Source of the DNA: Paenibacillus taiwanensis DSM 18679
GTDB taxonomy: Bacteria > Bacillota > Bacilli > Paenibacillales > Paenibacillaceae
NCBI RefSeq assembly: GCF_000425125.1
Contig: NZ_AULE01000028.1
Location: forward strand, 62,001 to 126,000
Direction of reading: 5' to 3'
DNA: 64,000 nucleotides
Shown here: piece by piece, positions 1 to 64,000 of the stretch
Layout of the letters: the number at the start of each line of letters is the position of its first letter
Numbering within the stretch: position 1 is the stretch's first letter
Translations under genes and position numbers: made by a program
Notes under the pieces: generated by a model
Told to the model about the DNA's origin: nothing
The model's input: only the letters and a program-made list of their open reading frames with translations
Databases searched by the model: none

Positions 1-114
1 ATAATGAACAGTTGCAATCAAATCTAATGCAGACTGTACATCTGTGATCAGTAATTCGCTGCCGCTTACAACGGCAATTTCCACATTGTTTACTGTTACC
101 TTGTTAATGTTCAT
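1..114 (-). CDS. DUF4180 protein, N-terminal part (runs off window)
   Basis: Only the first 38 codons are inside the window; no stop is reached before position 1. The start reads MNINKVTVNNVEIAVV and continues with LLITDVQSALDLIATVHY, which I recognise as the opening of DUF4180 proteins, a small family of unknown function common in Firmicutes. Its ATG overlaps the stop codon of the upstream TetR-family regulator in an ATGA arrangement (positions 114-111), so the two are almost certainly co-transcribed and translationally coupled. The pairing of DUF4180 with a TetR regulator suggests a regulated or stress-related role, but that is inference. Confidence 0.75.
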   Translation of the reverse strand, partial: MNINKVTVNNVEIAVVSGSELLITDVQSALDLIATVHY

Positions 115-770
115 CCTAATCCTCCAGTTAGTCGTTTGACATAGTCCTCACAAATGTATCGATTATCTTCCCCGTTCATCGGTTGAATATTAGCTACTTT
201 AAAAAAGCTGAGCCCGACCACCATAGCGAGCATACCATAAGCAGCACTGCCCGAATCCTCCACCTTCATCGTGCCAAGCGTCTTCCCGTAGTCAAAAATC
301 TTCATAATTCCTTTCATGTCTTCCTTGTATCCGGCGGCCACAACCTCTTGTAAACGGGGGTCCAGCACAGCTTTTGAAAAGAAATGGAGGAAAAGCTTGG
401 CTTGAACCTCATGGGGGATATGCATCTTTTCAACACCGTCAAGATCGGATACATTGATTGCTCCTTGTGTATCCTCGCTATACGGTGGGAGGATGTTCTG
501 TAATGTAATTGCGAGCATCGTCGCTGGGGTCATAGAATGCTCAATTTGAGAATTGATTTTCAACCCATAATAGGCTAAAAACGACCTGAAAGCCTCGATA
601 ATCAAGTTGTCTTTATTTTTAAAATAATAAGTGACAACTCCCTTTGAGCAGTCTGCATACTCAGCAACTTTTTCCAGCGTCATACCATCAATACCATGAT
701 TACTAATGCACAGTAGTGTAGCATTAATGACATCGGCTCGCCGCATTGGCTCCATTCCCACTTTAGGCAT
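111..770 (-). CDS. TetR/AcrR family transcriptional regulator
   Basis: About 219 residues. The N-terminal TetR helix-turn-helix is clear: RRADVINATLLCISNHG, then TLEKVAEYADCSKGVVTYYF with the typical GVVTYYFKNKDNL end of the recognition region. The C-terminal ligand domain resembles BetI-like regulators but the ligand cannot be read. An ATG at 773 also exists, but the AAGGGAGG ribosome site lies only 4 nt from it and 7 nt from the ATG at 770, so the second ATG is preferred. The stop overlaps the start of the DUF4180 gene. The 225 bp upstream (774-998) carry the promoters of this gene and of the divergent gene at 999; I found no clear operator there. Confidence 0.85.
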   Translation of the reverse strand: MPKVGMEPMRRADVINATLLCISNHGIDGMTLEKVAEYADCSKGVVTYYFKNKDNLIIEAFRSFLAYYGLKINSQIEHSMTPATMLAITLQNILPPYSEDTQGAINVSDLDGVEKMHIPHEVQAKLFLHFFSKAVLDPRLQEVVAAGYKEDMKGIMKIFDYGKTLGTMKVEDSGSAAYGMLAMVVGLSFFKVANIQPMNGEDNRYICEDYVKRLTGGLG

Positions 771-998
771 CATATGGCCTCCCTTGTTTGAAATAGATGC
801 TTCGTTATTTTATACTGACCAGACGGAATAAATAAAACATACAATAAATGGAATCTTATGTCAAGCAGTTATTTATTAAATTTCTCTTTACTGACGTGTG
901 ACGAATAGAGTTTATTTTTCTGTTCATTCGAGTCTGCTGCGTATGCTGTATAATGAAAGCCATGTCCTAATGATGTAATTGATGAAGGGGAGAGAGTA

Positions 999-1697
999 GT
1001 GAAGCGAAATAGAATATTACTCACAAAGCCGAGCAAAAATTATAAAAGTTATGTTCATCTCATGATCACAGAAACTACAGATCAACACATTTTAAATATC
1101 GTCAAGGGGCGTTTAACATTACGTAAAAAAACTTCTAATGCAGTGTATAAACAATATCCACCTGATGTGGCAGTTCAGCAGCTCGAGCAGTTGTCCTTGG
1201 AATACAAAGCGAAAGGATATAACGAAGAGCCGGAATCGATTTTAGATGCTATTAAGATTCCTGAAATTCAAGTATTAGATAAAGCGAAGTGGCATTATGA
1301 TGGGGATTTTCCACTGGATCTAACAAAAGAAGCGGCGTATACTGCTACGGGGATGTTTATTACGTGGGTTATTAACAACAATTGGTTTACAGGGGAAATG
1401 GAGCAGCAGTTTCATGCTGAGATTGAGCAAGTCAAGAAGCGTCAGCTTACGGGTGCTGAATTTTATCGAAAATGTCTGGACGGTGTATTTTCAACCCAAG
1501 AACTTTCGGATGACATTATACCATTCGTAAATCAATATTTGGATATTCAAAATGATATATATACGGCTGAGGATTATGTCCAAACGCTGCAAGGAGACAA
1601 GCCTACCTTTTATCACATTGCAAATACGTGGGAAAATTATGACTTGATCGAACCTGTAATCGAGCGACGTTATCAACAATTCCAGGGCAAAATGTAA
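999..1697 (+). CDS. DUF7832-type protein of unknown function
   Basis: 232 residues, GTG start preceded by AAGGGGAGAG. The stretch KWHYDGDFPLDLTKEAAY followed by TGMFITWVINNNW matches the recurring pattern of the DUF7832 family (small soluble proteins, often near toxin-immunity or regulatory genes; function unknown). The first 75 residues are basic and end with a helix (PPDVAVQQLEQLSLEYKAKGY) that is reminiscent of the end of WGR domains, but this resemblance is weak. No signal peptide or membrane segment. It stands alone, divergent from the TetR gene and convergent with the oxidoreductase at 1794. Confidence 0.65.
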   Translation: MKRNRILLTKPSKNYKSYVHLMITETTDQHILNIVKGRLTLRKKTSNAVYKQYPPDVAVQQLEQLSLEYKAKGYNEEPESILDAIKIPEIQVLDKAKWHYDGDFPLDLTKEAAYTATGMFITWVINNNWFTGEMEQQFHAEIEQVKKRQLTGAEFYRKCLDGVFSTQELSDDIIPFVNQYLDIQNDIYTAEDYVQTLQGDKPTFYHIANTWENYDLIEPVIERRYQQFQGKM

Positions 1698-1716
1698 GCT
1701 CTGTCCATTGCAAGGG

Positions 1717-1740
1717 AGGGGCGCTCAGCATGCGCGCCCT
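1717..1740 (+). terminator. Weak hairpin after the DUF7832 gene
   Basis: AGGG-GCGC pairs with GCGC-(G)-CCCT around a 7-nt loop, 8 bp with one bulged base, 20 nt after the stop codon. There is no U-run directly after it, so it is a poor intrinsic terminator on its own. Confidence 0.35.
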
Positions 1741-1793
1741 ATTAACCTCAAATAAAAAAGGTTGTTGATTTCAAGGAGTAAGCTTCAGTTCCC

Positions 1794-2792
1794 TTATCTG
1801 ATTTTTACAATTATTTTCCCTTTAGCTCTGCCCGCTTCTGCATGCTCCATCGCCTTTTGCGCATCATGAAAAGAATAAACGCTGTCTATTACAGGTTTGA
1901 TGTTACCAGACTCAATGAAGTTGGTTAGTATACGTAATTGATCTCCGCTTGGCTTCATAAACAAATACGTATATTGAGCATGATGCTTTTTTTCAAGTGT
2001 AGTGAGTTTATGACTTACTGCTGATAACAGCAATGTTTTAAAAGTACCTAAACCATAGTCTTTCGCAAAGCGAGCATTTGGCATGCCAGAAATGGAAACT
2101 ATTTTTCCACCGTCTTTTATGACCTCAAATGATTTTTCGAGTATATTTCCCCCAAGTGTATCCAGAACCGCGTCAACATTGGCCAATCTTTTTTCAAATT
2201 GTTCGGTCTTGTAATTAATAATTTCATCTGCACCAAGAGATTTTACTAAATTCATACCGGCTTCACTGGCAGTTGTTGCAACAGTGGCACCCATTAACTT
2301 GGCCAATTGAATCGCGAAGGTACCGACACCACCCGCCCCAGCATGAATCAAAACCTTTTGTCCTTTTTGTAATTGCAGGATGTCATGCAAGGCTTGATAG
2401 GAGGTTAATCCAACAAGTGGAATGGAAGCAGCCTCCTCAAAACTTAAATTTTTAGGTTTTAAGGCGATATCATCCTCGTGGATGGAGATAAATTCCGCCA
2501 AAGTACCGATCTTGGTCTTACGTGGACGGCCATATATTGCATCACCAACTTTAAAACGAGTCACTTTTGCGCCTACCTTTAACACGATACCAGAAAAGTC
2601 ATTACCCAAAATAAGTGGCATATTATATTTAATTAACATTTTTACTTTGCCGTTACGTATTTTAAAATCAATAGGATTAATACTAGCTGCATGAATTTCT
2701 GCAAGTATCTCATATTCGCCAACTTCAGGGGTAGACATTTCCATCAAGCGTAGAGGGAAGTGTCCATACTTGGTAACGACCATCGCTTTCAT
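1794..2792 (-). CDS. NADP-dependent medium-chain (quinone-type) oxidoreductase
   Basis: 332 residues of the zinc-independent quinone reductase branch of the medium-chain dehydrogenase family. The N-terminal GroES-like domain (1-120) includes ILGNDFSGIVLKVG; the Rossmann nucleotide site is HAGAGGVGTFAIQLAK near residues 150-165, followed by ATVATTASEAG. The zinc-binding Cys/His set of alcohol dehydrogenases is absent, which fits an NADPH-dependent quinone or enone reductase. It starts 25 bp after the ArsR regulator stops on the same strand, so the two form an operon; the reductase is probably induced when the ArsR protein releases DNA. The true substrate is unknown. Confidence 0.85.
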   Translation of the reverse strand: MKAMVVTKYGHFPLRLMEMSTPEVGEYEILAEIHAASINPIDFKIRNGKVKMLIKYNMPLILGNDFSGIVLKVGAKVTRFKVGDAIYGRPRKTKIGTLAEFISIHEDDIALKPKNLSFEEAASIPLVGLTSYQALHDILQLQKGQKVLIHAGAGGVGTFAIQLAKLMGATVATTASEAGMNLVKSLGADEIINYKTEQFEKRLANVDAVLDTLGGNILEKSFEVIKDGGKIVSISGMPNARFAKDYGLGTFKTLLLSAVSHKLTTLEKKHHAQYTYLFMKPSGDQLRILTNFIESGNIKPVIDSVYSFHDAQKAMEHAEAGRAKGKIIVKIR

Positions 2793-2817
2793 GATTTTTC
2801 CTCCGAATTAATTCTGT

Positions 2818-3168
2818 TTATATTTCATTAGATCTATGATAATTCTGCATAAAAGTTTCAATATTTGACACAAGCGTTTTGAGTAAACCTAATTTTGTAC
2901 GTACATTGATATAATAAAAGTTTTTTGTTCCTTCTTTTCGCATTAAAATAACACCAGCATCCCGTAAAACCTTCAGATGATGTGACACCGCAGGGCGAGA
3001 AAGATGTGTTTTTGCGGTGATCTCTCCTACACGCAAGCCTGTTTGACAATCCGTCTCCATACAAACTAACAAAATAGACTGACGTGTTTCATCACCAATT
3101 GCTGATAGTACCTTTTTACAATTGATAAAATCTTTCTTGATCATATTTAGTTGGTCATGTTTATTCAT
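2818..3168 (-). CDS. ArsR-family winged-helix repressor
   Basis: About 116 residues. The HTH segment is AIGDETRQSILLVCME, then VGEITAKTHLSRPAVSHHLKVLRDAG and a beta-wing (MRKEGTKNFYYI), typical of ArsR/SmtB proteins. An extended frame begins at a TTG (3186), but that codon overlaps the GGAGG motif at 3184-3180, so the ATG at 3168, 11 nt downstream, is the likelier start. The usual ELCVCDL metal-binding motif is missing; instead there is CMETDCQTGLRVGEI, with two cysteines that could sense thiol-reactive compounds. First gene of an operon with the quinone-type oxidoreductase and probably its autoregulated repressor. Confidence 0.85.
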   Translation of the reverse strand: MNKHDQLNMIKKDFINCKKVLSAIGDETRQSILLVCMETDCQTGLRVGEITAKTHLSRPAVSHHLKVLRDAGVILMRKEGTKNFYYINVRTKLGLLKTLVSNIETFMQNYHRSNEI

Positions 3169-3191
3169 CCAATTGAATACCTCCAATAGTC

Positions 3192-3208
3192 AGTTGAATA
3201 GTTTAACT
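3192..3208. promoter_or_regulatory. Candidate ArsR operator
   Basis: Imperfect palindrome AGTTGAA-TAG-TTTAACT (7-bp arms, one mismatch, 3-bp centre) 24 bp upstream of the ArsR start codon. Position and symmetry suit an autoregulatory ArsR site. Inference only. Confidence 0.4.
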
Positions 3209-3319
3209 TGACGAACCATTAGTGCTGACTACGACAATATACTATTGTTGTATGTGGTGCAATATTGGGAAAGAAAATCGAGACGAAGCATTTTGTAGCA
3301 GCGAAACCAGATCCGTAGT

Positions 3320-4075
3320 CTAACGTAAAAGCATCGAATCTTTAACCCGATACCAATACGTATAAATTTCCGTATAACCGAGCTTTGAATATAGTCGAAG
3401 CGCGGGCTCATTTTGGGTAACTACTGCTAGATAGCTGTATGCCGCGCCATTTTCTCGGCCCCATTTGAGTAAATTTAATATCATTTGTTCACCGAAACCT
3501 CGATTTCTAAAATGAGCATCCGTCACGATATCATATAATCCGATATATGATCGTTCGATAACTCCAAGTCCGCAAGCAACGACCTGATCTTCGAAATAAA
3601 GGGTTATAAATCCTGTTTTCGTTTGAATATTGGACAGTAGCCGCTTCATAATGTCTTTTTGTTTAGCTGCAACACGATTTAACTTGCAATAATTGTTGAT
3701 CCATTCAGTGTCTAGTTGTTCTTCTATGGTGACGGAATGTAGTAGGGGTTCGTTTAGTTGGTTTAGCGCCAAGGTCTGTACACTTGTGGGATCAAGGATG
3801 GAGTAGCCCTTGTTCTGTAACACGTCATCTAAATTTGGGGGTTGTACATAGGGGGTAATCTTAAAGGTTGTCTGTAATTGATGAGCGGAATAGATGCTTT
3901 CACATTGTGCGATTTTAGTATTCAGATCAAGGGTAGAATTATAAAGTGGCTGAATCGAGTTGGCCCGTTTGGTGTAGCCTTCAGCAAAGCGTAATACCCA
4001 TCCATCATAAAGCAGCGTGGAGAGCGCGGGCCAGTTGTTCAAGGACAATTCTTCAATCGATTTCATATCCATCAT
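3320..4075 (-). CDS. GNAT family N-acetyltransferase
   Basis: 251 residues. The C-terminal half (about 150-245) is a GNAT fold: the acetyl-CoA loop is VTDAHFRNRGFGEQMI (the R/QxxGxG/A motif), followed by LNLLKWGRENGA and the motif B region QNEPALRLYSKLGYTEIY. The N-terminal half resembles the extended arm of FR47-type acetyltransferases. The acceptor substrate is unknown. It begins at or near MMDMKSIEEL; the MDM-start a few codons in is equally possible. No operon partner: the gene upstream is 345 bp away. Confidence 0.85.
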   Translation of the reverse strand: MMDMKSIEELSLNNWPALSTLLYDGWVLRFAEGYTKRANSIQPLYNSTLDLNTKIAQCESIYSAHQLQTTFKITPYVQPPNLDDVLQNKGYSILDPTSVQTLALNQLNEPLLHSVTIEEQLDTEWINNYCKLNRVAAKQKDIMKRLLSNIQTKTGFITLYFEDQVVACGLGVIERSYIGLYDIVTDAHFRNRGFGEQMILNLLKWGRENGAAYSYLAVVTQNEPALRLYSKLGYTEIYTYWYRVKDSMLLR

Positions 4076-4420
4076 TAGTATTTATCCTCCCAATTACATT
4101 ATGCATAATAATACAATTTTAATAATTAATATTCAATATAAATGTAACGCCAAGTTAGTTTGCTATAAAACTGAAAGATCTATAAGACAAGTAAATCAGC
4201 TAGGCTAAGGTACGACACCAGCTGATTATGGGCAAAATGATAAGAGATAAGTTCTGACGAGGGGAATCGAATTTTTTATGTTGTTTCTATTTTTAGGATT
4301 AACAGACAGCATAAATGGTTTTTCAAGCCGTGATAATCCATTCATGCTGTCTGAGCGGTCATCATTGAATTACTTGGGGCATTTTTGAGAAAAGGATGTA
4401 GGAGTTGGCTGGTCTTTCCG
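4076..4420. other. Intergenic region with a long inverted repeat
   Basis: 345 bp without a credible gene. AT-rich at the acetyltransferase side, where that gene's promoter must lie. The only strong structure is the 16-bp-arm inverted repeat at 4303-4353. Confidence 0.6.
4303..4353 (-). repeat. Long inverted repeat, possible terminator of the TetR gene
   Basis: Arms of 16 nt (4303-4318 CAGACAGCATAAATGG and 4338-4353) separated by 19 nt, with one mismatch that becomes a G-U pair in a minus-strand transcript. It lies 68 bp past the stop of the minus-strand TetR gene, but the following sequence is not U-rich, so termination is uncertain. Confidence 0.5.
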
Positions 4421-5074
4421 TTAACTATTGCTGTGAAAGAACGTATGAATTAAATTCGATAGTGTTCTATCATACAAGGCTTTGGCAGCTTCTTCGTTAG
4501 GGATATGTCCCCCTAAATAAAGATGGATGCTTCCATGCAGTGATGCCCAAACCAAATTCACAACAAGGACCGGGTCTTGCTCGGTAATAAATCCTTGGTT
4601 AATAGCTTTTGTAATGATGGTTATCACTTGTTGTAAGGCCGTAATAGTAGCCTGTAGACTTTCCTCTGTTGGCTTGAATTCACTAAAAGCCCCACCAAAC
4701 ATCACCATATAGTAGCTGGTGTAATTCTGTGAGAACTTCCAATAAGCTTGCCCAATATCCCAAAGAAACAGGTCAAGCTTGGTTTGTTCTGGGACCGCTT
4801 GAAAGGCATCAGCTAACAATTTGCAGCCCTCCAGGAAAAGTTGTTTGGCCAGTCCATCCTTGTTTCCAAACAAGTTATAAATAATTTTTGTAGAGCATTC
4901 CATTTTCTCAGCAACCCGGCGAATGGTTACGGCTTCGGGACCGTATTCCTGCATAATCGAGGCTGCAACTTCTATAATGCTTAGTTTTAATATTTCGTTA
5001 TGCTGAAGTTTGGCTTTGGGATAGGTAGTAGTTGTATGAGTATCTATAGACAAATTTTTGGATGAATTGTGCAT
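4421..5074 (-). CDS. TetR/AcrR family regulator, WHG-type C-terminal domain
   Basis: 217 residues with a non-conserved 24-residue N-terminal tail. The HTH is EILKLSIIEVAASIMQEYG, then TIRRVAEKMECSTKIIYNLFGNKDGL. The C-terminal half (about 90-190) has the pattern of the WHG/TetR_C_13 domain, with FLWDIGQAYWKFSQNYTSYY. It is divergent from a short-chain dehydrogenase whose promoter lies in the shared 238-bp region, so the dehydrogenase is its likely target. A perfect 10-bp palindrome GCTAGCTAGC at 5105-5114, about 30 bp upstream of this gene, may be part of an operator. Confidence 0.85.
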   Translation of the reverse strand: MHNSSKNLSIDTHTTTTYPKAKLQHNEILKLSIIEVAASIMQEYGPEAVTIRRVAEKMECSTKIIYNLFGNKDGLAKQLFLEGCKLLADAFQAVPEQTKLDLFLWDIGQAYWKFSQNYTSYYMVMFGGAFSEFKPTEESLQATITALQQVITIITKAINQGFITEQDPVLVVNLVWASLHGSIHLYLGGHIPNEEAAKALYDRTLSNLIHTFFHSNS

Positions 5075-5229
5075 GTAATTTTCACACCCTTAGAACTTTA
5101 ATTTGCTAGCTAGCTTGCATTTCAATAACTTATTTTACTGTTTTCAATGGCAAAATGCCAATTTGCAAGTAGTTTTCACTTGTATGTACTCTAAGGACCA
5201 CCGTTTGCTAGAGTTCCCAAGCGCTCTAA

Positions 5230-5258
5230 TTGACATCGTTGTGATATTCGGATACACT
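5230..5258 (+). promoter_or_regulatory. Sigma-A promoter of the short-chain dehydrogenase
   Basis: TTGACA (5230-5235), 17-bp spacer, TACACT (5253-5258), 54 bp upstream of the ATG at 5313. A short inverted repeat TAGAG...CTCTA (5209-5228) sits just upstream of the -35 and could belong to the TetR operator. Confidence 0.6.
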
Positions 5259-5312
5259 GATTCAAAAGGAAACACTGTTTCCGTAATGCGATTAAGGAGG
5301 AGAGAAAATAGG

Positions 5313-6098
5313 ATGATACCGATCCAAAATAAATGGACGCTCATTACAGGTGCTTCTTCAGGAATAGGTGAAGCGTTCGCGCATGAATTTGCAGCAAAAG
5401 GAAGCCATTTGATATTAGTTGCTCGCTCGGAGGCCAAATTAAATGCTTTAGCAGAAAAATTAAAACAAGAACATCGCATACAAACGCATGTTATTGTTTC
5501 TGATTTATCTCAACAGGGCTCCCCGAATAGGCTCTATCAACAATGTGTAGAACGTGGTCTGAGCGTTGATATCCTAATCAATAATGCAGGCTTCGCTACT
5601 CATGGATTTTTTGAACAATTGTCTGGCACAAGACAGCATGAGGAAGTGATGCTTAATGTATTGGCGGTTGTAGATATTACTCATTTATTTTTACCCGATA
5701 TGTTGCAAAGGAAAAGCGGAGTAGTCATTAATGTTGCTTCAACAGCAGGATTTCAACCTCTTCCTAATATGGCCATTTATGGCGCCACTAAAGCTTTCGT
5801 ATTATCATTTACAGAGGCTCTATGGGAGGAAAATCGAAAACGAGGGGTACAATTTCTTGCATTATGCCCTGGTGCAACGGAAACGGAATTTTTTAATGTT
5901 GTAGGGGCAGATGAAGCTTCTGTTGGGAAAAGGGATACTCCAGAAAATGTGGTCCAAGTCGCACTACGCTCCCTCCAAGCTAAAAAAGTATATGCGATCC
6001 CAGGGTTTAATAACTACATATCAGCTCAAATGGCGAGGTTCTTCACTCGAAAACAAATGCTTTATATTGTTGGAAGAATGCTGCGTAAACGTCATTAA
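5313..6098 (+). CDS. Short-chain dehydrogenase/reductase (SDR)
   Basis: 261 residues from ATG 5313; the open frame extends 70 codons upstream but AAGGAGG at 5294-5300 and the sigma-A promoter at 5230-5258 exclude the longer form. Classical SDR motifs: the cofactor loop TGASSGIG (residues 12-19), NNAG in strand 4, a catalytic serine in NVASTAGF and the YGATK active-site Tyr-Lys pair. The cofactor region LILVARSEAKL has an arginine after the second strand, favouring NADP(H). The sequence resembles the DltE/YqjQ branch of SDRs. Substrate unknown. Probably controlled by the divergent TetR regulator. Confidence 0.85.
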   Translation: MIPIQNKWTLITGASSGIGEAFAHEFAAKGSHLILVARSEAKLNALAEKLKQEHRIQTHVIVSDLSQQGSPNRLYQQCVERGLSVDILINNAGFATHGFFEQLSGTRQHEEVMLNVLAVVDITHLFLPDMLQRKSGVVINVASTAGFQPLPNMAIYGATKAFVLSFTEALWEENRKRGVQFLALCPGATETEFFNVVGADEASVGKRDTPENVVQVALRSLQAKKVYAIPGFNNYISAQMARFFTRKQMLYIVGRMLRKRH

Positions 6099-6204
6099 TA
6101 GATAAAGTTATTACTAATATAACTCTCGAATGATTTGTGTTTGCCAATTGAGTAGAGATCATTTATGATCTGTTGCTTCGGGAAAGAAATTCTTATTTTC
6201 AGCT

Positions 6205-6244
6205 CACCAGCGCGCACTGCTTGAGTGCCGGTACGCGCTGGGTG
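6205..6244. terminator. Bidirectional hairpin between SDR and response regulator
   Basis: Nested stem: CACCAGCGC / GCGCTGGGTG outside and GCACT-GCTTG-AGTGC inside, in the gap between convergent genes; plus-strand sequence after it is U-rich (CTTAAACTTTATAATTTATTT). Confidence 0.6.
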
Positions 6245-6318
6245 CTTAAACTTTATAATTTATTTCTTGATAAAGGATAATTTAAGAGACAGGCTCAACT
6301 TTAAGGTTATGCTTACTC

Positions 6319-7104
6319 TCATTCTTGTTTCCGGTATATTTCCTGATACTGGCTCGGCGTGCTATGGGCATACTTTTTGAAAATGCTAATAAAGTACTTG
6401 TAGTCACTAAAGCCGATATCTTGTGCAATCGTATAAACTTTGCTATCTCCCGCCTTTAATAAATCGATCGCTTTTTGAATGCGGTAGCGGTTAACAAACT
6501 CATTAAACGTATAACTCGTTTCAATCTTGAATTTCTGATTTAAATAATAGGCGCTTAAGTCAAGCTGCTCTACCAGATCATGAATGCTGATCTTCTTAGC
6601 GTAGTGCTCCTGCACATAGGCGATCATTTTGGCTACATACTTTGATGTTTTCGTTTCTTTTTCTAAAAATCGACTGTTTATAATTTCTTCGCTTTCTTGC
6701 TTGAAGCTGGAGATTACTTCATATTTACGAATTAAATCTACTTTTGCTTTGGCAGATTCCAGTGCCCGAATCAGTTGATCATCCTCTAACGGCTTAACGA
6801 GAAACTCGGTTACTCCTAGCTGGATAGCTTGTTTGGCGAGATGAAATTCATTATAGCCCGAAATAATGATGCTGCTAAACGTGTGCTGCTGGAGCCCTTC
6901 TCTTATCATCGAAATTCCATCTTTTATTGGCATGTTAATGTCGGATATGACAATATCGGGTCGGAGTTCACAAATCTTCTCATAGCCCTCTTGTCCGTTC
7001 AGAGCTTCTTCAATGACGATACAATCATATTTCAGCCAATCGATACTAAACCTGATCCCTCTTCGAATCATATCTTCATCTTCTACTAATAGAACTTTAA
7101 ACAT
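6319..7104 (-). CDS. YesN-type response regulator (receiver + AraC HTH)
   Basis: About 261 residues. The receiver domain (1-120) has the acidic cluster VEDED, the phosphoacceptor Asp55 in PDIVISDINMP and the conserved Lys in FLVKPLED. After a linker, residues 160-261 form an AraC-type DNA-binding domain: ISIHDLVEQLDLSAYYLNQKF and IAQDIGFSDYKYFISIFKKY. The frame opens with three clustered methionines; MFKVLLVEDE at 7104 is best placed behind the GGGGTG motif that lies inside the end of the kinase gene. The start overlaps the histidine kinase stop, so translation is coupled. Proteins of this kind usually activate a neighbouring ABC importer; direct repeats upstream of the substrate-binding gene (12833-12861) are the likely target. 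Confidence 0.9.
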   Translation of the reverse strand: MFKVLLVEDEDMIRRGIRFSIDWLKYDCIVIEEALNGQEGYEKICELRPDIVISDINMPIKDGISMIREGLQQHTFSSIIISGYNEFHLAKQAIQLGVTEFLVKPLEDDQLIRALESAKAKVDLIRKYEVISSFKQESEEIINSRFLEKETKTSKYVAKMIAYVQEHYAKKISIHDLVEQLDLSAYYLNQKFKIETSYTFNEFVNRYRIQKAIDLLKAGDSKVYTIAQDIGFSDYKYFISIFKKYAHSTPSQYQEIYRKQE

Positions 7105-8797
7105 CATTTTCACCCCATTCGTAAGGAATTGTAAGTGTTACACAGGTGCCTTTTCCTTCGGTGCTGTCGATGTGAATGCCGGATTGCTCGCCATATAACA
7201 GCACTAAACGGCGATGAACATTGTATAGCCCGATGTGCTTTGTCGTATTGCTAGCGCTTTGTAAGGTCTCGTTTACTCGCTGCAATGTTTCTTCATTCAT
7301 CCCGTGACCGTTATCATGCACTTCCAGTATTAGTTTGCCTGCTGAAGTATAAATTCGAATGTCAATCAACACCTTGCTTTGATGCTGATAGCCATACTTG
7401 ATAGCGTTTTCAATGATCGGTTGCAGGAGCAGCTTAGGAACGTATACCACTTTCGTTTCCTCTGCAACGGATATTTGATATTCCAGTCGTTCATTAAAAC
7501 GAATGTGCTGTAGTTTAAGGTAATCTTGCACGTAATTCATATCATCTTGTAATTGAACGCTGCGATCGTGTCCAATACTGTATCGGAGCAATCGGGACAA
7601 GATCATAACTATATCTTGGGCTTGATTGGCATCTATTTTAATGGCATATCTAAGCGTTTCTAACACATTAAACATAAAATGTGGATGGAATTGAGATTGC
7701 AGCTGCTTCACCTCAATAATAGTGCTGAGCTCTGACAGTTCTTTGTTTTTTTCCATCAGCTCTTTTAGGCGGTCCAGCATTACGTTGTATTCATCCCCGA
7801 GAATTTCGAATTCATCATTGGTCTGAATGTCCACATAGCCGTTAAAATTTCCTTCGCGCAGTTGGGCGAGCGCATGAATTAATTTATCGATTGATTCAGA
7901 GTTACGGGCAGACATTTTATGAGACATAATCTGAATCATAATCCATAACAATACGCTTGCAGCAAGGACAAATACTGTCACCGTATAATAAGTATACTGT
8001 TCGGATTTATAGGAGTTAAGCGTAACGACTTGAATTGGCGTATCAGGTATCCGTTTCGTATACATATAATACGTGCCATTATTTAATAATACATGCCCTT
8101 GATTATCAAACGTAGGGCTGAACTTATTCAGCACCCCTTTGGTTGCATTGCTCGTAGTGGCAATAATTGTATTGTGCTGGTCCGTAATCATTGCAATTTC
8201 GTTATTTTGTTCAAAAATAATTTTTTGAATGTCCGATTCATACAGTTGATAAATGATGTAACCAACCGTCTGACCGTCCTTGACAATCGCTTTGCCAAAT
8301 GTATAGCTTGTATCGCGATCATGGGAATAACGGAAGCTGTTCATTTCACTCAACGTTTCTTGTGGCCGCTGATGAATCCGGTTAATTAGATTACTGAAGG
8401 CAAAGTTGGACGACAACACTTCTGGGGGAGCCGAACTGGCCAGAAAGATGCCCCCTGCACTGACAAGATGAAATATGCTCTTCACCTTCTGGTGGTTATT
8501 GAAATCGTAAAACTCAGAGTACACTTTGTCACTGCCCAAGTGTGAGCTTACATAGTTGGTTACAGCAGGGGAGACGGCCATCCTGTTAATTTCGTTGTAG
8601 TATTGCTGATACACTTCTGTCATAGACTGACTGATGGATTGTGCCGCCTCGGTTGTTTTTTGAGTTAAGTTCATCCTGCCATTAATGATTGTAAATACTA
8701 GAAATAATACCATTAACACAGCAAACGGGATAATGGTATACATTCGAAATAAATGACGGGTTGATTCCTTGAAGTTGCGATACTTTTTATGTTTCAT
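7097..8797 (-). CDS. YesM/LytS-type sensor histidine kinase
   Basis: 566 residues. TM1 at about 22-42 and TM2 near 285-305 enclose an extracellular sensor of about 240 residues, followed by HAMP (about 310-360), the His_kinase domain with QSQFHPHFMFNVLETL (phosphorylated His in FHPHFMFN) and an HATPase domain with PIIENAIKYG and DNGHGM. The ribosome site is a run of seven G. The gene follows the ABC permease by 153 bp, separated by a hairpin (8894-8928), and overlaps the response regulator. Together they form a classic carbohydrate-type two-component pair placed beside an importer; here the importer is of the ferric/AfuABC class, so the sensed ligand could be a phosphorylated sugar or an iron chelate. 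Confidence 0.9.
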   Translation of the reverse strand: MKHKKYRNFKESTRHLFRMYTIIPFAVLMVLFLVFTIINGRMNLTQKTTEAAQSISQSMTEVYQQYYNEINRMAVSPAVTNYVSSHLGSDKVYSEFYDFNNHQKVKSIFHLVSAGGIFLASSAPPEVLSSNFAFSNLINRIHQRPQETLSEMNSFRYSHDRDTSYTFGKAIVKDGQTVGYIIYQLYESDIQKIIFEQNNEIAMITDQHNTIIATTSNATKGVLNKFSPTFDNQGHVLLNNGTYYMYTKRIPDTPIQVVTLNSYKSEQYTYYTVTVFVLAASVLLWIMIQIMSHKMSARNSESIDKLIHALAQLREGNFNGYVDIQTNDEFEILGDEYNVMLDRLKELMEKNKELSELSTIIEVKQLQSQFHPHFMFNVLETLRYAIKIDANQAQDIVMILSRLLRYSIGHDRSVQLQDDMNYVQDYLKLQHIRFNERLEYQISVAEETKVVYVPKLLLQPIIENAIKYGYQHQSKVLIDIRIYTSAGKLILEVHDNGHGMNEETLQRVNETLQSASNTTKHIGLYNVHRRLVLLYGEQSGIHIDSTEGKGTCVTLTIPYEWGENDV

Positions 8798-8893
8798 TTT
8801 GCCCCCCCATCAACACTAACACCTTTGTTTTATTATACCTTACGGCTAGAAAAGGCTGAACAAGATCACTCATCCGCAGGCCATCCAAATACA

Positions 8894-8928
8894 ACCAAGT
8901 CGGTCCCTTGATGCAGGTACCGACTTGG
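8894..8928 (-). terminator. Hairpin between ABC permease and sensor kinase
   Basis: CCAAGTCGGT pairs perfectly with ACCGACTTGG (10 bp, 14-nt loop); read on the minus strand it is followed by TTGTATTTGG. It probably ends or attenuates the ABC transcript so that the two-component genes are expressed at a lower level. Confidence 0.55.
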
Positions 8929-8950
8929 CAGTGACGTAAAACATATTGGA

Positions 8951-10606
8951 TTAAAGAGAGACCTCTTTTTGACCGGACAATTTCAGGAAGGCGAGCAACG
9001 ATACAACGGTAATAACAGTAAGAATCGTAGATAGTGCTGCTGCAACTCCATAGTTCCCGCGAATAACCTCGGTATAAATGGCAACCGTCACGGTCTTTGT
9101 TTTGCCCGTATACAAGATGATCGAGGTGCTTAATTCGGTAATAATCGTAATCCAGCTTAAGATTGCACCGGAGACGACACCAGCAAGCATCATCGGCAGT
9201 GTAATTTTAAAGAAGGTTCTCATCTGGGAAGCACCCAGGCTGATTGCTGCTTCTTCAATCCCGTCATTGATCTGGTGCAAAATAGCGGCACTTGATCGAA
9301 TCGTATAAGGCAGACGCCGAATGACAAATGAAATAATCATAATGAATGCGGTTCCACTTAAAGCGAGCGGTTTGTTGTTAAACGTAATCAATAACGCGAT
9401 CCCTAAAATGGAACCTGGAACGATGTAAGGGAACATCGTGAAAATATCAAGCGTATTGGTTAAAGCGTTCTTTCTGCGAACGGTTACATAAGCGATTAGG
9501 ATCGCTAACAGGATGATAACGATAAGGGATACGATCGCCAGCACAAATGTGTTCGTAATGACGCTTCCGATATTGTTAAAGGCATCACGATAGCTTTGAA
9601 GCGAGAAGCCGTCTACAAAGATGCGGCCGTTTGATTTCAAGAAAGAAGTGTAGATGACATACAACTGCGGCAATAGTGCAATCAAAGTGTACAGATAAAT
9701 AACGACATGTGCTACAACGTTGCCAATCCCTTTTTTCTTTTTGGATTCAATCGGATTTAGTGCACTCATCGTAAACGATTTACGATTGGAAATGAATTTT
9801 TGTATCAGGAAGATCGCAGTTGCAAAAAGAACGACGATAACACTAATTGCAGCTGCAAAGCCATCATCACCACCGACTTCACTTATAAATTCATTAAAGA
9901 TCAGTACAGGGACGGTCTTAAATCCTTCACCAATAAGCATCGGTGTACCGAAATCAGCAAGTGCGCGCATAAATACGAGCAGTCCGCCTGCGAGCAATGT
10001 TGGTGTAATAAGCGGAAGCAGCACTCTGCGCATTTTGTTAAAGCCTTTGTACCCCATGCTTTCGGCAGCTTCCATTAACGATTGGTCCACATTTTTAAGT
10101 GCTCCGGATACGTACATAAAGATAAGAGGCACCATTTGTAACGTTAAGACCACTAGTATACCTGTAAATCCATATATATCAGGCATCGTAATTCCAAACG
10201 TGTTACTAATGAATCTGGTAATGACGCCGTTTCTACCTAGCAGCAAGATCCAAGAGTAAGCTCCAATGAACGGGGCTGACATCGATGAGATCAGAATCAA
10301 CACTCGAATAGTAGCATTACCTTTAATCTTAACCGTTGCCATCATGTAGGCGAGCGGTGTTGCGATAAGTGCGGCAAGTAATGTCACACTAACGGTTACT
10401 TTTATACTGTTAAATAGAGCATTTAAATAATAAGGCTTGCTAAAAAATTTCATAAAATAAGCGAATGAGAAGTCACCCGTTGTGCCGTTGTACACACTTT
10501 TGATCAACATCGTAAACAAAGGTAGTGCTAGAAAGAGAACATAGAAAATAAAGATCAGAAATGAAATGTTGGTCCAGACATCAAATCGTTTGCGTGTCCC
10601 CTTCAT
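8951..10606 (-). CDS. ABC importer permease, fused double-domain (FbpB/AfuB type)
   Basis: 551 residues with about 12 membrane segments arranged as two tandem BPD_transp_1 units (roughly 50-260 and 330-545), the fused form seen in ferric iron importers such as FbpB and in AfuB. Coupling-helix (EAA) loops are visible in both halves: LMEAAESMGYKGFNKMRRVL and IEEAAISLGASQMRTFFKI. The ATG overlaps the stop of the ATPase gene (ATGA), so the subunits are made in fixed ratio. Transported solute is not certain: AfuABC, once called ferric transporters, include members that take up hexose phosphates. Confidence 0.88.
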   Translation of the reverse strand: MKGTRKRFDVWTNISFLIFIFYVLFLALPLFTMLIKSVYNGTTGDFSFAYFMKFFSKPYYLNALFNSIKVTVSVTLLAALIATPLAYMMATVKIKGNATIRVLILISSMSAPFIGAYSWILLLGRNGVITRFISNTFGITMPDIYGFTGILVVLTLQMVPLIFMYVSGALKNVDQSLMEAAESMGYKGFNKMRRVLLPLITPTLLAGGLLVFMRALADFGTPMLIGEGFKTVPVLIFNEFISEVGGDDGFAAAISVIVVLFATAIFLIQKFISNRKSFTMSALNPIESKKKKGIGNVVAHVVIYLYTLIALLPQLYVIYTSFLKSNGRIFVDGFSLQSYRDAFNNIGSVITNTFVLAIVSLIVIILLAILIAYVTVRRKNALTNTLDIFTMFPYIVPGSILGIALLITFNNKPLALSGTAFIMIISFVIRRLPYTIRSSAAILHQINDGIEEAAISLGASQMRTFFKITLPMMLAGVVSGAILSWITIITELSTSIILYTGKTKTVTVAIYTEVIRGNYGVAAALSTILTVITVVSLLAFLKLSGQKEVSL

Positions 10607-11709
10607 AGCTGACCGCCCCTTGTATAATTCAATTCACCTGTCGCGTCGTATACATTAATTTTATCTCTTTTTACTTTTAGGAAAACGATTTGACCAGGCT
10701 CTAAAATGTGTGTAGTTTTGGATTCCTGCGTAATTTCAATGCGCTGTCCGGATTCTAGGTCCACAAAGTAATGCGTGTTTTGGCCTAAAAATACGCTGTG
10801 TACGATGGTTGCTTTAATGCCTGTGTTATCCTCGGTAATAATAAACTCTTCTGGACGAACCGAGATTTTAACGTCAAGCGTCGTTTGCTTCTCTGATGCT
10901 GGTAATTGAACGTTCGTGAGCTCTTCAACATATTCTACACCGAAATGCAGATGGTAATGCCCGTCTTCTTTCGTCAGACATCCATTAATAATGTTGGTGC
11001 GACCGATAAAAGTAGCAACAAACACATTTGCAGGGCGCTGATAAATTTCTTGCGGTGTGCCCAAATGCTGAATGATTCCCGATTTCATAACGGCAATCCG
11101 GTCAGATACCGCCATCGCTTCTTCCTGATCATGGGTTACATATACCGTTGTAATGCCAACTTCTCTTTGAATATCTTTAATGGCATTCCGCATGTCAACC
11201 CGAAGCTTGGCGTCCAGATTCGATAGAGGCTCATCCATTAGCAGGACGTCCGGCCGGATGACGATCGCACGGGCTAATGCAACACGCTGCTGCTGACCGC
11301 CTGACAGATTTTTTGGCATCCGATCTTTGTATTGTTCGATTTGAACAACTTTCAAAATCTCATCCACTTTGGAGGCAATTTCAGCTTTAGATAACTTTCG
11401 ATTCTCAAGTCCGAAAGCGATATTCCCTTTAACCGTTAAATGAGGGAAGATGGCATAACTTTGAAATACCATGCCGATATTTCGTTTTCCCGGTTCCACT
11501 TGATTAATAACGCGGTCGTTAAAATGAATAGTGCCGCCTTCAATGCTGTTAAAGCCAGCGAGCATCCGCAGCAGCGTCGTCTTTCCGCATCCCGAAGGAC
11601 CAAGAAGGGTGAAGAACTCACCCTTCTTAATCTCCAGGGACAACTCAGGAATGACGGTAGTATCTCCATACTTTTTTACTAAGTCTTTAATGGATATATT
11701 CACGCTCAT
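10603..11709 (-). CDS. ABC importer ATPase (FbpC/PotA type)
   Basis: 368 residues. Walker A GPSGCGKTT (about 36-44), Q-loop VFQSYAIFPH, signature LSGGQQQR, Walker B VLLMDEP, switch His in VTHDQEEA, followed by a C-terminal TOBE/regulatory domain of about 110 residues. A GTG three codons earlier lies inside the AGGTGA ribosome site, so the ATG at 11709 is the likely start. Lies 24 bp after the substrate-binding protein gene and overlaps the permease by 4 bp; the three make a complete importer. Confidence 0.92.
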   Translation of the reverse strand: MSVNISIKDLVKKYGDTTVIPELSLEIKKGEFFTLLGPSGCGKTTLLRMLAGFNSIEGGTIHFNDRVINQVEPGKRNIGMVFQSYAIFPHLTVKGNIAFGLENRKLSKAEIASKVDEILKVVQIEQYKDRMPKNLSGGQQQRVALARAIVIRPDVLLMDEPLSNLDAKLRVDMRNAIKDIQREVGITTVYVTHDQEEAMAVSDRIAVMKSGIIQHLGTPQEIYQRPANVFVATFIGRTNIINGCLTKEDGHYHLHFGVEYVEELTNVQLPASEKQTTLDVKISVRPEEFIITEDNTGIKATIVHSVFLGQNTHYFVDLESGQRIEITQESKTTHILEPGQIVFLKVKRDKINVYDATGELNYTRGGQL

Positions 11710-11733
11710 AGTTGTCACCTAATTCTCTATAAT

Positions 11734-12756
11734 TTATTTGATGCTTGTGAACATCTCGATATAATGCTCTACAATTTTGGATTTGTTAGCACTTACATAG
11801 TCAGTGTCCTCTTTAATCATGTTGATGTCAGCTAAAGGTTTCATATGGTCACCAAGCTTCGTATCTTGACGGAGCGGACGGTTCGTCAATTGCGTTCCAA
11901 ACGCATCCTGAGCATCTTTAGAAAGAATAAAGTCAATAAACTTCTTGGCGTTGTCCATGTGTGGAGCACCTTTTGTAATCGCGGAAGCTGCATCCAGGAA
12001 TACAGCGCCTTCTTTTGGATAAACGACTTCTACCGGAGCACCGTTTTTCACATATGTGCTTGAAGGGTCTTCATAAGTTAAACCAACTACATATTCTCCG
12101 TCAGCTACACTTTTGTGAACCGCGCCGGAACCGCTTGCAATTTTACCATCAAGGTTCTGAATCAACTTGCTTACATAGTCCCAACCTTTATCATTCTCAT
12201 AATCGCCGCCCATCGCTTTGAGCATATTAGTCAACTGTGCGAATGCGGAGCTTGAGCTTGCGGGATCAGCAGATGCGATTTTGCCTTTAAGCTTCGGATT
12301 AAGCAAATCTTCGTAACCTTCGATTTTGATGTCACCAACGAGGTTTTTGTTTACGAGCAGCACGCTTCCATCAGAGATATAAGGCGTTGCAAATCCTGTC
12401 GTATTCCGATGCCCCTCAATTAAGTTTTTGTCTTCTGGTGATACGTAAGGCTCGTACAAATCAGCGTGTTCACGGTAGCCAGCCATCGAACCACCAAACA
12501 TAACGTCAGCGTACGGATTTTGTTTTTCGGATTGTAAACGCTTTATAATTTCTCCAGTCCCAGCTGTTACAAGCTCAACTGTAATACCTGTTTGCTTTTC
12601 AAACATAGGGATGATCGTCTTAATAATTTCTTCACTATTTGGGCTGTAGATGACGAGTTTGTTGGATGCTGCTTGCTCGGATTCGTTACTTCCACATCCA
12701 CTGAGTGCCCCCATAAATAACATACAAGCCATCACTAATATAGAAAGCCTTTTCAT
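11734..12756 (-). CDS. ABC importer substrate-binding lipoprotein (Fe3+/AfuA type)
   Basis: 340 residues from the ATG at 12756 (AGGGGGAAT ribosome site); the frame runs further upstream but through promoter DNA. The signal peptide MKRLSILVMACMLFMGALSGC ends in the lipobox LSGC, so the mature protein is anchored by a lipidated Cys about 21. The body is a type II binding fold: LVIYSPNSEEIIKTIIPMF, then ADVMFGGSMAGY, similar to the FbpA/AfuA cluster. First gene of the ABC operon; the two-component system downstream probably controls it through the direct repeats at 12833-12861. Iron, phosphonate or sugar phosphate remain possible substrates. Confidence 0.88.
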   Translation of the reverse strand: MKRLSILVMACMLFMGALSGCGSNESEQAASNKLVIYSPNSEEIIKTIIPMFEKQTGITVELVTAGTGEIIKRLQSEKQNPYADVMFGGSMAGYREHADLYEPYVSPEDKNLIEGHRNTTGFATPYISDGSVLLVNKNLVGDIKIEGYEDLLNPKLKGKIASADPASSSSAFAQLTNMLKAMGGDYENDKGWDYVSKLIQNLDGKIASGSGAVHKSVADGEYVVGLTYEDPSSTYVKNGAPVEVVYPKEGAVFLDAASAITKGAPHMDNAKKFIDFILSKDAQDAFGTQLTNRPLRQDTKLGDHMKPLADINMIKEDTDYVSANKSKIVEHYIEMFTSIK

Positions 12757-12796
12757 TTTTATTCCCCCTGAACTAAGATCGTTTAGTTGCATGTTC

Positions 12797-12861
12797 ATTG
12801 TAGCAAGGATGTTACCGGTTACATAATCCCATAATTCGCAAACATCGTCTAAAATTCGCAA
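12797..12861 (-). promoter_or_regulatory. Activator-type promoter with two direct repeats upstream of the ABC operon
   Basis: On the minus strand a -10-like TACAAT (12802-12797) has a poor -35 at the expected spacing. Just upstream are two identical 9-mers TTGCGAATT (12861-12853 and 12841-12833), exactly 20 bp apart. That is the pattern expected for an AraC-fold activator such as the YesN-type regulator encoded in the same cluster. Confidence 0.55.
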
Positions 12862-12988
12862 CCTATTTTTAATTTTAAGTATCGCGATTAGGTCATATTA
12901 TTGATATTATTCCTATAAATAGGTTGTTGAATGATAAAGGTAATGGCAGGGGTGCCATTAAATTAATGAAGGGTGAAGGAGGGATGTT

Positions 12989-13402
12989 ATGGACGGCAGT
13001 AAAACGACATTTGCAACGATCGACGAATACATTGTGCAATTTCCACCTGAGGTTCAGGTAATACTTGAAGCGATAAGAAAAGTAATTCGAGATTCCGCAC
13101 CAGACGCAAGCGAAAAGATCAGTTATCAGATGCCTACGTTTGCATTACATGGGAATTTGGTACATTTTGCAGCGTACAAGCATCATATCGGCTTCTATCC
13201 AGCCCCAAGCGGTATTCTCGCATTTGAGCAGGAGTTGGCACAATTTAAAGGCGCTAAAGGCTCCGTGCAATTTCCACTGAATAAGCCAATCCCTTATGAA
13301 TTAATAAGCAAAATTGTACAGTATAGAGTAGCGGAGAATGTAGGAAAAGCAGAAGCTAAGTTAAAGCAGAAGCAGGGCAGTGGTAGTAAAACAAAAGCAT
13401 AA
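12989..13402 (+). CDS. DUF1801 / frataxin-like iron chaperone (YdhG type)
   Basis: 137 residues. The sequence TIDEYIVQFPPEVQVILEAI followed by KISYQMPTFALHGNLVHFAAYKHHIGFYP is the hallmark of DUF1801 proteins; the B. subtilis member YdhG (Fra) is a frataxin-like iron donor for iron-sulfur cluster and heme assembly. The last 20 residues are Lys/Gln/Ser-rich and probably disordered. Strong ribosome site GAAGGAGGG. Divergent from the ferric-type ABC operon, which gives a possible link to iron, although the promoter region shows no convincing Fur box. The family assignment is firm; the iron role is by analogy. Confidence 0.85.
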   Translation: MDGSKTTFATIDEYIVQFPPEVQVILEAIRKVIRDSAPDASEKISYQMPTFALHGNLVHFAAYKHHIGFYPAPSGILAFEQELAQFKGAKGSVQFPLNKPIPYELISKIVQYRVAENVGKAEAKLKQKQGSGSKTKA

Positions 13403-13412
13403 GCAGGGACAA

Positions 13413-13441
13413 GGGACATGCCTTAAGCGTGTCCTATTTTT
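13413..13441 (+). terminator. Terminator after the DUF1801 gene
   Basis: GGGACATG / CGTGTCCT stem (8 bp with two G-U pairs) and TATTTTTAATT downstream, 11 bp after the stop codon. Confidence 0.6.
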
Positions 13442-13606
13442 AATTCACATAAGGATAAATTGTGGTAAAGTTTAGGTTGATTATGAATAGGGGAAAGGAG
13501 GCATACAGCTTAGTAGGGTGTGCAATACAAATGCGGGGAGAGAAAATATGTAAGCGCTACCGAGAGTTCTTTTGGACTACTAAATTTATTGGGGATGTGA
13601 AATGTG

Positions 13607-14116
13607 ATGAGCAATTTGACTTTACGTTATTTAAAAGTATTGATCGTTTTCTTTACGGCACTTTTTGGTACTTTAATTTTTGCAGGTAACCTGATGGACT
13701 ACAATTCTAACTATATGTTTGTGCAGCATGTGCTGTCGATGGACACTACCTTTGACGGAAATGCACTTATGTGGCGCTCTATCACGAGCCCAATCCTACA
13801 TACGGTGGCTTATGTGGGCATCATTGCTGCGGAAGGCTTATTTGCCTTGTTTGCCTGGATTGCAGCAGTGAAGATGCTGCGGACCGTAAAGAAAGAAGCG
13901 AAGTTGTTTCATCATGCCAAGACTTATGCATATTTGGCTTATATGGTGGCGTTCTGCATTTGGTTTTTTGGTTTTGCTATTGTGGGTGCAGAATGGTTTG
14001 CGATGTGGCAATCCGATACGTGGAACGGCAAACAAACTGCGATGGATATTACGGAGGTTATGATCGGTTTTGTCATCTTGGTGTCGCTGCGGGATAAAGA
14101 ACTAACAGAGGTCTGA
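13607..14116 (+). CDS. DUF2165 family small integral membrane protein
   Basis: About 169 residues with four predicted membrane helices (roughly 8-28, 62-90, 105-130, 140-160). The order of features, FFTALFGTLIFAGNLMDYNS, then a loop with HVLSMDTTF and the tail FAIVGAEWFAMWQS plus WNGKQTAMDI, matches DUF2165, a predicted membrane family of unknown function. The frame also allows a GTG at 13604; the ATG directly after it is preferred, with GGGGATG as a moderate ribosome site. Monocistronic between two terminators. Confidence 0.8.
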   Translation: MSNLTLRYLKVLIVFFTALFGTLIFAGNLMDYNSNYMFVQHVLSMDTTFDGNALMWRSITSPILHTVAYVGIIAAEGLFALFAWIAAVKMLRTVKKEAKLFHHAKTYAYLAYMVAFCIWFFGFAIVGAEWFAMWQSDTWNGKQTAMDITEVMIGFVILVSLRDKELTEV

Positions 14117-14269
14117 TCCTTACGACAGTCAGTGGTGGAGGCATGAGTTGGCTGTGGCTATACCAAATTAGTCTGTTAAAAGGCTGGGAATAGGAATGGA
14201 AACGATTTGACTGTGAAACATGGAGAGTTAGAGTCGAAAAAAGAGATTCTAGCATGATGTACCATTAAG

Positions 14270-14318
14270 ACAACCAGTTACTGATAGAGGATCACGGTAA
14301 CTGGTTGTTTGTTTTTTG
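14270..14318 (+). terminator. Strong intrinsic terminator
   Basis: Perfect 12-bp stem ACAACCAGTTAC / GTAACTGGTTGT followed by TTGTTTTTTG; about 150 bp after the DUF2165 gene. Confidence 0.8.
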
Positions 14319-14391
14319 TTCGAGTTTTATAAATATCGTGTTCTAAAGAGGAACTGACAAGTAAATCCACTTCTTTGGTCAAAATGAGAAA

Positions 14392-15345
14392 CTATTTTTT
14401 AGCTACTGTAAATGTCGTATCCAGATGCCATTCATCTCCTGTAAATGTATTCCAACTAATGCTTAAATAACTTAACACCACTTTAACAACGCCTCCTACC
14501 CAAGGATGTACATAACTTGAGGCAACTTGTTTAGTTGTTTCAGAATAGGAAACAGGAACTCTCAGTTGATCTCTTAAATAACCATAGTTTGATTTAGCAT
14601 AGGCTAGGTCCAGATCACCTTTTGTACCACCAGGTTTTCTAACTATATCTATAAATGATTCGTGTATAAAATTACTAGTAGCATCCACTTGGTAATTGTT
14701 AGCACCTAACGAGCTAGCGCTTGATATTCCAGCGTCCCAAGTATTAGCTACAGAATCTATAATGAAAAAGTTGGGATAACCGTCCCACCTATAGGTTGTG
14801 TATAGATCGTATATAAACTCTGTATTCGCTGGATTTTTACCTAAGTAATAAATATTAATATACCCCGACCATATTCCATCAGTTTTACTTGAACCCAGAG
14901 GTGCGTTAGTCTTATCTTTCTGTCTTATAGTGGCTCTATCTTTCTCTTGAAGTAACAATATTTCATCTTTATTGCTATCAGAAACAAGGTGACGGATTCC
15001 ATCCAGACTATTATAATAATGTTTAGCCTTCGTGCTGGTTTTTACCTTCACTCCCCCTTTAGCTACTATTTGTTGCTTCAGTTCTATTGGGTACGCCTTT
15101 ATTTCTTCTTCTGACGAATTCATTTCCTTCATGATTCGATCTAAATCTACAATAGGGATTGACTTTACATTTTCGACAGGGGCAATGCGGCCGTCATTAT
15201 ATTTAGTAATTTTTAATTCAGCTGAAATACTAATATGTCTTGCTCCTAAATCGACCTTTATCATGGAATTTTCTTTCCCAGATGCCTGAGTTATGGTCGA
15301 AAAAAACAATAATAAAACTGATATACACATAACATATTTCTTCAT
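14392..15345 (-). CDS. Secreted protein of unknown function
   Basis: 317 residues; I do not recognise the family. A signal peptide is clear (MKKYVMCISVLLLFFSTITQASG, cleavage near residue 22). Residues 25-60 read like a short beta domain (MIKVDLGARHISISAEL), 70-110 is charged and helical, and the C-terminal 180 residues are rich in aromatic and beta-type segments (IWSGYINIYYLG, TYRWDGYPNFFIID), ending without an anchor. No cysteines in the mature protein beyond the signal region. The gene is more AT-rich than most of the window, sits alone between terminators, and is followed on the other strand by a small membrane protein gene and a hydrolase remnant, which fits an acquired or variable segment. 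Confidence 0.7.
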   Translation of the reverse strand: MKKYVMCISVLLLFFSTITQASGKENSMIKVDLGARHISISAELKITKYNDGRIAPVENVKSIPIVDLDRIMKEMNSSEEEIKAYPIELKQQIVAKGGVKVKTSTKAKHYYNSLDGIRHLVSDSNKDEILLLQEKDRATIRQKDKTNAPLGSSKTDGIWSGYINIYYLGKNPANTEFIYDLYTTYRWDGYPNFFIIDSVANTWDAGISSASSLGANNYQVDATSNFIHESFIDIVRKPGGTKGDLDLAYAKSNYGYLRDQLRVPVSYSETTKQVASSYVHPWVGGVVKVVLSYLSISWNTFTGDEWHLDTTFTVAKK

Positions 15346-15641
15346 AAATCTTCCTCCAATCTCATAATATATATTATTATATAAGAAATTGAACGCGCCT
15401 TCTTTAAAAAGTAGATAAAGATTACCTAAAAAAATAAATGATGCATCACTAAGCGTATATCAAATGATTATTTAAAGTGAAAAATGGTATTGACTAGTGG
15501 GCTATAGGCTTGAAGCAGTCATTAACTTAAACGTAAATTTAGATGCTTGGTTCTTTTAAAAAAAGAGTTAAGAGAATTGTCGTGTTTAGAAAGGTTGTTG
15601 TGTAGATTGATGCTAGGAAATGATAAATTGGAGGTATTTCT

Positions 15642-15932
15642 ATGAACAAAACAAAGTATCTACTCATTGTTTTATTCTCAGCCGCTTTATTAGTTATGTT
15701 GTTTGTATATTATAATTACACTTTTTCTAGGGATATTAAAGTTGGTAAGCTTATAAAAATAGATGCACAAAATGTGCTGACATTTCAAACACGTGCAGGG
15801 GAAGAAGTTATTGTAGACTCTCCTCAGATTATTATTCACTTACTAAAAATAAATACAACATACTCGATTAAAATATACAGCAATAAATTAAGAGCCCCTT
15901 TTCTAGTTGATATTAAAGAAGTGCGAGATTAA
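15642..15932 (+). CDS. Small membrane-anchored protein of unknown function
   Basis: 96 residues behind a strong GGAGG site. One N-terminal membrane segment (residues 6-25, YLLIVLFSAALLVMLFVYY), then an extracellular part of about 70 residues of beta-type sequence (DIKVGKLIKIDAQNVLTFQT, then VDSPQIIIHLLKINTTYSIKIYS), suggestive of a small OB-like or barrel domain. I do not know the family; it resembles short Bacillus extracellular proteins that block or modulate surface processes only in layout. AT-rich codon use like the preceding gene. Confidence 0.65.
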   Translation: MNKTKYLLIVLFSAALLVMLFVYYNYTFSRDIKVGKLIKIDAQNVLTFQTRAGEEVIVDSPQIIIHLLKINTTYSIKIYSNKLRAPFLVDIKEVRD

Positions 15933-15940
15933 TCGTCACA

Positions 15941-16135
15941 AAACTAGAGCTACCGATGTATTTTGTAATGGGACGGTACGATTACATGACTTCAAGCAAA
16001 GCAGCAAAAGCATACTTTGATCAGATTGACGCAAATAAGAAGGAATTTATAACGTACGACGAATCCGCTCATTATCCACAATTCGAACAAAAAGAAAAAT
16101 TTTCGAGGTGGATGGTAGATTTGTTCGCAAAATGA
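15941..16135 (+). pseudogene. C-terminal remnant of an alpha/beta hydrolase (proline iminopeptidase-like)
   Basis: An open frame of about 60 codons reads LELPMYFVMGRYDYMTSS, then DANKKEFITYDESAHYPQF and ends ...FSRWMVDLFAK. This is the C-terminal end of an alpha/beta hydrolase: the catalytic Asp (GRYDYM) and His (ESAHYPQF) are present, while the core fold, the nucleophile elbow and about 200 residues are missing. An internal ATG at 15956 lacks a ribosome site. It starts 8 bp after the small membrane protein gene, so the junction near 15935-15945 probably marks a deletion or insertion breakpoint. Confidence 0.75.
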
Positions 16136-16150
16136 ACGTTCTGATACTAT

Positions 16151-16182
16151 GCGGATGCTGAATAAAAATATCCAGCATCCGC
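16151..16182. terminator. Hairpin after the hydrolase remnant
   Basis: Perfect 10-bp stem GCGGATGCTG / CAGCATCCGC with a 12-nt AT loop, 15 bp after the remnant's stop. No U-run follows, so it may be only the decayed terminator of the lost gene. Confidence 0.4.
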
Positions 16183-16359
16183 CACATTTCTACCTCTCCT
16201 GCGATTTGGAGCGAAGACAGTCCAGAAGTCGCTCAAAAGGTCGTGATTACGCCCTGTTAAGGTAACACTCATCACTTTTATATCCTTGGGATAGTGGTAT
16301 AATAATGCAGCAACTAGCGCTGTCAAGGGATTCCATGGCAGAACAATACCAAAAAAGAG

Positions 16360-17763
16360 ATGATTACACTGAGTACGATAGATTCCCCTATAAAGAGAAG
16401 GACTACGTTCCTGCTGAACAAATATTTCACAGGTGACACGCTTGATTATAAACAAATTATCGCGATTATTATCCCGATATTTGTGGATCAAGCTTTTATT
16501 ATTTTAATGAGCTTATTAAATACGGCGATGATCAGCTCATCAGGTGTTGCTGCCGTCAGTGCAGTGAGTATGGTCGATTCACTGAATATTTTTTTAATTA
16601 ACGTCTTTGTTGCTGTGGCAACGGGCGGAACCGTTATTGTAGCGCAGTACAAGGGCAGCGGCAATAAGGAGATGGTTGCCAAGTCAGCCGCTCAAGCTAT
16701 ATCTGCCGTAGCTATCTTATCGATCCTCATTAGCGTGCTGGTCATTATTTTTCATAATCCAACGTTAGATTTGTTGTTTGGACAAGCAGAAGCAGAAGTA
16801 TTCGACAACGCGAAGCTGTTTCTGATTGGCAGTTGCATTTCTTATCCTTTTATTGCGATCTTCCAAGCTATAACGGGAGCACTGAGAGGAATTGCGGAGA
16901 CGAAAGCATGCTTAGGCCTGTCGCTTATTATGAATTTAACTTACTTGGGCTTAAATATTTTGTTTATTACGTTTCTGGATATGGGTGTCGTCGGGTTAAT
17001 TATTTCGATGATTACGGCAAGAGTTCTAGGGATGGTCATTGCGTTAATCTATTTAGTTAAATACAATCAAACGCTGCGGTTCCGTATCCAGCACGCACTC
17101 AAGCTTAATTTTTCGATTCTTAAAAAAATTATGATCATTGGTGTTCCATTCGCTGCGGAGCAGATGTTTTTTAATGGCGGGAAGCTGTTAACGCAAACCT
17201 TTATCGTACAGCTTGGAACGATGGCCATTACAGTAAATGCGATCGGTGGCTCGATTTCGTTGTTATTTCAGATCGGTGCAAATGCACTCAGCATCTCCAT
17301 CGTAACGGTAGTCGGTCAATGCATTGGGCGACGAAACACACAGGATGCGAGGAAATTTATTAAGTCGTTTTTATGGCTGTCCTCGATATTTTTTGTAGTG
17401 ATGGCAGCGCTTCTGTTACCTTTATACCCGTTTATCGTAAGTCTATTTTCGCCGCCTGCCGAGATTGTGCCGGATATTTTCCAACTGATGGTGTTAATTG
17501 CGATTACACAGCCCTTCTTATGGTCCATTAGCTTTATTTTGCCTTCCGCCTTGCGGGCAGCCGGAGATTCGAATTTTACATCGATGACATCACTGCTTAC
17601 GATGTGGGTGCTTCGTGTCATTTTGGGCTACGTGTTAGGGATAACGCTAGGCATGGGCATAATGGGAGTTTGGATTGCGATGGTTATTGAATGGGGCATT
17701 CGTGGCTCCATCTTTGTCTGGCGCTTCAGAGGCGAAAAATGGTACAGCCGTAAACTGATCTGA
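16360..17763 (+). CDS. MATE family multidrug efflux transporter
   Basis: 467 residues, twelve membrane helices in two homologous bundles. After a basic 30-residue N-terminus the protein reads QIIAIIIPIFVDQAFIILMSLLNTAMIS, then VSAVSMVDSLNIFLINVFVAVATGGTVIVAQYKG, the characteristic first bundle of MATE exporters of the Firmicute NorM-like type. It should export cationic drugs in exchange for Na+ or H+. In-frame stops at 16300 and 16315 rule out a longer form; the ribosome site AAAAAGAG abutting the ATG is weak. A TATAAT at 16298-16303 is the probable -10. Ends before a strong terminator. Confidence 0.88.
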   Translation: MITLSTIDSPIKRRTTFLLNKYFTGDTLDYKQIIAIIIPIFVDQAFIILMSLLNTAMISSSGVAAVSAVSMVDSLNIFLINVFVAVATGGTVIVAQYKGSGNKEMVAKSAAQAISAVAILSILISVLVIIFHNPTLDLLFGQAEAEVFDNAKLFLIGSCISYPFIAIFQAITGALRGIAETKACLGLSLIMNLTYLGLNILFITFLDMGVVGLIISMITARVLGMVIALIYLVKYNQTLRFRIQHALKLNFSILKKIMIIGVPFAAEQMFFNGGKLLTQTFIVQLGTMAITVNAIGGSISLLFQIGANALSISIVTVVGQCIGRRNTQDARKFIKSFLWLSSIFFVVMAALLLPLYPFIVSLFSPPAEIVPDIFQLMVLIAITQPFLWSISFILPSALRAAGDSNFTSMTSLLTMWVLRVILGYVLGITLGMGIMGVWIAMVIEWGIRGSIFVWRFRGEKWYSRKLI

Positions 17764-17815
17764 TATATCGGACTACAATGGAAAAAGAAATAATATAGAC
17801 CATTTGAATAGTTAC

Positions 17816-17868
17816 AAAAAAGCATGCTGTGGCGGTGGAAACACATCGACACTAGCGTGCTTTTTTTG
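17816..17868 (+). terminator. Intrinsic terminator of the MATE gene
   Basis: AAAAAGCATGCT pairs with AGCGTGCTTTTT (12 bp, one G-U), enclosing a further short stem, and ends in seven T. Confidence 0.8.
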
Positions 17869-17973
17869 TGCACGGAGTTCATTTGAAATAGCCAAGCTTT
17901 GAACCTTCATAAATTACTCCTATGTCGGCATACTACAAATGTTTGTTGTGCCCAATGCATAGGAGGAATCGTT

Positions 17974-19389
17974 GTGAACCAACTGTTTCGAAAAAAATCA
18001 CTCAGCCTCATGCTTGCTCAAAGTGAGAAAAAAGAACTTGCCCGGGCTATGTCCTTGATCGATTTAATTTTTCTTGGCGTAGGTTGTGTAATTGGAACGG
18101 GTATTTTTGTAGTAACGGGTGTGGTAGCAGCAGAAGCTTCTGGGCCTGCGATCATGTTGTCATTTGCAATCGCGGGTTTAGTTTGCGCGCTTGCTGCATT
18201 TTGTTACGCCGAGTTTTCATCGGCTGTACCCGTCTCAGGAAGCGTGTACACCTACACCTATGCAACGTTGGGCGAGTTGTGCGCTTTTTTGATCGGATGG
18301 GATCTTATGCTGGAGTATGTACTTGCGATCTCGGCTGTTGCAACTGGCTGGTCAGCCTACTTTCAATCCTTGCTTAAAGGATTTCAAATACTGATTCCCA
18401 CCCTTGTGTCCTCTGCTCCTGGTGTAGGAAAAGGAGGCGTTATCGATTTGCCTGCCGTTCTCATCATATTGGCTATTACTGCGCTTGTTAGTAAAGGGGT
18501 TAAGGAAAGTATTAAATTTAACAACATGATGGTATTTGTCAAATTAGCCGTCATTTTGTTATTTATCGTTGTTGGCATTTGGTATGTGAAGCCTGATAAC
18601 TGGGTACCCTTTGTTCCGTTTGGCTTTAACGGGATTATTACAGGTGCAGCTACTGTGTTTTTTGCGTACATCGGGTTTGATGTAATTGCAACGGCATCTG
18701 AAGAAGTAAAAGATCCTAAAAAAACGATGCCGATTGGCATTATCGGGTCCTTATTTATTTGTACCCTAGTTTATATGATCGTATCGGGCGTACTGACCGG
18801 GATGATTTCATATAGGGAGCTTAATGTAGGAGCTCCTGTTGCATTAGCGCTCCAATCCGTCGGACAAAATACAGTAGCGGGTATCATTTCAATTGGAGCC
18901 GTCTTTGGGATTACAACTGTCATTTTGGCTTTGATTTATGCGCAGGTTCGCTTGGCTTATGCCATGAGCCGTGATGGATTATTACCGCAGAAGTTTGCGC
19001 AGGTTAATGCCAAAACAAAAACACCATTTGCGAACACATGGATAACCGGCTTTGTAGCCGCGGCCATTGCAGGTTTTATTGATTTAACGACTCTTGCCCA
19101 TTTAGTCAATATGGGGACGTTAGCAGCATTTACATTAATATCGATCGCTATAATTGTTTTGCGTAAAAAATTTCCGGATTTAAAAGCTTCCTTTCGTGTT
19201 CCGTTTGTGCCAGTTCTGCCCATTGTTAGTGCGCTATTCTGCTTATATTTGACGATCAGTTTGCCTTTGATTACTTGGATTTCCTTTGTGATCTGGATTG
19301 GTGTGGGGACGGTCATATACTTCGTATATTCACGCCAGCACAGTCATTTGAATCCATCAGCGCTTGGGTCTGATGAGCGGCGAAAATGA
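17974..19389 (+). CDS. APC superfamily amino acid permease (YfnA-like)
   Basis: 471 residues from GTG 17974, placed 7 nt after AGGAGG; the longer frame from 17899 has no ribosome site. Twelve or more membrane helices. The APC signature is LIDLIFLGVGCVIGTGIFVVTG (start GAGIG-like GCVIGTGIF), then FAYIGFDVIATASEEVKDPKK in helix 6-7, typical of the cationic/YfnA group of amino acid permeases. Substrate may be a branched-chain, threonine or cationic amino acid; the sequence does not decide. Stands alone. Confidence 0.88.
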   Translation: MNQLFRKKSLSLMLAQSEKKELARAMSLIDLIFLGVGCVIGTGIFVVTGVVAAEASGPAIMLSFAIAGLVCALAAFCYAEFSSAVPVSGSVYTYTYATLGELCAFLIGWDLMLEYVLAISAVATGWSAYFQSLLKGFQILIPTLVSSAPGVGKGGVIDLPAVLIILAITALVSKGVKESIKFNNMMVFVKLAVILLFIVVGIWYVKPDNWVPFVPFGFNGIITGAATVFFAYIGFDVIATASEEVKDPKKTMPIGIIGSLFICTLVYMIVSGVLTGMISYRELNVGAPVALALQSVGQNTVAGIISIGAVFGITTVILALIYAQVRLAYAMSRDGLLPQKFAQVNAKTKTPFANTWITGFVAAAIAGFIDLTTLAHLVNMGTLAAFTLISIAIIVLRKKFPDLKASFRVPFVPVLPIVSALFCLYLTISLPLITWISFVIWIGVGTVIYFVYSRQHSHLNPSALGSDERRK

Positions 19390-19608
19390 TGATGAAGGAC
19401 ATATGCGTGAGGGGGCAGGTTGAAGTTTTCGTTTACATCTCAACTTATTTCTAACATACTGAGAATAGAAGGAAGCGCGCTTGTACAGGATAAGGAATGA
19501 TGCCGTACGGGAGTGTGTCCGTCTGACGGTGTCCTCTTATGTAGACAAGCTGTAACAAGCTGTGAAGCTTACCTTTCATCATGACAAGCAATTAGGGAGA
19601 GTGATCCG

Positions 19609-20121
19609 ATGTTAAGTGAGAAGCTGCTCGACAAGTTAAACGATCAAATGAATTATGAATTTTATTCCTCGCAGGTGTATCTGGCCATGGCGGCCTACTG
19701 TTCGTCGGAGAGCTTTGATGGGTTTGCGAACTTTTTCATCGTACAGGCGGAAGAAGAGAAATTTCATGGAATGAAAATATTCCACTTTATTAATACATTA
19801 GGTAAGCGTGCGGTGGTTAGCGGGATGGAGCACCCTCAAAATGAGTACAGCTCTTTGCTGGATGCTTTTGAACATTCCTATGCGCATGAGCAGTCTGTCA
19901 CGAAGCGTATATATGAATTGTCTGACATTGCTTGGAATGAACGTGAACATGCGACAATCAACTTCCTCAAATGGTTTATCGATGAGCAAGTGGAGGAAGA
20001 GGCGACCTTCGACAGTATCATTCAAAAGCTCCGTCGGATTGACAATGACAGCAACGCTTTTTATATGCTGGATTCCGAGCTGGCTAGACGTACGTTCACG
20101 CCGCCAACAGGCGAAGCCTAA
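19609..20121 (+). CDS. ftnA: Ferritin (FtnA type)
   Basis: 170 residues, the usual length of bacterial non-heme ferritin. The ferroxidase site is complete: Glu17 (NYEFYSS), Glu50 and His53 (AEEEKFHG), Glu94 (AHEQSV), Gln127 and Glu130 (DEQVEEE). It stores iron as a ferric mineral in a 24-subunit shell and limits Fenton chemistry. Its ribosome site is AGGGAGAG. No Fur or PerR box is convincing in the 219 bp upstream. Monocistronic; ends before a strong terminator. Confidence 0.93.
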   Translation: MLSEKLLDKLNDQMNYEFYSSQVYLAMAAYCSSESFDGFANFFIVQAEEEKFHGMKIFHFINTLGKRAVVSGMEHPQNEYSSLLDAFEHSYAHEQSVTKRIYELSDIAWNEREHATINFLKWFIDEQVEEEATFDSIIQKLRRIDNDSNAFYMLDSELARRTFTPPTGEA

Positions 20122-20142
20122 TTGGACAACTAATTTAACGAT

Positions 20143-20190
20143 AAAGAGCTGCTTCCCTTTAATTAATAAGAGGGGAGCAGCTCTTTATAT
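20143..20190 (+). terminator. Intrinsic terminator of ferritin
   Basis: AAAGAGCTGCTTCCC pairs with GGGGAGCAGCTCTTT (15 bp, one G-T), followed by ATATTTG, 22 bp after the stop codon. Confidence 0.75.
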
Positions 20191-20255
20191 TTGCAGCAGC
20201 GCTGAATGCGCATTGGCGGCTAGGACTGGCCGAGCAGTTCGTTTGTTCTAGTAAC

Positions 20256-20311
20256 TTGACATTTTATGACGGTATCTATATAATTCGATTTAACAAATAT
20301 CTAATTAGATA
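20256..20311 (+). promoter_or_regulatory. Near-consensus sigma-A promoter with a palindromic operator
   Basis: TTGACA (20256-20261), 17-bp spacer, TATAAT (20279-20284): both hexamers are perfect. A perfect 14-bp palindrome TATCTAATTAGATA (20298-20311) lies at about +8 to +21, just upstream of the AGGTGG ribosome site of the ArsR-type gene. A very strong promoter with a downstream operator fits tight autorepression. Confidence 0.75.
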
Positions 20312-20338
20312 AGTATTAAATTTAGGTGGTGACAAAAG

Positions 20339-20944
20339 ATGCAGCTAGATAAAGTTGTTCAGTACCATAAAGCACTCGCAGACCCGACTAGAATTAGAAT
20401 ACTGATTCTACTTGCGGGAGGTGAGCTTAATGGTCAGGTGCTGGCTGAGAAGTTAAGTGTCACTCCGGCAACGATTACACACCATGCTGCCAAGCTGCGG
20501 GAGGCAAGCTTAATTAACGAGCGCAGAGATAAGAATACGATTTTTTTCAGCTTGAATCCGTACTTTATCCGCAACAGTGCTTTGGCAACAGAGGCGTTAA
20601 TTTATCGTCATAATCAACCGAGGGAAGGGATGGAGGCTATGGATAATCCATCTGCGCGTGTACAGGATACTGTCATTAGAAATTTTTTCACCACCGACGG
20701 TAAATTAAAAAGTTTGCCTGCCCAGTTGAAGAAAAAGTTAATCGTATTAGAGCATATAGCCGTTCAATTGGAAAAAGGAAAATGCTATCAAGAAAAAGAG
20801 CTAAATGAGTTTATTAAGCTTTATCACGACGATTTTGCTACTATTCGGCGAGAGTTTATTATGCATCATTTTATGTTTAGGGAACGTGATGTGTACGAAT
20901 TAAATCCGAAGGAAATGTGGGCGCGTTGGGAAACGTTGTCCTGA
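20339..20944 (+). CDS. ArsR-type regulator with C-terminal DUF2087
   Basis: 201 residues. The N-terminal winged helix (1-85) reads HKALADPTRIRILILLAGGE, then LAEKLSVTPATITHHAAKLREASL and a wing with RRDKNTIFFSL. From about 110 to 195 the chain follows DUF2087 (FFTTDGKLKSLPAQLKKKLIVLEHIA, then ELNEFIKLYHDDFATIRREFIMHHFMFRE), a domain often attached to small regulators. No metal-binding Cys motif, so the signal is unknown. Probably autorepresses through the palindrome at 20298-20311. No co-transcribed partner is visible, so any other targets lie elsewhere. Confidence 0.85.
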   Translation: MQLDKVVQYHKALADPTRIRILILLAGGELNGQVLAEKLSVTPATITHHAAKLREASLINERRDKNTIFFSLNPYFIRNSALATEALIYRHNQPREGMEAMDNPSARVQDTVIRNFFTTDGKLKSLPAQLKKKLIVLEHIAVQLEKGKCYQEKELNEFIKLYHDDFATIRREFIMHHFMFRERDVYELNPKEMWARWETLS

Positions 20945-21010
20945 GGATAGTGAACTTAGCTATTGCAGGCTGCTCAAGCCGAGCTTCTGCCTTGCCGATA
21001 TGAAGAAGAA

Positions 21011-21056
21011 ACAGACCGTAAACACCTGCAATGATAGACAGGCGTTTACGGTCTGT
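21011..21056 (-). terminator. Terminator of the subtilisin gene
   Basis: ACAGACCGTAAAC-CCTG arms pair with CAGG-GTTTACGGTCTGT (17 bp around one mismatch, 10-nt loop). Read on the minus strand it is followed by TTCTTCTTC. It also lies 67 bp after the plus-strand ArsR gene and may serve both. Confidence 0.75.
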
Positions 21057-21069
21057 TCTGGATTAAGGG

Positions 21070-23007
21070 CTAGTTGGCAGTAGCACAGGATTGGACGACA
21101 CTCCATACCCCATGAGGGCCGCTGTTCTGATCTGGACGTTGATTTTGAGACCACCACTTGGCCTGATAAAGGACACCGTTATAAGATGCCTGATGTCCAT
21201 TCAAATACGTACTAGAAGCGTTCCATTCGTTGTTCGAGCAGATGCTGCTCTTAACAGTCGTTACACTGAGCGGAGCGCTTGCTTCCGACAAGTTGTTGCT
21301 GCCGTCTCGTGCTTTGACGGTGATGGTGTAGGTTGTTCCTGGCGTAAGCGAATAAAGAGTTGCGGAGGTATCGGATGTCCACACGCTTGGTAGTAGGTTC
21401 CCATTCACATATAGATCATAACCAATCAAAGTCACATCATCGGTGGCAGCATTCCAAGTGAAGGATACACTGTCCTGTGCAGTAGCTACAGCAACCAAGC
21501 CTGTTGGTGCGAGTGGAGCGACGGTATCATGCGGCACGCTGCCAGGTGCTTTCAGATTTTTAATCATTTCTCTGAGATTTGGCATAAATCCAATCTTGTC
21601 GCGGGCCGGATCTGCTGTAGGCGTATTGTACGCCGCACTTTTGATCAGTCGGCGCAGCTCAGCAGGTGAGTAGGGAACGCCAAATGTCGCTTTGGCTATC
21701 CCTTGCATGGAGATAGCCGACGCAGTCACGATAGGAGAAGCTGCCGACGTACCAGCAAAGTCCTTCATATAACCCGTAGTAGAATTCGCGTCAATGGCAT
21801 CGAGTGTGTGCACATCCCATGATCCCCATGCATACGCATCGATACGATTGCCATGCGTACTGAAGCCCATCCGTTTATGAGGCAGACTGGCGCTGGCTGC
21901 ACCTACAATAACCGCGCCGGAATCACGGAAGTCAGGGTGATTCGGATTTAAAATATACTTGCCATCAACTGTTTGGAACCGATCCAAGTCTACGCTGCCG
22001 TTGCCGGCCGCTTCAACGACGGTGATTCCACGATCAACTGCATATCGAATGGCATCAAATTCAGCAGGGTATACTTCGACCGGAACGTAACCAGAAGCGG
22101 TAGGATAACCAGTTTGTGCCTCAAGCAAAATAACATCGCCTGCTGATAACGTATTCGCTGCAACGATGATAGCTTCCGCAGTGTTGTAAGTATAATTGGT
22201 ACGATGCTGGGAGGAGGCAAATGGCTGCGCTTTACTGGCGAGTCCAATATTGCCGATTGTGTTATCAACAGCAGACACTTGACCGAGTACGGCTGTACCA
22301 TGACTGAAGTATAAGGCATTGATGCCGCCTGGCAGCAAGGGAATGGCGTGACTTGCTAGATCCTCATGATTAAAGGCCCAACCTTGTTCTACGTCAACCC
22401 ACTTGATCCCTTTGCCATCGCCGCCCTCATACTGCCAAGCATAGGGGGCATAAATACCTAATGGAGCGGGAGCGGCATAACCTTGAAGCGGATAGTTAGG
22501 ATCGTCGTCGGGTTGTACGGGTGTGGAGTTAGGTGCAAGCGTAATGGATGGAACGGATACGGGCTGGGGCTTGATGTAGGCTTCTTCAACAAGCGGTGAA
22601 TTTTTGAATTGCTGTAGAAGCATGTCCATATTAGCGCCAGTTGGAATAGAAACCGTATAGTATTGTTCGAAAACAGATAAATTTCCTTGTGCTGAAAAGT
22701 GGGTCTGTGAGGTGTTATCTAGTATGGAAAATAAACGGCTGAAGTTTACTTGTGGGAGTTGTGTAAGTGCTGCTTGAAGTGAAGGATCTTGAAGTGCTTT
22801 AACCTCAGCTTCGACTTGATCTTGATACGGTATATCGACATGCGGCTTAAACTTGACGACAATCTCTTCGGGATACTTAAATGTAGGAGACGAGGGAGGC
22901 GGCGCAGAATCTGCTTCTACAGGGCTAGCAAGGCCGCCGTAGAGCGATGATAGAGACACAAATAATACGGTAGCCATGATGAAGGGGATGATTCGATTAC
23001 GTTTCAT
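21070..23007 (-). CDS. Secreted subtilisin-like serine protease with FN3 and chitin-binding modules
   Basis: 645 residues. Signal peptide 1-33; an N-terminal propeptide-like region to about 160; S8 peptidase domain about 185-480 with Asp205 (WVDVEQGW), His236 (FSHGTAVLG), oxyanion Asn336 (AAGNGS) and catalytic Ser421 (GTSAASP); a fibronectin type III domain (about 497-585, APLAPTGLVAVATAQ to TYTITVKARD); and a C-terminal CBM5/12-type domain (about 592-640, WNASSTYLNGHQASYNG, then YQAKWWSQNQRPD). Such modules bind chitin or cellulose, so the protease is probably targeted to polymer-associated protein, for example insect cuticle or fungal wall. Divergent from the matrixin protease. Confidence 0.9.
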   Translation of the reverse strand: MKRNRIIPFIMATVLFVSLSSLYGGLASPVEADSAPPPSSPTFKYPEEIVVKFKPHVDIPYQDQVEAEVKALQDPSLQAALTQLPQVNFSRLFSILDNTSQTHFSAQGNLSVFEQYYTVSIPTGANMDMLLQQFKNSPLVEEAYIKPQPVSVPSITLAPNSTPVQPDDDPNYPLQGYAAPAPLGIYAPYAWQYEGGDGKGIKWVDVEQGWAFNHEDLASHAIPLLPGGINALYFSHGTAVLGQVSAVDNTIGNIGLASKAQPFASSQHRTNYTYNTAEAIIVAANTLSAGDVILLEAQTGYPTASGYVPVEVYPAEFDAIRYAVDRGITVVEAAGNGSVDLDRFQTVDGKYILNPNHPDFRDSGAVIVGAASASLPHKRMGFSTHGNRIDAYAWGSWDVHTLDAIDANSTTGYMKDFAGTSAASPIVTASAISMQGIAKATFGVPYSPAELRRLIKSAAYNTPTADPARDKIGFMPNLREMIKNLKAPGSVPHDTVAPLAPTGLVAVATAQDSVSFTWNAATDDVTLIGYDLYVNGNLLPSVWTSDTSATLYSLTPGTTYTITVKARDGSNNLSEASAPLSVTTVKSSICSNNEWNASSTYLNGHQASYNGVLYQAKWWSQNQRPDQNSGPHGVWSVVQSCATAN

Positions 23008-23025
23008 GTTTTCTCTCCTCTTTCG

Positions 23026-23051
23026 TATAGTAGCTGTCGAAAGCTACTATA
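23026..23051 (-). promoter_or_regulatory. Perfect inverted repeat in the subtilisin leader
   Basis: TATAGTAGCT and AGCTACTATA (10-bp arms, 6-nt spacer) directly upstream of the GAGGAG ribosome site. On the minus strand TTGACC and TATATA with a 16-bp spacer end inside the distal arm, so the repeat could be an operator over the -10/start region or a 5' stem-loop that stabilises the mRNA. Confidence 0.5.
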
Positions 23052-23173
23052 TATGGACGCAGGGCTTCTGGTCAAGCCCTATGTATTCGTATACAAAGCC
23101 TAGCAAATGAGGTAGCGTATTCCCTTCGAAAAATAAACATGTGCGGGAGTTTCAAGCTAGCATAAGCCTTCCA

Positions 23174-23198
23174 CATAATTTACTATAGTAAAATTATG
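23174..23198. promoter_or_regulatory. Palindrome in the divergent protease promoter region
   Basis: CATAATT-TACTATAGTA-(A)-AATTATG, an almost perfect 24-bp palindrome with one extra A, 73 bp upstream of the matrixin gene and 167 bp upstream of the subtilisin gene. Probably the site of a repressor shared by the two protease genes; a -10-like TATGAT lies just downstream. Confidence 0.5.
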
Positions 23199-23270
23199 GT
23201 ATTTTATATATGATAGAGAAGGCAAGATTGATATGATTTTGTCTATCATGTTATTTTAGGAGGGTTTACG

Positions 23271-24281
23271 ATGAGGTCAAAAAAGTCTTTACTCAGCGGA
23301 TTGGCGTTAGGGGCTTTTGCTATCATGATCAGCACCGCTCCTGTATATGCGGCAGTGACTACTTTCGCCAAATGGCCAAGCAGAATCCAGACGATGAACG
23401 TATCGTTGAATTCTAAGCATGCGGCAGCCTGGAGCGAAGGAGCTGCAAAATGGAGAAATGCTTCACATTTTAGCCTGACAACGGTTGTAGGTTCAGCAAC
23501 AAAATATTATGCTTACGACGTAAACGACTCCGGTGTAGATTGGGACGGTATTGCTGATTATACGGTGACAAATGGAATCATTTCAAATGCACAACTGAGA
23601 ATGAATACGTATTATACTTCTACCTCCAAATATACCTCGGCGATTAAAGCCGCTGTCACCGGTCACGAAATTGGTCATTCCCTCGGTTTAAATCATACTT
23701 CTATCGTAGAAACTACCTCTATTATGCATCCCTATACGTTTAACAGTGACGGTACAAGAGCGCGAGCGCTTTCTCCTTCTCCTTCTGACCTTGCGGTTGT
23801 GAACAGCCTGTATCCATTGATGAATGGGCTGGTACAAGAGGGAACGAACTTAAAGCAAAAGGCGAATGGCGTTTATTTGCATCCGTCTTGGGCAGTTCAC
23901 TATAAGAATGAGCAGCAGTTAGCTAAAGCGGCTGATCTCGTTGTTCAAGGTAGAGTGGTTGCCGAGGCAGGCAGCAAATATGAGGAAGGGGAATACCATA
24001 CTTATGTGACCCAAGTTAAAGTTAAAGTAAAACAGGTGATGAAGGGGGACCCCACCAAAGCGGGGCAGCAGCTCCGGATTGCCCAGATGGGCGGAAGCGA
24101 TGGCAGGTTAAATGTATTTGCTGAACATACGACTTATTTGCAAGACGATGAAGAAGTGGTCCTGTTTCTGCGCCAATCAAGTGATGGTACGTATAAGCCT
24201 CTAAATGAAGATGATGGTGTGTTTATTATGCGAAACGGTAAGTTTAACAACATTTCCAGTCAAAAGCAGCTTCACTTCTAA
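23271..24281 (+). CDS. Secreted matrixin-family zinc metalloprotease
   Basis: 336 residues. Signal peptide 1-28 (MRSKKSLLSGLALGAFAIM, then APVYAA). The catalytic domain (about 30-180) has the metzincin zinc site HEIGHSLGLNH (His132, Glu133, His136, His142) and the Met-turn SIMHP (Met152), placing it in the M10 matrixin family. Residues 200-336 form an extra C-terminal domain of unknown type with beta-rich segments (HTYVTQVKVKVKQVMKGD, EEVVLFLRQSSDGTYKP). No cysteine-switch propeptide is seen. Strong AGGAGG-type site. The next gene, a lipoprotein, begins 78 bp downstream and is probably co-transcribed. Confidence 0.88.
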   Translation: MRSKKSLLSGLALGAFAIMISTAPVYAAVTTFAKWPSRIQTMNVSLNSKHAAAWSEGAAKWRNASHFSLTTVVGSATKYYAYDVNDSGVDWDGIADYTVTNGIISNAQLRMNTYYTSTSKYTSAIKAAVTGHEIGHSLGLNHTSIVETTSIMHPYTFNSDGTRARALSPSPSDLAVVNSLYPLMNGLVQEGTNLKQKANGVYLHPSWAVHYKNEQQLAKAADLVVQGRVVAEAGSKYEEGEYHTYVTQVKVKVKQVMKGDPTKAGQQLRIAQMGGSDGRLNVFAEHTTYLQDDEEVVLFLRQSSDGTYKPLNEDDGVFIMRNGKFNNISSQKQLHF

Positions 24282-24359
24282 ACATGTATTTATAAATTGT
24301 AGCAGGGCAACTGAAACAATTGGAAAACAAAGGGCGTTTAAATACTGAGGTGATATATC

Positions 24360-24731
24360 GTGAGGAAAATAGTGATCATCCTGGTCATGCTTCTGCTGAG
24401 TGCCTGTACAGGTCACGAGGCAGCACAGAATGCGAACCCCTCAGCACTTGAACCACGCTTGCAATCTGCTGCTTCTTTTCCATACCCTTCTGTGAGATGG
24501 AACCATCAAACGTATCGCATAACCGATGTCACTTTAACGGAAGTAGATGAAGAACTAGGGGAAATTGCAGATTACTCTCTGGACGAGAGTGAGACGTTGA
24601 CCGAACCTTATTCCAACTACTATCGTGAAGGGACCAAGCTATATGCAATTAAAGGGAAACCCAGCAGTTTAGCGATTGCGATATTGGCAAGGGAAGGATT
24701 ATACATTCAAGCGGAAGTTGCTCCTAAGTAA
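24360..24731 (+). CDS. Small lipoprotein of unknown function
   Basis: 123 residues, GTG start behind GAGGTGAT. The signal peptide MRKIVIILVMLLLSACTGHE carries a clear lipobox (LSAC), so Cys16 is lipidated. The mature part, about 105 residues, is acidic (VTLTEVDEELGEIADYSLDE) and ends with a hydrophobic-polar beta pattern. I do not recognise a family. Position downstream of the matrixin gene suggests a possible inhibitor, chaperone or regulator of the protease, which is speculation. Confidence 0.7.
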   Translation: MRKIVIILVMLLLSACTGHEAAQNANPSALEPRLQSAASFPYPSVRWNHQTYRITDVTLTEVDEELGEIADYSLDESETLTEPYSNYYREGTKLYAIKGKPSSLAIAILAREGLYIQAEVAPK

Positions 24732-24799
24732 GATTAGCGCGGTATTTGTCGCTAATTCGAAATGAATTTACAACTATGACGATATTCATCGTCGTGGCG

Positions 24800-24808
24800 T
24801 GGTATAAT
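24800..24808 (+). promoter_or_regulatory. Extended -10 promoter of the OsmC gene
   Basis: TGGTATAAT (TGn plus perfect TATAAT at 24803-24808) with no matching -35, 30 bp upstream of the start codon. Confidence 0.5.
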
Positions 24809-24838
24809 GACAGGAAATAGATGGGAGTGAGGTGCGAT

Positions 24839-25279
24839 ATGCCCGTTCAAACATTTAGAGCAACTGCAAGTTTGCAGCAAGGCATGGTCGTTAAGGCGCA
24901 ATCCAGAAATTTCGAAATTACGTTAGACGAGCCTAAATACTTAGGTGGCACAGACACAGCTATGAATCCGGTTGAGCTACTATTGTGCGCACTGGGAGCC
25001 TGTCAGTCCATTGTCGCCCGCGTATATGCTCCTAAGTTCAACATTGAACTGGAGGAGTTTCGGGTAGAGGTGGAAGGGGACCTCGATACGGACGGATTTA
25101 TGAACAAATCAGACGTTCGGCGAGGATACTCGGATATCAGATACAATATTCACATCAAGTCGAACGCTACGCTTGAGCAGGCAGAGGCATTTGTTGAGTT
25201 TATCGAGCGAACTTGCCCAGTAGGGGATTCCATTAGCAATCCCGTTAATCTGGTGCTGAATCAAATTGTAGTAGAATAA
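24839..25279 (+). CDS. OsmC/Ohr family thiol peroxidase-like protein
   Basis: 146 residues from ATG 24839 (an ATG at 24821 lacks a ribosome site). Both family cysteines are present: the first in LLLCALGACQS and the second in ERTCPVGDS; the surrounding PKYLGGTDTAMNPVELLL is typical of OsmC-like proteins. These reduce organic hydroperoxides using a bithiol reductant. Whether this one is OsmC, Ohr or the YhfA subgroup is not decided by what I can see. Single gene ending at a strong terminator. Confidence 0.85.
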   Translation: MPVQTFRATASLQQGMVVKAQSRNFEITLDEPKYLGGTDTAMNPVELLLCALGACQSIVARVYAPKFNIELEEFRVEVEGDLDTDGFMNKSDVRRGYSDIRYNIHIKSNATLEQAEAFVEFIERTCPVGDSISNPVNLVLNQIVVE

Positions 25280-25323
25280 AGCCAGCTTCTTCATGTGACT
25301 GTTCGCTATTATAAATGATGAGT

Positions 25324-25348
25324 AAGCCCCCTTTATGGGGGCTTTTTC
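25324..25348 (+). terminator. Terminator of the OsmC gene
   Basis: AGCCCCC-TTTAT-GGGGGCT stem followed by TTTTTCT. Confidence 0.85.
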
Positions 25349-25438
25349 TATGTGGCCATTGCAGTATGCCGTTATGTGAAACGAATCAAATTATGTTGGA
25401 CAAGTATCCATTTTTTTATGCAGTTGGCCTATAGCTAT

Positions 25439-25504
25439 ATGACGTTTGTCATACCTCTTACTTGACGTTTATGACTACTACAAACCCGATTAAATTCCTA
25501 TACT
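25439..25504 (+). promoter_or_regulatory. Desaturase promoter with probable DesR sites
   Basis: Two copies of TGACGTTT (25440-25447 and 25463-25470), 23 bp apart; the first lies in an inverted repeat ATGAC-GTTT-GTCAT. The second ends just before the expected -35, where no good hexamer exists, while TATACT (25499-25504) fits the -10. This is the layout of an activator-dependent promoter, as known for B. subtilis des and DesR. Confidence 0.6.
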
Positions 25505-25576
25505 GAAGATAGGAATCTACAGCCGTACAAGCGGCGGAGACGTTCTATGCGCCTATATGTAGGAGGAAAAGATAAC

Positions 25577-26638
25577 ATGAATCAATCCAAGCTTGCTAAT
25601 TTAAAGAAAAATGTGGCACCCTACGAGCAAATCGATACGAAGTCAAGTATAAAGCAGATTCTAAACACGTTAGTGCCTCTTGTTCTGCTTTGGTATGCTG
25701 CATACTTAAGTCTTTCCGTATCGTATTGGCTCACAGTTCCAATTGCAGTCGTTGCTTCTGGATTTGTCATCCGTACATTTATTATATTTCATGACTGTTG
25801 TCACCAGTCGTTCTTCAAAAGCCGCAGGGCGAACGATATATTAGGCACGATTACAGGCGTACTGACGCTTGTGCCTTATCAGCAATGGAAAAATAGCCAC
25901 TCGATTCATCATGCGACGAGCAGCAATCTGGACAAACGCGGTACCGGAGATATGTGGGTGCTGACCATTGAAGAATATGAGGCTGCTCCTTTATATACAC
26001 GTATTGCTTACCGTATTTATCGGAATCCGGTTGTCATGTTGGGTTTGGGGCCGATTTTTATCTTTTTGATCTCTTATCGCTTTAATGATAAAGGCGCAAG
26101 AAGAAAAGAACGGATCAACACTTATATTACGAATGTATCTATAGTGGCTTTGTATACACTTTTGATTTGGGCAATCGGTTGGCAGGCATTTGTGCTTGTA
26201 CAGGGCCCTATCTTTTTCATGTCAGGTGTTCTTGGCATTTGGTTGTTTTATGTCCAGCATCAATTTGAAGATTCCTACTTTGAGCATGAAGAAGAATGGA
26301 GTTATGTACAAGCGGCTGTAGAAGGCAGTTCTTATTACAAGCTGCCGAAGCTGCTGCAATGGATTACGGGTAATATCGGATTCCATCATGTGCATCATCT
26401 CAGTCCGAAGGTACCTAACTATAATTTGGAGAAGGCGCATAATGCGACACCGCCCCTTCAGAAGGCCACCACGATTACGCTGCGTACGAGCTTGAAGTCT
26501 TTGCGCTTCCGGTTGTGGGATGAGCAAAACAAGACATTTGTCAGCTTTAAGGAGCTTAAGATTAAGCAGCTCCAGCAGAAGCTCGGGCGCTTATCGGATA
26601 ACGTGAGCAATCGCAGGCCAAAGGTGCAGGGTGAATAA
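25577..26638 (+). CDS. des: Acyl-lipid fatty acid desaturase
   Basis: 353 residues from ATG 25577, 10 nt after AGGAGG (an upstream in-frame ATG at 25547 is less likely). The three His boxes of membrane desaturases are present: HDCCH (72-76), HSIHH (108-112) and HHVHH near 290, with four to five membrane helices between them. It introduces a double bond into membrane phospholipid acyl chains, using ferredoxin or flavodoxin as donor, and restores fluidity after cold shock. Followed by desK and desR, as in B. subtilis, which fixes the identification. Confidence 0.93.
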   Translation: MNQSKLANLKKNVAPYEQIDTKSSIKQILNTLVPLVLLWYAAYLSLSVSYWLTVPIAVVASGFVIRTFIIFHDCCHQSFFKSRRANDILGTITGVLTLVPYQQWKNSHSIHHATSSNLDKRGTGDMWVLTIEEYEAAPLYTRIAYRIYRNPVVMLGLGPIFIFLISYRFNDKGARRKERINTYITNVSIVALYTLLIWAIGWQAFVLVQGPIFFMSGVLGIWLFYVQHQFEDSYFEHEEEWSYVQAAVEGSSYYKLPKLLQWITGNIGFHHVHHLSPKVPNYNLEKAHNATPPLQKATTITLRTSLKSLRFRLWDEQNKTFVSFKELKIKQLQQKLGRLSDNVSNRRPKVQGE

Positions 26639-26721
26639 CGAATGATCAGTAGATAGCCGTTTTGTGCTACTATACAATTAAATACGGATTCAGCTTAGAG
26701 TAAGGAAGGAGGAAGACGCAC

Positions 26722-27858
26722 ATGCAGAAATGGTACCAAATATTTCACCGCAATACGGGACTTAGCCCGTACGTATGGGTCGTCTTTTATATCCTTCCTT
26801 TTTATTTTATATTTCGGGCTTCATCTACTTACGAGGTCGTTATTGGCATCGTGATGATTGTTGCTTTTTTTATTTGTTACATGCTTTCTTTTGTGTCAAA
26901 AGGCTGGCTCGTTTATTTTTGGACATCTTTGCAGATCATTATCTCCATCACGATGACGATGCAGTTCGGATACGTTTATTTCTCTCTGTTTTTGGCGTTT
27001 TTTATTGGCAATATTCAGAATTGGATCGGATTTATAACGTTATATACTATCCATTTAGTTACGACGGTTGTAACTATTAACGTTGGATTTGTGACCAAAA
27101 ATGCACTGCTCATTACACAATTACCTTTTGTGCTCGTTAGTTTGATTGGAGTCATTCTCCTCCCGGTGACAACTTATAACCGTAATAAGCGGGACAAACT
27201 GCAAGGCCAACTGGAAGATGCGAATAAGCGGATCTCGGAGCTGGTCAAGTTGGAGGAACGTCAACGAATTGCCCGTGATTTGCATGATACACTAGGTCAG
27301 AAACTTTCTTTGATCGGATTAAAGAGCGATTTGGCTGGGAAATTAATAAGCAAAGATCCAGCTCAGGCTCAATTGGAAATGAACGATGTTCGTCAGACCG
27401 CAAGAAGCGCACTTAAAGAAGTGCGGGAGATGGTGACTCAGATGCGGGGTACACGATTAGAAGATGAGATGTTCCGCATCAAGCAAATTTTAAAGGCAGC
27501 TGAAATTGAGTTTACGGTGGAGGGCGACGAGAAGCTAAGCAATACCTCTTTGTTAAATGAAAATGTCCTCAGCATGTGTCTCAAGGAAGCGGTAACGAAT
27601 ATCGTGAAGCATAGCAGTGCTTCAACGTGCTCAATCGTGATTCAACCGTCAAGGACTGAGTTGAGCGTAAAAGTGCAGGATAATGGCATCGGCATTGCAA
27701 ACGAGTCTCCCTATACGAGAGGGAACGGGCTGCGAGGCATGAAGGAGCGGCTTGAGTTTGTAAATGGGTGTATGGAAATCCATTCGGATAGAGGAACTAC
27801 GGTCATCATTAAAGTGCCAAACGTATTTAAGCAGCCAGAAGAGGAGGGAAGCTCATGA
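26722..27858 (+). CDS. desK: DesK-type thermosensor histidine kinase
   Basis: 378 residues. Five membrane segments in the first 150 residues (the last, LPFVLVSLIGVILLPVTT, runs into the charged linker NRNKRDKLQGQLEDANKR), a HisKA_3 domain with His188 in RIARDLHDTLGQKLSLIG, and an HATPase_c domain with NIVKHSSA and DNGIGI. His188 matches the B. subtilis DesK position. DesK senses membrane thickness or fluidity in the cold: it phosphorylates DesR when the membrane stiffens and acts as phosphatase when it is fluid. Its stop overlaps the desR start. Confidence 0.92.
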   Translation: MQKWYQIFHRNTGLSPYVWVVFYILPFYFIFRASSTYEVVIGIVMIVAFFICYMLSFVSKGWLVYFWTSLQIIISITMTMQFGYVYFSLFLAFFIGNIQNWIGFITLYTIHLVTTVVTINVGFVTKNALLITQLPFVLVSLIGVILLPVTTYNRNKRDKLQGQLEDANKRISELVKLEERQRIARDLHDTLGQKLSLIGLKSDLAGKLISKDPAQAQLEMNDVRQTARSALKEVREMVTQMRGTRLEDEMFRIKQILKAAEIEFTVEGDEKLSNTSLLNENVLSMCLKEAVTNIVKHSSASTCSIVIQPSRTELSVKVQDNGIGIANESPYTRGNGLRGMKERLEFVNGCMEIHSDRGTTVIIKVPNVFKQPEEEGSS

Positions 27859-28454
27859 TCCGAATCGTAATTGCAGAGGACCAGAGAATGCTGCTTGGAG
27901 CGCTCGCTTCCTTGCTTGATCTGGAGGACGATATGCACGTGGTAGGCAGGGCAAGCAATGGCGAGGAAGCGGTGAAGCTTGTGCATCTTCACAAGCCCGA
28001 CATCTGTGTGATGGATATTGAGATGCCTGGGAAAAGTGGGCTTGATGCTGCCGAGGAATTAAAAGGCTGCGGCTGCAAAGTGATGATATTAACGACTTTT
28101 GCACGGCCTGGTTATTTTGAGCGGGCACTCAAGGCGGGAGCCAATGGTTATTTGCTAAAAGACAGCCCAAGTGAGGAATTGGCGGATTCCATTAGAAGTA
28201 TTATGGCAGGCAGACGTATTTATGCTTCGGAACTGGTAGACGAGGCTTACGGAGAAGAGAATCCATTAACTGAGCGCGAGAAGGAAGTGTTGAGTCTAAT
28301 TGCTGATGGGAAAAATACCAAGCAGATTGCGGATCAATTGTACCTTACGACAGGAACGGTACGGAATTATATTTCCGTTATTCTCGACAAGCTAAATGTC
28401 GGCAATCGGATTGAAGCCATTACTCGCTTTAAAGAGAAGGGCTGGTTCAAGTAA
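27855..28454 (+). CDS. desR: DesR-type response regulator
   Basis: 199 residues. Receiver domain with phosphoacceptor Asp54 (DICVMDIEMPGKSG), Thr and Lys in LTTFAR and LLKDSPSEE; C-terminal LuxR-type HTH from about 135 (NPLTEREKEVLSLIADGKN, then KQIADQLYLTTGTVRNYIS). NarL family. Overlaps desK by four bases (ATGA). It should activate the des promoter at 25439-25504. Ends 75 bp before an intrinsic terminator. Confidence 0.93.
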   Translation: MIRIVIAEDQRMLLGALASLLDLEDDMHVVGRASNGEEAVKLVHLHKPDICVMDIEMPGKSGLDAAEELKGCGCKVMILTTFARPGYFERALKAGANGYLLKDSPSEELADSIRSIMAGRRIYASELVDEAYGEENPLTEREKEVLSLIADGKNTKQIADQLYLTTGTVRNYISVILDKLNVGNRIEAITRFKEKGWFK

Positions 28455-28528
28455 ATAGTAAATAGCAAGTAGTGATCAGAATAAGACATGGCTTATATAT
28501 GGTAAGATGATCTTCATAAGTAATGGCC

Positions 28529-28554
28529 GGGGGAGCTGATGCTCCTCTTTTTGT
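28529..28554 (+). terminator. Terminator of the des operon
   Basis: GGGGGAGC-TGAT-GCTCCTC hairpin followed by TTTTTGTT. Confidence 0.75.
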
Positions 28555-28580
28555 TATACCACGAGCATCATTATCGGTAA

Positions 28581-28611
28581 CTTGAATGTTCGAATTCAAG
28601 CGGTTTATAAT
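28581..28611 (+). promoter_or_regulatory. Promoter with inverted repeat upstream of the methyltransferase
   Basis: TTGAAT (28582-28587), 18-bp spacer, TATAAT (28606-28611). A perfect inverted repeat CTTGAAT / ATTCAAG with 6-bp centre (28581-28600) overlaps the -35, so a repressor could act here. Confidence 0.6.
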
Positions 28612-28811
28612 AAACGTAATCTTTCCATTTGGGGTGAAGCGGATGTCTTACCGTATCGTTCGAGGTAGCTAGTTGTCGGGCTGGAAAAACATGCGTGCCA
28701 GCTATCAAGGGGGAAGTCTGCCCTTTTGATCTAATGAACTATGCTGATGAACGATAGGTTGGGCGGTTTCGCGATGATCACGATTGAATTATGGAAAGGG
28801 TGTTTATATAT

Positions 28812-29567
28812 ATGAAAGATTTTGATTCTGTTGCTTATTACGATAAAGTAGGCCGCATAAATGGATGGGACTTCTCTCAGATGAAGTTTACCTCGGAAGG
28901 TATTGGATGGGATTTCTATCAAGAAGTTGTTCGTGCATGTATACCATCAGACTTCTTGCTTGATATCGGAACGGGCGGCGGAGAAGCTGTATTGGCTATA
29001 GCCGACTCCAGTCAACTGATCGTTGGGATTGATCATTCCCCCGGAATGATCAAGACAGCGGCTCAAAACTTAAAACGAGCATGTTTCCCCAATGTACGTT
29101 TTGTGCAGATGGATGCGGAGAACTTGCTGTTTCCAAACGATTTTTATAACGTAGTGTCCTGCCGTCATTCGGGCTTTTGCGCAGAAGAAGTGGCTCGAGT
29201 GTTGGCACCAGAGGGCCTATTTATGACCCAACAAGTCGGGGAGCGGGACAAGATTAATCTCAAAGCGGCGTTTGGTAGAGGACAAGCGTATGAGACCATG
29301 CCAGGTACGTTAATGAGGGGGTATATTGCCGAATTAAGTGCTGCTGGCTTCCGGGATATTCACTTTGAGGAATATAATGCAGTGGAATATTATGAGGCGC
29401 CTGAGGACCTCTTCTTTCTGTTAACGCATACACCAATCATTCCTAACTTCGGTGAAATGAAGGGGGATATGGAGGTGTTTGAACAATTTGTAGCGGATCA
29501 TATGACGGACCGGGGGATTATAACCAATGCTGAGCGGTTCATGATTGTTGCGAAGCGAAGAGGCTAA
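28812..29567 (+). CDS. Class I SAM-dependent methyltransferase
   Basis: 251 residues from ATG 28812, which has AAAGGGTG about 9 nt upstream; the ATG at 28791 has no ribosome site. Motif I is LLDIGTGGGEAVL (near 50), followed by GIDHSPGMI, VQMDAENLLF and the post-motif RVLAPEGLFMTQQVGE, a Methyltransf_11-type Rossmann domain. The C-terminal 70 residues are specific and of unknown role. Acceptor substrate unknown. It has its own promoter and a long leader. Confidence 0.85.
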   Translation: MKDFDSVAYYDKVGRINGWDFSQMKFTSEGIGWDFYQEVVRACIPSDFLLDIGTGGGEAVLAIADSSQLIVGIDHSPGMIKTAAQNLKRACFPNVRFVQMDAENLLFPNDFYNVVSCRHSGFCAEEVARVLAPEGLFMTQQVGERDKINLKAAFGRGQAYETMPGTLMRGYIAELSAAGFRDIHFEEYNAVEYYEAPEDLFFLLTHTPIIPNFGEMKGDMEVFEQFVADHMTDRGIITNAERFMIVAKRRG

Positions 29568-29595
29568 CGTTGGTGAGCTGGATAGTATAAAGGAA

Positions 29596-29624
29596 AGGGT
29601 GCTTGCAATGCAGGCACCTCTTTT
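29596..29624 (+). terminator. Terminator of the methyltransferase gene
   Basis: GGTGCTTGC-AAT-GCAGGCACC stem (9 bp, one G-U) followed by TCTTTTAACG. Confidence 0.7.
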
Positions 29625-29781
29625 AACGTGGTTTGTGCTTATATGAAGGCTATTATTTTCATGTAGCGTATTCCCCACAAAACTGCTAAGTTAATGAAAG
29701 GCCATTAGGCTGACAACTACCTTTATTGTACATTATAAATAGAGAGAACATACATGATTAACATGGAATGGGGAACAAGCA

Positions 29782-30657
29782 TTGAAGACGTTTAAAAAAG
29801 TATACATTGAGATTACAAGCGTATGTAACCTGGCCTGTACGTTCTGTCCACCAACAGAAAGGAAGGCTAATTTTATTAAGCTGGATACTTTTCAACACAT
29901 ATTAGATCAAATAAAGCCACATACAGATTATATTTATTTGCATGTCAAGGGTGAGCCTTTGCTTCACCCCAAACTGGATGAGCTGCTGGACGCGAGCCAT
30001 GAGAAGGGGTTTAAAGTTAACATTACAACGAACGGTACTTTAATTCGCAAAAATAGACAAAAGCTGCTGGGCAAGCCTGCGCTGCGGCAGATGAACTTCT
30101 CGCTCCACAGCTTTGATGGGCATATTGGGTCGGAGGACCGTGACGGGTATTTAAAGGAGATTCTTTCTTTTGTACGGGAAGCGGAGCAGCATAACGTCAT
30201 CTTTTCGTTTAGACTTTGGAATCTGGATCAAGATAATGTGACCAATCAAGTTAAGAATCGCAATCGCGAAACGCTGCAAATTTTGGAGCAGGAGTTTAAC
30301 CTTGATTATAAAATAGAAGAAAAAGTAGTACGGGGCAGTGGCTTGAAGATTGCTAACAACGTCTATTTGAATCAGGACCATGAGTTTGAATGGCCAAGTC
30401 TAAGTGCGCCTGAAGATGATGGCAAAGGCTTCTGTCATGCGCTTCGCAGTCAGGCAGCGATTTTGGTGGACGGAACCGTTGTGCCGTGTTGTCTGGATGG
30501 AGAAGGTGTTATTAAGCTTGGCAACGTTCACGATGATCCATTCTCCGAAATTGTAGAAAGCGAACGGGCAAACAATTTGTTTTATGGTTTCTCGCGGCGT
30601 GAGGCAGTCGAGGAATTATGCCGGAAGTGCGGATACAGGAAGCGATTCGGAACTTAA
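29782..30657 (+). CDS. Radical SAM/SPASM domain protein
   Basis: 291 residues, TTG start (no in-frame ATG or GTG upstream fits). The radical SAM cluster motif is CNLACTFC (Cys15, Cys19, Cys22), followed by the GEP-like KGEPLLHP and TTNGTL. The C-terminal SPASM part has FCHALRSQ, VVPCCLDGEG and LCRKCGYRK, giving Cys ligands for an auxiliary iron-sulfur cluster. Such enzymes modify peptides or proteins, or act in cofactor assembly; this short form is common in Firmicutes and not assigned. No obvious precursor peptide with Cys or repeats lies beside it. Confidence 0.85.
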   Translation: MKTFKKVYIEITSVCNLACTFCPPTERKANFIKLDTFQHILDQIKPHTDYIYLHVKGEPLLHPKLDELLDASHEKGFKVNITTNGTLIRKNRQKLLGKPALRQMNFSLHSFDGHIGSEDRDGYLKEILSFVREAEQHNVIFSFRLWNLDQDNVTNQVKNRNRETLQILEQEFNLDYKIEEKVVRGSGLKIANNVYLNQDHEFEWPSLSAPEDDGKGFCHALRSQAAILVDGTVVPCCLDGEGVIKLGNVHDDPFSEIVESERANNLFYGFSRREAVEELCRKCGYRKRFGT

Positions 30658-30742
30658 AGATGAACGGTGTTCCTCGTGAATACTTGGATGTTACTTTAAC
30701 TGATCACGATAGATTTGGCCACACTCCATCATAATAACACTC

Positions 30743-30783
30743 AAAAACAGCTCAAATCGGAAGATGATGGGGGCTGTTTTTTG
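30743..30783 (+). terminator. Terminator after the radical SAM gene
   Basis: AAAAACAGC pairs with GCTGTTTTTT across a 21-nt loop; the right arm supplies the U-run. Confidence 0.65.
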
Positions 30784-30948
30784 TTATGCGCTGTGAGAGT
30801 GATCGTCAACTTAATATGAACATATGATGTCAGATACATATTTATAGTAGTTAAATAGGACTTTAGTTGGTATGTTGTGGATAGTCGTTTAGGTATCATT
30901 TTAATAGTGCAGGACACTTTTAAGGGCCATGACAGATAGGAGCGATAA

Positions 30949-32391
30949 ATGTTGATCGAAATTACAGAATCCTATATCGATTCGTTAGCACCCAACAGCT
31001 CTGCCATTAAAAATGGACAGGGACTCGTGAAGAAACGCAGCTTCGTGAGATTTAATCGCTCACAGGACGCGACTTTGCTGTTTGGTGAATGTTCAGGGAG
31101 TGGTAGTTCCAACTACCAGTGCTCCGCAGACTTTATTCATCCGGAGAATCCGGTGCTGCGCTGTTCTTGTCCGAGCAGACAGTTGCCTTGCAAACATGCA
31201 CTTGGACTGTTGTACGCCTATGTCGGAGGGGCGGAATTCATAGAGGCAGAAGTGCCCGAGGACATCCTTTTGAAGCGAGAAAAGGTGGAGAAACGGGAAG
31301 AGAAAAAGTCAAAGCAAGCAGCAGAAGGCGTTGAGGCGAAGCCCAAGAAAGTTAATAAATCAGCATTAAAGAAGAAGGTCCAGGCGCAATTGGACGGACT
31401 GGAGCTGTTGGAGAAGCTTGTGCTTTCGCTTATACGCGGAGGATTGGCGACGATAGACAAGAAAGTGCTCAAGACAATCGATGAGCATGTGAAGCAAATG
31501 GGCAATTATTATTTGACGGGTGCCCAGATGGAACTGCGACAATTAAGTTTGCTGCTCAAACAAGCAAGTGAACGTGAGGAGTTCTACACGTATGCTGTGG
31601 AACAGTTGACGCTAATCCATGCACTTGTGAAGAAAGGCCGTACACATTTAACAGCCAAGCTTGCCGATCCTGAACTAGCGTTGGATCATGAGTCCACGAT
31701 TGAGGAATGGCTTGGTCATGCGTGGCAGTTGGATCAATTAAAAGCGTGCGGACTGATGAAGGAACAGGTGGAGCTCGTGCAGCTTGCGTATTTCAGTTAT
31801 GATGATCAGGCTAGGCAGGAGCTTGTGGATTTGGGCTATTGGCTGGAACGATCAAGTGGAGAAATCCACAGAACAATCCAATATCGCCCTTATAAGGCGT
31901 CAAAGCATATGAAGGAAGAAGACAGCTACTTTGACGTTGTTCAGGTACCCGCTTTGTACACATACCCTGGTGATATGAATCGCCGTGTTCGCTGGGAGAA
32001 CATGACTCCGCGAAGTATCGATCCGCAAGTAATAGCATCCATGTCAAAGCATGGACATTCATCTTACGCAGAAGCTATTAAGCTGGTGAAAAACCAACTT
32101 AAAAATCCGTTAAGCGATCGGAACCCAGTAATGCTTGTGCATGTGGCTGAGGTCGTTCAAAATGAGCAAGGCCAATACGCTATTGTCGATCAGGCAGGTC
32201 AGCAGTTGGCGTTGGAGGATATCGCTCCCACCAATCAAGGTACAGTATCGCTGCTGCCTTATATTCCGGCTGACCAGTTGTCGGATGCTACGATGCTAGT
32301 TATGTTCGAGCATCGTATCGCTGAGGGCAAACTTTATGTGCAACCGTTAACCATTATTAAAGGCGCGGATATGATCCGACTTTTGTACTAG
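30949..32391 (+). CDS. SWIM zinc-finger protein (YehQ-like), first gene of a five-gene cassette
   Basis: 480 residues, ATG with TAGGAGCG upstream. A SWIM zinc motif lies at CSCPSRQLPCKH (Cys72, Cys74, Cys81, His83), the CxC-x(n)-CxH form that binds DNA or protein. Residues 105-145 are a Lys/Glu-rich, probably disordered linker (VEKREEKKSKQ). The remaining 330 residues are helical, then beta-rich, with no family I know. The stop codon TAG is part of the ribosome site AGGAGG of the next gene, so translation is coupled. By gene type and neighbourhood it corresponds to E. coli YehQ, whose role is unknown. Confidence 0.88.
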   Translation: MLIEITESYIDSLAPNSSAIKNGQGLVKKRSFVRFNRSQDATLLFGECSGSGSSNYQCSADFIHPENPVLRCSCPSRQLPCKHALGLLYAYVGGAEFIEAEVPEDILLKREKVEKREEKKSKQAAEGVEAKPKKVNKSALKKKVQAQLDGLELLEKLVLSLIRGGLATIDKKVLKTIDEHVKQMGNYYLTGAQMELRQLSLLLKQASEREEFYTYAVEQLTLIHALVKKGRTHLTAKLADPELALDHESTIEEWLGHAWQLDQLKACGLMKEQVELVQLAYFSYDDQARQELVDLGYWLERSSGEIHRTIQYRPYKASKHMKEEDSYFDVVQVPALYTYPGDMNRRVRWENMTPRSIDPQVIASMSKHGHSSYAEAIKLVKNQLKNPLSDRNPVMLVHVAEVVQNEQGQYAIVDQAGQQLALEDIAPTNQGTVSLLPYIPADQLSDATMLVMFEHRIAEGKLYVQPLTIIKGADMIRLLY

Positions 32392-32404
32392 GAGGCTGAA
32401 AAAC

Positions 32405-34267
32405 ATGAGCACAGCGCTGTTGCAAGAGCTTCATCAGGAATTACGCAGGCTGTATATTGCAGGTAGTGATCTAGCGGCAGGGGACTTCCGCTTGAAACGT
32501 ATGCTGCCCCAATTTCAACAGCTTGGAGAACGAGCTCCTGTTTTCAAACGTCTTGCCGAAAGTATTACAGCTCTTGTGGAACCGGCGGATTCACTACAGC
32601 ATCGTTCAGCAGAATGTTTGCAGGACGTAACGTTGTTACTAGAGTCCGTGCTGCGTACGCAGGGGGTTACGACGGTGAGCGGTGAGCTTGGCCAACTGGA
32701 TAGTCGGCCGACGAACTTAACGACCTTTTTGCCATACCGCAAATTGGCTGATGTGGAGCGGGCGTTAATGACAACGGGAAGCGGACGATATGAAATTATT
32801 GTACATGCATTTGAAGAGGGTATGTTTCAGGATCTCCGCTTGATGAGCTTGGCGATTAACGCACTGCAAGATCCATATACGGATATTGTAAACTATACGA
32901 TGAAGCATGTGCTTCCAGGTTATGGTGAGCAAATTGTACCACATTTAGTAAGAAGCTTCGATGCCACTGGCGGTAAGCTGGAAGCAAGAAAGCTGAAAGT
33001 TATTGGAGAGGTCGGTAGCGAGGATATGCTTGGGCTCATTTATGAAGCAGCCGAATCAGGATCAGACGATGTTCGGATAGCGGGAATTGAAGCTTTAGGC
33101 AAACATCAACAGTATGAGTCATCTCTGGTGGAGTGGTCCAAAGACAAAAAGAAGTCGATTCGCGAAGCAGCTTATTTTGCGTTAGCCGAGATGGGAACGG
33201 ACACGGCAGCAGCGCGTCTGCATGAGGCTTTTTCCGGCAAGGACATGGAACTGGCGGCTGAAGCAGCAGCCAAGTGTGACTCTATGCAGCTGACGATGAA
33301 GCTTGTTAAAGATCTTGGTGCAGAGCTTCATAGGGCGCTGGAACTTAAGAATGATAAAAAGAAAATGGAAGTGCTGTGGACAAAAGTTCAGCATTATCTA
33401 ACTGGATTGGAAGGCAAACGCAGCACAGAATTGTATGCTCTTTATACATATACAGTCGAACATTATGCGCTCTTTATTTCATTTGGCTGGATGGACCTTA
33501 TCGATTATGCGGCAAATTACCTAAGTCAAGAAAGTACAGAAGAAGCACTGCGTTTGCTGCAACAATTGGAGCAGAACAATGTACGTTATATTCCACATGC
33601 GTTTCGTGCCGCATTCCAGCAGTTATCGCCTGCTGAGCTGTTTGATTATTACGTGGAATCGTTGCGCAACAAATGGAAAATGGTAATGAATAAAGATACA
33701 AACAAACGAAAACAGCAGTTGTTCCGTGTTGTAGAAGAGCTGGTCATCGAACGAGAATATAAACAATGCCCTACGTTGTGGGGGGCACAACAGGAACAAT
33801 CAACGCTGCTTGCAATTGAGATGCCCCCCTTGGAGCAGATGGCTGTGCAATGGGATAGTCGGTGGCTCGCGTGGTTTATGGAACAAGGTGCAACTGAATT
33901 GGTATGTGCGTTTGCGTCCCCTGGACATAAAGGCTGCCAGCAATTTATGTTGCAGCAACTAACGGAGCACACGGGCTTCAGTACATCTACCGCAGGACTG
34001 TTGCTAGCCGGGTTGGAGCGTGCCGAGGCCGAGGAGCATGTTCGTTATGAAGCGTTAATGACCCTGTTGGAAAACAAGCGCAATAAAATGGGGTACGTAT
34101 TTGAATGGAATGTATGGGAGCAGCTATGTCAGCTTCCAGCAACATATCACGCGCGATTGGCAGCTATTGCGCCTAATTATCGATACACAGCAGGCAACCA
34201 ACTGGAGTACGTGCTGCGAGTGATGCAGGCGGATGGCACAGCAGTTCATGCAGGTCAGTCCGTATAG
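32405..34267 (+). CDS. HEAT-repeat scaffold protein of the cassette
   Basis: 620 residues, almost wholly helical. Repeats of the HEAT/PBS-lyase type are visible at about 160-290: KLKVIGEVGSEDMLGLIYEA, then DDVRIAGIEALGKHQQYESS and SIREAAYFALAEMGTDTAAA. The last 300 residues are also helical but with less clear repeats. Such proteins are usually docking scaffolds; here it would tie the SWIM and AAA+ subunits together. Starts 13 bp after the SWIM gene with overlapping Shine-Dalgarno. No enzyme motif seen. Confidence 0.82.
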   Translation: MSTALLQELHQELRRLYIAGSDLAAGDFRLKRMLPQFQQLGERAPVFKRLAESITALVEPADSLQHRSAECLQDVTLLLESVLRTQGVTTVSGELGQLDSRPTNLTTFLPYRKLADVERALMTTGSGRYEIIVHAFEEGMFQDLRLMSLAINALQDPYTDIVNYTMKHVLPGYGEQIVPHLVRSFDATGGKLEARKLKVIGEVGSEDMLGLIYEAAESGSDDVRIAGIEALGKHQQYESSLVEWSKDKKKSIREAAYFALAEMGTDTAAARLHEAFSGKDMELAAEAAAKCDSMQLTMKLVKDLGAELHRALELKNDKKKMEVLWTKVQHYLTGLEGKRSTELYALYTYTVEHYALFISFGWMDLIDYAANYLSQESTEEALRLLQQLEQNNVRYIPHAFRAAFQQLSPAELFDYYVESLRNKWKMVMNKDTNKRKQQLFRVVEELVIEREYKQCPTLWGAQQEQSTLLAIEMPPLEQMAVQWDSRWLAWFMEQGATELVCAFASPGHKGCQQFMLQQLTEHTGFSTSTAGLLLAGLERAEAEEHVRYEALMTLLENKRNKMGYVFEWNVWEQLCQLPATYHARLAAIAPNYRYTAGNQLEYVLRVMQADGTAVHAGQSV

Positions 34268-34285
34268 CATTGCGGGGGATTACAA

Positions 34286-35413
34286 ATGGAGAGCGTAAAG
34301 GGAGATGAGCCAATGGCTGCACGACAAGAGAACCAGGAAATGATGCGACTTCCTGCGGAACTATTGTATAAGGAAGAACTTGAGGCACTGCGCAAAGCAG
34401 ATAAAGGCAAGGTACCAGCCGGTTGGCAGATGTCGCCGCAGTCCGTGCTAACGTTTATTGTTGGTGGTAAGGCGGGGAAAACCGTTATTACGCCTAAATA
34501 TATGGGGAACAAAAGGTTAGTTGAGATGGCAATTGCCACACTGGTAACGGATCGTGCATTGCTGCTGATTGGCGAGCCTGGCACCGCCAAATCGTGGTTG
34601 TCTGAGAACTTGTGTGCCGCCATCTACGGTAATTCTGGACTTGTTGTGCAAGGGACGGCTGGCACGAGCGAGGAACACGTCCGTTATTCATGGAATTATG
34701 CCATGCTTTTGGCGAACGGACCTACTCCTGAAGCGCTTGTACAAAGTCCGATCATGCGGGCAATGGAGGCCGGTGGAATCGCACGGTTTGAGGAAATTTC
34801 CCGCTGCGCATCGGAAGTTCAGGACGCCCTAATTTCTATTTTATCTGAGAAGACCGTTTCTGTGCCTGAGCTGAGCCGCGAAGTAAGTGCACGCAAAGGT
34901 TTCTCGATTATTGCAACGGCTAATACGAGGGACCGCGGTGTAAATGAAATGTCGGCTGCTTTAAAGCGCCGGTTTAATATTATTGTGCTGCCTACACCTT
35001 CGGATATGGACACGGAAGTTGAGATTGTGAAGAAGCGTGTTCGTGAGATTGCCGCGTCTTATGATCTTCAAGCTGCTGTACCAGCGGATGAGGCGCTTAT
35101 TAAGGTAGTGACCATTTTCCGTGAGCTGCGCAGTGGCATGACGATTGATAAGAAGGAGAAAGTGAAGACACCAGCAGGGGTAATCTCAACAGCGGAAGCT
35201 ATTTCGCTCCTGACGAACAGTATGGCACTTGCTGCGAGCTTCGGAAGTGGGGAGCTAACGGATGAGGACTTGGCTGCCGGTCTTCAAGGTGCGATCGTTA
35301 AGGATGATGTAAAGGATAAATTGGTGTGGAAGGAATATCTCGACAACGTAATGAAGAAGCGCGGTGCTGAATGGCGCGGCTTATATACGGCGTGCAAGGA
35401 GATGAACGAGTGA
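34286..35413 (+). CDS. MoxR-class AAA+ ATPase (YehL subfamily)
   Basis: 375 residues. Walker A GEPGTAKS begins at Gly96. The Walker B region reads IARFEEISRCASEVQDALIS, with Glu in the place of the usual Asp of the hhhhDE motif. Sensor 1 is IIATANTRDRGVNEMS and the arginine finger region ALKRRF. A lid domain follows from about 260. MoxR ATPases work with VWA-domain partners to remodel proteins or insert metals; the YehL subfamily is one of the recognised MoxR branches. Start could also be ATG 34313, which has GGGAG upstream; ATG 34286 has GGGGG at 7 nt. The stop overlaps the next gene's GTG (GTGA). Confidence 0.9.
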   Translation: MESVKGDEPMAARQENQEMMRLPAELLYKEELEALRKADKGKVPAGWQMSPQSVLTFIVGGKAGKTVITPKYMGNKRLVEMAIATLVTDRALLLIGEPGTAKSWLSENLCAAIYGNSGLVVQGTAGTSEEHVRYSWNYAMLLANGPTPEALVQSPIMRAMEAGGIARFEEISRCASEVQDALISILSEKTVSVPELSREVSARKGFSIIATANTRDRGVNEMSAALKRRFNIIVLPTPSDMDTEVEIVKKRVREIAASYDLQAAVPADEALIKVVTIFRELRSGMTIDKKEKVKTPAGVISTAEAISLLTNSMALAASFGSGELTDEDLAAGLQGAIVKDDVKDKLVWKEYLDNVMKKRGAEWRGLYTACKEMNE

Positions 35414-37905
35414 GCGTGACTTCAGAGGGAGCTGTACATATATTTGGTGTACGGCATCTGTCGCCTGGCGGAGCCAAGCACCTGCTCGATTACTTGCAAG
35501 AGGTTAAGCCTACGGCTGTACTGATCGAAGGCCCTGCTGATGCGACAGCGGAGATGCGGCATCTCACCCATGCCGCAACTCAACCTCCTGTGGCGATATT
35601 AGCATTTACGGACGATCTGCCCGTTCGGACTGTATTGTGGCCTTTCGCCGCTTATTCGCCAGAATACCAGGCGATGAAATGGGCACAGGAACACGACGCT
35701 CTGGCTGCTTTTATTGATTTGCCTGCTGATGTTACGCTTGGTTTGCAAGAGCTTCGGCTGCAAAAGGGCGCTGGAGCACAAGTCGCTGAGCAAGAGGAAG
35801 CACAACAGCCAGAAGAACAGCAGACAGGAGAACAACATACGCAACAAGAGTCTGTACAAGGTTTGGAACAACAACATACGCAGCAGGAGCAGCAAGATCA
35901 TAAGCCGGAAGCTACAGAACGACAGGTGATGAAGAACCGCTCCGTGACGGAAGCAGATGCTAACACGACGGAGGCAGCTGTATTCGAAGAGCGCTCTATC
36001 TACAGCCGCATTGCTGAGTTGGCTGGAGAGCACGACTACGATATGTATTGGGAACGAAATTACGAGCACAATTTGAATGCGGGGGCTTATCAAAAAGCGA
36101 TATTAGCTTTTTCTGTTCAGATGCGAGAGTTGTCAGAAGCAAGCGAGCAGCGTTATGAGCAAAGGGAATATGCTTATAATGCTGTGCGGGAAGCGTATAT
36201 GCGCAGGCAGATTATAGCGACGATTGCGGCAGGGCATGACCCTCACAAGATCGTAGTCGTATGTGGTGCCTATCATGCCTCAGCACTAGTGGATCTGACG
36301 GATGCGATGACGGATGCGGAACTAAAAGCATTGCCTCGGCGCAGCACCAAGCTTACGCTGATGCCTTACTCCTATTATAAGCTGTCATCTATGTCTGGTT
36401 ATGGTGCGGGAAACAACGCACCAAACTATTATGAGATGATGTGGCACCAGATGAGATCGGATTCGCTGGATGAACTGCCACAGTATTATTTATCAACGGT
36501 GGCAAGAGGGATGCGGGACGCCGGAACGCACCGCTCTACCGCTGAAGTGATTGAGGCGGTACGATTGGCGGAGGCGCTTGCAGCCCTTCATGGGGGCAGC
36601 GCCCCGACATTACGTGATTTGCGGGATGCCGCGCAGACGCTGCTTGGCAGAGGCGAATTGTCCGTCGTGGCAGATACATTGGCACGAGTAGATGTAGGCA
36701 CGGCGATAGGCTCCTTGGCCGAAGGGGTGAGTCAGACGCCGATTCAAGATGATCTGAACCGATTGCTGAAGCGCTTAAAGCTTGATAAATATAAGACGGC
36801 GGTAGCAACGGATCTAGCTCTTGATCTGCGTGAGAACCGCCGTGTGACTACCGAGGAAGCTGCATTTTTGGACCTAAACCGATCTTTTCTGCTCCATCGG
36901 CTAAATTTGCTTGGCATTACGTTGGCGAAGCAACAGCCAAGCGGACAGGATCGGGCCACATGGGCAGAGCATTGGGTCATACAGTGGTCGCCAGAAGTGG
37001 AGATACAAGTCGTTGAATCCACATTGCTTGGTGAGACGGTGGAAGTTGCTGCGGCGCATGTACTCCAGCAGAAATTAGATAAGTGCGGCTCGATTGCCGA
37101 AGCCTCACATCTGATTCGAACAGCATGTGAGTGCGGCATGCTGGCACAGATGGAAGCAGCACGTCAAAATTTGCAGCATCTGGCAGCAGATAGCCGAGAT
37201 GTGGTGCAAATTGCGGCTGCTTCACGAGATTTGTCTACCATCATCAGTTATGGTGACATTCGGAGAGTAGACACGGCACCGTTAATCCCGCTGCTTGAGC
37301 AATTGTTTACGCGTGCATGTCTGTTTTTGCTCGATAGCAGCGGCTGCAACGACGAAGCCGCCAATGCAATGTGCACAGCCATGAACGAGATGAACAGTGT
37401 AGCTTTGGACCATCACGAACATGTGGATGATTCCTTATGGCTGCGGGAACTACAGCATCTGGCAGCGCGGGATGACCGGAATCCGAGGCTGTCCGGTTTT
37501 GCCTGTGCTATCCTGATGGAGCGAAATGCAATCACAGTAGAGCAATGCTCCACTGAAGTGACACGACGCCTGTCGCCAGGCGTGCCCGCAGACTTGGGAG
37601 CGGGCTGGTTCGAAGGGCTGTCCCAGCGCAATCGATATGCACTACTGTCACGAATGAGCTTATGGGAACAGTTGAATAACTATATTGAATCGCTTGATGA
37701 CGCCGAGTTTGTTCGTGCGCTTGTCTTCTTGCGCAGAGCATTCAGTACATTTGCATCTCGTGAGAAGACGATGATAGCAGAGCTGCTGGGCGAATTGTGG
37801 GGTGTCCATGCAGAAGCCGCAGCCGAAGTGCTGACAGGTGAGCTGAAGGAGGGCGAAGCCAAAATGATAGATGAGCTGAACGATTTTGACTTTGAGGACT
37901 TTTAA
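35410..37905 (+). CDS. DUF5682 protein (YehM-like) with two GxxH motifs
   Basis: 831 residues from GTG 35410, whose last two bases begin the stop of the ATPase gene; AAGGAG lies 8 nt upstream. The N-terminal region reads VHIFGVRHLSPGGAKHLL (GxxH, His16), VLIEGPAD (Glu40) and, after a Gln/Glu/His-rich insertion at about 127-170, VVCGAYHASALV (GxxH, His289). Two GxxH motifs plus a conserved Glu recall the TIKI/TraB/ChaN-like fold of putative metal-dependent hydrolases; this is my inference. The C-terminal 450 residues are helical and repeat-like. Corresponds in type to E. coli YehM, no known activity. Confidence 0.85.
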   Translation: MSVTSEGAVHIFGVRHLSPGGAKHLLDYLQEVKPTAVLIEGPADATAEMRHLTHAATQPPVAILAFTDDLPVRTVLWPFAAYSPEYQAMKWAQEHDALAAFIDLPADVTLGLQELRLQKGAGAQVAEQEEAQQPEEQQTGEQHTQQESVQGLEQQHTQQEQQDHKPEATERQVMKNRSVTEADANTTEAAVFEERSIYSRIAELAGEHDYDMYWERNYEHNLNAGAYQKAILAFSVQMRELSEASEQRYEQREYAYNAVREAYMRRQIIATIAAGHDPHKIVVVCGAYHASALVDLTDAMTDAELKALPRRSTKLTLMPYSYYKLSSMSGYGAGNNAPNYYEMMWHQMRSDSLDELPQYYLSTVARGMRDAGTHRSTAEVIEAVRLAEALAALHGGSAPTLRDLRDAAQTLLGRGELSVVADTLARVDVGTAIGSLAEGVSQTPIQDDLNRLLKRLKLDKYKTAVATDLALDLRENRRVTTEEAAFLDLNRSFLLHRLNLLGITLAKQQPSGQDRATWAEHWVIQWSPEVEIQVVESTLLGETVEVAAAHVLQQKLDKCGSIAEASHLIRTACECGMLAQMEAARQNLQHLAADSRDVVQIAAASRDLSTIISYGDIRRVDTAPLIPLLEQLFTRACLFLLDSSGCNDEAANAMCTAMNEMNSVALDHHEHVDDSLWLRELQHLAARDDRNPRLSGFACAILMERNAITVEQCSTEVTRRLSPGVPADLGAGWFEGLSQRNRYALLSRMSLWEQLNNYIESLDDAEFVRALVFLRRAFSTFASREKTMIAELLGELWGVHAEAAAEVLTGELKEGEAKMIDELNDFDFEDF

Positions 37906-37907
37906 CG

Positions 37908-39113
37908 ATGAGTACAACAGTGGATTCTCGGGTCGTATCCCGTTGGCGGCTTATTTTGGGGCAGGCCGTAGAGCAGCAATTAGCTGAATGTAGTGCAGTG
38001 GGCTTAACGGAAGAAGAAATCATTATGGATCAAGCACTGGCGGCGATCTATGACGAGACAAATGAAAGAACAACTGGTAGTAGTGGATCAACGGCAGGCG
38101 GCAAAGGCGCAGGATCGGGTAGTTCAGCACCAAGGCTCTCTAAATGGCTTGGCGATGTACGCACCTTGTTTCCAGAGGACGTCGTCTCCATCATTCAGCA
38201 TGATGCAATGGAGCGCAAGGGCTGGAAACAGCTCCTATTTGAACCCGAGGTGCTGGCGAAAGTAAAGCCGGATATTCAACTGGTCGGCACGTTGTTGTCA
38301 CTTAAAGGAAAAATACCGGAAAAGACCAAAGATACAGCTCGTGCACTTGTCCAAGCGCTCGTAGATGATCTTGTGAAGCTGTTGGAAAATGATATCCGCA
38401 GAGCGGTGACCGGAGCACTTAATCGCAGGCAGCATACACCGCTTCCCTCAGTCAGCGGTATGGATTGGAAGCGAACGATCCAGCGCAACCTAAAGCATTA
38501 CAATGCGGAACGGCGTCAGATTATACCGGAGAAGTTCTACTTTTTCGATCGGGCGCGGCGCAGCAACGAGTGGACGGTCATTGTAGATATCGATCAGAGT
38601 GGATCAATGGCGGAGTCGGTCATTTGGGCTTCTGTCATCGGCTCCATTTTCGCAAGTATTCCGGCGCTGAATACAAGAGTTGTTGTATTTGACACAGAAG
38701 TGGTTGATTTGACTGAACAATGCGCAAATGATCCTGTTGATATGTTGTTTGGTGTACAGCTTGGCGGGGGAACAGACATTAATAAGTCAGTTGCTTATTG
38801 TGAGCAGTTTATCGAGGAGCCGAAGAAGACACTCTTTATTATCGTATCCGATTTATATGAGGGCGGAAATCAATCTGCGTTAATCCGGCGCATGCGGGAA
38901 CTTCGTGAAGCAGGGGTAAGAACGATGTGCCTGCTTGCTTTATCTGATCGGGGACAACCTTTCTACGATGAACGTCTTGCCAAGCTGCTGTCGCGTGATG
39001 GAACTCCTTGTTTTGCGTGTACCCCTTCCTTGCTGCCTGAATTGGTAGAGGGAGCACTGAAAGGGCTAGATTTGTTTGAACTGGCGAAACGAGTTGGAAC
39101 GAAGCCGGAATAA
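37908..39113 (+). CDS. VWA (MIDAS) domain protein (YehP-like), last gene of the cassette
   Basis: 401 residues. A low-complexity Gly/Ser/Thr linker (about 54-75) follows a helical N-terminus; the von Willebrand A domain starts near 222 with the metal-ion site DQSGS (Asp229, Ser231, Ser233) in VDIDQSGSMAE and continues with GVQLGGGTDINKS (MIDAS Thr) and IIVSDLYEGG. It is of the CoxE-like type that partners MoxR ATPases. It begins 2 bp after the DUF5682 stop. Corresponds in type to E. coli YehP. Probably the adaptor that links the ATPase to its target. Confidence 0.88.
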   Translation: MSTTVDSRVVSRWRLILGQAVEQQLAECSAVGLTEEEIIMDQALAAIYDETNERTTGSSGSTAGGKGAGSGSSAPRLSKWLGDVRTLFPEDVVSIIQHDAMERKGWKQLLFEPEVLAKVKPDIQLVGTLLSLKGKIPEKTKDTARALVQALVDDLVKLLENDIRRAVTGALNRRQHTPLPSVSGMDWKRTIQRNLKHYNAERRQIIPEKFYFFDRARRSNEWTVIVDIDQSGSMAESVIWASVIGSIFASIPALNTRVVVFDTEVVDLTEQCANDPVDMLFGVQLGGGTDINKSVAYCEQFIEEPKKTLFIIVSDLYEGGNQSALIRRMRELREAGVRTMCLLALSDRGQPFYDERLAKLLSRDGTPCFACTPSLLPELVEGALKGLDLFELAKRVGTKPE

Positions 39114-39170
39114 GCAGAAAGTATGGCAATCCGACTTGTGAAGGCACGTGCTAAATAAAATATATGATTT

Positions 39171-39199
39171 AAAGGAGAGCGGTCTGCTCTCCTTTTTTT
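39171..39199 (+). terminator. Strong terminator at the end of the five-gene cassette
   Basis: AAAGGAGAGC-GGTCT-GCTCTCCTTT (10 bp) continuing into seven T, 57 bp after the VWA stop. Confidence 0.88.
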
Positions 39200-39315
39200 A
39201 CGTTAATTTTAGGCGAGTAGGTATGATTGCAGGTCATTATTTGCGTATGTTCTCATGTTTTTTATTCCCTCCGATGGGTAAACCTATAATGACATTTGCT
39301 TTGAGGGGGACCAAT

Positions 39316-40122
39316 ATGAAATTAACACCGGACCAGCGCATCCAACTGCACGAATTTAACAACTTAACCAAATCGTTAAGCTTTAATATGTACGATATTT
39401 GTTACACGAAGACCAAGGAAGAGCGGGAGGCGTACATCGAATATATCGATGAGCAATACAATGCTGACCGACTAACCAGCATTTTAAATACAGTGTCCGA
39501 TATTATAGGAGCACACGTCCTAAATACGGCGAAACAGGATTATGTGCCGCAGGGGGCAAGTGTTACGTTGCTCGTATCAGAAGGACCTGTTGTGGAAGTG
39601 CCAACCGAATCTTTTGAGGAATCACCTGGTCCGCTTCCAAGCAATGTGGTGTTACAGTTGGACAAAAGTCATATTACGGTGCATACCTATCCAGAGTATC
39701 ATCCGGACGAGGGGATCAGTACATTCCGAGCAGATATCGATGTGTCCACATGTGGGGAAATCTCGCCATTAAAGGCGCTGAACTATTTGATACATTCCTT
39801 TGATACAGATATTATGACGATCGACTATCGTGTACGTGGATTTACGCGTGATATTAATGGGCATAAGCTGTTTATCGATCATGAGATTAATTCTATTCAA
39901 AATTACATTCCGGAAGAGGTCAAACAGATGTTTGACATGATCGATGTGAACGTCTATCAGGAAAATATTTTTCACACCAAATGCAAGCTCAAAGCTTTTG
40001 ATCTGAACAATTACTTGTTTGGTTATACTAAGGATAAGTTAAGTATGGAGGAGCAGCAGGAGATTACTGATGGGCTGAAGCTGGAGATGGATGAGATCTT
40101 CTATGGGAAAAATATTTATTAA
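39316..40122 (+). CDS. speD: S-adenosylmethionine decarboxylase proenzyme, E. coli class
   Basis: 268 residues from ATG 39316 behind GAGGGGG; the frame extends upstream through the terminator and is not used. It is the long, class 1A form. Processing site [15 protein letters not shown]: self-cleavage between Lys117 and Ser118 yields a pyruvoyl group on the alpha chain, as in E. coli (Lys111/Ser112). The catalytic Cys is Cys146 in [10 protein letters not shown]. The product, decarboxylated SAM, feeds spermidine synthesis; no speE is in the window. Ends about 125 bp before a terminator. Confidence 0.93.
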
Positions 40123-40246
40123 GTGGCATTTGTCAGGACTTGGTTTGAATGGTGAAAAGGTTAGGCTGATCAAGTAGGGTGGGTAAGAACCCGCTTACCC
40201 GCTGCAATTCGGTGCTTTGCAAAGCTGAAGGGTAAAAATCATATGC

Positions 40247-40272
40247 GCTCCAGACATTTGTCTGGAGCTTTT
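40247..40272 (+). terminator. Terminator of speD
   Basis: Perfect stem GCTCCAGAC-ATTT-GTCTGGAGC followed by TTTTCG. Confidence 0.8.
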
Positions 40273-40423
40273 CGTATTTGATGATGAGCAAACCATATAA
40301 TATCCCTATGGAATGATATACCAATTCGTGTAATTTTGATATAATTATGCTATTGGTCATATCTCATCATGTATCGGCATAGTTCTGTCCTATAACTTGA
40401 AATTACAGGAGGATGTGAACGTC

Positions 40424-42541
40424 TTGAAGCTTGTGCAGGAGGACGATCCTAAGAAGAATGGAGTTCTTAGACAGCGCCAGTTATCGATTCGGATGAATGC
40501 GTTTTTCTTTGTTACGTTTATGCTGTTTACTGTGTTAATTGTACGGCTTGCCATATTACAGTTTGTTGAGGGCCCAAGCTTAAAAGCTCAGGAAGCTCAA
40601 CTGGGCTACCGCGAGGTCCCTATTCCTCCGCTGCGCGGCACCATTTGGGATGCGTCCAATACCAGACTTGCTTATTCGACCTCAACGCAATCTCTCTATT
40701 TTAATATAGAGAAAAATTATGGTGATCCGAAAAAAGCGAAGCTAACAGAGTTACAGGCAGCTAACCGCAAGGAGGCTCATACGTTAGCACAGCAATTGGC
40801 TGAAGTATTTGCGAAGCTAGGGGATCCCTCCAATGAGCAGCTAACGACGGAACTTATCGTTAATAAAATGGATTTAGAAGGGGCTTTGAACTTTGTATAT
40901 GTGCCAAGGCTAATTAAGACAGGGTTAAATCAAAAAGAGATCGCTTATTTGATGGAGCATCGCCCAGAGTTTAAGGGAATAGAGGTCGTAGAAGACAGTG
41001 TGCGCAATTATGACGACGACACGGTTGCTGTACAAACCATTGGTTATTTAAAGAAATTTAAGGGCGTTCGTGAAAGCTCCAATCATTATAAGAAAATATA
41101 TCAGCAGCGCAAGGACATGCCTACGGAAAAACGTTATTTGGATTATGAAGACGTTGGGTTTGATGGTATAGAGTTAATGTATCAGGATGTACTTCGCGGC
41201 CTTAATGGTGTTAAAACCTTCCCTGTTAATGTAGCGGGACGAATTATTGGAGCGATGGAACTAAACAAGCCAGAACGCGGCAGTGATTTATATTTGACAC
41301 TACATAAAAGTATTCAGCTTCGTGCCGAGCAGTCGATCATGGAGCATTTATCCAAGCTGCGTACTTCCTCGAATAAGTTTGAACACGCACCGCATGCCAG
41401 AACGGGTTATGCGGTGGCCATGGAGGTTGATACGGGTAATGTGGTTGCGATTGCAAGTATGCCTGACTACGATCCGAAAGTATGGAAAAATGGGCAAATT
41501 AGTATCAAAAACTACGAGTTAACGAAGTTTTCTACAGGAAATGGTGCTATACGTGAAGTACAGCCTCCTTATGCCGATGACAAGGAACGGATGAGGAGGG
41601 CAAATTCACTAGTATATTTAGGTTCTACTATGAAGCCGTTAACGATGCTTATCGGGATGCAGGAGGGGCTGTTCGACCCTGATGATACTTACTCGGATCA
41701 AGGATACGCCCAGTTTGGCCGCAGCGGTTATGAGCGAAATGTGTGGAACGCCAGCAATCGGGCTTGGGGGAGAATTAGCCCTGCACAGGCTTTAGAGCGC
41801 TCTTCAAATGCCTTTATGGTAGATATGATAGGGAAACGCCTTTATCGAATGAAGGAGAGAAAGGGTAAAAATGGTTTGCAAATTTGGGATTCTTACATGG
41901 ATGCCTTTGGTCTAGGGGTACCGACAGGGAGCGGACTGCCGCTAGAATCGGGAGGCATGAAGGATTATATGGTTGAAGCCGAGCGTAATAATGCTCAATC
42001 TGCCTTGGTGTATGCTTCATTTGGTCAACAAGGAAAATATACGGCTTTACAGCTTGCACAGTATACGGCGACGCTCGCTAATCGCGGCAAGCGGATCAAG
42101 CCCCAGTTCGTTAGCAAGATTGTTGATGGTAATGGCCGGGTTGTAAAGACATTTGGTCGGGAAGTGCTAAATGAGACACACTTCGATGAGCGGTATTGGC
42201 GCGTAATCGAGGGGGCAATGCTTAAGGTGGGGGCGCAAGGGTTCGAAGGATTTCCGTATAAGTTTTATCGCAAGACAGGGACATCGGAACAAGACGTTGG
42301 TGGAAAACGGCTTGAGAATGCGGTGTTTATTGCCTACGCACCAGCCGACAAACCTAAGCTGGCGGTTGCCGTCGTTGTGCCGGAAGGCGGCTATGGCTCC
42401 TATGGAGCAGCGCCGATTGCACGTCAAATTTTTGACGCTTATGACGAAGTGTATGGGCTGGACGGCATCCCGAAGCTTCAAAAAATGCAGGTGAAAGCGA
42501 AAGATAAGGAGCAAACGTCAACGACGTCACCTACGCGTTGA
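40424..42541 (+). CDS. Class B penicillin-binding protein (transpeptidase)
   Basis: 705 residues. One N-terminal membrane anchor (about 25-45), a pedestal/dimerisation domain (about 60-300) and the transpeptidase domain with all three motifs: STMK (Ser401 nucleophile, GSTMKPLT), SSN (460-462) and KTGT (from Lys617). It cross-links peptidoglycan; the shape resembles the PBP2/PbpH elongation group. The start is uncertain: TTG 40424 lies 11 nt after AGGAGG (40407-40412), whereas the TTG at 40397 has no ribosome site. The last 20 residues are a polar tail. Monocistronic, ending at a bidirectional terminator. Confidence 0.88.
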   Translation: MKLVQEDDPKKNGVLRQRQLSIRMNAFFFVTFMLFTVLIVRLAILQFVEGPSLKAQEAQLGYREVPIPPLRGTIWDASNTRLAYSTSTQSLYFNIEKNYGDPKKAKLTELQAANRKEAHTLAQQLAEVFAKLGDPSNEQLTTELIVNKMDLEGALNFVYVPRLIKTGLNQKEIAYLMEHRPEFKGIEVVEDSVRNYDDDTVAVQTIGYLKKFKGVRESSNHYKKIYQQRKDMPTEKRYLDYEDVGFDGIELMYQDVLRGLNGVKTFPVNVAGRIIGAMELNKPERGSDLYLTLHKSIQLRAEQSIMEHLSKLRTSSNKFEHAPHARTGYAVAMEVDTGNVVAIASMPDYDPKVWKNGQISIKNYELTKFSTGNGAIREVQPPYADDKERMRRANSLVYLGSTMKPLTMLIGMQEGLFDPDDTYSDQGYAQFGRSGYERNVWNASNRAWGRISPAQALERSSNAFMVDMIGKRLYRMKERKGKNGLQIWDSYMDAFGLGVPTGSGLPLESGGMKDYMVEAERNNAQSALVYASFGQQGKYTALQLAQYTATLANRGKRIKPQFVSKIVDGNGRVVKTFGREVLNETHFDERYWRVIEGAMLKVGAQGFEGFPYKFYRKTGTSEQDVGGKRLENAVFIAYAPADKPKLAVAVVVPEGGYGSYGAAPIARQIFDAYDEVYGLDGIPKLQKMQVKAKDKEQTSTTSPTR

Positions 42542-42626
42542 TGGAGCTGCGCCACGTGTCCTTTTAAATGAGTATATGTGCACAATTACTTAATAGAGGA
42601 TAGGCTTCATAAAAGAGAAAGCGACT

Positions 42627-42675
42627 AAAACCTCCTACATAACCTATAATAAATAGGTTTTATGGGAGGTTTTAT
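42627..42675. terminator. Bidirectional terminator, PBP / truncated MBL gene
   Basis: AAAACCTCC / GGAGGTTTT outer stem with an inner AACCTAT-AATA-AATAGGTT stem between two convergent genes; U-runs on both sides. Confidence 0.75.
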
Positions 42676-42705
42676 TATGAATTTACAAATGTTCAACTTC
42701 TGTTC

Positions 42706-43257
42706 TCAAAGACGTTCATTTCCTAACGCCTGATTAAGTTTTAATATCTGGTCTTTCCCATTTACACTGTACATTGAATCACCAGCAATAAGCGTCTTAC
42801 TTTGCTTCAAATACAGGCTGATATGTCCAGGGGTGTGCCCAGGTGTATGGATGATTCGAATTGTGCCGCAAAACGGCAGCTCCTGACCATCGTGTAAGGT
42901 GTAATCCACTTTTCCCTTTGGGGGATTGTCAAGGTGACAATCTTTTAAAAGGGGGATCTCCCCCTGAATATAGGGCTTATCCAGTTCGTGTGCATATACT
43001 TTCACATGATTCCCACACTGTTGCACGATCTCAGGAAGGTTTCCGATATGATCCACATCCTGATGCGTTAAAATGACAGCTGTTAGTTTCTCGAACGACA
43101 CGCCTACGTTTTCCATTGCTGCACGCAAATCTTCTACTTGTCCTGGGAATCCTGTGTCTATTAGAATAGCCATTTCTTGATCCCATAGAAGAACAGGGTG
43201 AATCAAATGCCCATGAAAATTTAAGCGAAGCATTTCAATTCCAGTTGCCATTTCCAT
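42706..43257 (-). pseudogene. MBL-fold metallo-hydrolase, C-terminally truncated
   Basis: 183 residues from ATG 43257 (GGAGG 9 nt upstream; the frame to 43356 has no start signal). Metallo-beta-lactamase fold with THQDVDHIGN, HTPGHTPGH and the metal-ligand Asp in AGDSMYSVNG, then a sudden end (KLNQALGNERL). Family members continue for some 50-60 residues and end with a YHGG-type motif carrying the last zinc-ligand His; that is missing here and no continuation is seen in other frames before the terminator. The protein is therefore probably inactive or at best single-metal. Divergent from bceR. Confidence 0.7.
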
Positions 43258-43464
43258 CGTATCTGACCTCCGTATTTTTAAGTGCGTGCTCTCCGGTGTT
43301 TTTTCGAACTTACTTTGTAAACGAACGTGGGCCCTAAAAAGATACGGATGCTTCAACTAGCGCTTCATTGTCTCTACATTCTTAATTATGTTAAAGTGTT
43401 CAGGTAAAGGGTTTCCATTATGATGTAAATTCAGGCGTGCAGGGTGTAAGGAGTGTGAAGAACA

Positions 43465-44166
43465 ATGAACCACATATTAATTGTAGAGGACGATCCCAAA
43501 ATAGCCGAATTGCTGCAATCCCACATTGTGAAGTATGGCGATGAAGGGATTATTATTAAAGACTTCCAACGAGTGCTGCACACGTTCGAGGAGGTACAAC
43601 CGCAGCTTGTGCTGCTGGATGTGAACTTGCCGAGCTATGACGGATATTATTGGTGTCGGCAAATCCGTTCCATATCCACCTGTCCGATTATTTTTATTTC
43701 CGCGCGCAGCGGGGAGATGGATCAGGTGCTAGCACTGGAAAGTGGTGCAGATGATTATATTACGAAGCCTTTTCACTATGAGATCGTGATGGCTAAAATT
43801 CGGAGCCAAATTCGCCGTGTATATGGCGAGTATGCTACGAAGGAAAGGGTCATTGAGCATTTCGGGATGATCTTGTATCCCGAACGGATGGAGCTGCGAT
43901 TGAGGGACAAGCATGCTGTACTGACACGGAAGGAAACGCTGCTTATGGAGACGCTGCTGAAGCAGTGTCCACGCATCGTAAGTCGAGAGGCGATTTTGGA
44001 TAAGTTATGGGACGACTATAATTATGTGGATGATAATACGTTAAGTGTAAACATTACGCGTTTGCGGAAAAAGCTGCTAGAGCTTGATATTGAAGATAGT
44101 TTGGAGACGGTTAGAGGTTACGGTTATCGATTAAATGTGACGTGGCAGGACGAGGCAGAAGGATGA
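43465..44166 (+). CDS. BceR-type response regulator
   Basis: 233 residues, OmpR family. Receiver with VEDDPKI, phosphoacceptor in QLVLLDVNLPSYDG and Lys in DDYITKPFHYE; C-terminal winged helix with AVLTRKETLLMETLL and SVNITRLRKKL. AAGGAG site upstream. Overlaps the kinase gene by ATGA. Together with the kinase and the ABC pair downstream it forms a bacitracin-resistance-like (Bce) detoxification module; its DNA target is probably the TTACA-N4-TGTAA site at 45209. Confidence 0.9.
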   Translation: MNHILIVEDDPKIAELLQSHIVKYGDEGIIIKDFQRVLHTFEEVQPQLVLLDVNLPSYDGYYWCRQIRSISTCPIIFISARSGEMDQVLALESGADDYITKPFHYEIVMAKIRSQIRRVYGEYATKERVIEHFGMILYPERMELRLRDKHAVLTRKETLLMETLLKQCPRIVSREAILDKLWDDYNYVDDNTLSVNITRLRKKLLELDIEDSLETVRGYGYRLNVTWQDEAEG

Positions 44167-45146
44167 GACTATTTATTCGAGATCATATTCCACTTGTCTG
44201 CTTTTCGATCCTTCAATCCTTTATGATGCTGCTTGTCTATTGGTTTGACGGTTATGATCGGTTCCCAACAGCCTTTTACGCCATATTTTTAGGATTATGC
44301 TTGCTCCTTGTCTATTTGGTTTATCGATATGTCAGCCACCGTGATTTGTACCAGCGGCTATCGCGTCCTCAAGAAATTGTGTCCATTATTGAGAATAACA
44401 GCACGGCTCCACTCCCAAAGGCGCTAAATGAAGTGCTGACAACACAATATCGATATCATCAGCAGCAGTTTAAGTCATGGGAACGCAAGCAACAGGATCA
44501 CCTTACATTTATGAATCAATGGGTGCATCAGATGAAGACACCGTTATCTGTCATTGAATTAATAACGCAGGACGCAGATGATACCCGCTTTGAAAGTATC
44601 GGGGAAGAAACTGATCGTTTGCGTCAAGGGCTTGAAATGGTGTTGTATATGGCCAGATTAGAGACATTTGCACAAGATTTTCAAGTGGATAAAGTCGAAC
44701 TGCGCGAACTGGTCAATGAAGTTATCCAAGACAACAAACGGTCGTTTATTCGGAGTTTCGTGTACCCTGAGATTATGGTGGATGCCGGATTTGTGGTGGA
44801 GACGGATGCGAAATGGCTGCGCTTTATTTTACAGCAGGTGCTGTCGAATGCGATTAAATACTCCGCAGGGAGCCGCGAGAAAGTGACCGTATCGGCTTTT
44901 GCAGAAGAACGAGCAGTAATTCTTGAGATCAAGGATCATGGAATCGGCATTCCGAAGTCTGATTTGCCGCGTGTATTTCGGCCTTTCTTTACAGGCGAGA
45001 ATGGCAGAGCTTATAAAGAGTCAACAGGTATGGGACTATACCTCGTGCAAGAAGTGTTGGAGCGTTTGAATCATGAGATTAGGTTGGAGTCGGAGTCTGG
45101 TGTCGGGACGACTGTCCAGATCGTATTTCCTTATGCTTTACATTAA
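44163..45146 (+). CDS. BceS-type intramembrane-sensing histidine kinase
   Basis: 327 residues from ATG 44163, overlapping the regulator's stop. Two membrane helices (about 10-30 and 35-55) with almost no extracellular loop, then the HisKA-like region with His122 in WVHQMKTPLSVIELI and an HATPase domain (LSNAIKYS, IKDHGIGIP, GMGLYLVQEV). Kinases of this kind do not bind the antibiotic themselves; they respond to the BceAB transporter when it handles the peptide. Its stop lies inside a terminator hairpin that separates it from the ABC genes. Confidence 0.9.
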   Translation: MRLFIRDHIPLVCFSILQSFMMLLVYWFDGYDRFPTAFYAIFLGLCLLLVYLVYRYVSHRDLYQRLSRPQEIVSIIENNSTAPLPKALNEVLTTQYRYHQQQFKSWERKQQDHLTFMNQWVHQMKTPLSVIELITQDADDTRFESIGEETDRLRQGLEMVLYMARLETFAQDFQVDKVELRELVNEVIQDNKRSFIRSFVYPEIMVDAGFVVETDAKWLRFILQQVLSNAIKYSAGSREKVTVSAFAEERAVILEIKDHGIGIPKSDLPRVFRPFFTGENGRAYKESTGMGLYLVQEVLERLNHEIRLESESGVGTTVQIVFPYALH

Positions 45147-45185
45147 GACGATGAGCGATGAAGGCTTATCGTCTTTTTCGTTTTA
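45146..45185 (+). terminator. Terminator between bceS-type and bceA-type genes
   Basis: AGACGATGAGC / GCTTATCGTCT stem (11 bp, one G-U) starting at the last base of the kinase stop, followed by TTTTTCGTTTT. Confidence 0.75.
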
Positions 45186-45208
45186 CGGGAGAGGGCGGAT
45201 CAACTAGC

Positions 45209-45222
45209 TTACAAAGGTGTAA
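45209..45222 (+). promoter_or_regulatory. BceR-type operator upstream of the ABC genes
   Basis: TTACA-AAGG-TGTAA, a perfect inverted repeat matching the TNACA-N4-TGTAA motif known for BceR-like regulators, 90 bp upstream of the ATPase start. Confidence 0.75.
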
Positions 45223-45311
45223 GATACACGAAAGGCAGCCTTATATGAAGCTGAAAACAGTTGGATTACAATGGGATACATAAGGTGGAGCAGGGAAAGG
45301 AGAATAAAGAC

Positions 45312-46082
45312 ATGGAGATATTAAAGGTCCGTGAGCTAAGTAAAATTTATAACGAGAAAATTCCATATACGGCTTTGTCCAACATCGACTTGTCCATTAA
45401 CAAGGGGGAATTTGTAGGTATTATGGGCCCGTCCGGCAGCGGCAAGACCACTTTGCTGAATCTGGTTTCCACGATAGATCAACCCACATCAGGAGAGGTC
45501 ATTTTAGAAGGGCAGAACCCGCATCAACTGCAACCCGATCAGTTGGCCTTATTTCGTCGGCGTGAGCTTGGGTTTGTGTTTCAGTCTTTTAATTTGCTTA
45601 GCACATTAACCGTAAAGGAGAACATTTTGCTGCCATTAACACTGGATGGCACCTCTATTGCGGAAATGCATACTCGGGTAGAACAGGTGGCTGGAAAATT
45701 AGGGATTGGTGATATTCTTGGCAAACGTACATTTGAGATATCGGGGGGACAAGCCCAACGAACAGCGATTGCCCGTGCTCTGATCCATAAGCCGAAGCTG
45801 GTGCTGGCGGATGAGCCGACGGGGAATCTGGATTCCAAAGCGGCTAGAGATGTGATGGAGCTGTTGACGGTGCTGAACAAAGAAGAGCAAGCAACGATGA
45901 TGCTTGTGACGCACGACGCTATGGCAGCGAGTTACTGCGATCGTGTCGTTTTTATAAAGGACGGACAGTTCCACAACGAAATCACATGTGGTGACAATCG
46001 TGAGGTATTCTATCAGAAGATCATTAACGTGTTATCGCTGCTGGGGGGTTATCGTCATGACTTTTCAACAGTTCGCGTTTAA
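45312..46082 (+). CDS. BceA-type ABC transporter ATPase
   Basis: 256 residues from ATG 45312 (AAAGGAG upstream). Walker A GPSGSGKTT, Q-loop FQSFNLLS, signature ISGGQAQR, Walker B LVLADEPTGNLD and switch VTHD, the MacB/LolD-like group. It drives the BceB-type permease that frees lipid II-cycle intermediates from antimicrobial peptides such as bacitracin. The gene overlaps the permease start by 26 bp, so both are made together. Transcription is probably induced by the BceRS-type pair. Confidence 0.92.
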   Translation: MEILKVRELSKIYNEKIPYTALSNIDLSINKGEFVGIMGPSGSGKTTLLNLVSTIDQPTSGEVILEGQNPHQLQPDQLALFRRRELGFVFQSFNLLSTLTVKENILLPLTLDGTSIAEMHTRVEQVAGKLGIGDILGKRTFEISGGQAQRTAIARALIHKPKLVLADEPTGNLDSKAARDVMELLTVLNKEEQATMMLVTHDAMAASYCDRVVFIKDGQFHNEITCGDNREVFYQKIINVLSLLGGYRHDFSTVRV

Positions 46083-47982
46083 TAATGTCATACGTAACAA
46101 ACGGATATATCTCGCTCATTTTTTAAGCAGCTCGTTTTCGGTTATGGTATTTTTTGTGTATGCATTGCTGCTGTTCCACCCGAACCTGCAAGGTGAGCTT
46201 GCTTCGACAAGCGATACGATGAGTCACCTAGCGACGATGGGGATGAATATATCGCAGTACTTGATCTTTATTTTTTCATTCTTTTTCTGTTTATATTCGG
46301 TTAGTGCGTTTTTGAAGACACGCAAGCGGGAATTTGGTATTTTGATGGTTCACGGGCTGTCACATAAGCAGCTGCACCGTCTTGTATTTACGGAAAATAT
46401 GATGATCGGCGGCGCGGCCATAACGGCGGGAATAGTAACGGGGCTAGTTTTTGCCAAGCTTGTGTTATTAATGAGCGCTAAAGTACTCTACATTGACAAA
46501 GGGCTCCCCTTTTACTTTCCAGTGCATGCAATTTGGATTACGATAGCGGCCTTTACCGCATTGTTTTTAGTCGTTTCCTTTTTTACTTCCCGGTTAGTTA
46601 AGGTTGGAAATTTGGTAGACTTATTAAAATCCGAAGAGAAGCCTAAGCCGGAACCAAAAGCTTCCGTTTGGCTCTCCTTGCTTGCCGTTGTCTTTATTTT
46701 GGCTGGTTACTGTACCGTGTTTTATTTCGTAATTTGGCGCGTGTTCTCCTTGCTGCTGTTAACAACGGGGGTGATGCTTGTTGTAGTAGGAACGTATTTC
46801 TTATTTACACAGCTAAGCGTATACGTGATTCACTCCTTACGTAAAAAGGAATCTGTATTTCTAAAAAGAACGAATATGGTCACGATTTCGGAGCTAGCTT
46901 ATCGTATGAAAGACAACGCAACGATGTTTTTTATGATCTCGATTATATCTGCCGTAGCCTTTACCGGCATTGGCACTTGCATTGCGATTGCAGACCCGGG
47001 ATTAGAGGAAATGGAAAACCCGTATGCGTTCACCTATGTATCCAATCTTCCCAATAAACTGGAAAAAGAACATGTCGATTTGATCAAAGAAGAGCTTACA
47101 GCTTCAGGTTTTAGTTATAAATTAGGTACGGCTGCTCCCTTATATACAGGCAGTGGGGTAAGCGTAATTCATTTAACCGATTATAACAGCTTAGCACTGG
47201 CGTTAGGTCGTCCGACCGAATCATTATCGAGCGACAATGAGGCTATTCTACTGCCTTCAAACGTGACGGAGAAGACTAGCTATGAACGGGGACAATATCC
47301 AAATGAAGAGATGATCACGGAGCATAACGTAGAGAAGGCGATAAAAATTCAAAAAGCAGTTCCTTACATTATGTTGCCTGAGTATGGAAAAACGATCGTG
47401 ATCACAGATGCAAAGTACAAAATTTTAATGGGAGAAGCAGCTGCCAACGAGGAAGCGCAGACGAAGCGTTATTTGTTTGCTGTGCCAGGCTGGCAGAAAT
47501 CAAAAGAGGTTTCCAATCAACTGGCACAAACTATCGGGAATGATTATAATAACGGCAGCTATTATTTTTCAGCATTAGTATTGAATTGGATTTCCTCCAA
47601 GCAGGAGAACGGTATCCTATTTATTGTCAGTACGTTGGTGGGGGTTGTCTTTTTTACATTTGCGGCTAGCTTTCTGTACTTTAGACTTTATACGGATTTG
47701 GAGCGCGACCGACAGCAGTATCAGATGATCAGCAAGCTAGGTTTAACAAACAAGGAGCTGCATCAAATCATAAGCCGTCAGTTATGGTTAATGTTCTTTT
47801 TGCCTATTGTGATGGCGCTTATTCATAGTAGTGTAGCTTTCACTGCGCTTCAGCAATTGGTCGATTATTCCGTATTGGAAGGCTCCATTATCATTTTTGT
47901 ATCTTTTGTCTCGATTCAAATCGTGTACTTTATCGTGATCCGTTGGCGTTATTTGCAGCATTTGCGACAGAACGCTGTATAA
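46057..47982 (+). CDS. BceB-type ABC transporter permease
   Basis: 641 residues from ATG 46057 (GGGGGG ribosome site inside the ATPase gene). Ten membrane helices in the pattern of BceB: FtsX-like helices near 15-40, 55-80, 105-130, 150-170, then 200-260, a large extracellular domain of about 210 residues (roughly 310-510) thought to bind the peptide, and three C-terminal helices. Motifs TRKREFGILMVHGL and ERDRQQYQMISKLGLT are the FtsX-type segments. It is both resistance pump and co-sensor with the kinase. Peptide specificity is not readable. Confidence 0.9.
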   Translation: MTFQQFAFNNVIRNKRIYLAHFLSSSFSVMVFFVYALLLFHPNLQGELASTSDTMSHLATMGMNISQYLIFIFSFFFCLYSVSAFLKTRKREFGILMVHGLSHKQLHRLVFTENMMIGGAAITAGIVTGLVFAKLVLLMSAKVLYIDKGLPFYFPVHAIWITIAAFTALFLVVSFFTSRLVKVGNLVDLLKSEEKPKPEPKASVWLSLLAVVFILAGYCTVFYFVIWRVFSLLLLTTGVMLVVVGTYFLFTQLSVYVIHSLRKKESVFLKRTNMVTISELAYRMKDNATMFFMISIISAVAFTGIGTCIAIADPGLEEMENPYAFTYVSNLPNKLEKEHVDLIKEELTASGFSYKLGTAAPLYTGSGVSVIHLTDYNSLALALGRPTESLSSDNEAILLPSNVTEKTSYERGQYPNEEMITEHNVEKAIKIQKAVPYIMLPEYGKTIVITDAKYKILMGEAAANEEAQTKRYLFAVPGWQKSKEVSNQLAQTIGNDYNNGSYYFSALVLNWISSKQENGILFIVSTLVGVVFFTFAASFLYFRLYTDLERDRQQYQMISKLGLTNKELHQIISRQLWLMFFLPIVMALIHSSVAFTALQQLVDYSVLEGSIIIFVSFVSIQIVYFIVIRWRYLQHLRQNAV

Positions 47983-48396
47983 AACGTATAGGTTTTCCGC
48001 ACAGGTGCATGGGGCGGTGCAAAAGTTATAAATCGCTGTATAATCAGGATAAAAGACCTAAAAAAAGCCAATACTGGAGCTATCAGCTTATATACATAAG
48101 GTGGTGGCTCTTCATTTTTTTAGGGGTAAAATCGGGGTGTTATCCGGAGTATTCACATGTGGTTATAAGTACCTTCAGTTACTTTTCGCACAGTGGCGCG
48201 GTTTATGGTATGATATAGAGAGTTCAACTCCTTTCATTACTAATACAAAGTCATATCTACAGGACGCTGCTTTGGATTAAGCAACCGTTAGGAGTCCTTG
48301 CTGATGAGTAACCTTTTCTTTGTAAAGAACCAGGAGATCAACTAGATCATTCTTCGAGTACAAAATATGGTTTATCAGAAAAGGAGACATGTAAAC
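47983..48396 (+). other. Intergenic region with promoter and structured leader
   Basis: 414 bp without a gene I can support. The first 220 bp show nothing beyond end-of-operon sequence. An extended -10 promoter (48206-48214) is followed by a leader of about 175 nt with a nested stem at 48261-48298. Confidence 0.5.
48206..48298 (+). promoter_or_regulatory. Extended -10 promoter and nested stem-loop leader
   Basis: TGGTATGAT (48206-48214), no clear -35. In the leader AGGAC-N2-TGCTT-N6-AAGCA-N10-GTCCT (48261-48298) folds into a two-part stem. I do not recognise a riboswitch class. Confidence 0.5.
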
Positions 48397-48705
48397 GTGC
48401 AAATTAATTTAATCTTTACCAATAAAGGCAAAGTGGCGATTGAGAATTTCAACAATGAAGAATTGATTGAAATATTTACACGGTACAGCAATACGCTCAC
48501 TAAAAAGTATGATATCGAAATTATCGTTCCTGTTGAAGCTAACGCGAACATTACTGAAGAGGGCGTACTAACAGTAGTGGCGCAGCAAGTGAATTGTGAT
48601 GTGGAAACTTTCTTTAAAGAGCTGGGAAGAGATATTAAGGTGCCGCTTAAGAAACGACTGGGTACGAAGCTCGACACGGTGTTCAAGATTAAGATCGTGG
48701 AATAG
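48397..48705 (+). CDS. Small conserved-looking protein of unknown function
   Basis: 102 residues from GTG 48397, 10 nt after AAGGAG. The sequence begins MQINLIFTNKGKVAIENF and has a charged, alternating pattern (ELIEIFTRYSNTLTKKYDIEI, EEGVLTVVAQQVNCDVETFF) without membrane segments or known motif; one Cys. It reads like a compact alpha/beta protein. I do not know the family. A long structured leader and a strong terminator right after the stop suggest a single, tightly regulated gene. Confidence 0.65.
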   Translation: MQINLIFTNKGKVAIENFNNEELIEIFTRYSNTLTKKYDIEIIVPVEANANITEEGVLTVVAQQVNCDVETFFKELGRDIKVPLKKRLGTKLDTVFKIKIVE

Positions 48706-48728
48706 AACCACATCTGAATTGGCAGGCG

Positions 48729-48757
48729 ACCTCCCTTGGTGGAGGTTATTTTTTTTC
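48729..48757 (+). terminator. Terminator of the small protein gene
   Basis: ACCTCC-CTTGGT-GGAGGT stem followed by TATTTTTTTTC. Confidence 0.8.
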
Positions 48758-48846
48758 TACAAATGGTACTTGGACTACTATGCCTAGACAACCAGTTTTC
48801 ATGCTATACTGAGCATAACTTTATCCCATGTGAAAGGATTCGCATC

Positions 48847-49563
48847 ATGAAATTCATACGAACACTGATTTGGTTTATTTATTTTTGGCTGTATTTATTG
48901 TTTTTGATTCCTGGCATGTTAAAAGCGAATGCCTTATATCGAAAGGGACGGTTTGCAGAGCTTGATGCCTATACAGCTAAGCAGGTAGGGCGATGGGCAC
49001 GTTCTCTGCTACGCGTTGCGGGGGCTAAGGTGCAGGTTCAGGGACTTGAACATATCCCGAAGGAAGGCGCGGTCTTTATTGCAAATCATCAAGGCAACTT
49101 TGACGTGCCGATAATGTTAGGTCATATCGGAGCGCCTAAGGCGTTGATGGCGAAGGTAGAGCTGACCAAGCTGCCATTTATCCGAGTATGGATGAAGTAT
49201 TTACGCTGTATTTTTGTAGACCGGAAAAATGTGCGACAAGCGATGAATAGTTTAAATGAAGCTGCTGAATTGGTGAAGAACGGTCATTCTATCGTTATAT
49301 TTCCTGAGGGGACACGCAGCAAAGGTGATCCGATCGGCGAGTTCAAAAGTGGAGGTTTTCGCGTAGCTACGAAGACAGGAGCTCCAATTGTACCTATACG
49401 TATTAACGGCTCCTATAAATTGATGGAGGCAAACGGGAATTGGATTCGTCCGGCAACCGTAAAAGTTACGATATTGCCGCCTGTACCAACAGCAGGTCTT
49501 ACGAAAGAAGACACCGCAGCTTTACCGGAGCAAATTAAAGAGCTGATTGTGCAGGCAACCTGA
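48847..49563 (+). CDS. plsC: 1-acyl-sn-glycerol-3-phosphate acyltransferase
   Basis: 238 residues from ATG 48847 (AAAGGATT upstream; the longer frame crosses the preceding terminator). N-terminal hydrophobic hairpin (5-25), then the PlsC acyltransferase domain: block I NHQGNFD (His81, Asp86), block II LRCIFVDRKNVRQAM, block III VIFPEGTRSKGD and block IV APIVPIRINGS. It makes phosphatidic acid from lysophosphatidic acid at the inner membrane face. Single gene. Confidence 0.9.
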   Translation: MKFIRTLIWFIYFWLYLLFLIPGMLKANALYRKGRFAELDAYTAKQVGRWARSLLRVAGAKVQVQGLEHIPKEGAVFIANHQGNFDVPIMLGHIGAPKALMAKVELTKLPFIRVWMKYLRCIFVDRKNVRQAMNSLNEAAELVKNGHSIVIFPEGTRSKGDPIGEFKSGGFRVATKTGAPIVPIRINGSYKLMEANGNWIRPATVKVTILPPVPTAGLTKEDTAALPEQIKELIVQAT

Positions 49564-50113
49564 ATGGTATGTATTTAGTGTCATGAGCCATCGTTGTGCT
49601 GAGTGCTGAACGCTGCATGTTGAATGTTATATGTTGCATGTCGAACGATGTGAATAATAGGCTGAACCAGCTCCCGTACACTTGTCTTGTTGAAGATAGG
49701 TAACGGGAGTTTTTTTGCGGATGTTACGAATACATCCTTATAGCATTTGATATGGGAAAGCTTGTTGATGAACAATAATTCAGACTGGTAAAAATAGTTT
49801 TTTTATTCAACTTGTCATGCCTTATAATGAAGGCGTTTGAAAGGGGGCGGGCGTCTTGGTGTATAACAGGTAGTTCCGTTAACAAAGGTGGCTATCGTTA
49901 TGGAAATCAAGCGAACGACGATGTTACACGGATCGGGGTGAACCTTTATGTCGGGGATATCGTATGGTTGGATTGCTTCTGTTGGCAAGAGTAGTGCATA
50001 AATAGGGTGATACCACATTCCTCACTGTAAGGTTAGAGTCAGAGGCGTATACTGTTATAGGTTTTTGTTAAAGAAAAGTTTCAAAATACATCAATGAAAG
50101 AAGAAGGGTGCAT
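49564..50113 (+). other. Long intergenic region before the SulP gene
   Basis: 550 bp. Contains TG/CA-rich short repeats around 49590-49640, a terminator (49671-49717), a TATAAT at 49823-49828 with a weak -35, and about 280 nt of leader of unknown type. Within it a 17-codon frame, MSGISYGWIASVGKSSA, at 49949-50002 sits behind GGGGTGAACC. A 60-codon frame at 49812-49994 looks spurious. Confidence 0.45.
49671..49717 (+). terminator. Terminator downstream of plsC
   Basis: CTCCCGT-AC / GT-AACGGGAG stem with a 19-nt loop followed by seven T. Confidence 0.7.
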
Positions 50114-51871
50114 GTGAGAAGGAAACAGGCAGGTCGGTTTGCATCATACTCGTTGCAAGCATTCCGCAAGGATATGCTCGCAGGGGTAGTTGTAGGGGTG
50201 ATCGCTATTCCGTTAGGAATGGGGTTCGCCATTGCGTCGGGAGTCAAGCCAGAGTATGGGATTTATACAACCATTATTGCAGGAATTTTAATATCGCTGC
50301 TTGGAGGTTCCAAATTCCAGATCGGAGGCCCGACAGGTGCATTTATTCCTATCCTGTTAGGTATTGTGATGACCTATGGATACGACAATTTGTTGATAGC
50401 AGGTATTTTAGCGGGGATTATGCTCTATATGATGGGGCTATTCAAGTTAGGTTCGCTTATCCAATACATTCCACATTCCGTGACGATTGGCTTCACAGCT
50501 GGAATTGCCGTTCAAATATTTACGGGGCAGCTAGGCAATCTATTCGGACTGACGGGGCTCGTGAAACACGAACATTTCTTATCCAATATGAAGGAGCTTG
50601 TGATCCATGCAGGTACATGGAACGGGTATAGTGTACTTACGGCCATCATTTGCTTCTTCGTTATCTTATTGGTGCAGCGGTACTTGCCCAAAATTCCCGG
50701 CGCACTTGTTGGCTTGATCGGATCAAGTATCGCCGCTGCACTGTTATTTCCGGGTCAGGTAGCAACGATTGGCTCGACGTTCGGTGAGATTCCGAATACG
50801 CTGCCCAGCTTTCGTTTGCCCGACTTGTCGTGGGAGACTTGGGTGCGCATGCTACAGCCAGCATTAGTAATTGCGATGCTCGGGGGCATCGAGTCGTTGC
50901 TGTCGGCTGTTGTAGCTGATGGGATGACGGCGGATCGCCACGACAGCAACAAAGAGTTGCGTGCGCAAGGCATTGCCAATATGATTACGCCCTTATTTGG
51001 CGGCATTCCGGCAACTGGCGCGATCGCCCGCACAGCGACTAATATTAAAAACGGAGCAGTATCCCCTATATCCGGCATTATTCATGGCATCGTTGTGCTG
51101 CTAGTATTATTGCTGTGCGCCCCTTATGCTTCGGCGATTCCACTGGCCGCGATGGCGCCCGTGCTTATGCTGGTCGCTTGGAACATGAGCGAACGCAAGG
51201 CATTTGCTCATTTGCTAGTTACGCGTACAGGGGATTCGCTTGTGCTAGTCATTACGTTTTTGCTAACCGTCCTGGCAGATCTTACTGTTGCAGTAGAGGT
51301 CGGCTTGTTAATGGCGATCATCCTGTTCGTGAAGCGTGCAGGAGATACCTTTCAAGTATCACAGGTACTGCCGGACCTTGAAGATGAGCAGCATAAGCTG
51401 GGAACACACATGGTAGATCAAGACCATGATTGTCCACAGATTATGATCTATAAAGTGAACGGACCCCTATTTTTCGGGGTGGCGCGTATGTTTACTACAG
51501 GTCTTGACGAAGCGATTGAACGCAAGCCCAAGGCCGTTATTATTAGAATGGCTTCAGCTCCCTATATGGATATGACCGGAGCTAAGATGCTAAAGGAAGG
51601 GCTGCGTACGTTGCAGAAACAGGGCACAAAGGTGCTTATCTCGGGAATACAGCCGCAGCCGCTCGCGATATTAAAGCGTTCGGGGTTATATACCATCATT
51701 GGAGCGGGTGCTTTCTTCGAGCAAACAAACAAAGCTATCGAAGTGGCGACGCAGCTAGTTAACGAGCAGGCATGTAAGGCGTGCAGTCAGCATGCCTTTC
51801 AAGAGTGTGAGAGCCTAAGCTTGGGCATAGCTGTGGGTGTGCCTTCCAAGCAAGCTTCATCAGGGTCATAA
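50114..51871 (+). CDS. SulP family anion transporter
   Basis: 585 residues from GTG 50114 (AGAAGG 6 nt upstream; the GTG at 50108 touches the ribosome site). Twelve to fourteen membrane segments, with SulP landmarks KDMLAGVVVGVIAIPLGMGF, GIYTTIIAGILISLLGGS, QIGGPTGAF and a C-terminal cytoplasmic STAS domain (about 445-560). Firmicute members carry sulfate, bicarbonate or other small anions; no sulfur-assimilation or carbonic anhydrase gene is adjacent to decide. The last 20 residues are Ser-rich with several Cys (QACKACSQHAFQEC) just before. A long leader precedes the gene. Confidence 0.88.
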   Translation: MRRKQAGRFASYSLQAFRKDMLAGVVVGVIAIPLGMGFAIASGVKPEYGIYTTIIAGILISLLGGSKFQIGGPTGAFIPILLGIVMTYGYDNLLIAGILAGIMLYMMGLFKLGSLIQYIPHSVTIGFTAGIAVQIFTGQLGNLFGLTGLVKHEHFLSNMKELVIHAGTWNGYSVLTAIICFFVILLVQRYLPKIPGALVGLIGSSIAAALLFPGQVATIGSTFGEIPNTLPSFRLPDLSWETWVRMLQPALVIAMLGGIESLLSAVVADGMTADRHDSNKELRAQGIANMITPLFGGIPATGAIARTATNIKNGAVSPISGIIHGIVVLLVLLLCAPYASAIPLAAMAPVLMLVAWNMSERKAFAHLLVTRTGDSLVLVITFLLTVLADLTVAVEVGLLMAIILFVKRAGDTFQVSQVLPDLEDEQHKLGTHMVDQDHDCPQIMIYKVNGPLFFGVARMFTTGLDEAIERKPKAVIIRMASAPYMDMTGAKMLKEGLRTLQKQGTKVLISGIQPQPLAILKRSGLYTIIGAGAFFEQTNKAIEVATQLVNEQACKACSQHAFQECESLSLGIAVGVPSKQASSGS

Positions 51872-51877
51872 ATGGAT

Positions 51878-51924
51878 AAGCCAGTGCCCGCAGCGTAATA
51901 ACAAGCGCTGCGAGTGCTGGCTTA
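51878..51924. terminator. Terminator between SulP and DJ-1 family genes
   Basis: AAGCCAG-TGC-CGCAGCG folds on CGCTGCG-AGTG-CTGGCTT between convergent genes; only a short U-rich tail (ATTCTCGTTTCG). Confidence 0.55.
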
Positions 51925-51984
51925 TTCTCGTTTCGTATACATCGTAATGAGCTAGAGGCTAATGAGGAATGCACATTTCCTTAT

Positions 51985-52584
51985 TTAAACAGTACCCTGG
52001 TACAATCCATGTTTAAAAATTGTGTACCACTCTTCTAGCTGCTCATCTTTGTACACTTGCAACAGTTCTAAAATATGTTTAGTAAATTCCACGGCAGCTG
52101 TGCCGTTGGCTGTTATTACATCTCGATCACGGACGGATTGCGCTTCGATGTAATGCTGCTCGCCCTTATAATCTGGCGCCGCTTCTTGCAAATAAGCTAA
52201 TGAATTGCTTGTATGCTTGTGCTGATCCAGAAAGCCATAACGACCCAGGAAAGTGGTCGCATCGCAAATAGCGGCTACTGGAATAGCTTGGCTGAAGCAG
52301 AAATCTACGAGTATAGAAGCCTGTTGATTCTGCTTCTCCCGCCAACCTGTGCCGCCTGGGATGATGAGCATAGCTACATCAGCGTCAGGCACGTAAGTTG
52401 GCAGAATGTAATCTGGCAGCACCCTGAGTCCGCCCATAGATGTTTTAGGTTCTGCATCTATCGCAATCGTCTTAACACAATAGCCTGTAGAAGGCTTGTT
52501 TATTTCGGCTGTAACGTAGCTGGCCTCCCAATCGGAAAATCCATCTGTAATAAACAGCAGTACTTTGCGAATATTCGTCCCCAT
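51985..52584 (-). CDS. DJ-1/PfpI family protein
   Basis: 199 residues, class I glutamine amidotransferase-like fold. The nucleophile-elbow Cys is Cys107 in AAICDATTFLG; the conserved acidic partner is Glu20 in DGFSDWEASYV; LIIPGGTGW precedes the elbow. DJ-1/PfpI proteins include glyoxalase III, peptidase and redox sensor types; the sequence is nearest to the YdeA/YoaZ kind of stress proteins. Ribosome site GGGAGG. Divergent from the oxidoreductase operon. Confidence 0.83.
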   Translation of the reverse strand: MGTNIRKVLLFITDGFSDWEASYVTAEINKPSTGYCVKTIAIDAEPKTSMGGLRVLPDYILPTYVPDADVAMLIIPGGTGWREKQNQQASILVDFCFSQAIPVAAICDATTFLGRYGFLDQHKHTSNSLAYLQEAAPDYKGEQHYIEAQSVRDRDVITANGTAAVEFTKHILELLQVYKDEQLEEWYTIFKHGLYQGTV

Positions 52585-53026
52585 TTGTGTACCTCCCTAA
52601 TTTAAGAACCTAATAAACTGTACATAGTATAAGCTACCTTTGCTGACAGCTATAGTCAGTCAAAGGACGATCGACATTATTTTATTGTAAAGATAAGATA
52701 TGTAAAGATCGGAATGGATTAATGGACTGAGGGATGTTTATTGAAAATAAGCAATACAAAATATCGATCACAAAGAAAGCCTTGGGCTACGTCCTCCTCC
52801 TAATATTACCACTTCCAATTATTAATTAAAGCACATACGCGAGAAGCAGGTAGTGCTTTAAACTTCCTTAACTTAACCAAAGCACTAAGAAAATACTTTA
52901 TTTTCTTCTAACATTAATGTCGTTATTTTATAGATATGATGTCGTCATTTTGAACTATTATCGTACAGTGAATATGATATATTGTAGGCAAGTGTCATTA
53001 TTCTATAGTGATAAGGAGAGGTTGAG
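52585..53026. other. Intergenic region between DJ-1 and oxidoreductase genes
   Basis: 442 bp. AT-rich; carries a 9-bp perfect inverted repeat TTAAAGCAC / GTGCTTTAA (52826-52861) without U-run and the promoter at 52950-52978. No gene seen. Confidence 0.5.
52950..52978 (+). promoter_or_regulatory. Sigma-A promoter of the oxidoreductase-AraC operon
   Basis: TTGAAC (52950-52955), 17-bp spacer, TATGAT (52973-52978), 48 bp upstream of the first start codon. Confidence 0.6.
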
Positions 53027-54028
53027 ATGTCACTTCGCATCGGTAAAATTAGTTATTGGCATGTCCATGCCTGGGATTATACGAAACAATCGGAGGCACA
53101 TCCTGATACCGATATAACAGCAGTGTGGGATGAGGATCAAGAACGTGGACGCAAGGCGGCAGAACAGCTGGGTGTTCCCTTCTACGATTCGTTAGCGGAC
53201 CTGCTCGCAAGTGATATTGATGCGGTTATCGTTGATGCGCCTACCAAAATGCATCGTGATGTAATCATTCAAGCAGCCAGAGCAGGCAAGCACATTTTCA
53301 CAGAGAAGGTATTAGCACCTACCTTGCAAGAGGCTCTTGAGATTGTGAAGGCGGTGGAGGAGTATGGCGTTAAGCTGACTGTATCCTTGCCGCGATTAAA
53401 TGATGGTTATACGTTGACGATTCAGCGTGTACTGAATCAAGGGCTGCTCGGTAAGGTCACGCAAGTTCGCGTGCGCTTATCTCATAATGGTGCGCTTGCA
53501 GGTTGGCTGCCGGAGCATTTTTACAGCTTGGAGGATTGCTTGGGCGGTGCGCTGATCGATCTTGGCTGCCACCCGATGTATCTGACACGTCTGTTTCTCG
53601 GAGAGGAACCGACAGATGTAACCGCACAGTATGGCTATGTGACGGGTAAAGCGGTGGAGGACAACGCTGTATCTATATTGTCAACTTGGTCTGGTGCAGT
53701 CGGCATCGTCGAAGCGGGATTTGTTAATGCATGTTCTCCATTTACGATCGAAGTTCATGGAACTGAAGGATCGTTATTGTACGGCACCCCAGAAGCAAAG
53801 CTGCTGCTGTGCACGACACGGCAGGAAGAGGGCCAGGCTTGGGAGGAACTTCCGCTGCTGCCGGACCGTGAAAGTGCGTTTGAGCAATGGGTAAGCCATA
53901 TTCAGCATAATACAACGGCTGACGAAAATATAGGGATCGCTCTCGAGCTGACCAAACTGATGGAGGCATCTAACCGTTCCGTCACAGAGCAGCGTTTAAT
54001 TCGGTTAGATGAACTAGCACGTGAGTAG
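53027..54028 (+). CDS. Gfo/Idh/MocA family oxidoreductase (first of two)
   Basis: 333 residues, strong AAGGAGAGG site. The N-terminal Rossmann domain begins IGKISYWHVHAWDYTKQ, an unusual start that lacks the GxGxxG loop normal for NAD-binding; the glycine-rich turn is replaced by a His-containing segment. The downstream EKVLAPTLQEALEIV (the family EKP motif altered to EKV) and DLGCHPMYLTRLF (active-site DxGxH with His) are present. Such proteins oxidise sugars, inositols or aminosugars. First gene of an operon with an AraC regulator and a second oxidoreductase. The odd nucleotide loop makes it a possible partner subunit or an enzyme with altered cofactor use. Confidence 0.85.
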   Translation: MSLRIGKISYWHVHAWDYTKQSEAHPDTDITAVWDEDQERGRKAAEQLGVPFYDSLADLLASDIDAVIVDAPTKMHRDVIIQAARAGKHIFTEKVLAPTLQEALEIVKAVEEYGVKLTVSLPRLNDGYTLTIQRVLNQGLLGKVTQVRVRLSHNGALAGWLPEHFYSLEDCLGGALIDLGCHPMYLTRLFLGEEPTDVTAQYGYVTGKAVEDNAVSILSTWSGAVGIVEAGFVNACSPFTIEVHGTEGSLLYGTPEAKLLLCTTRQEEGQAWEELPLLPDRESAFEQWVSHIQHNTTADENIGIALELTKLMEASNRSVTEQRLIRLDELARE

Positions 54029-54050
54029 AGGATAAGAGGAGGCTGACCGC

Positions 54051-55013
54051 TTGCATCCATTTCCATTTGATGTCATGCGTGAACGGAAAGAGGCGCTGGA
54101 ACGGCTTGATTTGCACATCCGTTGGGGGCATTACGAGATCAGAGTGCTGCGATTTCATTTGACGACATTTGGTCCAGGCAAGACGGTTGGCTTCCATCAG
54201 CATTCAGAATTTGAATTTCATTTCATCCCGCGTGGGCGGGGCAAGGTCGCGATGGGGGGAAGGGAGTACGATTTGAGTGCAGGGATGTTCTACCTGACGG
54301 GGCCTGGTGTTATGCACTATCAGGAGGCTCATCCCGAAGAGGCGATGGATGAGCTGTGTCTGCACATCGATATTGTGGACAGAACGACAGGAATGAAGCC
54401 AGAAGATAGTCTTGCTGTTGACCGCTGGGAGGCTGCGGATTCCAGCTTATGTGTAGAGAAGCTGCACAAGCTGCCGCTTGTGCCAACGATGGATACTTAT
54501 GGCGCTATGTCTTGTTTTCTGGAGGCGTATCATGCTTGCATAGCCAACACAGTCGGCTCCTACACGACAATCAAGCAGAACGTCTTGCAAATTGTACTGC
54601 GAGCCGTCCGCGCTTTTGAGATGGACGACGAACCAGTAATGCTGCCCTCGCATGACTTGCAAGCTATTCGCTATCGGTTGGCGCTACAGTATATTCGTGC
54701 CAATTATGCGGGTGTGATCACGCTGGAGGATTTGTCAGACAAGCTAAACATTAGCTCGCGGCAGCTTCAACGTATTCTAAAAACGTATCATGACAAAGGT
54801 TCATTTTCGAGTATTGTGGAAGACGTTCGGTTGGAAGCTGTATGCCGACAGCTCAAGGAGACCGCGAATTCAATCGAGAAGATCGCAGTCAGCGAAGGGT
54901 TTTCGAATGGGAATTACTTACACGCTGTTTTCCGCAAACGCTTTGGCATGACACCATCTGAATACCGCAAACAGGAGCGGCTCGACAATGGGGAGGATAC
55001 AACACATGAGTAA
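54051..55013 (+). CDS. AraC family regulator with cupin sensor domain
   Basis: 320 residues, TTG start 8 nt after AGAGGAGG. The N-terminal cupin (about 30-110) has HLTTFGPGKTVGFHQHSEFEF; the HTH_18 domain is at about 215-315: LSDKLNISSRQLQRILKTY and IAVSEGFSNGNYLHAVFRKRFGM, then TPSEYRK. It probably senses the sugar-like substrate of the flanking oxidoreductases. It lies between them on the same strand and its end overlaps the next start region. Confidence 0.88.
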   Translation: MHPFPFDVMRERKEALERLDLHIRWGHYEIRVLRFHLTTFGPGKTVGFHQHSEFEFHFIPRGRGKVAMGGREYDLSAGMFYLTGPGVMHYQEAHPEEAMDELCLHIDIVDRTTGMKPEDSLAVDRWEAADSSLCVEKLHKLPLVPTMDTYGAMSCFLEAYHACIANTVGSYTTIKQNVLQIVLRAVRAFEMDDEPVMLPSHDLQAIRYRLALQYIRANYAGVITLEDLSDKLNISSRQLQRILKTYHDKGSFSSIVEDVRLEAVCRQLKETANSIEKIAVSEGFSNGNYLHAVFRKRFGMTPSEYRKQERLDNGEDTTHE

Positions 55014-56094
55014 ACGGCTACGGATCGGCATTATTGGAAGCGGGGGTATCGCTGGTTCCCACACCCGCTGCTATCAAGCAATTGAGGGTGTTGAGATTGT
55101 GGCAGTCGCAGATATAGCACCAGGACGGGCACAGCAGTTCATTGAGCAATGGGGACTTACGCAAGCTCAAGCATATGAGAATCACCGTCAATTGCTGGAG
55201 CAGGAACTGGATGGTGTAAGTATATGCACACCTAATGCTTCACATTATGCAACAACAATAGACAGCTTGCAGGCTGGAGCACACGTCATGCTGGAAAAGC
55301 CAATGTCGGTGACGCTGGATGAAGCCGTGGAGATGGTGCAGATTGCGAAGCAAACAGGGCGAATGCTGAATGTAGGATTTCAGCCTCGGTATGATCCGAA
55401 CATGGCTACGATCCGTCAGTTGGTGCAGTCCGGCCAGCTTGGCAACGTATATTACGTTGAGACTGGTGGTGGCCGCCGCAGGGGGATGCCAGGCGGTACC
55501 TTTGTAACGAAGTCGCTTGCCGGAGCGGGTGCGATCGCGGATATTGGCTGCTATTCACTGGACATGGCGTTAAGTGCGCTCGGTAATCCGAAGCCGATTA
55601 CGGTGTCAGCCTTTGCGTCTAATCACTTTGGGACAAATCCGAAATATCATCCACAGGCGCATGCATTTGAAGTAGAGGACTTTGGCTCGGCGCTCATTCG
55701 GTTCGAGAACGATCTGACGTTACACTTTAAAATCGCATGGGCAATGCATATGGATTCTTTGGGGGCTACGATGTTTCTTGGCACAGATGCAGGATTAAAG
55801 GTGACCCCAGCAAGTAAGGGCCCTTGGGGCGGAGTATTTGACGGCAGCGTAGGCTCGATTACGATGTATCACGACATTCAAGGACACCATACAGAGAGTC
55901 CGATTCCAATCATTGCACACAATAAAGACTTGTTTATGGAGAAGGTGCGCGACTTCGTTGAGGCCATACAGGAAGGCAGGCAGGCGCCGATACCAGGCGA
56001 GGAAATTTTGTACAATCAGGCGATTGTGGATGGATTCCTCCGCTCAGCTGCATTAAAGCGGGAAGTTGAAATCAAAGTACCAGTTATATTGTGA
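55006..56094 (+). CDS. Gfo/Idh/MocA family oxidoreductase (second)
   Basis: 362 residues from ATG 55006 (GGGAGG upstream), overlapping the AraC gene end by 8 bp. The cofactor loop is complete here: GIIGSGGIAGSHTRCYQ. EKPMSVTLDEAVEM carries the catalytic Lys-Pro motif, and GAIADIGCYSLDMALSALG replaces the usual DxGxH His with Tyr, a known variation. NAD(P)-dependent sugar or cyclitol dehydrogenase. Works with the first oxidoreductase and the AraC regulator; no transporter or kinase for the same pathway is in the window. Confidence 0.88.
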   Translation: MSKRLRIGIIGSGGIAGSHTRCYQAIEGVEIVAVADIAPGRAQQFIEQWGLTQAQAYENHRQLLEQELDGVSICTPNASHYATTIDSLQAGAHVMLEKPMSVTLDEAVEMVQIAKQTGRMLNVGFQPRYDPNMATIRQLVQSGQLGNVYYVETGGGRRRGMPGGTFVTKSLAGAGAIADIGCYSLDMALSALGNPKPITVSAFASNHFGTNPKYHPQAHAFEVEDFGSALIRFENDLTLHFKIAWAMHMDSLGATMFLGTDAGLKVTPASKGPWGGVFDGSVGSITMYHDIQGHHTESPIPIIAHNKDLFMEKVRDFVEAIQEGRQAPIPGEEILYNQAIVDGFLRSAALKREVEIKVPVIL

Positions 56095-56110
56095 TCGATA
56101 TCATAAATAA

Positions 56111-56151
56111 AAAGAAGGTGGAGCGCCTCATCTAGCAGCTCCACCTTCTTT
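56111..56151. terminator. Bidirectional terminator
   Basis: Perfect 14-bp stem AAAGAAGGTGGAGC / GCTCCACCTTCTTT with A/T flanks on both sides, between convergent genes. Confidence 0.85.
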
Positions 56152-56174
56152 AGTTAATACAAAACAGGATTTGA

Positions 56175-58229
56175 TTATACTTTGTATCTTTCAATCAACT
56201 GGGTCAGCTCTTGTGACATCTGATGAAGCTCTTCAGCGGCATCCGTTAACGAGCCCATTCCAGCTTGTTGCTCACGCGCTGCGGCAGCAATCTGTTTGGC
56301 ATGACCAGTCGATAATTTCGCAATTTTAGCGATATCCTCAACGGAAGCAGCGACTTCCTCAGAACCGGCAGACATTTCTTCCGAGACTGCGGAAGCTTCT
56401 TGAATCTCGTTGGTGATACTGCCAATCTGGCGCAGGATTTGCATAAATGCCTCACCAGATTCCTTTACTTTATCCGCACCGGAATGCACATTATAGCTTA
56501 CAGCAGCCATCGCTTCGATTGCTTGTTCCGTCTCTGTGCGTACGTGTTCAATGACACGTGCTATTTCGTTAGCTGACTCAGCAGATTGCTCCGCCAGCTT
56601 ACGGACCTCGCCTGCTACAACCGCAAAGCCTCTGCCATGTTCGCCTGCTCTTGCTGCTTCTATGCTCGCATTAAGCGCTAATAAATTAGTTTGCGCAGCA
56701 ATGTTTTTAATAATTCCAGCAAATTGCTGCACTTCTTGTGAGCGCTCACCCAACTGGTTTACGATAGAGGCGGACTGATGAACAGAGCTTTCGATGTCTG
56801 TCATCTGCGTCACCGCCTGCTGTACGAGCTGATTGCCCTGCTCCGCTTGCAAAGTTGTATCTATAGACGATTCCGCAATCATCGAAGTGGTCTCGGCAAT
56901 GCGTTGGATGCCAATCGCCATTTCTTCCATTGCACGTGAGCTCTCTTCTGTAGCCCGCAGTTGATTCTCTGCTCCTGCTGAAGCATCCTCAGAACGAGAA
57001 GAGATAGAATTCACCGTCTTAGACGTATCCTCGACGTGGGTGGTTAATTGCTCTGACGAAGTGCTCAACTTCGCTGCTGCACTTTTAATTTCTAAAATTA
57101 CAGTATGAACGGACGATTGCATCATTTGCAACGAACGGCCCAACACACCAATTTCATCTTTTTGTGTTAATAATCGTTCCGGCACTTCCTCGGTAAAGTC
57201 GCCTTCGCTAATGCGTTTTAAGCTGCCTACAACTAAGTTGAGCGGCTTTGTAATGCGAAGTGACAACATTACACTAACTGCTACCGCTAACACCGCGAAT
57301 ATGGTACTAGTCAGGAAAATAATAAAGCCGATCTTTTCAGCGCCTTCATCTAGCTCTTGCTGCTCCACCACAGCGATATATTTCCAACCAGTTGTTTTGG
57401 AAGTGAACAGATTGGCGACATAGTCGGTATGATCCAACTGCACGTTAAACTTTCCGGCCTCCATATTTTTGACGGCAGCAAACTCCAACGTGTCCAGATC
57501 TGCTACATTTTTGGAAATATTGTCTTTATGTTTCGGGTCCGCCAAAATGGTACCATCTTTAAATAAAAGCATGACGTAACCGGTTGTTCCTATTTTAATA
57601 TCACTTAGTTCTTTCGTTAATTCTTCCAAACTCGTATCTACACCTGCTACTCCAATCGGGGCTCCTTGCTTATCCTTTACGGCAGTTACGGTGCTGATCG
57701 CAAAAGTATCAGTTCCAGATAAGACGTAAGGATCCGTCGTCATAACCTCTTTAGGGTGCTCAAGTGCTTGCTTGTACCACGGACGAAGGCGCGGGTCATA
57801 ATTAGCGACCATATCCTTGTCTGGTAAGACTACAAAGCCTCCATCCTCTGTACCCATAAATGCGGAAGAAGTCTTTGGATGTGCTTGTATGTATCGCTTA
57901 AAATCTGCTGCGATAGCGGCTTCTACAGGGCCAGCCGTTAACGAATGGCTTTTGGATTTATTTGCATTGTTAACGTAAGTGGTAATGCTGCCCTTGGCTT
58001 GGCTCATGACGGGATCATTAGCCAAAAGAAGTACATTTTCTTTTAGGGTTGTAAAGTAAAGGGCGATGCGGCTATCTACTTGTGTGAGCTCGCGATTCGT
58101 CGTCTCGACAAAGTCGTCCGACAGCTGGGACTGCGTCGTGACATATACGATTGTGCCGATCGTTGAAATGGGGATCAAAATGGTGAGAAGAAAGGCTGCG
58201 ATTAATTTGGTTCGTATGCTGTGCAGCAT
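56175..58229 (-). CDS. Methyl-accepting chemotaxis protein with dCache sensor
   Basis: 684 residues. TM1 at 10-30; extracellular double Cache domain about 35-280 with RPWYKQALEHPKEVMTTDPYV, the usual ligand loop of amino-acid- or organic-acid-binding dCache_1 domains; TM2 about 288-308; HAMP about 309-360; signalling domain about 420-684 with the conserved hairpin ASIEAARAGEHGRGFAVVAG. It reports ligand to CheA. Preceded by AGGGGGAA. In the promoter region TCATCA/TGATGA repeats occur around 58260-58292; no sigma-D promoter is evident. No other chemotaxis gene is nearby. Confidence 0.9.
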   Translation of the reverse strand: MLHSIRTKLIAAFLLTILIPISTIGTIVYVTTQSQLSDDFVETTNRELTQVDSRIALYFTTLKENVLLLANDPVMSQAKGSITTYVNNANKSKSHSLTAGPVEAAIAADFKRYIQAHPKTSSAFMGTEDGGFVVLPDKDMVANYDPRLRPWYKQALEHPKEVMTTDPYVLSGTDTFAISTVTAVKDKQGAPIGVAGVDTSLEELTKELSDIKIGTTGYVMLLFKDGTILADPKHKDNISKNVADLDTLEFAAVKNMEAGKFNVQLDHTDYVANLFTSKTTGWKYIAVVEQQELDEGAEKIGFIIFLTSTIFAVLAVAVSVMLSLRITKPLNLVVGSLKRISEGDFTEEVPERLLTQKDEIGVLGRSLQMMQSSVHTVILEIKSAAAKLSTSSEQLTTHVEDTSKTVNSISSRSEDASAGAENQLRATEESSRAMEEMAIGIQRIAETTSMIAESSIDTTLQAEQGNQLVQQAVTQMTDIESSVHQSASIVNQLGERSQEVQQFAGIIKNIAAQTNLLALNASIEAARAGEHGRGFAVVAGEVRKLAEQSAESANEIARVIEHVRTETEQAIEAMAAVSYNVHSGADKVKESGEAFMQILRQIGSITNEIQEASAVSEEMSAGSEEVAASVEDIAKIAKLSTGHAKQIAAAAREQQAGMGSLTDAAEELHQMSQELTQLIERYKV

Positions 58230-58526
58230 GGTGTATTCCCCCTGACGAATGGTAAAATATCATCAATATATGATGAAATATAATTCATCATACGACATTA
58301 TTTGATTTATTTCGACACATTTTTTATAAACCATAATCATATTGATGTTGACGATAATGAGGGGACAGAGTAATAGCTGTCCAGAGTTACAGCGTCTAGG
58401 AGCAAAGGACAGTTGTCCCAAACAAACACCGAAAAGTGAATCATTTACGTTAACTTTTAGTTGTGTAGCGGACGCGGGTCCTGTACGGTAATGAGGCTTG
58501 AACTATATACTTGAGGTGAGTCCAAA

Positions 58527-59222
58527 ATGGGGATGCAGCAAATGATTAAATATATGGAGCAAAGTGACCACATTTATGCGATGTTAAAGCAGTGCCCCTA
58601 CGAAATATTGCGAGAATGGAAACTTACTACGCATGCTGCGGGCACTGTATTGTTTTCACAGGGGGACGTACAAGACAGTTTCTATATCCTTGTTGATGGG
58701 ATAGCTGACATCAGTGTGGTGGGGGAGAATGGCAAGAAATACGTCCAATCTACTTATGCTGCTGGAAATATGATCGGTGAATTAGAAATTGTAGACCGCC
58801 TTCCTTTTATGAGTAATGTGGAAGCGGTTACGAATGTGGTATTGATGGGGCTGAAGCGCGACTATTTTCTGAAATGGCTGCAATTGGACCGTAACTTTAA
58901 CGAGTATTTTATTCGCAGCATTTTAAAGCTGCAATATGACATTTTAAAGAAGGAGGGCGACAATAATCTGTATCCGCTGCATCAGCGGGTATGTAGTTAT
59001 CTGCTTAGTTGCGTACCGGAGGGGAAGAAAAATACGGACGGGACAATCATCATTCAAATCGATAAGCAGCAGCTTAGCAGACAGTTTGCTGTAACCCCTC
59101 GAAGCATCAACCGTATTTTATCGAAATTAAAGGAACATCATATCATTAGCTTACACAAGCATGAGATCAGTATTCAGAATATGGATCAATTGCGGTTAGA
59201 GGAACAAATGAGCCGTTCTTAA
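58527..59222 (+). CDS. Crp/Fnr family transcriptional regulator
   Basis: 231 residues, GAGGTGAG site. cNMP-binding-like beta roll at about 30-125 (GTVLFSQGDVQDSFYILVDG, NMIGELEIVDRLPF), a dimer helix with ILKLQYDILKK and a C-terminal HTH_Crp (KQQLSRQFAVTPRSINRILSKL). The phosphate-binding cassette of true cAMP receptors is not complete and no N-terminal Fe-S cysteine cluster is present, so the effector is unknown. Neighbouring PnuC and PNP genes are possible but unproven targets. Confidence 0.85.
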   Translation: MGMQQMIKYMEQSDHIYAMLKQCPYEILREWKLTTHAAGTVLFSQGDVQDSFYILVDGIADISVVGENGKKYVQSTYAAGNMIGELEIVDRLPFMSNVEAVTNVVLMGLKRDYFLKWLQLDRNFNEYFIRSILKLQYDILKKEGDNNLYPLHQRVCSYLLSCVPEGKKNTDGTIIIQIDKQQLSRQFAVTPRSINRILSKLKEHHIISLHKHEISIQNMDQLRLEEQMSRS

Positions 59223-59267
59223 ATCAAACGAGAACAGGCTGTGGCTACAAGAAGTAGATAGTTCCTC

Positions 59268-59293
59268 GTTAGAAACAACATGTCGTTTCTAAC
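59268..59293. promoter_or_regulatory. Perfect inverted repeat upstream of pnuC
   Basis: GTTAGAAAC-N8-GTTTCTAAC, 9-bp perfect arms, directly followed by TTGATA (59294-59299), a likely -35 of a weak promoter. No U-run follows, so it is more likely an operator than a terminator. Confidence 0.5.
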
Positions 59294-59409
59294 TTGATAG
59301 TACAGTTCGTTTGGCGTAATGTGAAAGCCTTGTCATTTCATGGCCAATGGGCAGATATAAAGAAATGGTAAGCAAACAGCAGGTTAAACTCATGCAGGAG
59401 GTAAAGCAC

Positions 59410-60072
59410 ATGGTAAAGCATCCTTTGTTCGTCATAATCGCATGCGCGATCAGTATAGGGGCGGGCATTTATTTAAATTCTTCCTATATCGAAATATTTG
59501 CTTCCGTAGTAGGTGTCGTAAATGTATGGTTGCTGGCAAGACAAAAAGTAATTAATTTCCTATTCGGTGCAATTGCAGTCGTGAGCTTTATGTATATTTA
59601 CTTTGACAATGGCTTATATGCGATGGTTGTTTTAGCGGCTTTGCAGCTTATATTTAACCTATACGGCTGGTATTACTGGGTAAAGAACAAAGGGGAAGAG
59701 GACGTCGCACCGACGATTCGCTTGTCGATACAGGGGTACGTCATCTGGACGTCGATTATTTTAATTTCGTGGGGACTATGGTCGTACATTCAAGTTAAAT
59801 TTACGGATGCAAGCAATCCGTATCTGGATGCATTAATCGCCGTTATTGGCTTAGTTGCGCAGTATTTGCTCAGTAAAAAGATATTGGAAAATTGGCACTT
59901 GTGGATTTTGATGAACGCCATTTCTATTGTGGTGTACTTCTCAACAGGACTATACGTCATGATTTTGCTAGCGGTTATCAATCTGTTCTTGTGTATTGAT
60001 GGTTTGCTGGAATGGCGACAAAATTATGAAGTCAATCGTCACCGTAAAGGGGCGACAGGTACCGGTTTTTAA
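59410..60072 (+). CDS. pnuC: Nicotinamide riboside transporter PnuC
   Basis: 220 residues from ATG 59410, 8 nt after AGGAGG; two earlier in-frame ATGs lack a site. Seven membrane helices with PnuC landmarks: YIEIFASVVGVVNVWLLARQK, NFLFGAIAVVSFMYIYF, LQLIFNLYGWYYW and LENWHLWILMNAISIVVYF. PnuC carries nicotinamide riboside by facilitated diffusion for NAD salvage. A purine nucleoside phosphorylase starts 89 bp downstream on the same strand without a terminator between, so both are likely one operon. Confidence 0.9.
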   Translation: MVKHPLFVIIACAISIGAGIYLNSSYIEIFASVVGVVNVWLLARQKVINFLFGAIAVVSFMYIYFDNGLYAMVVLAALQLIFNLYGWYYWVKNKGEEDVAPTIRLSIQGYVIWTSIILISWGLWSYIQVKFTDASNPYLDALIAVIGLVAQYLLSKKILENWHLWILMNAISIVVYFSTGLYVMILLAVINLFLCIDGLLEWRQNYEVNRHRKGATGTGF

Positions 60073-60161
60073 GGTCTATGTTCTATTAGCGACTCGTTGT
60101 TCTATAAGACATGATTGACCAGCTCAGAGTGACAACATAGGCTAAAGAGGAGGAATAGAGG

Positions 60162-60869
60162 ATGAGCTTTCATATTGAAGCAAGCGTCGGCGATATTGCC
60201 GAGACGATATTACTGCCAGGAGACCCGATGCGTGCGAAGTATATTGCGGAAAACTATTTGGAGGGTGCGGTTTGCTACAATCGTATTCGTGGCATTTTAG
60301 GGTATACGGGTACGTACAAAGGCAAGCGTATATCGGTTCAAGGAACAGGGATGGGCATGCCGTCAATGTCCATTTATGCAACTGAACTGGCACATGACTA
60401 CGGTGTCCGCAATTTGATTCGTATCGGCTCAAGTGGTTCTTATCATGCGGATATTAAGCATATGGATTTGGTGCTAGGCACAGGAGCATGCACCAGCTCA
60501 GCGATGTTTAAGCATGAGTTTGAAAATTTTAATTATGCGCCGACAGCACATTTTGACTTGTTAAGAGCCGCATATGACACCGGAATCAAGCTGAACCTGC
60601 CCGTTCGAGCGGGGCTCGTTATGACGGAGGATCATTTCTATGATGGCAATGCGCATATGTATGAGAAGCTGGCCGCCTATCAGGTGCTGGCAAGCGACAA
60701 CGAGACGGCTGCTTTGTACATGGTTGCGGCCAAGTACAATGCGCGTGCGTTATCGATTTTGACGGTGACGGATCATATGCTGACCAACCAGACTGTAACG
60801 GCTCAACAACGTGAGACAGCACTTCATGATATGATCTGTCTAGGTTTGGAGACCGCTATTACGTTGTAA
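60162..60869 (+). CDS. deoD: DeoD-type purine nucleoside phosphorylase, divergent ribose site
   Basis: 235 residues, same length and numbering as E. coli DeoD. Conserved: His4, Gly20, Arg24, Arg43, Arg87, Ser90 (phosphate), Phe159, Glu181, catalytic Asp204 and Arg217. Altered: the ribose-site EME (179-181) reads DNE here (ASDNETAALY), and the CGAxxxDVK-type loop reads SGSYHADIKH. The enzyme should split nucleosides with phosphate to base and ribose-1-phosphate. Next to pnuC it may act on nicotinamide riboside rather than purines. AGGAGG site; strong terminator after. Confidence 0.87.
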   Translation: MSFHIEASVGDIAETILLPGDPMRAKYIAENYLEGAVCYNRIRGILGYTGTYKGKRISVQGTGMGMPSMSIYATELAHDYGVRNLIRIGSSGSYHADIKHMDLVLGTGACTSSAMFKHEFENFNYAPTAHFDLLRAAYDTGIKLNLPVRAGLVMTEDHFYDGNAHMYEKLAAYQVLASDNETAALYMVAAKYNARALSILTVTDHMLTNQTVTAQQRETALHDMICLGLETAITL

Positions 60870-60900
60870 CTGGTGAGCACTCATTAATATAGCGATGTGT

Positions 60901-60948
60901 AAAGGCAATTCTTTCGTCGGTGGACAGAAGAATTGCCTTTCTTTTTAT
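60901..60948 (+). terminator. Terminator of the pnuC-deoD unit
   Basis: Perfect 13-bp stem AAAGGCAATTCTT / AAGAATTGCCTTT followed by CTTTTTATT. Confidence 0.85.
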
Positions 60949-60982
60949 TATAAATCTTATTAATTTCTTAACATCTTATCAT

Positions 60983-61016
60983 TCTCTTAAGTCCAGAAAC
61001 CTTTTCCATTAAGAGA
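60983..61016 (+). promoter_or_regulatory. Inverted repeat in the promoter region of the secreted protein
   Basis: TCTCTTAA-N18-TTAAGAGA, 8-bp perfect arms, 64 bp upstream of the start codon of the secreted protein gene. Possibly an operator; no -35/-10 pair is convincing. Confidence 0.3.
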
Positions 61017-61079
61017 CGTCATATCCTATATTCACCGTCCATAGGAATGGACTTAGACGAGAAGGAGTGGACGTAATCA

Positions 61080-62960
61080 ATGAACAATTATGTGTCGAAT
61101 GGATTCAAGGGAGTATTAGCCTGCTCCTTGGTAGCCTTGCAGCTAGCGACTTTCAGCACTGCGGTGTATGCAGAAGAAGGAGAGGTGGTAGAAATTCCGG
61201 CTGTCACTAGCGTAAACGGTGATCAAAGCCTCCTTACAGGCGATCAGGATCAGCCGGTTGAGGGGAGTCAGCGTGTTCAGGCAAGCATCATGGACAACAG
61301 TGAGATTAGCCGTAATGTACTTGTAATGACTGACAAAAGCAGTCAAATGGTACATAATGGGGAGAGGGTGCAGGCAGCACAAGCGATCACAATCCGAGGG
61401 GGAGTCGCTTATGCTCCGCTGAAAAGCTTGGCAGCTCAGTATAACTATACGCTTACTTATGACGCAGTGGCTAAACAATCAACTGCAAAGAGCGGCAGTC
61501 AAACCTTTCAATTCAAACCGAACTCGAAAAGCATCGTTGTAAATGGCAAGTCTGTTACGGCTGCGGGAACTATTTTTAACTATAAAGGCAGTTTGATGGT
61601 TCCGCTGAAGAACTGGGCCCAATTGACTAACAGTACACTTAAGGGGGTAGGCAAAAGTTATACGCTTGAGTGGGCAGTGAGCGAAGTGGTCAAGTATAAG
61701 GCGCCTGTAGCGCAGTTTCAAACTGACAAGGAAGAGTATCGCAAGGGAGAGCATATTCGATACGAGGATATGAGCTACGATGAGCAAAGTGAGATTGTGA
61801 AGCGAACGTGGAAAGGGAAGCAGCCCGCGTTTTTTGAGGCAGGCATACATGAAGTTTCGCTAGAAGTGCAGAACAAGCATGGGCTTAAGCATACGGTAAC
61901 CAAGTTTGTACGTATTACAGATGATTTGCTGTACAATCAGGCCGATTATGCGATGTTGTACGCTCCACAAGGCGGCAAAATTCCCGTCGCTGGCGGTGAG
62001 GTGTTGAACTATACGCCAGTCCCCTATCATGTCGTGACTAGCCCCATGACATTTGTACGCAGCAACAGTCCAGAGCACCTGCTAGGGGATGAGGGTATTG
62101 CCTATCGCGATGTCCTGTCAGGGAAATTCCGCATTAATATTCATAACCAGAATCGCTCTCAGCAGGACTTGACGGTGTATTTGTTGGCGACAAATCGCAA
62201 TCAGACGGATGCCAACTTAACTTTGGACGCCTTTGGTATGGGGGGGCCAACACAGTATGTCTCAACTAGCGGCAAGGTAGCGGTATCTCGTTACTTAGGG
62301 TCTTACGCGAAAGGCGAGCAGGTGAACGCGATGAAGGTGCCCGCAGGAAAAACGGTCGTGGTGCTGCCGGACATCAGCAAAGCGCCAATTAAACCAGGGC
62401 TGACGATGACCTCTTACTCGGACATTAGTACCGATGCGGAGCTGGAATTTTCGGTTGTCATTTTGGACCCGACCAAGGATCCTTTAAAAGCGCTGCCACA
62501 GCTAAGTATGATGGATCGTGACGGCAAGCACGTCCGCGGAACATTCAGTGAGGGGAACCGGACGGTTGAAGTACAAGGACTGCACGGCGAGAAGCCGGAA
62601 CGGCTAATAATCGGTGATAACGCCAGTGATATTTTTGTAGATGGCGTGGATCGGGTTACAGGGATAGACGAGATTAATATTGGTAACACAGGTGTACTCT
62701 ATAATATGGAGGTGGAGGTGGCCCCGCGTACGATCGTAGCGTTAAATGCCCGTGGCGGCCACTATGCAGGAGCTTTTCTAGTGAATGGACAGGTCATTAA
62801 TATGACCGAGGACAGCATTTTGCTGAATCCTGACGAGGCTGGTGTATTATATCGGACCGGTAACCAGTCAGAGAAAGTGAAGTTTACTTTTGTGTTAGCT
62901 TCCGGCAGCAACCTGCCGCTTCACATGCTGTTCCTGCCTATGCCAGAAATGAAGCAATAG
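61080..62960 (+). CDS. Secreted protein with copper-amine-oxidase N-terminal domain
   Basis: 626 residues. Signal peptide 1-31 (GVLACSLVALQLATFSTAVYA). Residues about 80-200 match the copper amine oxidase N-terminal-like (stalk) domain common in Paenibacillus surface proteins: VQAAQAITIRGGVAYAPLKSL, then VNGKSVTAAGTIFNYKGSLMVPLKNWA. Residues 205-275 look like a PKD-type beta domain (YEDMSYDEQSEIV...GIHEVSLEVQNKHG). The C-terminal 350 residues are beta-rich with no known fold. Despite the name, no oxidase catalytic domain is present. Probably a cell-envelope or stalk protein. Lies just upstream of a two-component pair. Confidence 0.8.
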   Translation: MNNYVSNGFKGVLACSLVALQLATFSTAVYAEEGEVVEIPAVTSVNGDQSLLTGDQDQPVEGSQRVQASIMDNSEISRNVLVMTDKSSQMVHNGERVQAAQAITIRGGVAYAPLKSLAAQYNYTLTYDAVAKQSTAKSGSQTFQFKPNSKSIVVNGKSVTAAGTIFNYKGSLMVPLKNWAQLTNSTLKGVGKSYTLEWAVSEVVKYKAPVAQFQTDKEEYRKGEHIRYEDMSYDEQSEIVKRTWKGKQPAFFEAGIHEVSLEVQNKHGLKHTVTKFVRITDDLLYNQADYAMLYAPQGGKIPVAGGEVLNYTPVPYHVVTSPMTFVRSNSPEHLLGDEGIAYRDVLSGKFRINIHNQNRSQQDLTVYLLATNRNQTDANLTLDAFGMGGPTQYVSTSGKVAVSRYLGSYAKGEQVNAMKVPAGKTVVVLPDISKAPIKPGLTMTSYSDISTDAELEFSVVILDPTKDPLKALPQLSMMDRDGKHVRGTFSEGNRTVEVQGLHGEKPERLIIGDNASDIFVDGVDRVTGIDEINIGNTGVLYNMEVEVAPRTIVALNARGGHYAGAFLVNGQVINMTEDSILLNPDEAGVLYRTGNQSEKVKFTFVLASGSNLPLHMLFLPMPEMKQ

Positions 62961-63096
62961 TCTGAAGAACAGCTGAATACTGATGTGATCAAGGCGCTTC
63001 TTTTTTACAAGGGGCGTCTTGATGGTGTGTTAGCAGCATCTGCTCGGAATTATCTCTTCAGATAAGGAATGAACATGCGAAAAAGGGGATAAACAG

Positions 63097-63798
63097 ATGG
63101 CTAGAGAAACGATTTTATTGGTCGATGATGAAAAAGAAATTATAGAGCTGATTCAAATCTATTTGAAAAATGAAGGTTATCATTTGCTGCAAGCTTCTAA
63201 CGGTGAAGAGGCGCTTAGTCTGCTGCAAAACAACCGTGTGGACTTAATTATATTGGATGTCATGATGCCTAAAATGGACGGCATTCAAGCCTGTATGAAG
63301 ATTAGAGAAGAGAACAATACTCCCATTATTATGTTGTCCGCGAAGAGCCAGGATATGGACAAGATTACAGGTTTAAGCATCGGTGCGGATGATTATGTGA
63401 CGAAACCGTTTAATCCACTCGTCCTGCTTGCAAGAGTGAAGTCCCATTTACGCAGATACAAGCAGTTTAATCAGGCGACGCGGAATCAAGACGATAACGA
63501 AATTCAAATCGACGATTTGATCATTAACATAGCGACACACTCCGTTACTGTGGATGATACCCCTGTGAAGCTGACACCGCGTGAATTTGCTATTCTAAAA
63601 ATGCTTGCCATGAATCGAGGGATCGTGTTGAGCATGGAAAAGATTTATCAGGAAGTGTGGAACGAGCCTTTTATGGAGTCTAAAAATACAGTAATGGTTC
63701 ATATTCGCAAAATTCGCGAAAAAATTGAAAAGGACAGTCAAAATCCACAGTACATTAAAACGGTGTGGGGAATTGGTTATAAAATGGAATCATCGTAG
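63097..63798 (+). CDS. VanR/PhoB-like response regulator
   Basis: 233 residues, AAGGGG site. Receiver: LVDDEKEI, phosphoacceptor in VDLIILDVMMPKMDG, Lys in DDYVTKPFNP. C-terminal OmpR/PhoB winged helix: LTPREFAILKMLAMNRG and KNTVMVHIRKIREKI. Closest in style to VanR-like regulators of envelope stress systems. The stop codon TAG is part of the ribosome site of the following kinase gene, so the two are coupled. Confidence 0.9.
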   Translation: MARETILLVDDEKEIIELIQIYLKNEGYHLLQASNGEEALSLLQNNRVDLIILDVMMPKMDGIQACMKIREENNTPIIMLSAKSQDMDKITGLSIGADDYVTKPFNPLVLLARVKSHLRRYKQFNQATRNQDDNEIQIDDLIINIATHSVTVDDTPVKLTPREFAILKMLAMNRGIVLSMEKIYQEVWNEPFMESKNTVMVHIRKIREKIEKDSQNPQYIKTVWGIGYKMESS

Positions 63799-63810
63799 GA
63801 GGACGAAAGC

Positions 63811-64000
63811 ATGTCAACTAACAAGCTGGTGCACACCGTACGTTGGAGGTTCCTATTAGTCTTAATCGCGAGCGCCGCTGTTACGGGATTGTTTATTCTG
63901 CTCGGTAATTTGCTGGCCACTTACTTACTGCCGATCAAGCCGTATAATATTCCGTTAATTTATACGATTAACAACATCGGTTCGAAGCCTACGGCGGTTG
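63811..64000 (+). CDS. Sensor histidine kinase, N-terminal part (runs off window)
   Basis: The first 63 codons are inside the window: MSTNKLVHTVRWRFLLVLIA begins a membrane segment (about 14-38), followed by the extracellular start LLPIKPYNIPLIY. AGGAGG lies 9 nt upstream and overlaps the regulator's stop codon. The kinase domain is beyond the edge; the identification rests on the gene order with the VanR-like regulator and the membrane-helix start. Confidence 0.7.
   Translation, partial: MSTNKLVHTVRWRFLLVLIASAAVTGLFILLGNLLATYLLPIKPYNIPLIYTINNIGSKPTAV

What the first reader, a model, noticed from the sequence alone, without database searches (positions are those of the whole stretch)
30949..39113. 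Five-gene SWIM / HEAT / MoxR-AAA+ / DUF5682 / VWA cassette, possible uncharacterised protein-remodelling or conflict system
Seen in sequence: five genes, all plus strand, gaps of 13, 18, -4 and 2 bp, coupled translation (stop codons inside ribosome sites or GTGA overlap), then a strong terminator. Motifs: SWIM zinc finger CxC...CxH, HEAT repeats, Walker A GEPGTAKS, two GxxH motifs, MIDAS DxSGS with GGGTD. Established: MoxR ATPases act with VWA partners; the YehL subfamily is a named MoxR branch; E. coli has yehL-yehM-yehP-yehQ of the same types, function unknown. Inference: the ATPase and VWA protein form a motor-adaptor pair, HEAT is the scaffold, SWIM the nucleic acid or protein recogniser, and DUF5682 a possible effector enzyme. 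The HEAT gene has no E. coli counterpart that I recall.
Basis: partly seen in the sequence, partly recalled or inferred. Interest (0 to 1): 0.85.

Follow-up and report, generated by a model that had tools for sequence, protein, structure and literature searches.

The report
Conserved five-gene AAA+ machine, damage-linked
A block of five unstudied bacterial genes recurs in the same order across distant bacteria; it looks like an ATP-driven protein-remodelling machine with a protease-like enzyme and a DNA-binding-like subunit, and in some close relatives it carries the switch of the DNA-damage response.

Summary
In detail: five plus-strand genes (SWIM, HEAT, MoxR, DUF5682, VWA) with the stated gaps and a terminator. 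Of 60 named loci with enough flank, 57 hold all five, 54 with the five in this order. E. coli and a second type in the window's family keep MoxR, DUF5682, VWA and SWIM but carry DUF4132 and no HEAT gene.

New: (1) the DUF5682 N-terminal half is a TraB/TIKI-type domain (profile match 97%, E 9e-11; six controls 0.9% or less); (2) the SWIM protein ends in a predicted tandem OB fold like RPA70; (3) the HEAT protein is a DUF5691 relative and the fastest-evolving part; (4) a perfect LexA-box core stands upstream of 10 of 59 family operons (0.1 expected); with weaker boxes 17 of 59, against 5 of 232 control genes. molR, which I take to head the E. coli yeh cluster, is a listed LexA-regulated gene.

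Against: the window's own copy has no LexA box, 42 of 59 lack one, and none was found outside this family.

Best reading: a MoxR-VWA machine that handles proteins on damaged nucleic acid through a TIKI-like hydrolase. Anatomy is solid; function is inferred.

The parts
30949..32391 (+). SWIM-finger protein, 480 aa (P0001)
   Evidence: PF04434; model pLDDT 94
30952..31248 (+). SWIM domain, residues 2-100; CxC...CxH at residues 72-83 (31162-31197)
31717..32367 (+). predicted tandem OB fold, residues 257-473 of the SWIM protein
32405..34267 (+). HEAT-repeat protein, 620 aa (P0002), DUF5691-related
   Evidence: PF13646; profile match to a set that holds DUF5691-annotated proteins 99.6%, E 1.2e-24
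34286..35413 (+). MoxR-type AAA+ ATPase, 375 aa (P0003); Walker A GEPGTAKS 34571-34594
   Evidence: PF07728 125.8 bits; Walker A pattern in 125 of 126 relatives; closest solved chains midasin, E 4.5e-13
35410..37905 (+). DUF5682 protein, 831 aa (P0004)
   Evidence: PF18934 504.1 bits
35419..36372 (+). TraB/TIKI-type domain, residues 4-321; H16 at 35455-35457, H289 at 36274-36276
   Evidence: profile-profile 97.0%, E 9.1e-11; H16 and H289 invariant in 11 and 48 sequences
37030..37878 (+). helical-repeat C-terminal region of DUF5682, residues 541-823
37908..39113 (+). VWA protein of CoxE type, 401 aa (P0005); MIDAS DxSGS 38592-38606
   Evidence: PF05762 166.1 bits; DxSGS in 126 of 126 relatives
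39171..39195 (+). intrinsic terminator after the operon
   Evidence: 11-pair stem and T tail
30818..30829 (+). GAACATATGATG, left half like a LexA half-site; not a LexA box by the matrix
   Evidence: best matrix scores in 30658-31010 are 1.9 (at 30856) and 1.1 (this site); training sites score 12.7 or more

Best explanation
The cassette encodes one machine. A MoxR hexamer driven by ATP works with a CoxE-type VWA adaptor (inferred from NorQD). The load or effector is DUF5682, a TraB/TIKI-type predicted hydrolase or peptidase joined to a helical-repeat arm (domain shown by profile, catalysis inferred). The SWIM protein, with a zinc finger and a predicted tandem OB fold, brings the machine to nucleic acid, probably single-stranded DNA or nucleoprotein (fold predicted, binding inferred). 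The fast-evolving HEAT/DUF5691 protein chooses or holds the protein target (inferred). The job is to unfold, extract or cut proteins on damaged DNA. In some relatives LexA sets its expression (box shown, regulation inferred); the window's copy must be controlled otherwise.
For: Linkage: 57 of 60 loci with room hold all five genes, median gaps 13, 23, -1 and 3 bases between mechanical ORFs. DUF5682 N-terminus to TraB profile 97.0%, E 9.1e-11, with both GxxH motifs, the E of IEGP and the R and M of REAYM in register; six other profiles 0.9% or less. First motif [GPS][VI]RHxxP in 129 of 131 relatives, second GxxH in 131 of 131, SPE 130, RE[AKR]xM 110, [IV]EG 109. SWIM C-terminus: OB proteins fill the Foldseek top rows and most VIA rows over residues 257-473. 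SOS link: GAAC-N4-GTTC perfect in 10 of 59 operon upstreams, 0.1 expected, the most frequent of 1,792 palindromes enumerated; the same core lies upstream of lexA in 13 of 13 chosen genomes, and recA has GAAT-N4-GTTC in 13 of 13; matrix score 8 or more in 17 of 59 against 5 of 232 control ORFs, Fisher 2.5e-9, 9 of 9 tested in one genus; also 11 of 17 type II upstreams. E. coli record L046: CTGGATAAAATTACAG nine bases before the WGR-DUF4132 gene that heads the cluster. I take this gene to be molR (recall; PMC8533742 gives MolR a WGR domain); molR is listed as LexA-regulated (PMC11039860, passage). In D. radiodurans a DUF4132 gene and a WGR gene rise when DdrO is depleted (PMC8533742, passages).
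Confidence: 0.45

Rival explanations
1. A metallo-cofactor insertion or enzyme-maturation chaperone like NorQD or CoxDE: MoxR and VWA remodel one client enzyme and DUF5682, HEAT and SWIM are client-specific helpers.
For: VWA is of CoxE type; NorQD inserts metal by twisting (PMC13036017, abstract); molR was reported as essential for use of molybdate (title in the reference list of PMC8533742).
Against: I saw no recurring client enzyme in the annotated neighbourhoods or in the 25 Pfam families listed for 119 neighbours. Molybdenum in particular: moaA is in all 295 family genomes at E 0.001 (274 over cut-off), while DUF5682 is over cut-off in 155; of eight further records moaA is over cut-off in 2, and below it in a 2.1 Mb Fusobacterium record and in genomes of Dysgonomonas, Ruminococcus, an Oscillospiraceae MAG and a Lachnospiraceae bacterium; the eighth is only a plasmid record. 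Other metals were not tested.
Confidence: 0.2
2. An anti-phage or conflict system, with DUF5682 as toxin-like effector and HEAT or SWIM as sensor.
For: Patchy presence (155 of 295 family genomes over cut-off), some genomes with two types, fast-evolving and tandem HEAT genes, occasional plasmid carriage (31 plasmid-collection records, several chromosome-sized), and MoxR-vWA conflict systems exist (PMC7159879, passages).
Against: Best PADLOC match of any part is mad8, E 0.001, on MoxR. Among 119 neighbours 24 PADLOC models matched, the commonest with 6 members, probably the six Clp-type ATPases. No hit in viral contigs and one in phage records. The Pfam scan shows no third component of the published ternary systems. 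MoxR is 89-100% identical within the genus.
Confidence: 0.15
3. A general stress protein-quality-control machine, not tied to DNA, where DUF5682 cuts aggregated or stalled proteins.
For: clpS-clpA-aat genes follow the VWA gene in 7 loci of one Lachnospiraceae lineage, out of 43 loci in the range L062-L119 (several phyla) with at least 3.5 kb after VWA; TIKI proteins are described as metalloproteases (PMC12329661, passages).
Against: Does not explain LexA boxes or the OB pair; the Clp link is confined to relatives with 84-100% identical DUF5682.
Confidence: 0.2

Closest known systems
E. coli yeh cluster (yehLMPQ with upstream DUF4132 genes)
   Same: MoxR, DUF5682, VWA and SWIM genes in one cluster
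   Different: Gene order differs (SWIM last); two DUF4132 genes, one with WGR, and no HEAT/DUF5691; DUF5682 falls in the other tree clade; no functional study in the search listings seen
NorQ/NorD and CoxD/CoxE MoxR-VWA pairs
   Same: AAA+ MoxR next to a VWA protein with DxSxS MIDAS; VWA of CoxE type
   Different: Three further conserved genes; no metalloenzyme client seen nearby
MoxR-vWA ternary conflict systems (PMC7159879, passages)
   Same: MoxR plus vWA plus further component
   Different: Third components VMAP, iSTAND, FtsH and beta-propeller not found by Pfam; bpMoxR scores 26.5 bits, cut-off 27
TIKI/TraB/PrgY/GumN family
   Same: N-terminal domain of DUF5682 by profile, with both GxxH motifs
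   Different: Joined to about 500 residues of mostly helical repeat; not reported by the Pfam scan; operon partner of an AAA+
SPRTN with p97 (DNA-protein crosslink repair, recalled)
   Same: Protease-like part, AAA+ motor and predicted ssDNA-binding part, damage-linked in some members
   Different: Analogy only; no homology tested and no crosslink assay

Membership tests
MoxR AAA+ family | MoxR-like AAA+ core with Walker A | tested here: met
   PF07728 125.8 bits; Walker A pattern in 125 of 126 relatives
MoxR AAA+ family, YehL branch | orthology to E. coli YehL | tested here: inconclusive
   type I and type II MoxR sets match at 100%, E 1.2e-77 and E. coli YehL hits at 258 bits, but no tree with other MoxR branches was built
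VWA_CoxE (PF05762) | family score and DxSxS MIDAS | tested here: met
   166.1 bits, cut-off 26.4; DxSGS 126 of 126, G[GT]GT[DN] 103 of 126
DUF5682 (PF18934, YehM) | Pfam cut-off 26 bits | tested here: met
   504.1 bits
TIKI/TraB/PrgY superfamily | TraB domain homology with two GxxH motifs | tested here: met
   hhalign 97.0%, E 9.1e-11; six controls 0.9% or less
TIKI/TraB/PrgY superfamily | TraB fold in the structure | tested here: inconclusive
   whole-model searches dominated by the C-terminal helices; the domain was not modelled alone
TIKI/TraB/PrgY superfamily | metal-dependent peptidase activity | not testable with these tools
   needs purified protein
SWIM zinc finger proteins | CxC...CxH | tested here: met
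OB-fold ssDNA-binding proteins | tandem OB fold | tested here: inconclusive
DUF5691 | homology to DUF5691-annotated proteins | tested here: met
   hhalign 99.6%, E 1.2e-24, against 25 sequences of which three carry or include the annotation and the rest are their relatives; the Pfam scan reported no DUF5691 model for P0002
LexA/SOS regulon | LexA box upstream of the operon, window copy | tested here: not met
   best matrix score 1.9
LexA/SOS regulon | LexA box upstream, family relatives | tested here: met
   17 of 59 at score 8 or more, 9 of 9 in genus g4; met for a subset only
MoxR-vWA ternary conflict systems | VMAP, iSTAND, FtsH or beta-propeller third component | tested here: not met
   no such domain reported in the Pfam scan of the five proteins
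known anti-phage systems (PADLOC) | PADLOC model match for a core gene | tested here: not met
   best hit mad8 E 0.001 on the MoxR protein; PADLOC 2023 only

The most novel reading that the evidence does not exclude
The cassette is a bacterial counterpart, by analogy, of the SPRTN-p97 pathway: a nucleic-acid-guided AAA+ machine that unfolds proteins stuck on DNA and cuts them with a TIKI-type peptidase (DUF5682), under DNA-damage control in several lineages. It would be a new class of DNA-protein-crosslink clearance and a first function for DUF5682/YehM, DUF5691 and the yeh cluster.
Probability: 0.15. Interest if true: 0.92.

Novelty: new variant of a known kind. Interest (0 to 1): 0.7.

Why it matters
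A gene set present in E. coli and in many other phyla has no assigned function in the search listings seen. The work here gives it testable parts: an enzyme family and candidate catalytic residues for DUF5682, a nucleic-acid-binding-like fold for the SWIM protein, and a damage-response promoter in some relatives. If the reading holds, it adds a protease-like branch to bacterial DNA-damage responses and would explain why a LexA-regulated gene, molR, belongs to the same cluster as yehLMPQ.

Tried and rejected
Molybdenum cofactor: moaA does not discriminate in the family, and six of eight records elsewhere had no match over cut-off, one of these being a plasmid record only. HEAT as a homologue of DUF4132: hhalign E 0.0073 at best, 5% probability; not supported. 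DUF5682 against erythromycin esterases: 0.4%, although TraB against that set gave 92.5%. Solved-structure sequence search with the DUF5682 alignment: three hits, best E 0.018, none convincing. Whole-model fold search of DUF5682: no match at E 0.001; no TraB protein in the 50 rows listed by either program. DUF4132 in the window's own genome: none. LexA cores outside the family: none perfect. RDRM, CTGT-N8-ACAG and GTTC-N7-GTTC patterns: nothing convincing in the loci tried; the E. coli site needs the relaxed pattern. Viral contigs: none. Rfam (gathering scores) and tRNA in the window: none. P0005 against solved structures: none at 0.01.

Choices that shape the counts: the 80 loci are the best-scoring of at least 588 confirmed stretches, so they lean to type I. 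The neighbour scans used 119 of 234 candidate neighbour and inserted ORFs and had no baseline. Loci without room (20 of 80) were left out of the order count; L060 and the two Rhodopirellula loci with incomplete cassettes were kept in it. In that count tandem HEAT genes were collapsed and other genes may lie between: 10 of the counted neighbour pairs of the main order are over 500 bases apart. Four of 40 extra upstream stretches were dropped because no SWIM start with room was found, and L146 because no SWIM gene lay in the stretch fetched. The MoxR ORF of L131 falls in two pieces. The 13 genomes were chosen mostly among those with boxes. In the printed tree, which has no support values, leaves L113 and L118 bear my wrong label Clostridia; they are Bacteroidota by record title.
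Full report
Observation. The five ORFs, their gaps and the terminator are as described. Pfam assigns SWIM, HEAT_2, AAA_5, DUF5682 and VWA_CoxE; NCBIfam gives nothing over its cut-offs and PADLOC only weak hits on MoxR. The window lies in a 5.25 Mb genome of 20 contigs, unnamed; the VWA end of the operon is single copy there by DNA search.

Distribution. DUF5682 is over its cut-off in 5 of 299 genomes of the phylum, the window's included, and in 155 of 295 of the window's family, so it is patchy. That the family is Paenibacillaceae is my inference: a named relative, Paenibacillus lupini L057, carries the cassette and its DUF5682 branches near the window's. tblastn finds DUF5682 in 31 plasmid-collection records, several of them chromosome-sized, in one phage-labelled record and in no viral contig.

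Linkage. A genome-wide scan gave 80 loci, the best of at least 588. Profile searches on their ORFs show that, of 60 loci with at least 5.5 kb before and 1.5 kb after DUF5682, 57 hold all five genes: 51 in the order SWIM-HEAT-MoxR-DUF5682-VWA, 3 more with DUF4132 after VWA, 1 with DUF4132 before VWA and 2 permuted; 2 have only MoxR-DUF5682-VWA and 1 only DUF5682. Tandem HEAT copies were collapsed. Median gaps are 13, 23, -1 and 3 bases between mechanical ORFs; 10 of the pairs are over 500 bases apart. By record titles the loci come from Bacillota, Bacteroidota, Planctomycetota, Pseudomonadota, Polyangium and Desulfovibrio; the order is also seen in Fusobacterium and Deinococcus records, and in Nonomuraea and Nocardia with overlapping long ORFs in GC-rich DNA that are less sure and, in Nocardia, without a SWIM call. 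Phylum names of several genera are from my own knowledge.

Two types. Of 23 family loci fetched as type I, 22 show the window's order (in L131 the MoxR ORF is in two pieces); L146 has four HEAT genes and no SWIM gene in the stretch fetched. In 17 of 17 loci fetched as type II the order is MoxR-DUF5682-VWA-DUF4132, followed by a weak SWIM match in 15, with no HEAT match. E. coli L046, a record listed as a plasmid, has WGR-DUF4132, DUF4132, a small gene, yehL, yehM, yehP and yehQ; Iodobacter and Allorhizobium have DUF4132 variants too. A FastTree of DUF5682, midpoint-rooted and without support values, puts type I and the DUF4132 type in separate clades. DUF4132 thus seems to stand in for HEAT, yet occurs with it in 4 Chitinophagaceae loci, and homology between the two is not shown.

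HEAT. The HEAT set matches the DUF5691-related set at 99.6%, E 1.2e-24. Identity to the window in 11 same-genus loci runs 43-86% for HEAT, 64-87 for SWIM, 70-91 for DUF5682, 80-97 for VWA and 89-100 for MoxR. Eight of the 80 loci have more than one HEAT ORF. This fits a target-facing part, by inference.

DUF5682. Eleven sequences down to 21% identity to the window share invariant R15, H16, E40, S83-P84-E85, D103, R239, R260, E261, M264, G286 and H289; all of these are invariant again in 48 sequences. Aligning residues 4-321 with 28 TraB/PrgY/GumN proteins collected gave 97.0% probability, E 9.1e-11, with the motifs in register. Six control profiles gave 0.9% or less. The AlphaFold model (mean pLDDT 86) has an alpha/beta N-terminal region and a mainly helical C-terminal region. 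TIKI proteins are described as metalloproteases, with TRABD-type members still untested (PMC12329661, passages), so protease activity for DUF5682 is inference.

MoxR. The closest solved chains by sequence are midasin, E 4.5e-13, a ribosome-remodelling AAA+ that carries its own MIDAS domain (recalled).

Regulation. Upstreams of 59 type I operons of the family were collected. GAAC-N4-GTTC is perfect in 10 of 59 (0.1 expected from a first-order model) and is the most frequent of 1,792 gapped palindromes tried; the next was ATAT-N4-ATAT in 8. In 13 of these genomes, chosen mostly for their boxes, lexA carries the core in 13 of 13 and recA GAAT-N4-GTTC in 13 of 13. A matrix from 21 unique lexA/recA sites scores 8 or more in 17 of 59 cassettes and in 5 of 232 other ORF upstreams. 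By genus: g4 9 of 9, g3 2 of 2, g221 1 of 1, g229 1 of 3, g1 4 of 12 (weak), g2 0 of 22, g220 0 of 3, g228 0 of 4, g224 0 of 3. The window has none. Type II upstreams reach 8 in 11 of 17, through GAAC-N4-GATC, present in 16 of 17; none has the perfect core. A 16-base form of that site was found once in each of 6 of 8 genomes searched, at the type II cassette's coordinates each time, so it may bind another regulator. Outside the family no perfect core was seen. In E. coli L046, CTGGATAAAATTACAG stands nine bases before the WGR-DUF4132 gene, but the relaxed pattern that finds it has 4 matches in 26 kb where shuffles give 2.5, so this rests on position and on my recall of the molR box. molR is listed among LexA-regulated genes (PMC11039860, passage) and among E. 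coli SOS genes (PMC3978071, passages). D. radiodurans DRA0166 (DUF4132) and DR2173 (WGR) rise on DdrO depletion (PMC8533742, passages); whether they lie by a DUF5682 gene was not checked.

Neighbours. 119 neighbouring or inserted proteins from cassette loci gave scattered PADLOC and Pfam hits, without baseline. The one repeated pattern I saw is clpS-clpA-aat right after VWA in 7 loci of one lineage.

Mechanism, shown and inferred. Shown: conserved operon, families, TraB-type domain, predicted OB pair, LexA boxes in some relatives. Inferred: motor-adaptor pairing as in NorQD (PMC13036017, abstract), peptidase activity, nucleic-acid binding, and work on damaged nucleoprotein.

Literature. Searches for DUF5682 (none), DUF5682 with MoxR, SWIM or VWA, yehL/yehM/yehP/yehQ, YehL with MoxR, DUF5691, DUF4132, molR or yehI, SWIM zinc finger with MoxR or WGR and the six-term search showed no functional study of the cassette in the rows listed; the longer lists were capped at 20 or 30 rows, and subscription papers are mostly not held. 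PMC3893208 names YehL as one of two E. coli MoxR proteins (passages).

Noticed in passing
L151-L167, upstream of MoxR: Type II operons share GAAC-N4-GATC close to the MoxR start in 16 of 17; a 16-base form occurs once per genome in 6 of 8 genomes searched, at the cassette. Regulator unknown.
   Followed up: partly
L068, L071, L074, L075, L082, L102, L119: clpS, a ClpA-type ATPase and aat (N-degron pathway) directly follow the VWA gene.
   Followed up: partly
L074, L075, L081, L082, L084, L087, L099, L119, L146: Two to four HEAT ORFs in the cassette; one of the two in L084 is short.
   Followed up: no
L047: A 14 kb record labelled Bacteriophage sp. (UNVERIFIED) carries MoxR-DUF5682-VWA and its DUF5682 groups with clostridial sequences; probably a bacterial contig.
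   Followed up: partly
L041 11986-14278; L045 14220-15388: DUF5682 in Hymenobacter radiodurans is annotated as three overlapping CDS, and the VWA gene in Methylosinus pOB3b3 is in pieces: possibly decaying cassettes.
   Followed up: no
L051-L061: Planctomycete DUF5682 in these loci is 47-57% identical to the window's (best segment), most clostridial ones 39-49%, and one planctomycete (L126) 31%; this hints at horizontal transfer.
   Followed up: no
25547-28454: A desaturase-like ORF followed by a sensor kinase and response regulator, reminiscent of the DesK-DesR system; read from the translations only.
   Followed up: no
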